The notes under the pieces: model-generated
The model's database searches: none
The model's input: only the letters and a program-made list of their open reading frames with translations
What the model was told of the DNA's origin: nothing
Virus record (IMG/VR): IMGVR_UViG_3300040788_000016
Coordinates: 1-30,122 of that record
Source of the DNA: a virus
Length of the DNA stretch: 30,122 nucleotides
Direction: 5' to 3' (one strand)
Shown here: positions 1-30,122 of the stretch, one piece after another
How positions within the stretch are numbered: position 1 is the stretch's first letter
Layout of the letters: each line of letters starts with the position of its first letter
Made by a program: the position numbers and the translations under genes

Positions 1-235
1 CGATCCCGCGGAACTTTCCAAGAGCCGTCATCACCGCGCCAACAAACGTACGCCCACTACCCCGCACCCTTCGCCCAGCCTGCCGGACATCAATGACGTA
101 ACGCACGTGGTCGCCGTCCTGGGTCATTGTGCATGACCACTTGTGCATGGTCGCAAGCAGGGCCACTGCCTGGTTAGCGTCGTGCAGGGGAGTCGGCGGC
201 GGGGTAATGCCGCCGCTGGGTCGGGGTCCGGGCAT
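1..235 (-). CDS. Hypothetical protein, cut by left window edge
   Basis: An open frame runs from an ATG at 235 to the edge of the window without a stop (78 codons visible). The start shares one base with the stop of the upstream excisionase-like gene (TAATG), which indicates translational coupling. The visible part begins MPGPRPSGG, has a Pro-rich N-terminus, then a stretch reading ALLATMHKWSCTM and a beta-rich basic segment (HVRYVIDVRQ). I do not recognise a family. Its position after the excisionase-like gene at the prophage end fits an accessory protein or something just before the integrase; it has no visible integrase motif. Confidence is for its being a real gene, not for any function. 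Confidence 0.6.
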   Translation of the reverse strand, partial: MPGPRPSGGITPPPTPLHDANQAVALLATMHKWSCTMTQDGDHVRYVIDVRQAGRRVRGSGRTFVGAVMTALGKFRGI

Positions 236-450
236 TATTGCACCTCCTGCTCTTCGAGCTTTCGACGCAGCCACTCTTCGGCGGATTTAACGGGGTACAG
301 CTTCAGCCGGCCGCCGAGCTTGATTGAGGGCGGAGGGTCGGCCAATCGGGCGAGAGTGCGTTCGTCCATGCCCAACGCTTCGGCCATGTCGGCGGTACGA
401 AGCGCCAGAGGCTGCGCCTGAATGCGCTGCTGCTTGATGTCGTGCTTCAT
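235..450 (-). CDS. Excisionase-like winged-helix DNA-binding protein
   Basis: A 71-residue protein. The core RTADMAEALGMDERTLARL (about residues 18-36) is a helix-turn-helix of the MerR/AlpA-excisionase kind. The wing-like IKLGGRLKLYPVKSAEEWL follows, matching the usual 'sGrlrfr..dveeWL' pattern of small phage excisionases and 'helix-turn-helix domain' proteins. The role would be binding near an att site to direct integrase towards excision, or acting as a small regulator. The start ATG at 450 has GAGG about 8 bases upstream. It sits at the far end of the early operon and is coupled to the next gene by TAATG. The integrase itself is not visible, so the excisionase role rests on fold and position. 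Confidence 0.7.
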   Translation of the reverse strand: MKHDIKQQRIQAQPLALRTADMAEALGMDERTLARLADPPPSIKLGGRLKLYPVKSAEEWLRRKLEEQEVQ

Positions 451-820
451 GATCTACCTCGCTTCGCTCGCTACCCAACCTGCCTGACCCAGAGCCGCTG
501 CGGGCGCACCGACCCCTAGGGCCGGTGCGGTCTGCCTTGCCCGTCGCCGAGCGGTCTGACCGGCTGGCGTGCGATTCGGACGTCGCCAGCTCTCACCCTG
601 TCCGGCCCCCTCATGGGCATTGGGATGGGCAGTGCGTCGGCGCCGACCCACCCGAGGGGGCGACGGCTGGTTCTCACCAGACGCCGGCCAGCCGCTACGA
701 CGACGCGGCTCCGAGTGCGACCCCCTGTCCCGCGGGACCACCGTGGGGGCGACGGGTGCCCATTACGTGGGCTATGTAATCCGCCTCACCCCGCTCTCGC
801 GGGCCGGGCGGGGGGTGCAG
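451..820. other. 370-base non-coding gap rich in inverted repeats
   Basis: No convincing gene lies between the secreted-protein gene and the excisionase-like gene. The stretch contains several inverted repeats. These include a stem-loop at 505-529, a perfect 12-base palindrome GTCCCGCGGGAC at 727-738, a small stem-loop CTGGT/ACCAG at 667-680, an ATTAC/GTAAT pair around 763-780, and an imperfect GC-rich stem at 787-817 just after the stop of the gene ending at 821. None is followed by a T-run on either strand, so I do not call an intrinsic terminator. It could be a regulatory leader for the excisionase operon, a protein-binding region, an RNA gene or a replication origin; the sequence alone does not decide. 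Confidence 0.45.
505..529. repeat. Stem-loop with 7-bp perfect outer stem
   Basis: CGCACCG (505-511) pairs with CGGTGCG (523-529). After one A/C mismatch, CCC and GGG of the inner CCCCTAGGG can continue the stem around a 3-base loop. No T-run follows on either side. It lies upstream of the excisionase-like gene on the minus strand. Confidence 0.4.
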
Positions 821-1483
821 TCATGGACTGGCGACCGGCTGCGTGACGGGGGTCAGCGGCTGCCCCTGGATCGCCGCGTCGATCTGGATGTGGTAGCGGT
901 CGGGGATCGCCTCGATCGCCGCGGTCACGTCCCGCAGAGCCTGGATCATGGCCGACTGCTGGGCCAGGATGACCTCTTGGTTGGCGATCATCTCGGCGGT
1001 CAGGTCCGCCAACTGGACCACATCATCGAGCGGTATCACGACCTCGCCCTCATCGCCTGGAGGTTCGGCGGGAGGGTCTTCGCCGGCGCCGTCATCGGCC
1101 GGCGGTTGTTGGATGTTGATGCTGGTGGCGAGCCGGTCGCGGATGCGGATGCCGCCATCGACCGAAGGAACCCGGATCAACGCGTTGACCACGGCGCCGT
1201 CGATGGTGCCCAGTCCGGCCAGCACCTGCGGGTCGTACACGAACGGCTTTGCATCGTCGATGGTCTCCCCGACGATCTGCCGGGCGTCGGGGTCCCAGAC
1301 CTGCCAGATCACGTCGTGGATCAGGTCGATCTCGGCGGCCGTCCCGACGATTCGGATCGACTCGGCCGAGCCGTCCGCGATGTAGAGGGTTTCCGGCGTC
1401 TCCAGCGTCTGGGCCTGGGCCGGGCAGACGCAGGTGGCGGCAATGATGCCCGCGATGGCGAGCGTGTGGGTGTGGCGGTTCAT
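821..1483 (-). CDS. Secreted protein of unknown function
   Basis: A 220-residue protein beginning MNRHTHTLAIAGIIAATC. A basic N-region, a hydrophobic core and a PAQAQ cleavage region at about residues 20-25 make a clear signal peptide. The mature part is acidic, with a low-complexity Pro/Asp/Glu stretch (DDGAGEDPPAEPPGDEGE) followed by an amphipathic helix (LTAEMIANQEVILAQQSAM) that could form a coiled coil. The start was chosen because ATG at 1483 overlaps the upstream stop as ATGA and gives the signal peptide; a longer reading adds 48 unlikely Arg/Pro-rich residues. A secreted protein inside a replication module is unusual. I recognise no family. Confidence 0.7.
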   Translation of the reverse strand: MNRHTHTLAIAGIIAATCVCPAQAQTLETPETLYIADGSAESIRIVGTAAEIDLIHDVIWQVWDPDARQIVGETIDDAKPFVYDPQVLAGLGTIDGAVVNALIRVPSVDGGIRIRDRLATSINIQQPPADDGAGEDPPAEPPGDEGEVVIPLDDVVQLADLTAEMIANQEVILAQQSAMIQALRDVTAAIEAIPDRYHIQIDAAIQGQPLTPVTQPVASP

Positions 1484-1908
1484 GGCGAGCTCTCGTCGGC
1501 CGGGGTGATCACGTACCGCTCGCGCCGGCCGAGGACGTGGAGCGGCATGGGCCCGTAGCGGGCCCAGAGTTTCTTGTTGCGTTTGAAGCTGGCCGTCTCG
1601 TGGCCTTTGACATCTTCCGCCCAGCACACCCCATCAAGGCCGACGACCACAAAGTCGACGGTGTAGCGGTTTTCCGGCACGCCGAGCATCACCGTGGTCT
1701 GCCGCAGCCAGCCGCGGATCACCCCGGCGGCAAGCTCGATGTCCAGCTGCGCGGCTCGCTTCATCTCCGCTTGGCTGTCGTAGACGATGCCGTTGTGGGT
1801 CCGCGCCCGCTTCCCAGCCTCATCAACCCGGACGCCGTACTTGTTCCGTCGCACCTGGTTGGACTGCTGCTGCATGTGCTTTGGCAGGTCGGATGATCGG
1901 ATCGGCAT
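1480..1908 (-). CDS. DUF1064 PD-(D/E)XK nuclease
   Basis: A 142-residue protein with the DUF1064 pattern. NKYGVRV is followed by YDSQAEMKRAAQLD, an I-x-x-W strand region (GVIRGWLRQ), then YTVDFVVV and WAEDVKGHET, and a C-terminal KRNKKLWARYG helix. The Glu in DSQAE, the Asp of TVDF and the D-V-K of AEDVKG match the catalytic Glu/Asp/(D/E)xK set of restriction-like nucleases. DUF1064 proteins occur in phage replication modules and are thought to be branched-DNA nucleases or Holliday junction resolvases; that activity is from the family, not shown here. It is coupled at both ends: TGATG with the upstream gene and ATGA with the downstream one. Confidence 0.85.
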   Translation of the reverse strand: MPIRSSDLPKHMQQQSNQVRRNKYGVRVDEAGKRARTHNGIVYDSQAEMKRAAQLDIELAAGVIRGWLRQTTVMLGVPENRYTVDFVVVGLDGVCWAEDVKGHETASFKRNKKLWARYGPMPLHVLGRRERYVITPADESSP

Positions 1909-2195
1909 CAGAACCCCACCTCCTCGCGGACCCGCTTCGCGGAGTGGTCCTCGGCGTCGAATAGCGGTCGCATGTCATCGGTCCGGTAGGCCGGATCGCC
2001 AGCGTCGCGTGACTGGTCCACCCCCATCTCGCGCACCTCCACGGTCCACCGCGTGTGGACCTGCAGGTGCTGGGCCAGCAGGTCGGCGATGCGCCGGTCA
2101 GTGCCATCGACGAGCCCGCGGCACAGTCGCGGTGCGAGCGGCAGCCAGTCGTTCAACTGCTCGATCCAGACGCCGTAGCGAATGCGGGCGCTCAC
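1908..2195 (-). CDS. Small phage protein of unknown function
   Basis: A 95-residue protein starting SARIRYGVWIEQLNDWLPL after a GTG. GTG at 2195 overlaps the upstream stop as GTGA, the same coupling used elsewhere in this operon; an upstream in-frame extension is Arg/Gly-rich and lies over the zinc-ribbon gene, so it was rejected. Content is mixed alpha/beta, with a central helix DRRIADLLAQHLQVH and a strand TRWTVEVREMG. The C-terminus is charged. The pattern (W..R..DGTD..IADLLA..L.....R..VEVRE) suggests a soluble regulatory or replication accessory protein, but I do not recognise the family. Confidence 0.6.
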   Translation of the reverse strand: MSARIRYGVWIEQLNDWLPLAPRLCRGLVDGTDRRIADLLAQHLQVHTRWTVEVREMGVDQSRDAGDPAYRTDDMRPLFDAEDHSAKRVREEVGF

Positions 2196-2497
2196 GCTGC
2201 CACCCCCTTGCGGAGCAGCGGCGACCACATGCAGCCGCAGTCGGGGCACTCCAGCTGCCGGCCCTCGTCGGCGAGCTCCGCCGCATCGCCGCCGCAGTCG
2301 GGGCAGGCCGGCCACGGCCGGCGATCCTCGTAGGGTCCGCGGTCGCCGCTGTCGCGGTAGCAGGGCGGCGTGGCGAGGCCGGCATCTAGGTGCCGGTCCA
2401 CACGCTCACAGCAGGCCGGGCAGCAGGTGTAATCAGCCATCGGCGACCGCGAGCCGGTGGTCAGGCTGCCGCAGGCGTTGCAGTGGTAGACCTTCAC
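2192..2497 (-). CDS. Multi-zinc-ribbon protein
   Basis: A 101-residue protein with several Cys pairs: CNAC (6-9), CCPACC (25-30), CPDC (65-68) and CPDC (84-87). This arrangement would make about two zinc-binding ribbons. Small Cys-rich proteins of this type are common between primase and nuclease genes of phages, where they may bind nucleic acid or protein partners; the exact role is unknown. The start ATG at 2497 overlaps the prim-pol stop as ATGA. The end overlaps the next gene as GTGA. Confidence 0.7.
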   Translation of the reverse strand: MKVYHCNACGSLTTGSRSPMADYTCCPACCERVDRHLDAGLATPPCYRDSGDRGPYEDRRPWPACPDCGGDAAELADEGRQLECPDCGCMWSPLLRKGVAA

Positions 2498-3327
2498 GCC
2501 GCCCTCCGATCTTCCTTGAGCCGGGCTCCGAGCTCGCCCGCCGACGCCACCTTCTGCAGGGCATCCTGCCGCTTGTGGTCGAGCTCACGCTCGGACCACT
2601 CGGGTGAGCACTTCGCCGCGTTGAACCACGCCATCACGCGCCACCAGGCCGCGTCGTCGAGGCCAAACCGCCAGCACTCGACCGCCGCCTGGAACGTCTG
2701 GTTGTGCCCGCCCGACCCGCTCACCGCGTCAGGCAGATGCTGCAAGTACCGGCGGCATCGACTCTCCCGCTGGCCCATCGTCACGTCGGCCGGCGTGCTG
2801 CTGCCCTCCCCGGCTGGGGCCCGCCGGGGCACGACCAGCAGCCAGTCGGGTAGCGGGGCCAGCGGCAGGACGTGGGGCGGGATGGTCCACCGATACGGTT
2901 CGGCGGTGTCCGGGTGGATGCTGCCGGGGTAGACCACCTGTCCGCCGTCGCCGCGGAGGTCCACGTTAGCCAGCTTGCCGCCGTCGCGTCCCCGCAGTGT
3001 GCCGCAGCGGTTGCCCAGCGGCTGGGCCGAGCGGTAGTACAGGTGCCAGCCCCCGCTGCCGGTCCGCACGGTGGGCGTCGCCGGCAGGTCGGTCAACTGC
3101 AGGTCGGCGCCAGCGTCGAGGTCCACGACGTAGACCCCTCCGCTGACCGTGCCGGTGCGGAGGCCGAGGTTGCGACCCTCGGCAAGCCACCGCCGGATGC
3201 TGATGTCGCTCGGCGGCGTCGAGGTGGTCTGCCATCCGGGGAGCACCGGCACCTTGCCGTCGAGTGGGGTGAGTGTCCAGCCGCGGGCCAGGGCGGCCAT
3301 TGCTTCGATGTGGAGGAGGTCAGGCAT
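2494..3327 (-). CDS. Bifunctional DNA primase/polymerase (prim-pol, AEP superfamily)
   Basis: A 277-residue protein with the N-terminal prim-pol domain of archaeo-eukaryotic primases. VYVVDLDAG (about 65-73) carries the DxD metal-binding pair, GGWHLYY (92-98) the conserved His, and NVDLRGDGGQVVYPGS (121-136) the third motif with Asp and the glycine-rich nucleotide loop. This domain makes primers and can extend them. The C-terminal 80 residues (RESRCRRYLQHLPDAVSGSGGHNQTF...) resemble the alpha-helical segment that often follows prim-pol domains. There is no fused helicase; the separate SF2 helicase 0.8 kb upstream in the operon may supply that. The ATG directly abuts the DnaA-like gene's TAG. 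Confidence 0.9.
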   Translation of the reverse strand: MPDLLHIEAMAALARGWTLTPLDGKVPVLPGWQTTSTPPSDISIRRWLAEGRNLGLRTGTVSGGVYVVDLDAGADLQLTDLPATPTVRTGSGGWHLYYRSAQPLGNRCGTLRGRDGGKLANVDLRGDGGQVVYPGSIHPDTAEPYRWTIPPHVLPLAPLPDWLLVVPRRAPAGEGSSTPADVTMGQRESRCRRYLQHLPDAVSGSGGHNQTFQAAVECWRFGLDDAAWWRVMAWFNAAKCSPEWSERELDHKRQDALQKVASAGELGARLKEDRRAA

Positions 3328-3732
3328 CTATCCTTCGCTCCTCACCGCGGCCAGCTTTTCCAGCAGGTCGATGCGTAGCTCCAGCTTCTCTAGCCGCTGC
3401 TCCAGCGGGCTGGGGATGTCCCGGTGCTGCTCGGCGAGTTCCTCGGCCAGCCGCCGCACCTGGTCTACCCGGCTGTCCTCGCCCATCGCGTCGAGCGTGG
3501 CGACCACCGTCGAGTGCGAGCGGTAGCCGACGTGGTTGGCGATCTGCCACAGGCTCCAGCCGCCCTGCCGCAACACACAGGCGGCAAGTTGGCGGGCGGT
3601 GGCGACCGGTCCGCTCCGCTGCTTGCTCGATGTCACGGCGAGCGTGCCGCGGTCCACGCCGGCGACCTGCTCGGCCGCTTCGATAACCAGTGAGGGCGGG
3701 GGCTTTCGGAGTTGTTGGGGTACGGCAGGCAT
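3328..3732 (-). CDS. DnaA domain IV-like DNA-binding protein
   Basis: A 134-residue protein. The N-terminal ~85 residues match the DnaA C-terminal domain: a helix ending ARQLAACVLRQGG (46-58), then SLWQIANHVGYRSHSTVVAT (60-79), where IGxxxGxRxHSTV is the DnaA signature that contacts DnaA boxes. No AAA+ ATPase domain is present. A C-terminal heptad-rich segment (LEQRLEKLELRIDLLEKL, about 111-128) looks like a coiled coil for dimerisation. It could recognise the phage origin and recruit the helicase or primase, or act as a regulator; the role is inferred. Coupled upstream to the HNH gene by TGATG. Confidence 0.75.
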   Translation of the reverse strand: MPAVPQQLRKPPPSLVIEAAEQVAGVDRGTLAVTSSKQRSGPVATARQLAACVLRQGGWSLWQIANHVGYRSHSTVVATLDAMGEDSRVDQVRRLAEELAEQHRDIPSPLEQRLEKLELRIDLLEKLAAVRSEG

Positions 3733-4133
3733 CAGAAGGGCGGCTCCTCTTCGGGTGTCATTACCGACGCCTCGACTCGCAGCCGCGCCCGCCGGCGGTT
3801 GCCCTCGGCGACGTTCGCCGCGGGGGTGGTCTGCACCAGGCGGTCGGGATTGACGTCGCCCGACAGTGGATCACCGCCGTCGGGGCCGGGCAGGTGGTGC
3901 ACGTGCATGCCGTCCAGCAGGGGGCCGTTGAAGATGAGGTAGCTGACCCGGTGAGCCCACCACATCCGCGAGCCGAGCCTGAACTGGCCGTAGCCTTTTT
4001 CATTGACGTGGCCCTGCCAGAGCCACGCCCCGGTGTCGGGATCGACCTGGACCATCCGCATGAACCGATGGATGTCCGCGGCGGTGGGGCGGTAGTCCGA
4101 GCCGTGGGATGGGGAGAGCTTGAACCGGCTCAC
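3732..4133 (-). CDS. HNH endonuclease (HNH_3-type)
   Basis: A 133-residue protein. Features are TGAWLWQGHVNEKGYGQFRL (35-54), AHRVSY (60-65), then MHVHHLPGPD (76-85), NPDRLV (95-100) and N107 in PAANV. The HH pair, Asn-Pro and final Asn fit the HNH metal-finger of phage and homing-type endonucleases. It sits within the replication operon, coupled by ATGA to the helicase gene and TGATG to the DnaA-like gene. It could be a free-standing homing nuclease or a functional replication/repair nuclease; tight coupling on both sides favours a fixed phage gene over a recent insertion. Confidence 0.82.
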   Translation of the reverse strand: MSRFKLSPSHGSDYRPTAADIHRFMRMVQVDPDTGAWLWQGHVNEKGYGQFRLGSRMWWAHRVSYLIFNGPLLDGMHVHHLPGPDGGDPLSGDVNPDRLVQTTPAANVAEGNRRRARLRVEASVMTPEEEPPF

Positions 4134-5875
4134 GCTGCCACCGCCTCTCGCTCGGCCGGTGCCGGGGCGTCGTCAGGACGCTGCCAGCCGTTGGCTGCGA
4201 TGCGGTCGATGATCTCGCTGGCCGTCTCGAAGTAGATGTTGGTGTCGTAGCCGAACCGCTTGAGGATGTTGGCCTGCTTCGGCGTGCAGAGCCCAGCCTT
4301 GCGACGGGCGAAGATGGTGTCGAGCACCTTCTTGCCCTCCTCGAACGTGAGGGCGTCGGGGTCGTAGTCCGCCTTCACCAGCTGGGCCCGCTGCTTCGCC
4401 GTAAGCTCCCGCCCGCTGGGGATCAGCGTCGGGGCTGGGGCTTCGATTTGCAGGGCGTCGAACGGATCGACAGACCGGTGTGAGTAGCCGACGCTGCCCT
4501 TGACCCCGCGGCGCCGCTCCCGCTCGCGGGCCTCGCGCTCCCGAGCCTCCGCGGCCTGCTGGGCCTTCTCCCGAGCCTGCCGCCGCTGCTCCTCTTCCTC
4601 GGCCTCATCGAGCAGCGAAGTAATATCTTCGGCCGGCCGATCTTTGGCCATTGCCTTGGCCGATTCGACCGCCGCCTCGCTGTAGTCGCCGCCCAGCACG
4701 TCGGCGGCCATGACCAGCTTGTGCCGGCCGGCGTTGCCCTCGAAGTCGAGCACCAGCAGGTCGGGCTTGTCGGACGCGGCGATGGCGGCCCGTCGGCCGG
4801 CGGGATCGTCGGCAAGCTCCGGGCGGTCTACCAGTCCCGGCAGCGGGCGAGTCCCGCGGCCCAGGCACTGCGTGTAGAGCGGCTCGCTCTTGGTCGGCCG
4901 AGCCATGACGACACAGCCGATCTGCGGCTCGTCGAAGCCCTCGGTCGCGACGCCCACGTTGGCCAGGTACTGGATTTCGCCGCGATTGAGCGCCTCGAAG
5001 ATGCGGCGCCGCTCGTCCTTCGGCGTCTTGCCGCTGACGTGGGCGGCAATGTCGTCATCGCCGCGGTACCGCCCGATGATCCACGCCAGCCGCTGGGCCT
5101 GCTTGACCGTCGCCGCAAAGATCAGGGTCGGACGGTCGCCGGCAAGCTCGACCGTCGCCTTGGCCACGCCGTGCAGCGATTCCTCCTCCTCCAGGACCTC
5201 CGCCAACTCGGCCCGGTTGAGGTCGCCGCCGGTGGTCCGCACGTTCGACAGGTCGATGCTCTGCACATCCACCACCTGCTGGCGGACGGGCACCAGCCAG
5301 CCATCACGCACGGCGGGGGCGATGCCGTAGACGTACGGGGCCGAGTCGAACACCCGGCCCATCGCGGCCTTGTCCGCCCGCCGCGGCGTGGCGGTGACGC
5401 CCAATGTCACCAGCCGCTCGTGCTGTTGGAAGTGGTCGATGACCCTCCTGTAAGTGGTTGCTGTCGCGTGGTGGGCCTCGTCGATCACCAGCAGCCCGAA
5501 CTCGTCGGGGTTGAATCGCTCCATCCGCAGCCCGCCCTGGAACTTGGCGTTGAGGGTTTGGACGCTGCTGACCACCACTTTGTCGGGCCCGAGGATGCCC
5601 GCCGAGGCCGCCCAGTCCTCGGCCATCTCGATGCCGACGTGCTCGCCCGTCGCCGCCTCCAGCTTCGCCGCGGCCTGCCGGATCAACTCGTCACGGTGGG
5701 CGATGACCATGACCCGCAGGTCCGGCCGCCGCTCCAGCGACAGCCGGCTCACCTCCGAGAAGATGACCGTCTTGCCCAGCCCCGTGGCGAGCGTCAGCAG
5801 AACCGACCGGTGGTCCACCAGGGAGCGGCGAGCCGCGTCGATGGCTTCGGATTGGTAGGGACGCGGGACGAACAT
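4130..5875 (-). CDS. Superfamily 2 DEAH-box DNA helicase
   Basis: A 581-residue ATP-dependent helicase of the SSL2/RecG-like SF2 type. Motifs: Walker A ATGLGKT (30-36), DEAH (132-135), TATP (161-164), and the motif VI arginine-finger region QCLGRGTRP (336-344). A C-terminal extension rich in Lys/Arg/Glu (about 465-500) is followed by LTAKQRAQLV and a segment LCTPKQANILKRFGY seen in phage replicative helicases. It probably unwinds DNA at the origin or fork with the prim-pol. The start ATG at 5875 was chosen because it overlaps the upstream stop as TGATG; an extended reading to 6112 adds 79 Arg-rich residues that overlie the ParB-like gene. Confidence 0.92.
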   Translation of the reverse strand: MFVPRPYQSEAIDAARRSLVDHRSVLLTLATGLGKTVIFSEVSRLSLERRPDLRVMVIAHRDELIRQAAAKLEAATGEHVGIEMAEDWAASAGILGPDKVVVSSVQTLNAKFQGGLRMERFNPDEFGLLVIDEAHHATATTYRRVIDHFQQHERLVTLGVTATPRRADKAAMGRVFDSAPYVYGIAPAVRDGWLVPVRQQVVDVQSIDLSNVRTTGGDLNRAELAEVLEEEESLHGVAKATVELAGDRPTLIFAATVKQAQRLAWIIGRYRGDDDIAAHVSGKTPKDERRRIFEALNRGEIQYLANVGVATEGFDEPQIGCVVMARPTKSEPLYTQCLGRGTRPLPGLVDRPELADDPAGRRAAIAASDKPDLLVLDFEGNAGRHKLVMAADVLGGDYSEAAVESAKAMAKDRPAEDITSLLDEAEEEEQRRQAREKAQQAAEAREREARERERRRGVKGSVGYSHRSVDPFDALQIEAPAPTLIPSGRELTAKQRAQLVKADYDPDALTFEEGKKVLDTIFARRKAGLCTPKQANILKRFGYDTNIYFETASEIIDRIAANGWQRPDDAPAPAEREAVAA

Positions 5876-6807
5876 CAGCCGTTCGCCTCCTTCCACTTCC
5901 GCCACGCCGCGGCGACGACGAAGCCGCCCTGTCGGCAGCTGACGCACCCGTCGCCCTTGCAGCGAGGACACAGGGCGTGAGGCTTGGCCGCCCGCAGGTC
6001 CTTGGCGAGTTCGTCGGCCCGCCTGACGAGTCCGCCTCCGACGCCGCTCGCTCCGCGCACCTCGGTGAGCGCCGCGACCGTCGCGTGCATGCGCTTGGCG
6101 AGCGCCACACACTGATTGATCTGGTCGTTCACGTCGCCGAAGCGTTCAGCGAGTTCGTCGGTGAGTTCGTGCCCCTCGCGGTCGGTCGGCGCGGTCGGTC
6201 GGGGCTGCTTCAGATCGCTGAGCCAATCGTCGCCACCATCCTCATCACCGTCGGCGTCCGTTCCAGCACCGGGCGCTTCCGGGGCGGCTTGACGGTCGTG
6301 AGAAGCCGAATCGGCGTTTGCAGGCCCTGGGGGCGGTTCAGAGTGGCAACCGTTGCCAGCGGAAGAAGCTTGATGGGGCTGGCGTAGCTTGCTCACGAAC
6401 GTGTGGCTGACCCCCACATGGTCGGCAACGGCCCGGTCGGACATGCCCCGGCACTTCGGGTTGGCCAGTGCCAGTTCGACGGCCCGCTGCTTGTCGGCGT
6501 TGGTCCGCTTGAGCCCGTGCCGGGCGTTGGCTCCCGCCGCCAACCACTCGGCGTCCTGCCGGTCGCCAGGCTGCGAGGCGACTTCGGCGGCGCTAACTCC
6601 CGCCTGCTGGTACGCGGCCAGGCGGTGGAAGCCCGACCACAACCAGTAGGTGTTGCCCTGCTGGACCACATCCAGCGGCGGAAGCGTGTCGCCCCGCTCG
6701 ATGGCTTCGGCGAGTTCATCAACGTGCTCGGGGTCCAGACCATCCTCGCGAGCCTGCATCGACTCGGGGTGACTGATCTGGCTCAGATTCAACATCAACT
6801 CGGGCAT
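5875..6807 (-). CDS. ParB/Spo0J-like protein with C-terminal zinc knuckle
   Basis: A 310-residue protein. The N-terminal ParB/sulfiredoxin-type domain includes LPPLDVVQQG (42-51) and WSGFHRLAAY (57-66), where GxHR is the nucleotide-binding motif of ParB proteins. A helix-turn-helix, MSDRAVADHVGVSHTFVSKL (122-141), follows. Next come a Pro/Asp-rich linker, a helical region and a terminal CPRCKGDGCVSC (280-291) that looks like a DnaJ-type zinc knuckle. ParB-like proteins in phages regulate transcription or modify or nick DNA; partitioning is unlikely without ParA. It lies between Gp157 and the helicase. A modest AAGGA lies about 10 bases before the ATG. Confidence 0.82.
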   Translation of the reverse strand: MPELMLNLSQISHPESMQAREDGLDPEHVDELAEAIERGDTLPPLDVVQQGNTYWLWSGFHRLAAYQQAGVSAAEVASQPGDRQDAEWLAAGANARHGLKRTNADKQRAVELALANPKCRGMSDRAVADHVGVSHTFVSKLRQPHQASSAGNGCHSEPPPGPANADSASHDRQAAPEAPGAGTDADGDEDGGDDWLSDLKQPRPTAPTDREGHELTDELAERFGDVNDQINQCVALAKRMHATVAALTEVRGASGVGGGLVRRADELAKDLRAAKPHALCPRCKGDGCVSCRQGGFVVAAAWRKWKEANG

Positions 6808-6846
6808 GTCCGGTCGGTCCTTCGGTCGGGGTCGGGGTATGCGGGG

Positions 6847-7371
6847 TCAGCGGATGCGCAGGTGAACGCCGCGGTCGCCGTAGTGGGCGAACGGCAGGCT
6901 GGCGCCCGAGTCAAGGGCGTTGCGGATGAGTTCCTGGTCGGGCTTCGGCGGCGGCTGCACCGTGAACTCGGCAGGCACATCGCCGGTGATCTCAAGCGGC
7001 GGCTTGCCGCCGTTGGCCGTGATGGCGAGCGTGCGGACCCGGCCGGCCTTGTCGGCGCCGATCCGCTGCAGCTGCTGGAGGACGTAGCCCTTGAGCCACG
7101 CCTGCCGGTTGGCGAGCGTGCGGGCCTTGCTCGATAGGCCGGCCGCCTCGTCTTTGATCGCCCGCTCCCGCAGTTGCATGTCGCGCAGCACGGCGGCGAT
7201 GCCGTCGGCCTTGTCGTCCAGCTTGGCGTCGGCGGCGGTGAAGAGTTGACCGACGTACTCGGCGACCGCCTCACGGTCCTCTTCTCCGGAACCGTCAGCG
7301 ATGGCGGCGTCCTCCATGAGTTGCTCGATGCGAGCGAACTCCTCCGCGATGTCGATCAGTCGGTCAGGCAT
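6847..7371 (-). CDS. Siphovirus Gp157-like protein
   Basis: A 174-residue protein, helical in its first ~100 residues. It contains the family pattern DDKADGIAAVLRDMQ, then a long helix (RERAIKDEAAGLSSKARTL, WLKGYVLQQLQ), a short beta section (RTLAITANGGKPPLEI) and the typical ending PKPDQELIRNALDSG...HLRIR. The family is common in phage recombination/replication modules next to annealases and was linked to phage resistance in Streptococcus; its molecular role is not established. Start ATG with AGGAG just upstream, 7 bases after the ERF gene stop, so the two are co-transcribed. Confidence 0.85.
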   Translation of the reverse strand: MPDRLIDIAEEFARIEQLMEDAAIADGSGEEDREAVAEYVGQLFTAADAKLDDKADGIAAVLRDMQLRERAIKDEAAGLSSKARTLANRQAWLKGYVLQQLQRIGADKAGRVRTLAITANGGKPPLEITGDVPAEFTVQPPPKPDQELIRNALDSGASLPFAHYGDRGVHLRIR

Positions 7372-7378
7372 AGCTCTC

Positions 7379-8374
7379 CTAGAAGGGGATTTCGTCGGAC
7401 GGGATCAGCTGCTGGACGGCGTTGCTGTTTTTGCCGAGACGCGCGTAAGTGATGTCGAACTGTGTGCCGGTGCCAGCGTGCTTCTCGGCCTCGGCGGCAA
7501 GGCCGGGGTCGTAGGTGCCCCAGCCGCCCTCGACCGGCTCGCTCAAGCCGGCGATTTTGAGCCGCCAGACATCGCGGCCGTCGTCGGTCTTGACTTGCTC
7601 GACGCCCTCGATGACACCCTGCACGGTCTTCGGGGTGGGCCGCTCATCGGCAGGGTCGGCGTCGCCCTGCGGCTCGTCGCCGGCGGCGGGCTGGACGCCT
7701 TCGAGGTCGTGGTACTTGCCCTTCTTGGCGATGGTCAGGCGGGCGTCTTGGCCCTCAAGCTGCTTCGCCGCCTCGCCAATCTCACTGTTGAAGGTGGATA
7801 CCCAGCCGCCCTCGATCTTCACCCCGTAGCGTTTCCAAGCCTCGCCGTCCTTCTCGCCGGTCTTGACCTCGACCTTCTGGATGGTGTGGACGCCGCTGGC
7901 GAGCTCGCCGCTCGGCTTCTGTGCCTGGCCGTTGGCTGCCGGCTGGCTCTCGCGGGCCGGGGCCGACTTCTGGGCCCGTTGCCCGTCGTCGTCATCCTCG
8001 GGGGCAATGCCGAGCGTCGCGCAGAGGTCGTAGCGACGCCCGTAGGTCAGGCTGGAGCCGATGTCCTGCGGCTTGCCGCCCGCCGGCATCCACAGCCCCG
8101 GCGAATCGACGTAGGCCCCGCTGGCGTGGCACAGCCGGGTGCGGATCAGGATGCCGCCGTTGTCCGGCTGTTGAAACTGCATGACCGCCAGCCCGTGGGC
8201 GGCGAGGCGAGGCTGCACCACCTTGAGGATGTCGGCCAGGTCGGCGTAGCGGTAGCTGTACGTCCCCGCGTTGGCCTCCCTGTTCTTCGGGACATCCCAG
8301 CCGTCGGCGGTGGCGGCGGCGAGCGCCTCGAACAGCGGGGCGAGGCTGGGTTGGTTGGTGTCTTCGTCGGGCAC
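7379..8374 (-). CDS. ERF-family single-strand annealing protein with OB-like repeats
   Basis: A 331-residue protein. The N-terminal ~130 residues are an ERF recombinase core: YSYRYADLADILKVVQPRL, then LTYGRRYDLCATLGIAPEDD. ERF proteins anneal complementary single strands in phage recombination and genome circularisation. The C-terminal half contains two similar beta-rich segments (about 160-230 and 247-325), each with V-x-x-V-E, a DG-x-x-W and a GGW motif, which look like tandem OB-type units. The last residues, SDEIPF, resemble the acidic tip of bacterial SSB. The start is GTG at 8374, supported by AGGAG 6-7 bases upstream. A terminator-like hairpin lies just ahead of it. Confidence 0.86.
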   Translation of the reverse strand: MPDEDTNQPSLAPLFEALAAATADGWDVPKNREANAGTYSYRYADLADILKVVQPRLAAHGLAVMQFQQPDNGGILIRTRLCHASGAYVDSPGLWMPAGGKPQDIGSSLTYGRRYDLCATLGIAPEDDDDGQRAQKSAPARESQPAANGQAQKPSGELASGVHTIQKVEVKTGEKDGEAWKRYGVKIEGGWVSTFNSEIGEAAKQLEGQDARLTIAKKGKYHDLEGVQPAAGDEPQGDADPADERPTPKTVQGVIEGVEQVKTDDGRDVWRLKIAGLSEPVEGGWGTYDPGLAAEAEKHAGTGTQFDITYARLGKNSNAVQQLIPSDEIPF

Positions 8375-8396
8375 GCCGGTCTCCTATGGGCGGTGC

Positions 8397-8428
8397 GAAA
8401 ACACCCCCGGCCCGCGAGGGGCCGAGGG
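8397..8428 (-). terminator. Intrinsic terminator or attenuator ahead of the ERF gene
   Basis: On the minus strand, a 10-bp stem (8428-8419 with 8413-8404, one U-G wobble) closes a 5-base loop and is followed by TGTTTT. This is the best rho-independent terminator in the window. It lies between two genes of the early operon, so it would uncouple the three short leading genes from the recombination/replication genes unless read through or antiterminated. Confidence 0.6.
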
Positions 8429-8440
8429 CGCAGGAGAAAG

Positions 8441-8641
8441 TCAGTTGGCCAGTCGGTCGGTCGCGGTCACGACCTCATTGATCCGGTCTTCCAGCAGCGT
8501 CGCGTAGCCGACGGCGGTGTTGACCAGGTGGGGCATGTCCGCGTCGTCGTCCGCCTGCTCGATGAGTGAGACCAGCACCTTTTCGGCGGTGCTGGTGAGG
8601 GCGTAGCGGCGGTCTGCAATAGCGCGTTCTGCGGCGGTCAT
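8441..8641 (-). CDS. Small early protein of unknown function
   Basis: A 66-residue, mostly helical protein (MTAAERAIADRRYALTS...VVTATDRLAN). The ATG at 8641 was chosen because AGGAG lies 7 bases upstream; a GTG one codon earlier would be too close to it. It is acidic in the middle (EQADDDAD). It is the last of three short genes between the early promoter and the terminator-like hairpin. No family recognised; early position suggests a host-takeover or regulatory role, which is inference. Confidence 0.6.
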   Translation of the reverse strand: MTAAERAIADRRYALTSTAEKVLVSLIEQADDDADMPHLVNTAVGYATLLEDRINEVVTATDRLAN

Positions 8642-8654
8642 CACAATTCTCCTG

Positions 8655-8855
8655 TCAGGGGGTCCGGGGGGTCATCAGGCGGTCGATCAGACGATCAGCC
8701 GCCACGTCAAGGCGTTCGGGGGTGTCCAGCAGGTCGGCGTCGATGAGTCGCCGCATCCGCTTGATCTCGGCGATGCTGTCGGGGCCCAGCGGCTTGCCAG
8801 TGAGCACGGCGTCCATCGCAGCGGCGGTGGCTTCGGCGGTGGTGAGGGGGATCAC
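8655..8855 (-). CDS. Small early protein of unknown function
   Basis: A 66-residue helical protein (IPLTTAEATAAAMDAVLTG...ADRLIDRLMTPRTP). The GTG start at 8855 overlaps the upstream stop as GTGA, as seen for other gene pairs here. It contains EIKRMRRLIDADLLDTPE, an amphipathic helix. No recognised domain. It is the second gene of the early transcript, downstream of the ribbon-helix-helix-like gene. Confidence 0.6.
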   Translation of the reverse strand: MIPLTTAEATAAAMDAVLTGKPLGPDSIAEIKRMRRLIDADLLDTPERLDVAADRLIDRLMTPRTP

Positions 8856-9058
8856 GCCGCACCGCCTTGAGGCTGGGCCTGCGCCGCGGCCGGTGTGTCC
8901 CCGGTGGACTGCGGGGCCCCATCGACGGCCAGCGTCAGGCCCCGGTCGTGGGCCATGCAGATGAGGTCAGCCACCGTTCGGCTGAAGTTGCATTCCATCC
9001 GCCGAGCCTCCGCCCGAGCGATCTGTTCAGCACGTCCGTGTAGGGCAACCGTCAGCAT
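8852..9058 (-). CDS. Ribbon-helix-helix-like regulator in the Cro position
   Basis: A 68-residue protein. A short strand LTVAL (2-6), a first helix RAEQIARAEARRM (9-21), a turn CNFS and a second helix RTVADLICMAHDRG (27-40) match the Arc/CopG/MetJ ribbon-helix-helix layout. The tail is Ala/Gln-rich. It is the first gene transcribed away from the CI-like repressor, the place usually held by Cro. A Cro-like role (repressing the repressor operon and itself) is inferred from position plus fold. No Shine-Dalgarno precedes the ATG; the predicted promoter would put the transcript start within about two bases of it, so the mRNA may be leaderless. Confidence 0.62.
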   Translation of the reverse strand: MLTVALHGRAEQIARAEARRMECNFSRTVADLICMAHDRGLTLAVDGAPQSTGDTPAAAQAQPQGGAA

Positions 9059-9066
9059 CGTTGGTC

Positions 9067-9094
9067 ACAATAACGACGATTCCAACGGTGTCAA
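9067..9094 (-). promoter_or_regulatory. Early (leftward) promoter
   Basis: A consensus -35 TTGACA (9094-9089) and a -10-like TATTGT (9072-9067) are 16 bases apart. Transcription would start at about 9060, two bases before the ATG at 9058, predicting a leaderless or nearly leaderless mRNA. Confidence 0.55.
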
Positions 9095-9149
9095 CGGTGA
9101 TTTCTGGTTTTGCTCAAAAAATATCTTGACGGTTCTGGTTCAACTGCTG

Positions 9150-9178
9150 TTGGCATCTCGTAATCCGTCACCCATACT
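9150..9178 (+). promoter_or_regulatory. Repressor (lysogenic) promoter
   Basis: TTGGCA (9150-9155) and CATACT (9173-9178) are separated by 17 bases. The expected start point, 7 bases after the -10, is the A of the repressor ATG at 9185. No Shine-Dalgarno precedes this ATG, so the message is probably leaderless, as for lambda cI made from PRM. Confidence 0.45.
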
Positions 9179-9184
9179 GTCCTT

Positions 9185-9874
9185 ATGAAGCTCCGGTCGG
9201 TCATCAGGAAATCTCGTCGTCGGGCGGGACTGACGCAGGAGCAGCTGGCGGCGAAGGCAGAGGTGTCTCTGTCAACGATTCGAGACATCGAAGCGGGCCG
9301 CTCCGCCACCCCCCATCAGGGCACGCTGACGGACATCGCCCAGGCGTTCGGCTACGGGACGTGGGAGGAGTTCCTCGCGGCGGAGGCGGGGGCGACGCCG
9401 TTCAGCCAGCAGGGCAAGCCCGGTGGGATGGTCCCGCTGTTCGAGCAGGTTCCCGCCGGCTCGGGGGACTACGACCCCGGCGCCGACGACAACCACCAGG
9501 GCGTGGAGTGGGTGCCGGCCAACCCCGCCAGCGCCCCGCCGGACGCCGCCGAGCGGATCACCTACGCGGTGAGGGTCGCGGGCACGTCGATGTCCCCGAT
9601 GTTCGAGCCGGGCGATGTCGTCTTCGTCTCACGCGACGCCCCGCACTTCGACGGCATGGCCGCGGTGTTCCGCACCCGCGACGGCGACTGCGGCCTCAAG
9701 CTGGTCCACGCCGAGGGCGAGGGGGACGACCAGGTACTGGTGATGACGCCCAAGAACCCCAACCACCCGGTCGTCCGCTATCCTCGGGCTGACCTGGTGC
9801 AGCTGGCTCGGGTGATGTGGCACACGCGGAAGGTGCCGGGGCCCGAGGGGATCACGCTCGGGGCGAGGCCGTGA
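9185..9874 (+). CDS. CI/LexA-like phage repressor (XRE HTH plus S24 peptidase)
   Basis: A 229-residue repressor. The N-terminal helix-turn-helix (RAGLTQEQLAAKAEVSLSTI, 13-32) binds operators. A linker leads to VPLFEQVPAG, with a candidate Ala91-Gly92 self-cleavage bond in the LexA-like position. The S24 domain then has GTSMSPMFEPGDVV with nucleophile Ser135, and CGLKLV with general-base Lys172. The complete dyad and scissile bond predict RecA-stimulated self-cleavage and hence SOS-inducible lysogeny. It is divergent from the early operon and is followed one base after its stop by two small membrane-protein genes, which are probably expressed with it in the lysogen. Confidence 0.92.
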   Translation: MKLRSVIRKSRRRAGLTQEQLAAKAEVSLSTIRDIEAGRSATPHQGTLTDIAQAFGYGTWEEFLAAEAGATPFSQQGKPGGMVPLFEQVPAGSGDYDPGADDNHQGVEWVPANPASAPPDAAERITYAVRVAGTSMSPMFEPGDVVFVSRDAPHFDGMAAVFRTRDGDCGLKLVHAEGEGDDQVLVMTPKNPNHPVVRYPRADLVQLARVMWHTRKVPGPEGITLGARP

Positions 9875-9875
9875 T

Positions 9876-10127
9876 ATGGCAGCAGTGACTTGTCAGCAGT
9901 GTGGCGGGCCGATGAAGAAGACGGCGACCAGTTCAGGCAACTGCCTCGGGCTCACCATCGCGTTGATCGTCTTTGTCGCCGGCCTGACCATCACGATCAC
10001 GACCTTCTGGACGATCATCGGGGCTGTCATCGGCATCCTGATGATGGTCGCGTCGCTGTTCATCGGCGGGAAGAAACAGAAGGTCTGGAAGTGCCGCAAG
10101 TGCGGCTATGTGTTCAACCGGGCGTGA
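9876..10127 (+). CDS. Two-TM membrane protein with split zinc ribbon
   Basis: An 83-residue protein. CQQC (6-9) at the N-terminus and CRKC (73-76) at the C-terminus flank two hydrophobic segments (about 24-41 and 44-66). Both Cys pairs would face the same side of the membrane, so they could form one zinc ribbon across the hairpin. It starts one base after the repressor stop and is followed by a second membrane protein. Expression from the repressor promoter in a lysogen suggests superinfection exclusion, immunity or lysogenic conversion; this is inference. No family recognised. Confidence 0.72.
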   Translation: MAAVTCQQCGGPMKKTATSSGNCLGLTIALIVFVAGLTITITTFWTIIGAVIGILMMVASLFIGGKKQKVWKCRKCGYVFNRA

Positions 10128-10129
10128 CC

Positions 10130-10486
10130 ATGGCTCACTGGATGCACGATGCGGGCGGTGGGCCAGCCGCGGAGGCCAAGCCGAGCAAGCCGGCCCCGGT
10201 GCCGCAGCAGCGGAACAAGCCTGCCGCTCGCAAGCCGGGCGGACCGACGCGGGTGGTCATCGCCAACCCAAACCGGTTCGCCATCCTGCTTACCTGCTGC
10301 ATCCTCGTGGCAAATGTGGTCGCCGGCGTTGTCTTCCTCACCTACGCCGAGTGGCGGATGATGCGGGTTGAGCGGGCGGCGGAACAGGCGAGGCTGGAGT
10401 ATCTGCGGGACGTAGACCGCGAGCTGGCGCGAGAGCTTGATCGGCTGCGAGAACTGCAGACGGAGATTGACCGGCTGGACTACTGA
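10130..10486 (+). CDS. Single-TM protein with C-terminal coiled coil
   Basis: A 118-residue protein. The first ~45 residues are Pro/Ala/Lys-rich and probably cytoplasmic. One transmembrane helix (FAILLTCCILVANVVAGVVF, about 50-69) follows, then a long charged helix with heptads (RVERAAEQARLEYLRDVDRE, and so on) predicted to be a coiled coil. ATG at 10130 was chosen because it lies three bases after the previous stop; a longer overlapping reading is a shadow of the previous gene. It is third in the repressor operon. Its stop overlaps the stop region of the convergent minus-strand gene by 7 bases. Candidate superinfection-exclusion partner of the zinc-ribbon protein; function unproven. Confidence 0.7.
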   Translation: MAHWMHDAGGGPAAEAKPSKPAPVPQQRNKPAARKPGGPTRVVIANPNRFAILLTCCILVANVVAGVVFLTYAEWRMMRVERAAEQARLEYLRDVDRELARELDRLRELQTEIDRLDY

Positions 10487-10752
10487 CGCCAGCCCAGCCA
10501 GCCATTGAGCCCCTCCCGCCTCATCGAGCACCCACACCCTCGCTTGCCCCTCATCCTCGCGACCCACTGCGCCAGCCCCTTGCCCTGCCCTAGCGTCACC
10601 ACGCCGATGATCCGCTCTACCAGGTCACCAAGCCCACGGAGCCGGCGGGGCCGGTAGCGGTCGCACGCGAGCCGGCACGTCCCGACGCTTGGGGTGCCGC
10701 CGTGGAGGCCAAGGGTGCAGCGGCGGCCATCATGGTGCTTGCAGTCGCTCAT
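10480..10752 (-). CDS. Small Cys-rich protein at the end of the tail operon
   Basis: A 90-residue protein. The N-terminus has paired cysteines (C4, C12, C26, C30 in DCKHHDGRRCTLG and GTCRLACDRY). The C-terminal half, RGLGDLVERI...GCGCSMRREGLN, resembles a short conserved tail (RGLGD...CGC..RR..LN) that I have seen on small uncharacterised phage proteins; this resemblance is from memory. It is the last gene of the structural operon, coupled to the preceding gene by ATGA, and runs into the repressor operon tail-to-tail. Function unknown. Confidence 0.7.
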   Translation of the reverse strand: MSDCKHHDGRRCTLGLHGGTPSVGTCRLACDRYRPRRLRGLGDLVERIIGVVTLGQGKGLAQWVARMRGKRGCGCSMRREGLNGWLGWRQ

Positions 10753-11672
10753 CCGATCACCACCGTCGGGTCGGCCCCGCCGTCATCGCCGCCCCAGTCA
10801 TCCAACTCCCAAGCGGTGTCCATCGGGCAGCAGACGGTTGGGTCAGCGGGATACCCCGTAATAAAGCTAGCTTGTCCACTGCTGACATGAATGCTATACG
10901 CGCCGACGGATATATAGGGGTCGGCTCCGATCACAGTCTGATACCCCTCACCAGTATCTAAACGTGGCACGGCATACGTCCCATCAAGATCACCGTGATT
11001 GGCGATGGTCACTGCGATGCTGCTGGGGCAGCATGACCCCTCGCTATCGGGTGCCTCTGGGGAGCAGTCGCCGTTGACGCATTTGCAACAGTCGTTGTTG
11101 TTCAGTCCGCCGGTAAAGTCATAACCGAAAGCACTGATGTCAAAAACTCCGCAGGTGGACGCTCTTACTATCTGATTGCCGTCATCCCCGGTTCGATACA
11201 ACACCAGCGTCTCTACCCAGTAGCCTTGCTCGGGTGGACCTCCGCCTGTCTCCCAGTAGTAGCCGATGGCGGTGACGCCCCAAGGATTCTGCTGTCCTCC
11301 GCATAGATAATCGACTCCGACTGACAGATAGTGGTCTTCCCCGTTGTGCTGGAAGATGGGGCTGCTGACCTCCCAACCAAGGGCAGAGACATTATTCTGG
11401 AAGACGCCCGCCGGCATCGCTGACGTATCAAGAGCATTGTGTTGGGTAACTAGCTTGTCATACAGCCCGCCGTCTCCAAACAGGGCTAAGGTCGGTTTGG
11501 TCAGGTTCAACTTGCTCTGATCGCTAAAGCAGCACCCGCCGCACTTGACGCAGGTGTGGCTTGGGCCGGCCCCGCAGTCGCAGCTGAACGCAGGCCTTGC
11601 CGCCCCCGCGTCGTCACAGAACAGGGGCCGCTTGACACCATCTATATCAATGAAGCGTGGGAGGCGGCTCAC
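10749..11672 (-). CDS. Cys-rich putative tail protein
   Basis: A 307-residue protein with Cys clusters near the N-terminus (CDCGAGPSHTCVKCGGCC, about 31-48), in the middle (CCKCVNGDC) and at SCCPSS and CCPMD. The rest is beta-rich with many Gly, Asn and aromatic residues, typical of tail tip or fibre domains. The GTG start at 11672 overlaps the previous stop as GTGA. Its place downstream of the tape measure suggests a distal tail or receptor-binding part. No family recognised. Local GC is lower than in the flanking modules. Confidence 0.68.
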   Translation of the reverse strand: MSRLPRFIDIDGVKRPLFCDDAGAARPAFSCDCGAGPSHTCVKCGGCCFSDQSKLNLTKPTLALFGDGGLYDKLVTQHNALDTSAMPAGVFQNNVSALGWEVSSPIFQHNGEDHYLSVGVDYLCGGQQNPWGVTAIGYYWETGGGPPEQGYWVETLVLYRTGDDGNQIVRASTCGVFDISAFGYDFTGGLNNNDCCKCVNGDCSPEAPDSEGSCCPSSIAVTIANHGDLDGTYAVPRLDTGEGYQTVIGADPYISVGAYSIHVSSGQASFITGYPADPTVCCPMDTAWELDDWGGDDGGADPTVVIG

Positions 11673-12661
11673 GATCCACTCCCGCTTACGCCCTCACAGT
11701 CGTAGAAGTCGATGGCCCCGCCGGCCCCGGCGTTGGCGTCGAGCACCTTAGCCGTTGTCGTTCCGTAGGTAAGCCGGCCATTGGTGCTGTCCCAGCTGAT
11801 CCCGGTCACGGCGGTCATCGACTCCAGCGGGATCGTCACCGCGACCTGCTCCGGGTTCTCGCCTCGGATGCGGCCGGAGTTGTCCACCGACAGCGGCTTG
11901 ACCTTGATATCAATCCCGCTGCTACCGACCTCCACCGACGAGAGGACGTTATAGATAGCGGCCTCATCGAGTGGTTGGTTGAGGCGGAGCGCGTAGGTGT
12001 CGTTGCCAAGGCTCTGGATCGTTAGGTGGCCGGGGTTGCTGCCGTTTGGGTCTGCGGCTTGCATCGCCAGCTTAATGATCTCGCCGAACAGCCGATTGAT
12101 ATGACCGTTGGTGGTGCCGTCGCGGCTGGCGCTATAGAACCTAATCTCACCATCTTGACCTTTGACGCGGGTGACGGTGGTGTCAGCGTAAGGCTCACCA
12201 TCTTCCGCCGACCACTCCGCAGGGTCCGCCGCCCACGTGTCCGCTCGCAACTGCTTGGCTGTGATATCGTCGCTGTTGAGTCCTACATAATCAGAGAACA
12301 CCCACCGGCCATCATTGGCCAGCGGCGGGAGGTAGACGCGGTGCACCACTTTGTCGTGATCGACGGCGAGGCCGACACGGCCGCTGACCTCTGCCAACTC
12401 TGGTAGGGCATCCGATGCGGTTCCGCCCCAGGTCCGGCCGCTAGGTGTGTCGACCCACTCGCCGGCGGAGTCATCCCACTGGACCTCTACCGCCTGATAC
12501 AGCCCCTCTGACGCTCCGGCGGCGGTGAGGCGGGCGTACACCCCCTGATCGCTCGCGGCTGTCTCGCGGCCACTCGGGGCGTCTACACGGCGTCGCTGGG
12601 CCTCGGTGTGCTCGACGCTCCGGCGGACACGCTCGATAGATCGTGGGGTGAGTCCTGGCAT
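11669..12661 (-). CDS. Putative tail structural protein
   Basis: A 330-residue protein. A short helical N-terminus (TPRSIERVRRSVEHTEAQRR) leads into an alternating beta-rich sequence with Thr/Gly/Asp content typical of phage tail or baseplate components. The C-terminus ends Gly/Ser-rich (YDCEGVSGSGS). There are no catalytic motifs. It lies two bases after the preceding stop and overlaps the next gene. Third from last in the tail operon, so a tail-tip or fibre-attachment role is plausible but not shown. Confidence 0.68.
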   Translation of the reverse strand: MPGLTPRSIERVRRSVEHTEAQRRRVDAPSGRETAASDQGVYARLTAAGASEGLYQAVEVQWDDSAGEWVDTPSGRTWGGTASDALPELAEVSGRVGLAVDHDKVVHRVYLPPLANDGRWVFSDYVGLNSDDITAKQLRADTWAADPAEWSAEDGEPYADTTVTRVKGQDGEIRFYSASRDGTTNGHINRLFGEIIKLAMQAADPNGSNPGHLTIQSLGNDTYALRLNQPLDEAAIYNVLSSVEVGSSGIDIKVKPLSVDNSGRIRGENPEQVAVTIPLESMTAVTGISWDSTNGRLTYGTTTAKVLDANAGAGGAIDFYDCEGVSGSGS

Positions 12662-12663
12662 AC

Positions 12664-13509
12664 TTAGAAGCTCGGGAACACAACAGCCTCATACGGCTTG
12701 CGGGTCAGTTCAGCGGGGGCGTCAGTGGCTGCCGCCTTCGCTCCGCCGGCACCATCGAGCGGCCAGTCATCCTCGACCTGCCGCCCCTGGGCATCGCGGA
12801 TCGGGATGCGATTATCACCGTTAAGCTCGGATCGGCCTTGATCGGGATACACAAGGTCCCAGCCGTCCGCCTTCTTGAGGATGTCGATAGATTCCGTCCA
12901 GTACGACACGCCGTTGTCCTGGTGGGGACCGTCGGCGGTCCACGACTTGATGAGCAAGCGGCGGGCGTTGTAGGTCACGCCGTTGATGGTCACGTTGCCG
13001 CTGTTGATCTTGCGTCGAAAGCCGGTAGCCGTCTGGTCGTTGAAGCTCGCGACGTTGCGGCGGACACGGATCAGGCCGTCACCGCCGAGCCGGGTGGGCA
13101 ATGTCTGGGGCGGCACGCCGGCGGAGTTCGTCACTGGCTCGCCCTCAACATCGACCGCGTACGCTTCGTCGGTCGGGTCATCGGGGTAGCTATAGACCGC
13201 AGGCCGAGCGAGCGGGTCTTCATCCTCTTGGTCTTCACTACTGTCGGCCGTGCGGTACTGGACTTCAACGTTAAAGACCTTGGGGCCAGCTTTGGAGTCG
13301 GCTGGGGTGGCATTTAGATCGCGTGCGTAGATGAGCTTGCCGCTCATCGTCTTGGTCGTGCCATAGGTTGGTAGGCCAGCCCCGCCGATGGCGACCTCCG
13401 CCCCGTCGGTCAGGTCGTCGCAGATCACTAGCCACGTCTCATATAGCTCCGGCCCGTCCTTGGTGCGGCGGGCGCGGCTGCTGTGCTTGCTTACCTTGAT
13501 AACACTCAC
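12664..13509 (-). CDS. Putative distal tail protein
   Basis: A 281-residue protein directly downstream of the tape measure, the position often held by the distal tail protein. The GTG start at 13509 overlaps the tape-measure stop as GTGA. Content is mixed beta (KLIYARDLNATPAD, FNVEVQYRTADSS, NVTINGVTYNARRLL) with an acidic loop (SEDQEDEDP) near residue 95. I do not recognise a named family, so 'distal tail' rests on gene order only. Confidence 0.68.
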   Translation of the reverse strand: MSVIKVSKHSSRARRTKDGPELYETWLVICDDLTDGAEVAIGGAGLPTYGTTKTMSGKLIYARDLNATPADSKAGPKVFNVEVQYRTADSSEDQEDEDPLARPAVYSYPDDPTDEAYAVDVEGEPVTNSAGVPPQTLPTRLGGDGLIRVRRNVASFNDQTATGFRRKINSGNVTINGVTYNARRLLIKSWTADGPHQDNGVSYWTESIDILKKADGWDLVYPDQGRSELNGDNRIPIRDAQGRQVEDDWPLDGAGGAKAAATDAPAELTRKPYEAVVFPSF

Positions 13510-16139
13510 AGTTCGACCTCCACCGGTGCCCGGAGTTGGTTCGCTTCGATCCGCTTGAGCACGCCGAGCGACTGGCGGGACTGCTCCAGGTCTTGAGCGG
13601 CGAGGTCTGGTAGCCGGCCTAGCCGACGATCAAGCCCGCCCCCGCGTTGAGCACGGGCTTCGGCTGCCGCGTCGAGTCTGGCAAGTTGGGCGTCGGCTCC
13701 ACCGGCGGCGGTGAGGGTGAACCGCTCCCGGCTCGTGTCGTTTACGCCCTGAAGTTGCTGCTTAGCTGCCCTGACCTGTCGCCCATACTCCGCCCAACTG
13801 ATTGCCCCGATCCCGAGGGCATCGTTGAGGGCCGTTAGCCGGTTCTCGTACCTCTGGAGCGGCGTCTCTGTCTCCTGGATGCCGAGTGCCCCTAGAAGCG
13901 TCTGTCGTGCCTGTTCTTGCATTCGGCGGGCGGTCGGCCCGTCGATCACCGCACGGGCGTACGCGGTGCGTAGCTGGGCTAGGCGGTCACGAGCTTGCTG
14001 GAGTGCATCACCGGAATCGGTTAGCTGCAGTGCCTGCCGTAACCGATCCTGCTGGCTGCTGATTGCCGCGACGAACTGTGCATGATCGACGTGGCCATTG
14101 CGATACAACTGGCGGAGCCGCTGGACCTGACCATCAAACGCGGCGACGGGATCATCGGCACCGTTACCGGCGAGTGCGGCGTGCAGTGCCTGCCGGGCCT
14201 CCGCGACCCGCTCCGCATACTCCGCATATTCGATGTTTCCGGGCGTGCCGGGAATCGACAGCAGCTGCCGGTTAAGCAGGTGCAGCGCCTGGTTGAAGCG
14301 GTCAATCGGATCGGTGATGCTCGACAATGCTCTATAGCTTTCAACAAGCTGGCCCATCGCCTGGGCGTGCCGGATCGTCAGATCACTCGCCCCGAGCCGT
14401 TCTAGCCGCTGACGACGCAACGCCGCCTCGGATTGGCCGAGGGCGTTTACCTCATCAATCATCTGCTGCAGGGTCGTCCGTAGTTGCCGGGCCTGCTCCC
14501 GCCGGGCCTCCGTGGCCGCTCGCTGGGCCTGGGCTTGCTGGCGGGTCGCCTCTTGCTGTTCCCGCATTTGTTCGATCCGGGCTTGACCGGCTGCAAGCTG
14601 CTCGCGGAGGGCGGCGGCAATGGGGTTTTCACCAGATCGCTTGCCAACGATGTTGGGGAGGTTTGGCCGGGTAGCACCGAGAAGTAGCACTTGCTGCCAT
14701 AGCGGGATATCGCCGCCTCGCTGCCTTGGCTGGCGTCGCTCCGCGTCTCCGATCTGGTCAAGTAGTTCGACCCGCTCACGGAGCCGTTCATTGATCTGCT
14801 GTTGCAGACTTACGGCCTCCGACAAGCTTGACGTGTTGGCCAGCTGGCGGCGGAGTTCGACGACCCTTAGGCCGGTGTTTTGATAGTTCGTGTTTAGCCG
14901 CTGTAGCGTCAGGCTTGCCCGCTCCGCCATCCCGATCATCCGGCGGAGGCTGTCAGTGATGCCAAGCGCCGCTTCGCTGTAACTGGTACCCTCAACGCGG
15001 CTCTTGATAAATGCAGCTGTCACGCTGCCGATGGCGACGGCTGCTAGCCCGAATGCTCCGGCGGTGCTGAACACGACAGCCTTGACGCCGAGTAGAAGCC
15101 GCTTGGTCACCAGCAACGCGGCGGTCAGCGGCTTATGCCGGACTAGATATAGCGCAGTTGCTGCGTTGACCCAGCTAATCGAAGCTGCCATCTTCGCCCA
15201 TCCGATAGCGGCTGCGGTCGTGCCCGCTCGGACCAGCGGCATTGCTTTAGCCGCTGCGATGCTCCCGGCGGTTAGATACGCCAGATTGCGGACCTCTTGA
15301 TTGTGAGTCGCCAGCCACCGGGCGGAGGCTTCGCCTCGGCGTTCGATAGCGTTGATCAACTGCTCGACCTTGCCGCCGGCCGATGTGGCTGCGGTGATTC
15401 GCTCCGCAATCCGGCCGAGGGTTGGGGCCAGCCGGCTACCAAGCACCTCCATGAGGTCACCGACCGAGTTCTTCATCTGCTCGATGCGTCCGCTCGTGGT
15501 CGTCGCGTCGGACTGGAGCAGCTGCATTCCCCGGCTGACGAGTTCTTGTACCGCCGCTTGCCGCTGGGCCTCCGTCGTCGCGGCCCGGAGGGCTGGCACG
15601 TACCGGCGGAGCATGGCGTAGTCGCCGGCGTGGGTGTTAAGCACCGCCCGCGCCATCATCCGCTCACCTTGCCCGGTAGCTCTGGCAAGCGCGAGCGTCT
15701 GCTGCGTGGCTTGGATTAGGGCACCGCCCCGGAGTTGCCCGAGGCCGCTTAGGTACGCGGCGAGGCCGAGCGTGGCTTCGTCGCCGATTGTGGTTTGGCG
15801 CTGCAGGGATGACGCCCACGCTTCTAGTTGTGGCAGTGACCTAGCCCCAGCATCACCGGCGGCAATAAGAGAGGTCCGGAGGTCGGCCAACGCCTTCTCT
15901 TGGACCTGATAGGCGCGGACGCTGTTGCGGGCGAGTAGGCCGATAGATAGGCCACCCATTGCACCAGCAATCAGGCCCGCACCACGGACGGCGAGCCGGG
16001 CCATCCTCTGGACCTCACTTCCCGCACGGCGGGAGTCACGACCAAACCCTTGGGCATGCTTCCGCGAGGCGGTCATGCCCGCTACATAACCCTTAGAGTT
16101 GAGGGTCAGCAGGGCTTGGAGTCTTGCGATTGTTGCCAT
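13506..16139 (-). CDS. Tail tape measure protein
   Basis: An 877-residue protein, the longest in the prophage, in the standard place after the tail assembly chaperones. The N-terminus (ARLQALLTLNSKGYVAGM, then a Gly/Ala hydrophobic stretch GLIAGAMGGLSIGLLA) is typical of tape-measure proteins. Long Gln/Arg/Ala-rich helical regions dominate (for example 500-560), and a hydrophobic region at about 285-380 (TAGSIAAAKAMPLV, AFGLAAVAIGSVTAAF) could insert in membrane during injection. By the usual rule of about 0.15 nm per residue, the tail would be roughly 130 nm. Its ATG directly abuts the TAG of the T reading frame. Confidence 0.9.
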   Translation of the reverse strand: MATIARLQALLTLNSKGYVAGMTASRKHAQGFGRDSRRAGSEVQRMARLAVRGAGLIAGAMGGLSIGLLARNSVRAYQVQEKALADLRTSLIAAGDAGARSLPQLEAWASSLQRQTTIGDEATLGLAAYLSGLGQLRGGALIQATQQTLALARATGQGERMMARAVLNTHAGDYAMLRRYVPALRAATTEAQRQAAVQELVSRGMQLLQSDATTTSGRIEQMKNSVGDLMEVLGSRLAPTLGRIAERITAATSAGGKVEQLINAIERRGEASARWLATHNQEVRNLAYLTAGSIAAAKAMPLVRAGTTAAAIGWAKMAASISWVNAATALYLVRHKPLTAALLVTKRLLLGVKAVVFSTAGAFGLAAVAIGSVTAAFIKSRVEGTSYSEAALGITDSLRRMIGMAERASLTLQRLNTNYQNTGLRVVELRRQLANTSSLSEAVSLQQQINERLRERVELLDQIGDAERRQPRQRGGDIPLWQQVLLLGATRPNLPNIVGKRSGENPIAAALREQLAAGQARIEQMREQQEATRQQAQAQRAATEARREQARQLRTTLQQMIDEVNALGQSEAALRRQRLERLGASDLTIRHAQAMGQLVESYRALSSITDPIDRFNQALHLLNRQLLSIPGTPGNIEYAEYAERVAEARQALHAALAGNGADDPVAAFDGQVQRLRQLYRNGHVDHAQFVAAISSQQDRLRQALQLTDSGDALQQARDRLAQLRTAYARAVIDGPTARRMQEQARQTLLGALGIQETETPLQRYENRLTALNDALGIGAISWAEYGRQVRAAKQQLQGVNDTSRERFTLTAAGGADAQLARLDAAAEARAQRGGGLDRRLGRLPDLAAQDLEQSRQSLGVLKRIEANQLRAPVEVEL

Positions 16140-16466
16140 CTATCCCCCTCGCGTCGCCAAGCTCTTGAACACCGACTTGAGCTTGTCCTGCACTTCCTCC
16201 GGCGTCGGTGGCGGTGGCGGCTCGCCCCACTCAAGCAGCCACGGGTCCATCCGGGCGTCCCCTTGGCCTCCTGCGGCCATCACCGCTTGGCATAGGCGGG
16301 CCATCCGGATGTCTTGCCGCACGTCGCCCCGAGGCTCTAGCGACAGGAACGCTTGCCACTCTGCGACTTGCTTCGATGTCAGCACCCGCAGCAGGTGGTC
16401 CGGGTGCGGGACGCCGAGCATCAAGCTCAGCTCGAAGAGTTGCCGGCGTCTGGGCCGGCGTCGGAG
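16140..16466 (-). CDS. Tail assembly chaperone T domain, reached by -1 frameshift
   Basis: The frame contains LFELSLMLGVPHPDHLLRVL and then TSKQVAEWQAFLSLEPRGD, the conserved pattern of lambda T/DUF4035 tail chaperones. Part of it (QLFELSL) lies upstream of the first ATG (16421) or TTG (16424), so the conserved region is complete only if ribosomes enter from the G frame. Frameshifting at 16466-16472 would give a GT protein of about 226 residues: 118 from G and 108 from this frame. The -1 frame has no stop between the slippery site and the TAG at 16142-16140. Independent initiation of a ~93-residue T cannot be excluded but would clip the conserved start. Confidence 0.82.
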   Translation of the reverse strand, partial: LRRRPRRRQLFELSLMLGVPHPDHLLRVLTSKQVAEWQAFLSLEPRGDVRQDIRMARLCQAVMAAGGQGDARMDPWLLEWGEPPPPPTPEEVQDKLKSVFKSLATRGG

Positions 16467-16819
16467 TTTCCCGCGAGTTCCTCAATGTCCTCTGGCCGGA
16501 GGCCGTTGATGCGGCTTGCGACTTCGCAAACCCGATCAAGGGCGGCGGCTGACTTACGCCCCAGCTGGCTGATCTGCTCGTCACTAAACAGCCTCTCACC
16601 CTCTTCATCGACGATGGTCAGGGCGGCGAGCCTTGAGCGGAACTCCGGCATCACCGTCTGCTCCGCCTCATCGGCCGCAAGCATCGCCTCTTCAAACGTC
16701 TGGCGCTCATCGCCAGTCATGACGCGGACACGAACGGACCCGCCCCATTCCGGGACTTCGACAACCTCGGCGGTCAGGTCGTCGGCGGCGAGGATGGCAT
16801 CAGCGGTCAGGAGTTTCAT
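16427..16819 (-). CDS. Tail assembly chaperone G
   Basis: A 130-residue protein. The sequence around VEVPEWGGSVRVRVMTGDERQTF (20-42) is the hallmark of phage tail assembly chaperones: a VPEWGG strand followed by sGxER. The C-terminal part is helical and acidic, ending EELAGNSDAGPDAGNSSS. G binds the tape measure and, with the frameshifted GT form, recruits tail-tube subunits. The ATG at 16819 has GGAG about 8 bases upstream. It sits between the tail tube gene and the T frame, in the standard siphovirus order. Confidence 0.85.
   Translation of the reverse strand: MKLLTADAILAADDLTAEVVEVPEWGGSVRVRVMTGDERQTFEEAMLAADEAEQTVMPEFRSRLAALTIVDEEGERLFSDEQISQLGRKSAAALDRVCEVASRINGLRPEDIEELAGNSDAGPDAGNSSS
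16466..16472 (-). promoter_or_regulatory. Programmed -1 frameshift slippery site GGGAAAC
   Basis: On the minus strand the G frame reads GCG GGA AAC, so the heptamer G GGA AAC fits X XXY YYZ exactly. Lambda uses GGGAAAG at the same point. A stop in the -1 frame lies only about 12 bases upstream, and none lies between here and the end of the T frame. GC-rich sequence just downstream could form a stimulatory structure. Confidence 0.85.
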
Positions 16820-16834
16820 TCTATAGCTCCGGTA

Positions 16835-17284
16835 TTAAACCAGGTTGTCTTGGAAGTCCACCTCACCGGTCGCCCGAATGGTGGTCTTGGCGGTGACTTT
16901 ACCCTTGAGTTCGTTGATTGCTTGGGGCTTCTTGATCCAACCATCGAACTCGGCGGTCGCCCCGTCGGCGAAGCTCACTTTCCAGTGCTTCGTCACGCCA
17001 TTCAAGCTGTTCAAAGCAGAGAACTGCGCCGGGGTGTACACGAGTTCTAGCTCAATCTCACCGGGGCTGGCCCAGGTCGGCATGAACTCAGCGACGGGCA
17101 AGCCAGACGCCCCGGTGGGGCTATCCTGGTTGCTGATCTCGACTTCCTCAATGTCGAGTTCGGGCAGTGGTACGTCGCCGACCTGGGCGAGGGCGGTGTA
17201 GCTTGCGCTGGTGTAGTCACCGCCGGCGACGATATCGGTGTAGCCGATGCTGGCTCCGTAGCCTGGGGTTGCGTCAGATGGCAT
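16835..17284 (-). CDS. Major tail tube protein
   Basis: A 149-residue beta-rich protein. It has PGEIELELVYTPAQF (about 73-87), WKVSFADGATAEFDGWI (101-117) and a terminal GKVTAKTTIRATGEVDF, the pattern of siphovirus tail-tube subunits (a W.v.f.DG..f.g strand pair and a final TGEv.f). Subunits stack as rings around the tape measure. The ATG at 17284 has a strong GGAGG 8 bases upstream, as expected for an abundant structural protein. It lies between the tail terminator and the G chaperone. Confidence 0.88.
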   Translation of the reverse strand: MPSDATPGYGASIGYTDIVAGGDYTSASYTALAQVGDVPLPELDIEEVEISNQDSPTGASGLPVAEFMPTWASPGEIELELVYTPAQFSALNSLNGVTKHWKVSFADGATAEFDGWIKKPQAINELKGKVTAKTTIRATGEVDFQDNLV

Positions 17285-17306
17285 ATCTTAATCCTCCGTT
17301 ACTTTC

Positions 17307-17711
17307 TCAATCGGCCGTTGACCATAGAACGACAAGCGTGAGTTGCTTACCGCGGGTGTTGTGGTCACGGCCCTCTTCATTCTGATACGGCACGTCGCCG
17401 ATATCTTCAACTGCTGCGAGGTGGATTACCTCGCCCTTAGCGGTCCATTGCCGCCCGTTGACCGCCTCGGCGATGGCGGCGGCTAGGTCTTCGACGACGC
17501 CCCGGCCTTGGGCTAGGCATGTCAGGCGGAGGGTGGAGCTATAGAACCCTGTTGGCCCGTCTTGGGTCAGGTCGTCGCTGCCGCTGATTGTTTGATAGAC
17601 AAGGGCCGGGTACGGCTGGCCTTGCGGGATCACCAAGTCATAGACCCGCGAACCGATCAGGGCGGATACGGCGGGATCATTGACGAGCTTGTCGCGGATC
17701 GCCTTGATCAT
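17307..17711 (-). CDS. DUF3168-like tail terminator (completion) protein
   Basis: A 134-residue protein with the DUF3168 pattern. The N-terminus is AIRDKLVNDPAVSALIGSRV, then IPQGQPYPALVYQTIS, then TLRLTCLAQGRGVVEDLAAA, where strands and a helix match the lambda gpU fold group. It would cap the tail tube and join it to the head-closure protein. It overlaps the upstream gp10-like gene as ATGA. Order (head closure, gp10-like, terminator, tail tube) is standard. Confidence 0.85.
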   Translation of the reverse strand: MIKAIRDKLVNDPAVSALIGSRVYDLVIPQGQPYPALVYQTISGSDDLTQDGPTGFYSSTLRLTCLAQGRGVVEDLAAAIAEAVNGRQWTAKGEVIHLAAVEDIGDVPYQNEEGRDHNTRGKQLTLVVLWSTAD

Positions 17712-18139
17712 CTGCCACCCCCGGCGGCACGCTGTGCCTCTTGCTCGATGGCGCTGCCGAGCTTGGCGGCAATGGCAGATTTGATAGTTCCGTCTTGTTG
17801 ATCGATCGGACCTTCAATGAAGGGTGTCCCAGGCCGGAACGTGCCGGAGCGGTCGATAAAGCCGTTGTGGACCAGGTGGGCGTAGCGGCCTCCGGCTGTG
17901 CCTTTGCGGGGACCGATCTTGGCCTGGAACTTGGTCCGGTCGCGGGTGCGGTCCACCCGCTTGCCGATGCTCTTTCGAAGCGTGCCGGTACGGACGGGGG
18001 CGGCGGCACGGACGGCCTTTACTGCGACTTGAGCGCCAGCATTGAGTCCCTTACGAGCGGCCCGCTCCGCCCCCCGCTTCTGGAGGTGGTTGACGGTCTC
18101 CAGCATCTCATCGAGGCCTTTAAGGAACATCCCACTCAT
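17708..18139 (-). CDS. HK97 gp10-like head-tail/tail completion protein
   Basis: A 143-residue protein. It includes GLDEMLETVNHL, then ARKGLNAGAQVAVKAVRAAA, then PVRTGTLRKSIGKRV, the signature of the HK97 gp10 family (a...aPvrTGtLr.Si), and YAHLVHNGFIDRSGTF and GTPFIEGPI near the C-terminus. The family acts at the neck or tail completion stage; the exact position in the particle varies among phages. ATGA overlaps occur with both neighbours, so it is tightly co-translated. Confidence 0.87.
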   Translation of the reverse strand: MSGMFLKGLDEMLETVNHLQKRGAERAARKGLNAGAQVAVKAVRAAAPVRTGTLRKSIGKRVDRTRDRTKFQAKIGPRKGTAGGRYAHLVHNGFIDRSGTFRPGTPFIEGPIDQQDGTIKSAIAAKLGSAIEQEAQRAAGGGR

Positions 18140-18477
18140 GCCCCACCCCCTTGATGCTCGACACAGACAAGCTCAAGCTCCCGGCCCCGCTCTTCGACGT
18201 TGATAAGGCTCTTGATATCGAGCCTCCGGCCATCCTTGAGGATGACGTAGCAGCGGCTATCGACATCGGAGCGGAAGCGGAGCCGGAGCAGGAAGCCGGC
18301 CGATCCCTCCAGCCGGCCGGCCTCTAGCTGCTCCTTAGCACGCTGGGGCTGCACCGACGCCATGACCTCCGCCACAAGCTCGGCGGTCGCCGGGGCCGGC
18401 TCGCCGTAGTCATTTAGGGAGGCGGCGGCGTCCCTCTTGATCTGGATTAGGTGTCGAAGTTTCCCGGAATGGATCAT
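18136..18477 (-). CDS. Head-tail joining (head closure) protein
   Basis: A 113-residue protein. GKLRHLIQIKRDAAASLNDY at the N-terminus is the typical opening of phage head-tail joining proteins (lR.ri.iq......d.yGe). The beta-rich middle and the terminal GRRLDIKSLINVEERGRELE are also family-like (R...i..v.n.dergreLel.c). It plugs the connector after packaging. It is coupled by ATGA to both adjacent genes. Confidence 0.86.
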   Translation of the reverse strand: MIHSGKLRHLIQIKRDAAASLNDYGEPAPATAELVAEVMASVQPQRAKEQLEAGRLEGSAGFLLRLRFRSDVDSRCYVILKDGRRLDIKSLINVEERGRELELVCVEHQGGGA

Positions 18478-19016
18478 GACAGCAACACCCCCCTAAGCTG
18501 CAAGATCAGGGCGTCTACCGCGTGGGGAACCTTATTAACTCGCCGGTCAGATGCGGCTTCCCGGACCTCAAACCAGTAAGCGGCCAGGAGGCGGACCGCG
18601 TGCATTGCCTGAGGTGGCGGAGGTGTGATGTACGTCACTGTGACCTTGGAAGCTGGGACCGGCCACGCAACGTCAGGCTTGATCGCGGCGGAGGCGGCAG
18701 CTTGGATCAGCGTCAAAGTCTCAACATCGACACTCACCGTCTGCTGGTCTCCGTCCTGATACTTCACCGACAGCAGCTGCGTCGCCGGATCGGGTAGGCC
18801 AAGTGATAGATCATCCGCCGGGAAGTTGCCGAGGGTTGCCCGGCGGGTCCGTTCAACGAGCGGCTGGCCGATGGCTGTCTCCACATAAGCCGCCGCAGCC
18901 GTAGCGGCGTCGGTCAGGGCCTGGGCGTGCTCCGGTTCTGTCGCGTGGGCGAAGCCGGCGAGGCCGGTGGCGTCGACGAGGTTGATCGGCTCAAGATGTA
19001 GAGTTTCCGCCGTCAT
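18474..19016 (-). CDS. Phage gp6-like head-tail connector
   Basis: A 180-residue protein. The N-terminal helices (HAQALTDAATAAAAYVETAI) followed by GQPLVERT fit HK97 gp6/lambda FII-region connectors (ll..Ae..ve..tg..l). The middle is beta-rich (LLSVKYQDGDQQTVSV), followed by helices with MHAVRLLAAYWFEVREAA, where the conserved 'a...l.a.wye.Re' motif is visible. It forms the ring below the portal. It starts a few bases after the small preceding gene. Confidence 0.86.
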   Translation of the reverse strand: MTAETLHLEPINLVDATGLAGFAHATEPEHAQALTDAATAAAAYVETAIGQPLVERTRRATLGNFPADDLSLGLPDPATQLLSVKYQDGDQQTVSVDVETLTLIQAAASAAIKPDVAWPVPASKVTVTYITPPPPQAMHAVRLLAAYWFEVREAASDRRVNKVPHAVDALILQLRGVLLS

Positions 19017-19022
19017 CGGTTA

Positions 19023-19211
19023 CTACTCACTCGCCTCTGGATCGTCCTGCTTGGCCTTTTGCTTCGTCTTACGCTTAGGCATTGGCTCTTCGACTTCCTC
19101 CGCGAAGCCGGCAGCGATGAGCCGTCTAGCTTCTGCGTCAGGAGTTTCATGCACCTCACCGGCGAAGCGGTTTGTCTTGCCTGAAAGGTGTGTCAGGATT
19201 CGTAGTTTCAT
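19023..19211 (-). CDS. Small protein between capsid and connector
   Basis: A 62-residue protein. LRILTHLSGKTNRFAGEVHE then ARRLIAAGFAEEVEE resembles the short proteins often found after the major capsid gene (strand, glycine turn, 'A..Li..G.Ae'). The C-terminus is very basic (PKRKTKQKAKQ). Start ATG with GGAAGAGG upstream. Possible head-decoration or connector accessory part; function not known. Confidence 0.65.
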   Translation of the reverse strand: MKLRILTHLSGKTNRFAGEVHETPDAEARRLIAAGFAEEVEEPMPKRKTKQKAKQDDPEASE

Positions 19212-19229
19212 ATCGCCTCTTCCTATAGA

Positions 19230-19263
19230 TAGGCCCCGGCCCGGTTGGGGGAGCCGGGGCCTA
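19230..19263. repeat. Perfect 11-bp stem-loop after the major capsid gene
   Basis: TAGGCCCCGGC (19230-19240) and GCCGGGGCCTA (19253-19263) form a perfect stem with a 12-base loop, just 19 bases past the capsid stop. No T-run follows on either strand, so it is probably an mRNA-stabilising or pausing structure rather than a simple terminator. Confidence 0.6.
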
Positions 19264-19281
19264 GTTCAGCTTGCGATTCCC

Positions 19282-20559
19282 TTAGGCACCGCCCATCGTC
19301 AGCTTGCGGAATGCGGCCGGGTCAGCTACTGCTCCGCCTGCATTATGGAAGCCGTGGAACACAACCTCGTCCTTGTTTGCCCGGCTGTACGGATCGCGGA
19401 TAATCCGAGTTGACTTCACATCCTTGATGTAATATTGCGAGAAGTCGCCTGCGACGATCGGTGGGGACCCGCCGAACATGCTTGGCATGTCGCTATTTTC
19501 GATGACCCTGCGGCCGAGGATCGTGTCGGCCTGGCCTGGAACGATTGATACGCCAACGATGGGGTGGCCATCAGTCCCGACGAGTTTCCTTACGGCTGCG
19601 AGGGAGTTGCCATTCAGCATCACGGCGAAGTTCTTTGCTGATCGGTACTGCTCGGGCAGGCTAAAGATCAGGCTGACAAGCTCGCCATACGTCACCGCTG
19701 TCTCGCTGGCGGCCGTGAGTGCTGGTGTTGCCCCGGTCACTACACCTTCGGGTCCGGACGTGCCGTTGCCGGTCGTGAATCGCTGCTGCATTTTCCGAGC
19801 GATACGCTGGCGGAGGATGCGATAGAGAAGCTGCTCAAGGTTCCTACGACCCATCAACATCTGATTCGTCACGGGAACCGCATCGCTATCGAAGCGGTAG
19901 TCTTGCAAGTTCGCCGAGCCGAAGACGGGATCAACATCGGCGTCGCTGGTGCCTTCGTCCCGCTGCTCACCATCGTGAGTATCAAGGATGACGGGGACGG
20001 TGTACGGCCCTGACTCGTCTTCGGTGATGACTGTTGCACCGGCTCGGCGGACAGCCTCAATCTCCCTCATGGGCAGGATGATCTGGTCATAGACCTTGTG
20101 GGGCACGACATAGCCACCCTTGGCCTCTGTGGTGGTCATGAGGTCCCGCTCGAAGTTGTCCATCGCCGCGGTGTCGCCGGTCACAAGATATTCTTCGTAG
20201 GCCCGCGTGAACGCCTCCTCTTGGGCGGCCTCGTCCACCTCGGCGGTGCTGCCCTTGGGCTGCTCGTCCAGCTGTCGCTTGAGGGCGTCGCCGGCTGCGG
20301 CCTTGTCCTCGGCGGTCAGGTCGGGGCGGTCGTTGATCGCCCGCTCAGCATCAAACTGCCGCTCAAGACGCTGGATTTGAACGCGGAGCTTGTCGGCGTC
20401 CTCGTGAATCGACTCGAACTTGGCCTCATCCTCGCTGGTGAGGTCACGGGTTCCGCCGGCCTCGCCCTCGGGGGCGGCGGTGAGGATGGCGTCGGCGTCG
20501 GCGACGAGCTTGGCTCGCTGCTCGCGGAGACTCTTGAGTTCGCTGATGGTGACGGGCAT
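19282..20559 (-). CDS. HK97-fold major capsid protein with delta domain
   Basis: A 425-residue protein. The first ~120 residues are a charged helical delta (scaffold) domain (ELKSLREQRAKLVADADAIL and following). The capsid fold starts near AKGGYVVPHKVYDQIILPMR and contains the usual late strand VIENSDMPSMFGGSPPIVAGDF. No separate scaffold gene is visible, as expected when the delta domain does this job; the protease encoded just upstream would remove it. The ATG has GAGGA 5-6 bases upstream. Base composition changes within the gene: the delta-domain part is much richer in GC than the capsid-fold part. Confidence 0.92.
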   Translation of the reverse strand: MPVTISELKSLREQRAKLVADADAILTAAPEGEAGGTRDLTSEDEAKFESIHEDADKLRVQIQRLERQFDAERAINDRPDLTAEDKAAAGDALKRQLDEQPKGSTAEVDEAAQEEAFTRAYEEYLVTGDTAAMDNFERDLMTTTEAKGGYVVPHKVYDQIILPMREIEAVRRAGATVITEDESGPYTVPVILDTHDGEQRDEGTSDADVDPVFGSANLQDYRFDSDAVPVTNQMLMGRRNLEQLLYRILRQRIARKMQQRFTTGNGTSGPEGVVTGATPALTAASETAVTYGELVSLIFSLPEQYRSAKNFAVMLNGNSLAAVRKLVGTDGHPIVGVSIVPGQADTILGRRVIENSDMPSMFGGSPPIVAGDFSQYYIKDVKSTRIIRDPYSRANKDEVVFHGFHNAGGAVADPAAFRKLTMGGA

Positions 20560-20579
20560 GGTGGTCCTCGGGTGTTGGG

Positions 20580-21203
20580 TCAGGCGATGGCGGCGAGCCG
20601 CTGGCGGGCAGCGGCGGCGTGGTAGCGAGCGGCCGGATCGACCGCGACAAGTTGGGCGACGGTGGCGGGGTCCAAGTCCCGCAGTTCGACGTTGGAGCCC
20701 TGCTCGTACGCGGGCCAGGTGACGATGCTGATCTCGCGGATGCCGGCGGAGTTGATGGTGCGAACCGTCTCGCCCCGCTCTCGGGTGAAGCTATCCTTGA
20801 ACGGCGGGGCGAAGCGGAAGCTGCAGCCGCTCACGTCGCCGCGGCGAACCGACTCCACCAGGTCGCGGGCGTAGGACGTGTCCGGCGGCTCGACCTCGAA
20901 GTAGACACCCTCGTCCGACTCCTCGACCCGCAGCGTCCCGGCCTTCTGGCGGCCGAGCACGCGGTCCTTGTTGTGGTTGATGAGACAGCGGAGGTCGGCG
21001 TCACGGCGGCTGATGTCACGGCGGAAGGCACCGGGGGCGAACCGCTCGCGGAAGCGGACGCGGCCGTGGGTCATCGGCTCGGACAGCACGCCGTAGCGGT
21101 GCGCCCAGCCGACCAGCTTGGGCTTGTCGCCCCGCTGCTCGACCTGCAGGTCTGCGTCCGCGATGTCCCTGACGAACCGTTCCACGCCCCAGAAGATCGG
21201 CAT
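20580..21203 (-). CDS. HK97-family prohead protease (peptidase U35)
   Basis: A 207-residue protease. Expected motifs: GWAHRYGVLS (32-41), FRERFAPGAF (51-60), LINHNKDRVLGR (74-85) with catalytic His77, and DVSGCSFRF (123-131) with nucleophile Ser128, then a terminal ISIVTWPAYEQ strand. It cuts the capsid delta domain and itself during maturation. No strong Shine-Dalgarno precedes the ATG at 21203; a 100-base gap separates it from the portal gene. Confidence 0.9.
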   Translation of the reverse strand: MPIFWGVERFVRDIADADLQVEQRGDKPKLVGWAHRYGVLSEPMTHGRVRFRERFAPGAFRRDISRRDADLRCLINHNKDRVLGRQKAGTLRVEESDEGVYFEVEPPDTSYARDLVESVRRGDVSGCSFRFAPPFKDSFTRERGETVRTINSAGIREISIVTWPAYEQGSNVELRDLDPATVAQLVAVDPAARYHAAAARQRLAAIA

Positions 21204-21235
21204 CCAGCGTCTGGCTCACGAAGCCGTGACAAGCT

Positions 21236-21251
21236 GTGACATGGATGTCAC
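21236..21251. repeat. 16-base inverted repeat between portal and protease genes
   Basis: GTGACAT and ATGTCAC form perfect 7-base arms around GG. It lies in the 100-base gap (21204-21303) that is otherwise empty. A protein-binding site controlling capsid-gene expression is possible; this is inference. Confidence 0.4.
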
Positions 21252-21303
21252 TAGGCCCAAACGCTTGCGTGGGCGGCTGTACGGCGGCTGAAGATATTTC
21301 GCG

Positions 21304-22836
21304 TCACACCGACGCGGGCGTCATGTCACGGCTGAACAGGTGCTTGATGCTGCCCCAGCGGTGGCTAAATCGCGGCGACGGCGGCGCGGCCTGCGGGTCC
21401 TCGGTCCAGCCCGACTCACTGGACGACCGCCAACGCTCCAGACGCTTGGCGATGGTGTTGCGGGCGACGCTGGGCAGCAGGTCGGCGATCTGGCCGGCGT
21501 GGACGAGCTCGTCGTCATGCCAGGGTGCGGCGGTCGGTTTGACAACAATTGTTGCCAGTTCTGCGTCCTGCTCGCTGGTGATTTTGGAACCCATGGGTTC
21601 CATTTCGCCACCCGCCTCGATGGACTGCAGCGTCGCGTACGCACCGTTGAGGACGGGTACCCCCCCCTGGCCGTCCTCGTAGGGATTGAGGTTCTCCCGC
21701 TCCCTGATCTCGCCGGGAGTCATTGCCCCCAAGTTGACCATCTCGCGGTAGAACGTCGCCCGAGCCGCGTGGTCGCCCTGCAGCAGGCCGCGGAAGTCGA
21801 ACTCGACGAAGTGGTCGGCCCGCTCGCTCTCCAGCAGGCACTTGCGGCCGATCTCCTGCCGGAAACGCATCGCCCACGGCTGCAAGGTGTAGGTGACGAA
21901 GTGGCGGGTGAGCGTCTCGCCGATGCTGTAGTTGGAGTCGCGGGTTTGGTTGAGCAGGATGCTCGGCACGCGGAACATCCGGCCGGCTTCCTCGACGCTG
22001 AACCGCCGCACGTCGAGCAACTGGGTCTTCTCCAGGTCGAGGTCGAACGGGTCGAACGTCGCCCCCTCCTGCATCACGATGACCTTGTGCTGCTGCCCGA
22101 GCCCCGCGTGCTGCCGCTCGACGTCCTTGCGGAGGTTGCGGGCAGCCTCGGGGCCGATCCCGTGTGGGTGGGTCACCCGGCCCGACGGATGCACGCCGTT
22201 GCCGAACGCCTCGCCGGCGAACTGCTCCGCGGCGATGGCCGTGGCCGCGGCGTCCTTGAGTTGAATCAGCCGCTTGATGCCGTTCACGCCGTTGAGGCTG
22301 GGACCCTTGATGTGGAGCACTTGGTCGGGGCGGAGGTAGCGACCGTGGCCATCCACGTCCGTCTCGTACATCAGGCCGCCGACGGCGTTGCGGGTGGTCC
22401 GGGTCCGGTCGGGCAGCAGGGGGACGATCTCGACGACCCGCTCGCTCGCGTCCCGCTCGATGTAGCTGTAGCCGTCGCCCCAGACAGCCGCGTGGATCGT
22501 CATCGCCTCAATCCACGTCTGGGCGGTCATATCATCGTTCGGAGCCTCGCCCAGCAGGGCCGACAGCGGATGTTCGCGGGCCCGGCGCTTGCCGTAAGGA
22601 GCCAGCCGCTGATGCACGTGCAGCGGCAGGGCACCCATCGCCTCGGCGATCAGGGTCACCGCGGCGAAGATCGGCACATGTCCGAGTCCGACGTTCTCAT
22701 CGACCCGGACGCCGGATCGACCGCCGCCCACCAGCGGGAAGCCGTCGTACCACTTGCCCGCCGCGTCCACGTAGACGGTCGCGGTAGGCAGGTCACGCTC
22801 TTGCGAGTCGCTGCTTTTGGTCAGCCATCCAAACAT
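21304..22836 (-). CDS. HK97-family portal protein
   Basis: A 510-residue protein. Typical features are VGLGHVPIFAAVTLIAEAMG near residues 49-68 (the 'v..ci..ia..ia..pl' helix), LPLHVHQR, DDMTAQTWIEAM, HIKGPSLNGVNGI and NYSIGETLTRHFVTYTLQPW, matching HK97-type portals. Twelve copies would form the packaging vertex. The ATG overlaps the TerL stop as TGATG. The C-terminal ~90 residues after the usual end are variable. Residues about 424-432 are encoded by one copy of an imperfect repeat also found upstream of terS. Confidence 0.92.
   Translation of the reverse strand: MFGWLTKSSDSQERDLPTATVYVDAAGKWYDGFPLVGGGRSGVRVDENVGLGHVPIFAAVTLIAEAMGALPLHVHQRLAPYGKRRAREHPLSALLGEAPNDDMTAQTWIEAMTIHAAVWGDGYSYIERDASERVVEIVPLLPDRTRTTRNAVGGLMYETDVDGHGRYLRPDQVLHIKGPSLNGVNGIKRLIQLKDAAATAIAAEQFAGEAFGNGVHPSGRVTHPHGIGPEAARNLRKDVERQHAGLGQQHKVIVMQEGATFDPFDLDLEKTQLLDVRRFSVEEAGRMFRVPSILLNQTRDSNYSIGETLTRHFVTYTLQPWAMRFRQEIGRKCLLESERADHFVEFDFRGLLQGDHAARATFYREMVNLGAMTPGEIRERENLNPYEDGQGGVPVLNGAYATLQSIEAGGEMEPMGSKITSEQDAELATIVVKPTAAPWHDDELVHAGQIADLLPSVARNTIAKRLERWRSSSESGWTEDPQAAPPSPRFSHRWGSIKHLFSRDMTPASV
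21538..21565. repeat. Imperfect 28-base repeat, copy A (within portal gene)
   Basis: It shares 25 of 28 bases with copy B at 25062-25089, beginning TTTGACAAC and ending CAGTTCTGCG. The centre is a near palindrome (7 of 8 pairs). Outside the 28 bases the two copies diverge at once. Confidence 0.55.
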
Positions 22837-24587
22837 CAGTCACCGCCCTCATTATATAGATCGCCGGCGGCATACACCGACTCGAACGCTGGAGCCGGAG
22901 CCTCGGCCTGAAGCTCGTCGCGATCCTCCGCGTAGGCCGAGTAGACGCTGGTGAAGCTGGGGTCGGCCAGGCCGAAGCGGGCGGCGTGGACCGCCATGAC
23001 CGCCGCCACAGCGGCGTCGATCCGCCCCCCGCTCTTGGCCTTATTGAGCGTGAGGTTCTCGCGGTGGTCCTGGGCGGCGACAGCGTTGGCGATCTGCCAC
23101 GTCAGCACCGGGTGGCCGCCATGGGCGATCTTGCCCTTGTACGCGAGCCGCTTGAGTTCTTTGGTGGCGGGACTGATCGAGTAGCCCTGCCGCACCTTGG
23201 TGACCTCGATGCCCAGCTTCGCCAGCTGCTGACTCACCGCCTCGGCATTCCAGGGGTCGACGGCGAGCTCGCGGATGCTGAAGCGCTCGTGCAGCTGGGC
23301 GATGTCGTCGATGACCTGCTCGTAGTCAACCACATCGCCTGGCGTCAGCGTCATCAGCCCTGCATCGTGCCAGGCTCGATAGGGCGCCTGGTCTTCGCGT
23401 TCGCCGTCCGCCGCCCGAGCCTGGGGCAGGTAGACCAGTGGGTGCAGGCCCAGCCACTGGTCGTCATCCGGGTCGGCGAACGCAAGGACCAGGGCGGTGG
23501 TGTCGGTTGTGCTGGACAGGTCGAGCCCCGCGTAGCACGGCCGGCCCTCCATCGCCTCAAGGTCCACCGGGGCGCTACATCCCCGCCAACGATCGGCGGG
23601 GATGTATGCATCCGCGGCGTCGGCCCAGATGTTCAGCCGCAGCCGCTTGAACGCCGACAGCCGGACCGGATCGGCTACCGCCCGCTCCGCCTCGGCCCGG
23701 AAGTCCGCCACGTCGAGGATGGTTCCCAGTGACGGGTTGGCCTGGTACCACTGCGCCTCGTCCAGCGGGTCGGCGTCGTGATCCGCCTCGTAGATGACCG
23801 GTAGGTACGAGAGGTCCACATGCTGGCTGTCCCTGACCTTGCGGGCGTAGCGGTACTCCCGGCCGCACGGCGTTTCAAGGGCGGAGCCGGCGGTGGTGAT
23901 GATGATCGTCAGCGGATCATCGCGGGCCGCTCCGCTGTACTCCAGGGCGTCGATCAAATCGCTGTTCTGAAAGCGGTGCAGCTCGTCGATGATGACCGCC
24001 GAGGCGTCGAACCCGTCGCCGCTCTTGGCGTCTCGGGACAGCGCCGAATAGAAGCCGGCGCCCTTGGCCAGCGTGATGCGCTTCGTCGAATCGAGCGGCT
24101 CCAGGTGCTTGGCGACCGCCGGCGACTGGCGGACCATCGCCGCCGCCGCCCGGTAGAGGATGCCCGCCTGGTCCCGGCTGGTGGCGGCGCTATAGACCTC
24201 GGGCGAAGGCTCGCCGTCGCCCAGCAAGAGATAGAGAGAGAGGCCCGCCAGCAGCTGCGTCTTGCCGTTTTTCTTCGGCACCTGAATGTATGCCTTCCGG
24301 TATCGACGCCGGCCCTCATCATCGACCCATCCGAACAGCGGGCCGATGATCCGCTCCCACTGCCACGCCTGCAGCATGAACGGCTTGCCCGCGAACCGCT
24401 TGCCACTGGTCAGGACGAGGAACCGCTCGAAGAACTGCCGAACCCGCTCGGCCCGCTCGATGTCGAACCGATAGCCGGCCAGCACCGCGAGGCGGTCAGC
24501 TTCGTCGCAGACCCACGCCGACCACCCCTCGGCCTCGATCCGGGGCAGGTGGTCACGCTCGAACTCGGCGGTCTGCTCAGGGGTCAT
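22836..24587 (-). CDS. terL: Terminase large subunit
   Basis: A 583-residue packaging motor. The ATPase domain has Walker A VPKKNGKT (103-110) and Walker B AVIIDE (197-202). The C-terminal RNase H-like nuclease has GLDLS with Asp356, VDPWN with Asp444 and GRIDAAVAAV with Asp524, so the three metal-binding acids are all present. The family is HK97-type TerL. The start overlaps the TerS stop as ATGA and the end overlaps the portal start as TGATG. It cuts concatemeric DNA and drives it into the prohead. Confidence 0.95.
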   Translation of the reverse strand: MTPEQTAEFERDHLPRIEAEGWSAWVCDEADRLAVLAGYRFDIERAERVRQFFERFLVLTSGKRFAGKPFMLQAWQWERIIGPLFGWVDDEGRRRYRKAYIQVPKKNGKTQLLAGLSLYLLLGDGEPSPEVYSAATSRDQAGILYRAAAAMVRQSPAVAKHLEPLDSTKRITLAKGAGFYSALSRDAKSGDGFDASAVIIDELHRFQNSDLIDALEYSGAARDDPLTIIITTAGSALETPCGREYRYARKVRDSQHVDLSYLPVIYEADHDADPLDEAQWYQANPSLGTILDVADFRAEAERAVADPVRLSAFKRLRLNIWADAADAYIPADRWRGCSAPVDLEAMEGRPCYAGLDLSSTTDTTALVLAFADPDDDQWLGLHPLVYLPQARAADGEREDQAPYRAWHDAGLMTLTPGDVVDYEQVIDDIAQLHERFSIRELAVDPWNAEAVSQQLAKLGIEVTKVRQGYSISPATKELKRLAYKGKIAHGGHPVLTWQIANAVAAQDHRENLTLNKAKSGGRIDAAVAAVMAVHAARFGLADPSFTSVYSAYAEDRDELQAEAPAPAFESVYAAGDLYNEGGD

Positions 24588-25048
24588 TTAGCGAGCTTCA
24601 GGAAGTTGGCGAGGTCGTCTTGCTTCTCGGTCGTCTTGACCTCGATCCGGCTGCGGGCGGACGGGTTCATCCCCAGCGACTGCTCCAGCCGCTGAAGCTC
24701 GGCCCCGAGGTCTCGGGCGATGGCAACGTACGGCGAGGTTCGCACGCCACCCTGGGCACCCTCCACGGTGTCGCCGGCCCGCTCCAGCATCTGCACCGAC
24801 TGACGCCAGCGAACCCATGAGGTGCAGTAGCGGGCGAGGGCGTTGGCGTCGATGGTGCCGAGCACGCCCATCTCGCCCAGCAGCGTCGCGAGGCGGTCGA
24901 ACTCCCGCGAAGCGTCGTCGGTGAGCCAGTCGGGGCAGGCGGGCCGACCTGCGGCCGTCGGCTCGTTCGCGGGGGCACGGTCTGCCCGGTAGGTCCCCTG
25001 CGCCTTCTTGACCGCGGTGGGCTTTGGTTTTGGTCCTCGTGCTCCCAT
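24584..25048 (-). CDS. terS: Terminase small subunit, P27 family
   Basis: A 154-residue protein starting MGARGPKPKPTAVKKAQGT, the standard opening of P27-type small terminases, followed by CPDWLTDDASREFDRLATLL and a helical C-terminus ending FLKLAK. The ATG at 25048 was chosen because it has AGGGG about 8 bases upstream and matches the family start; an upstream TTG adds seven residues without support. TerS recognises the packaging site. The 121-base gap upstream contains a palindrome and a stem-loop that may be part of a cos or pac site. Confidence 0.92.
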   Translation of the reverse strand: MGARGPKPKPTAVKKAQGTYRADRAPANEPTAAGRPACPDWLTDDASREFDRLATLLGEMGVLGTIDANALARYCTSWVRWRQSVQMLERAGDTVEGAQGGVRTSPYVAIARDLGAELQRLEQSLGMNPSARSRIEVKTTEKQDDLANFLKLAK

Positions 25049-25061
25049 GGGGTGCCCCTGT

Positions 25062-25089
25062 TTTGACAACCATGGTTGTCAGTTCTGCG
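25062..25089. repeat. Imperfect 28-base repeat, copy B (upstream of terS)
   Basis: It contains the perfect 16-base palindrome GACAACCATGGTTGTC at 25065-25080. It is 14 bases upstream of the terS ATG. Copy A is inside the portal gene. Candidate binding site for a terminase or regulator. Confidence 0.55.
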
Positions 25090-25135
25090 GTCAGCCCAAA
25101 CCCGACGACGCGGGAAATTCATTGGGGCTATCGGT

Positions 25136-25165
25136 GTCCAGACACACGCTCTTGGCGATCTGGAC
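25136..25165. repeat. Stem-loop in the HNH-terS gap
   Basis: GTCCAGA (25136-25142) and TCTGGAC (25159-25165) are perfect 7-base arms around a 16-base loop, just after the HNH stop. No T-run follows. In HK97-like phages the cos region lies near this spot; an association is possible but not shown. Confidence 0.35.
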
Positions 25166-25169
25166 CCCC

Positions 25170-25619
25170 CTACCTGCTCGTCCCGCTGCCTCGGCCACCA
25201 CCTGCACCATCGGCAGCTGCTACGCCTCCCAGAGGGGCTCTCGCCGCTCCTGCGTCGAGCCCTGCGAACATCGGCCCTGTGCCGACGCCCCGCCTGGCCA
25301 TCCGCTCGATTTCGTAGTGGCAGGCCTCGCACAGCGGTGCAAGGTTGCTCCAGTCGTGGGCGAGGTCCGGTCGGTCGATGACGGGCTGGATGTGGTGGAC
25401 GTGCGCGGCGGCGGGCGGGGTGTGGCCGTGGAGCTTGAGCGGGTCGCAGCACAGCGGGTGGTGGGCGAGCACTCGGCGGCGGGTGTCTCGCCAGCGGCGA
25501 TGGCCGCGGATGGCCCTTGCTCGCTTGGCCCGATCGCTGTCCTGCCCCTGCGACCACGGGCGACGAGTGAGGCCGGCGGCGATGCGGCGTTGGTACTGGC
25601 TGGGTGTCCTAAGCGGCAT
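25170..25619 (-). CDS. HNH endonuclease next to the terminase
   Basis: A 149-residue protein. RWRDTRRRVLAHHPLC is followed by HVHHIQPVIDRPDLAHDWSN and LAPLCEACHYEIE, the HNH finger with Cys pairs. HNH proteins encoded beside TerS are a known component of HK97-like packaging systems and are needed for cos cleavage in several phages. The ATG at 25619 overlaps the end of the sigma-factor gene by 11 bases. The C-terminus is Gly/Ala-rich and of unknown role. Confidence 0.85.
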   Translation of the reverse strand: MPLRTPSQYQRRIAAGLTRRPWSQGQDSDRAKRARAIRGHRRWRDTRRRVLAHHPLCCDPLKLHGHTPPAAAHVHHIQPVIDRPDLAHDWSNLAPLCEACHYEIERMARRGVGTGPMFAGLDAGAARAPLGGVAAADGAGGGRGSGTSR

Positions 25620-26283
25620 CGAGCATCCCCCGCAGCTTGGCACAGGCCTGTCGCCACCGGTAGCTGATGGTGGGCGCGGCGACCCCGAGGTGGCCCGCGA
25701 CCTCTCGCTGGCTCCAACCCTGCAGTCCGTGCATCTCCACGACGACTCGCTCGTGAGCGGGCAACCGGCTCACCGCGTCCTGCAGGTCCAGGTCGGCATG
25801 CATGGCGGGGGCGGCTGGCTCGGCAAGGAGTTCGCCCGGCGGGGCCGCTCTTGTCGAGCCGAGCCACCACCGCCGGCGACGCCGCGGCACGTCCACTTCG
25901 TCGAGCACTTCCTCCTCGGTGGGTTCGCGGTGATGCTCTTGTCGCAATCGCTCCGCGGCGGACTGGCAGACCTTGGCCTGATGCCTCGACACGCGGGCGA
26001 GCACGTCGGCGTCCCGCATGCAATCTTGGATCGCGTGCCTGATCTTGCATCGGGCGTAGTCGGCGAACGTGAGGCCGCGGGTCGGGTCGTAGTTGTCTAC
26101 AGCCGCCAGCAGGCCGACGGCGGCAGCTTGGGCCAAATCGTCGGCGTCCACGGCGCCCCCGCAACGGGCGGCGTCTCGTCGGGCTTGGTAGCGGATCATC
26201 CCCAGGGCGGCGACGACGACGGCGTTGCGGGACCCGTCGCCGGTTGCATACAGAGCATAGGCGGCATCGACATCAAGGCTCAT
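25609..26283 (-). CDS. Sigma-70 family RNA polymerase sigma factor
   Basis: A 224-residue sigma factor. Region 2 contains DADDLAQAAAVGLLAAVDNY, then DPTRGLTFADYARCKIRHAI, the canonical core-binding and -10 helices. A region-3-like segment (REPTEEEVLDEVDV) and region 4 (SRLPAHERVVVEMHGLQG, then WSQREVAGHLGVAAPTISYR) follow. It is closer to FliA/SigB-type than to ECF factors because of the region-3 segment. The ATG at 26283 overlaps the PEP-CTERM gene's end by 11 bases. Its place just ahead of the packaging genes suggests late-gene activation; that is inference. Confidence 0.87.
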   Translation of the reverse strand: MSLDVDAAYALYATGDGSRNAVVVAALGMIRYQARRDAARCGGAVDADDLAQAAAVGLLAAVDNYDPTRGLTFADYARCKIRHAIQDCMRDADVLARVSRHQAKVCQSAAERLRQEHHREPTEEEVLDEVDVPRRRRRWWLGSTRAAPPGELLAEPAAPAMHADLDLQDAVSRLPAHERVVVEMHGLQGWSQREVAGHLGVAAPTISYRWRQACAKLRGMLDAA

Positions 26284-26905
26284 GGGTCGGACTCCTCGCA
26301 CGTCGCCGAGCCAGACACGGGGCCACGGCTACCGCAACCATCGCCAGCGAGCCGGGCTCGGGGATCACCTGCAAGTAGCTCACGTCGTAAGCCGGACGCA
26401 GCTGTGGGTGATTCGGCGTCCGCGGCGTGTGGTCGTCGTACTGGGCGAGGATGTTCAGTTGCCACAGGCCGGGCTCGGGCAAGCTGAACACCGCCTCGTA
26501 AGTCTGCGCGTCGCCCCGGTTCTCGATGAGCGAGAACGCCGGCGCGCCGAGAAAGGCATTGGTCCGCAGCCATGGGTCGGCGGGGTCCACGAGGCTGGCA
26601 TAGCCGTGGAAGTGGCCGGCGTTGGCGACGCGAGTTCCGTCGGCGTAGTCGGCAGGCAGACTTGTCGCGGCGTCCGGCTGGTACAGCAGCCCCGCCACGT
26701 CAAAGCGGATCGCCACATGCCCCGCCGGTACCACCGACCCCAGCACCGCCGGGTCGATGCGGAGGCGGACCGGGTCAACATCCGCCTCGGACGGGGCCAC
26801 ATCGGCGAACGGACCCGGCGACTCGCCGTAGACCGGAACCGCAGCCCCCTGGTCGGCCGCAAGAATCGCCATCACGCCCAGCACTGCATAGATCGTCCAT
26901 CGCAT
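26273..26905 (-). CDS. Exported PEP-CTERM protein
   Basis: A 210-residue protein. MRWTIYAVLGVMAILAADQG is a signal peptide, cleaved near GAAVPV. The body is beta-rich. The C-terminus has the three-part sorting signal: VIPEPGS, then a hydrophobic helix AMVAVAVAPCL, then ARRRAR. PEP-CTERM proteins are processed by exosortase and are typical of Planctomycetota and other exopolysaccharide-forming bacteria. The ATG at 26905 has GAGGAG about 10 bases upstream. It lies inside the prophage late operon, on the same strand, so it is probably a moron gene acquired from a host. Confidence 0.8.
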   Translation of the reverse strand: MRWTIYAVLGVMAILAADQGAAVPVYGESPGPFADVAPSEADVDPVRLRIDPAVLGSVVPAGHVAIRFDVAGLLYQPDAATSLPADYADGTRVANAGHFHGYASLVDPADPWLRTNAFLGAPAFSLIENRGDAQTYEAVFSLPEPGLWQLNILAQYDDHTPRTPNHPQLRPAYDVSYLQVIPEPGSLAMVAVAVAPCLARRRARSPTHEP

Positions 26906-26925
26906 GGTCGTTGCTCCTCGGAGGG

Positions 26926-27378
26926 TCAGTCGGTTGCCGGCGGTTGATATCGCGGGCGTGTGTAAGGCTGGTTGTTGTTGCGGGGGTTGGGCACTGCCTC
27001 GCCGGGGTTGAGCCGCTGGAGCTCGGACGCCCACCCCGTGAACGCGGTCAACGTGAGCCTGTCGTCACTGCGAGCCTCGGCCGCCATCGCCACCGCCTCG
27101 ATCTGGCCGGACAGGCCCGACACCTGCTCCCGCAGCCGGGCAATCTGGTGACTGGTCGTCCGCTGCTCGTCCACAGCGTCCGCAAGCGATCCAACCGCTT
27201 CGGACAGCTCGGTCATGTCCCGCTGCAGATGGTCGATCCGTGTCACCGCGTCAGCCTGCTGGTCGGTGGTCTGGTCAACCCACTGGGCACTGGCGAACAC
27301 AACCGCAGCCAGCCCCGCGATCCCCTTAAATCCGATGCTGCTCCAGGCATTGATTGTCCCGGCGTCGGGCATGGGCAT
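26926..27378 (-). CDS. N-terminal TM plus coiled-coil protein (possible i-spanin or holin)
   Basis: A 150-residue protein starting MPMPDAGTINAWSS. One hydrophobic segment (GFKGIAGLAAVVFASAQWV, about 15-34) is followed by a long heptad-patterned helix (RIDHLQRDMTELSEAVGSLA and on, about 45-105) and a Pro/Asn-rich tail. One N-terminal TM with a periplasmic coiled coil is the layout of the inner-membrane spanin (Rz-like). It lies directly downstream of a gene with a nested lipoprotein, the expected partner. A holin or a lysis accessory role is possible too. ATG at 27378 chosen over 27372 without RBS support. Confidence 0.6.
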   Translation of the reverse strand: MPMPDAGTINAWSSIGFKGIAGLAAVVFASAQWVDQTTDQQADAVTRIDHLQRDMTELSEAVGSLADAVDEQRTTSHQIARLREQVSGLSGQIEAVAMAAEARSDDRLTLTAFTGWASELQRLNPGEAVPNPRNNNQPYTRPRYQPPATD

Positions 27379-27394
27379 GGTCAGGGATTGAGTG

Positions 27395-27619
27395 TCACGG
27401 CAGCACCCCCACCGGCAGGTCGAGCACCGCGTCAGTGGTGTTGGTCTGATCGGCGGCGACGCCCTCAACGCTCACCACGTCGGAGTCGTCCCATCGGATT
27501 GTGTTGTGGTCGCCCCAGACGTTGACCGCCCGCGGCGTGAGTGGCGAGGCGTTGCACCCGGCGAGCAGCAGCCAGGGCAGGAGCACTGCCGCTCCCAGCA
27601 GCCTCGGCCGGCCGACCAC
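27395..27619 (-). CDS. Nested in-frame lipoprotein (candidate o-spanin)
   Basis: Within the hydrolase frame a GTG at 27619 starts VVGRPRLLGAAVLLPWLLLA followed by GC: a short basic N-region, a hydrophobic core and the lipobox LAGC with Cys22. A mature part of about 52 residues follows. AGGT lies 7 bases upstream of the GTG, which supports internal initiation. Small lipoproteins paired with a TM coiled-coil protein form Rz/Rz1-type spanins; the partner candidate is the next gene. That this product is made is inference; the same residues could instead be a C-terminal anchor of the hydrolase. Confidence 0.45.
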   Translation of the reverse strand: MVGRPRLLGAAVLLPWLLLAGCNASPLTPRAVNVWGDHNTIRWDDSDVVSVEGVAADQTNTTDAVLDLPVGVLP

Positions 27620-28225
27620 CGGCTTGACCTGACGCGGGGCAGACAGGCACCGCAGGGCGGCCACATCCCGCGGATGCATCTCGTGAGCCTTGGTAGTCCC
27701 ACGCAGCCGGCCGATGGCGATCAGGGCGGCGACGTAGCCAGCAGAGCAAAACGTCTTGTGCTTGCGGGGCGGTCGCTCGCCAAGCATCCGGCTCATGAAC
27801 GCCGCGGCCTTGTCGTAGCCGACCGCCTCGTCGTGAGCGACCTGCCACCACCAGCGCCACCGCTGGAGTTCCGAATCAGTCAGGGTGGGCAGCGGGCGGC
27901 AGACCCAGACCTTGGGCTGGTGATTTAGCCAGATGTCCAGTGGTTCAGCCCGGACGCCGACTCGAGGCTTGCCCGTGTGATGGTCAGGTCGCTGCGTCCC
28001 GCTGGTGACCTCGTAGACGAGCAGGTCACCCCGCCGGCTGCGGCAGAGCGTCGCGACGTGGCTGTAGCGACTGCAGGTGCCCCAGCGGATCAGGCGGCTG
28101 ATCCATGAGTCGCCGGCGGTCAGCAGGCAGTCACCCTCGCACAAGGTGACGCCCGGCACGACTGCAGCGCATCCTGCAGCGCGAGCGTCCTGATATGCGT
28201 GCTCATGGTCTTGTGGGGACTGCAC
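27395..28225 (-). CDS. Permuted NlpC/P60 (YiiX-like) cysteine hydrolase, candidate endolysin
   Basis: A 276-residue protein from a GTG at 28225; a second GTG at 28159 is an alternative. EGDCLLTAGDSWISRLIRWG then RYSHVATL (His56), with YEVT (Glu72), and later KTFCSAGYVAAL (Cys160) give the His-before-Cys order of permuted papain-like NlpC/P60 enzymes. These often cleave amide bonds in cell-wall peptides or lipids. It is a plausible lysis enzyme from its place beside a spanin-like gene. From residue 203 the protein contains a lipoprotein-like signal (separate entry), so the C-terminal 74 residues may be a separately translated product, a membrane anchor, or both. Confidence 0.7.
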   Translation of the reverse strand: MQSPQDHEHAYQDARAAGCAAVVPGVTLCEGDCLLTAGDSWISRLIRWGTCSRYSHVATLCRSRRGDLLVYEVTSGTQRPDHHTGKPRVGVRAEPLDIWLNHQPKVWVCRPLPTLTDSELQRWRWWWQVAHDEAVGYDKAAAFMSRMLGERPPRKHKTFCSAGYVAALIAIGRLRGTTKAHEMHPRDVAALRCLSAPRQVKPVVGRPRLLGAAVLLPWLLLAGCNASPLTPRAVNVWGDHNTIRWDDSDVVSVEGVAADQTNTTDAVLDLPVGVLP

Positions 28226-28242
28226 TTAACGATGCAGCCTAA

Positions 28243-28316
28243 TGGGCCGTACTGGACTCGAACCAGTGACCTCGTCGATGTCAACGACGCGCGCTAGCCA
28301 GCTGCGCCAACGGCCC
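28243..28316 (-). tRNA. tRNA-Val (anticodon GAC); probable prophage attachment site
   Basis: The minus strand folds into a full cloverleaf. The 7-bp acceptor stem is GGGCCGT with ACGGCCC, the D stem GCGC/GCGC, and the anticodon stem CGTCG/CGACG around loop TTGACAT with anticodon GAC; the T arm holds TTCGAGT. The discriminator is A and no CCA is encoded. The 3' end faces the prophage, 18 bases from its first gene, so the 3' half is the likely attB core. No second copy of this 3' half is visible in the window. Confidence 0.93.
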
Positions 28317-28328
28317 GGCGGACCCGGC

Positions 28329-28357
28329 AGGGTAACTGCATCGGCCGCGGGGGACAA
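28329..28357 (-). promoter_or_regulatory. Promoter for tRNA-Val
   Basis: TTGTCC (28357-28352) and TACCCT (28334-28329) are 17 bases apart, with the tRNA beginning 12 bases downstream of the -10. It fits a sigma-70-type tRNA promoter. Confidence 0.45.
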
Positions 28358-28377
28358 GCCGACGGATCATCCCACAG

Positions 28378-29760
28378 TCAGCGGACCTGCGGCAGGCCCA
28401 GCAACTCATCCACGTCCACCGCCCGGCCGGTCCGGATCGCCTCATTGGCCGCCAGACCCATCATGAGCGACGCGGCGCCGTCGATGTGCGTCGCGGAGCG
28501 ATTGAATGGGTCCGCCGGCGGATCGGGCAGGTAGATCTGGTCCAGAATCCGCGCGTCGCCGCCCCCGTGACCGCCCGCCGCGGTAGGGATCTCCAACTCG
28601 ACCGGCGGCTCGAACATCTTCTGAATCCGCAGCACCTGCTCCGCCTGATGCTGCTGCTGGCCCAGCTCCTCGTCCGTCTGGCCACTGATGATGTGCCCCT
28701 CGCCGCGGGCGAAGTACTCCAGCCGGCCCTTGGTGCCCTGGATCGACACACGCTCGCCCTCCCACGGGCAGTAAGCGATCAGCGAGTAGCTGAGGATCAC
28801 GCCGTTTCGGTAACGGGCACAGACCGCCATCGTGTCCTCGGCATCGAGGGGCCACTTATCGCTGAAGACGTTGCGGTCCCGGATATAGCCCTCGTCGCCG
28901 AATCCGTAGGGCTCGTGCTCGGCGTCGTAGTATAGCGCCTTGTATCGTTTCTTATCCGCTTTTGCGCCGCGGGGGTGCTTGTCCTGTTCAACCAATCCGA
29001 CGCAGAACGGATCGTCGCGGGCGGCGGGTTCGCCGGTGTAGCGGTCGTAGCCGTAGGTCTCGCCGCGGGCCTCGGCGTTCGCTTTGCCGTAGAAGCGGGT
29101 GTCTCCCATTGCGAAGACGGTCTTGGGGGTCGAGCCGACCCAGAAGTTGACCAGGTCGAAGTGGTGGGTCGCCTTGTGGACGAGCAGGCCGCCGGACTTG
29201 GACTTTTCGCGGTGCCACCGCCGGAAGTAGTCCGCGCCGTGGCTGGTGTCCAGGTGCCACTGGAAGTCCACAAGCGTGGGCTCGCCGATCTCTCCGCTGA
29301 GGATGATCTCGCGGAGCTTGGTAAACACCGGCATATAGCGGTAGTTGAACGTCACAGTGACGTGCCCGCCGGTACGGTCCACCGCATCGAAGATGGCGCG
29401 GGCCTTGTCCGCATCGGTCGTCATCGGCTTTTCAGTCACGGCGTCACAGCCGAGTTCGAGGGCTCGCACGATGTACTGGTGGTGGGCCGAATCCACGGTC
29501 GTGACGATGACCACGTCCGGCTTCGTCTCCCGCACCATCTGGTCGAACTGGGCGTCGGTGTACGTCGGCAGGGGCGGGTGACCGAAGTCGTCGGCGACGA
29601 CCTGATTCCAGTAATTCATGCGGGTTGGGCTGGCGTCGCACAGACCCACCAGTTCGGCGTGTGGTGCATACGTGCCGACCGCGGCACGGATATACATCCC
29701 GGATCGGGCGCCGGTGCCGACGATGGCGAAGCGCTTCTTGCGTGCGTGGTTATTCATCAT
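28378..29760 (-). CDS. Gfo/Idh/MocA-family oxidoreductase
   Basis: A 460-residue protein. The Rossmann N-terminus [16 protein letters not shown] (about 11-26) binds NAD(P); EKPMTTD carries the conserved EKP with the catalytic Lys; [19 protein letters not shown] has the G...H..D motif of the substrate domain. The family oxidises or reduces sugars, inositols and related compounds; the substrate cannot be told. It is host DNA, coupled by ATGA to an AraC-type regulator, a pairing typical of sugar-use loci in planctomycetes. ATG at 29760 and 29757 are adjacent; the upstream one is in the overlap. Confidence 0.9.
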
Positions 29761-30122
29761 GTCTCGGTTTTTGTGGAGGTTTGGGGGGTATCGGAGTTGC
29801 CGCGGTGACGCAGCTGGTATCGGCCGCGGTAGCTGGACGGCGTCATGTCGGTGAACCTGGCGAACGTCTCGGCCAGCATCCGCGGCGTGGTGAATCCCGA
29901 CTGCTCGGCGACTTCGGGCATCGGCAGGTCGGTGCCGCTCAGCAGCGCCTTGGCTCGCTCGACGTGGACCCGCAGCACCTCCTGGTACGGGGTGCGGCCG
30001 AGGACCTCGACGAACCGCCGTTCGAGCCGGCGACGGTTGATCGGCACCTCGCGGAGCAGCTGGTCGATCGTCATCGGCTCGGCCCCGCGGCGGCGGATGT
30101 ATCGGATCGCCTCGGCCAGCAG
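29757..30122 (-). CDS. AraC/XylR-type transcription regulator, N-terminus beyond the window
   Basis: The frame is open to the right edge (121 residues plus stop visible). It reads [56 protein letters not shown], with the second [23 protein letters not shown]. This is the two-HTH AraC DNA-binding domain of the XylR subgroup ('i..ll..vpisR..LeRrF...lGrtp..ei'). The ligand-binding half must lie to the right. It probably regulates the coupled oxidoreductase gene. Confidence 0.88.

Follow-up and report, generated by a model that had tools for sequence, protein, structure and literature searches.

A predicted lipoprotein module in frame with a C92/YiiX-like enzyme in a siphovirus-type prophage

Introduction

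Can a phage lipoprotein of the cell envelope be encoded within the reading frame of the enzyme that precedes it? This question is raised by one gene in IMG/VR record IMGVR_UViG_3300040788_000016, of which a stretch of 30,122 bases, hereafter the window, was analysed. The initial annotation described an endolysin-like gene containing an in-frame lipoprotein made by internal initiation, and regarded this lipoprotein and the product of the next gene as a spanin pair. The explanation favoured here, tentatively, is that the gene is a one-frame fusion of a C92/YiiX-like enzyme and a small lipoprotein, which in related phages would correspond to two adjoining genes. The arrangement is real and somewhat unusual, and it rests on one record.

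The prophage and its gene order

The window is a siphovirus-type prophage with one end at a tRNA gene.

28243 to 28316, minus strand: tRNA-Val(gac), 18 bp upstream of the open reading frame (ORF) 28225-27395; probable attachment site
24584 to 26301, minus strand: downstream late genes, with a sigma factor (25609-26301), HNH (25170-25643) and TerS (24584-25060)

The minus-strand genes begin after the tRNA-Val and follow the order enzyme ORF, transmembrane (TM)/coiled-coil gene, PEP-CTERM-like protein, sigma factor, HNH, TerS and TerL, continuing with portal, S78 protease, HK97-type capsid and tail genes. Host-like Gfo/Idh and AraC-type genes occur beyond the tRNA, on its right. The 58% identity of the Gfo/Idh protein to planctomycete ZRK32, together with the host-like genes beyond the tRNA, indicates a prophage, probably of a planctomycete host. 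The window contains no repeat of the tRNA-Val 3' end that would be a second att copy, and the other prophage end is missing.

The enzyme/lipoprotein ORF has the orientation of the late genes and is located just upstream of HNH-TerS-TerL. This position agrees with the lysis-type setting that had been proposed for the locus, as do relatives with the order enzyme, lipoprotein, TM/coiled-coil protein, and a C92-like gene beside a GH24 gene elsewhere (see below).

Two further genes of this region are recorded here for their own sake. The phage sigma-70 factor (25609-26301, minus strand) adjoins HNH and TerS, and the related phage L123 has one at the same place. Just below the TM/coiled-coil gene, in the prophage late region, 26273-26905 (minus strand) encodes a secreted protein; its PEP-CTERM-like sorting signal is weak.

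The predicted in-frame lipoprotein module

27395 to 27619, minus strand: in-frame lipoprotein module, 74 codons from the internal GTG 27619 to the shared stop
27557 to 27619, minus strand: predicted lipoprotein signal MVGRPRLLGAAVLLPWLLLAG (rule-based scan)
27554 to 27556, minus strand: predicted lipobox Cys (LAGC), codon 224 of the ORF (rule-based scan)

Within the 276-codon ORF 28225-27395, codon 203 is a GTG (27619-27617) that opens the sequence MVGRPRLLGAAVLLPWLLLAGC in the same frame. The module reads MVGRPRLLGAAVLLPWLLLAG/CNAS... up to the shared TGA at 27397-27395, and the encoded lipoprotein of 74 residues would have a mature part of 53 residues with four prolines. Arginines precede the hydrophobic core of the signal, consistent with an N-in orientation.

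The scan that detected the signal is strict and demands a start codon, a basic n-region, a hydrophobic core and a lipobox. Across the six frames of the 30 kb it returned two matches, this module and one antisense, while 0.15 are expected per 30 kb from an order-3 Markov model. When the codons of the ORF were shuffled, a lipoprotein signal arose in 13 of 20,000 cases, and it did so in 7 of 20,000 random genes with phage codons. The lipoprotein signal in the ORF is above chance, and the earlier claim of such a signal at the internal GTG is confirmed, as are its coordinates. By the same scan, one partner of the putative pair carries the SPII signal expected in two-component spanins.

Codon usage between 27619 and 27395 is phage-typical in the ORF frame, with a GC3 of 0.88 and a log-odds of +0.11, versus -0.32 and -0.50 in the other frames. 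No shift in codon bias is seen where enzyme and lipoprotein join, and this continuity indicates that the module is coding sequence in the ORF frame.

Searches detected no relatives of the lipoprotein. The single copy, the lack of a homologue and the ordinary Shine-Dalgarno (SD) site would suit a module that is no lipoprotein, in which the hydrophobic segment only anchors the C-terminus of the enzyme in the membrane and LAGC arose by coincidence; this is improbable, because a start, basic n-region, core and lipobox would occur jointly by chance at about 6e-4 and lipoprotein genes directly follow the enzyme gene in relatives.

A C92/YiiX-type enzyme instead of an endolysin

27395 to 28159, minus strand: predicted C92/YiiX-type (permuted NlpC/P60, papain-like) enzyme with in-frame C-terminal lipoprotein module, by homology to P0003 (Pfam C92) and the H56/E72/C160 spacing
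28058 to 28060, minus strand: predicted catalytic His H56 (YSHVA), by alignment with the BcPPNE triad His49/Glu64/Cys154 (PMC3142127)
28010 to 28012, minus strand: predicted third catalytic residue Glu E72 (YEVT), by alignment with the BcPPNE triad
27746 to 27748, minus strand: predicted catalytic Cys C160 (FCSAGYV), by alignment with the BcPPNE triad

The ORF stays open to GTG 28225, and its first 22 codons (28225-28160) look non-coding, with a GC3 of 0.50; the enzyme therefore probably begins at GTG 28159. By sequence comparison it is a divergent member of the C92/YiiX-type permuted NlpC/P60 proteins. It matches the Phycisphaerae protein P0003 with an E-value of 3.4e-5 in the genome search and 1.7e-6 in a small set, and P0003 passes the Pfam cut-off for Peptidase_C92, the YaeF/YiiX permuted papain-like enzymes; homology to the family is thus traced via P0003. 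The permuted His-polar-Cys triad of the family is present as H56-E72-C160, as judged against BcPPNE. Direct family matches of the enzyme comprise only phrog_1128 (E = 3.5e-7) and NF007458 (E = 0.16). An AlphaFold model of the ORF from the single sequence has a pLDDT of 36.6, which makes it useless for the papain-like fold, and a PDB search by sequence with the ORF returned nothing.

PHROG 1128 is titled enoyl-CoA hydratase/carnithine racemase-like and contains C92/YiiX-type proteins. The title was judged a misannotation, apparently a propagated one, since a Phycisphaerae protein that matches the family at 1.9e-30 carries C92-type motifs.

The endolysin-like identity given in the initial annotation was rejected. 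The enzyme contains no known muralytic domain; it has no Pfam match at E<1, the muralytic family PF00959 has no match in the whole record, and the protein is C92/YiiX-like, a family whose studied relatives act on lipids. YiiX carries a bound fatty acid and lipid-type substrates have been argued for it (PMC3142127), a permuted NlpC/P60 relative is a phospholipase (PMC12994826), and LnsA, likewise a permuted NlpC/P60 enzyme, is involved in the N-acylation of lipoproteins (PMC7387801).

In C92 relatives the chain continues for 13-27 residues past a conserved P-x-D motif; the corresponding end point in the ORF is codons about 198-212, at the internal GTG. This finding suggests that the enzyme core ends about where the internal GTG stands.

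The putative internal start

27627 to 27630, minus strand: AGGT, a weak Shine-Dalgarno-like site, no better than background

The AGGT noted in the initial annotation is indeed present 7 bases upstream of GTG 27619, but its anti-SD pairing of -3.7 kcal/mol is not above chance, as 44% of 149 internal start codons pair equally well. As evidence of a start it was therefore rejected. Many structural genes of the prophage have ribosome sites much stronger than that at GTG 27619.

Gram-positive phages often have in-frame internal translation starts (iTSSs) within their lysis enzymes, and some of these starts have been verified with weak predicted initiation (PMC9430671); Ms6 LysA is an example of a verified iTSS with a low predicted initiation rate (PMC9430671). 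When the locus is compared with such genes, the ribosome site at the internal start does not exceed background, and the short product would start at a domain border, as indicated by the alignments of C92 relatives. Use of GTG 27619 as a start is unproven, given the weak SD and no homologue found in frame.

The weak internal SD, the strong lipobox and the lack of an in-frame stop would equally be expected of a single full-length chain, in which the hydrophobic segment is inserted N-in, consistent with the arginines before its core, Lgt modifies Cys224 and LspA cuts before it, to give a membrane-tailed C92-like enzyme and a lipoprotein. Such processing is quite unlikely here, as Lgt and LspA usually act close to the N-terminus and no precedent was found in the literature searched.

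The TM/coiled-coil neighbour

26926 to 27378, minus strand: N-terminal TM and coiled-coil protein, candidate i-spanin or holin-like partner, by hydropathy, heptads and positional equivalents in L119, L123, L124, L159 and L271

The gene that follows (ATG 27378 to 26926) encodes a single N-terminal hydrophobic stretch, with a best 19-residue mean of 1.49, and a heptad region. The earlier description of an N-terminal TM plus coiled coil holds, and the protein has the single N-terminal TM and helical/coiled-coil domain of an adjacent spanin partner. Its net charge of -3 after the TM fits an N-in orientation.

Lipoprotein and TM/coiled-coil protein together have the anatomy of a two-component spanin, with a combined periplasmic length of about 170 residues (53+119), and a spanin pair is plausible from these sequence features, though unproven. 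TM/coiled-coil proteins can also be holins or functionally unassigned proteins, which counts against the spanin reading. Matches of the TM/coiled-coil protein to spanin families are weak (phrog_739, E = 0.074; phrog_89, E = 0.21; Rz-family matches, E 0.01-0.2), searches for its relatives found none, and the lipoprotein has no match to the Rz/Rz1 spanin families. Many true spanins are singletons (PMC6139136).

Comparison with related phages

The TerL of the window was used to find related Phycisphaerae prophages and IMG/VR contigs. The best-matching TerL fragment (51%) is that of L123, which has TM/coiled-coil, HNH and sigma genes upstream of the terminase, where its contig starts. In L119 a lipoprotein gene comes first, then a gene for an enzyme whose sequence shows a phospholipase A2-like CxxHD motif (by eye), and last a TM/coiled-coil gene, adjoining host genes. 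L159 has genes for a papain-like enzyme, a lipoprotein and membrane proteins; Foldseek top matches of the modelled enzyme are cathepsins, at low confidence (pLDDT 50). What is compared in these relatives is gene order and not homology, as the enzymes at this position belong to other families.

Two observations on these relatives stand apart from the argument. The CxxHD motif protein of L119 (8480-8914, minus strand), between the lipoprotein and TM/coiled-coil genes, has no Pfam match. The TerL of the related prophage L121 (1717-4392, minus strand) appears to bear an in-frame intein-like insertion (..KCGKALAVDTPIPTPQGW...MIATHNSELAGG..).

A search with the L159 enzyme identified 42 IMG/VR loci (L229-L270). 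A homologous lipoprotein-like gene directly follows the papain-like enzyme in 42/42, at -3 (most), 0 or -21 bp, with 38 canonical and 4 weaker lipoboxes (ANGC/ADGC); usually the two genes share 4 bases. After the lipoprotein comes a TM gene (42/42) and a TM/coiled-coil gene (37/42); the fetched stretch includes a TerS homologue in 25 loci and TerL in 20. As a side observation, the full cassette of these loci comprises a TM protein of ~190 residues, a papain C1A-like enzyme that Pfam does not recognise, a lipoprotein with CxxCxGxG, TM, TM/coiled-coil, TerS and TerL where the contig reaches.

In L272, found by motif scan, the order is C92-like gene, TM/coiled-coil gene and GH24 lysozyme (by eye), with 4-bp overlaps, and in L271 a TM/coiled-coil gene comes immediately after a C92-like gene. 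The order with the lysozyme puts C92-like enzymes among lysis genes that include a separate endolysin, and no lipoprotein gene intervenes. An enzyme gene that ends before the hydrophobic segment with no lipobox gene after it would have spoken against the initial annotation; the 42/42 loci all have the lipoprotein-like gene, but their enzyme is of another family, and L271 lacks a lipoprotein gene between. The 42 loci and the phage with C92-like, TM/coiled-coil and GH24 genes make the cassette of enzyme, lipoprotein and TM/coiled-coil protein upstream of the terminase a real and recurrent one.

Close relatives of the ORF were found neither by a pattern search of viral and genome contigs, nor by tblastn of phages, nor in 397 Phycisphaerae-class and 392 phylum genomes, where matches were confined to host C92 proteins and chance similarity. 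The in-frame arrangement is accordingly known from one record, and a close homologue of either half was not found.

Since a stop with a short overlap or abutment is kept in 42/42 comparison loci and the window is a single record, the stop between two ordinary adjoining genes could have been lost recently, by mutation in the resident prophage or an assembly base error, and the biology would be that of two coupled genes. This is unlikely, in view of the unbroken codon bias at the junction. That an indel in the assembly had removed the stop was rejected, because the other two frames contain no stop between 27723 and 27474 either. Internal initiation, a polypeptide cut at the lipobox and recent stop loss cannot be told apart by the present data.

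The place of the gene 18 bp from the tRNA-Val, the probable att site, together with C92-like proteins near tail genes of Haemophilus and Moraxella phages and the modification of lipoproteins by the permuted NlpC/P60 enzyme LnsA (PMC7387801), allows another reading: lipoprotein and enzyme could be a lysogenic-conversion pair at the prophage end, serving envelope modification or exclusion, with a TM/coiled-coil protein that is holin-like or an unrelated membrane protein. A minor share of belief belongs to this reading, against which stand the late-gene orientation just upstream of the terminase, the C92-like gene beside a GH24 lysozyme in L272 and the recurrence of the enzyme-lipoprotein-membrane cassette.

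Proposed function and comparison with known systems

According to the fusion that we favour, an enzyme-lipoprotein gene pair of the recurrent kind would have become one reading frame. The lipoprotein would become a product in its own right, with initiation at GTG 27619 as the most likely route and Lgt/LspA processing of the full-length chain as the alternative. It would reach the outer membrane and act jointly with the TM/coiled-coil protein, the two forming a spanin-like, two-component pair that disrupts the envelope. The C92-like enzyme would attack a lipid or lipidated substrate and not act as an endolysin. The literature searched contains no report of host-envelope disruption by Planctomycetota phages, for which the recurrent cassette upstream of the terminase is a concrete candidate. 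Likewise, no report of a lipoprotein encoded in frame inside an enzyme gene was found in the open literature searched.

The putative pair resembles the two-component spanins (lambda Rz/Rz1, P2 LysB/LysC, T4 PseT.3/PseT.2; PMC6139136) in that a small lipoprotein and a single-TM coiled-coil protein are encoded side by side, here upstream of the terminase, and 53+119 residues lie within the reported 62-300 (PMC6139136). It differs in that the lipoprotein precedes the TM protein and shares its frame with an enzyme, and no sequence similarity was found. With the two-polypeptide endolysins of Gram-positive phages and Ms6, made from in-frame internal starts (PMC9430671), the locus would share two in-frame products, a common stop and a short product that begins at a domain border, but in those systems the shorter polypeptide is an endolysin isoform, whereas here it would be a separate exported lipoprotein.

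The C92/YaeF-YiiX enzymes (YiiX, BcPPNE, LnsA, Tox-Act1; PMC3142127, PMC7387801, PMC12994826) share the His-Glu-Cys order and spacing (H56, E72, C160 versus His49, Glu64, Cys154) and the C-terminal P-x-D; unlike them, the present enzyme is encoded by a phage gene, falls below Pfam reporting and carries an in-frame lipoprotein tail. The papain-like enzymes of the L159 group (42 IMG/VR loci) show the same order of enzyme, lipoprotein, TM/coiled-coil, TerS and TerL, but there the enzyme is papain C1A-type, the lipoprotein has a CxxCxGxG region, and the two are separate genes in different frames, divided by a stop. In the 2018 survey, embedded o-spanins are read in frame +1 or -1 relative to the i-spanin (PMC6139136), whereas the lipoprotein described here lies in the frame of the enzyme; a lipoprotein placed in frame within an enzyme gene differs from such out-of-frame nesting and will be missed by gene callers.
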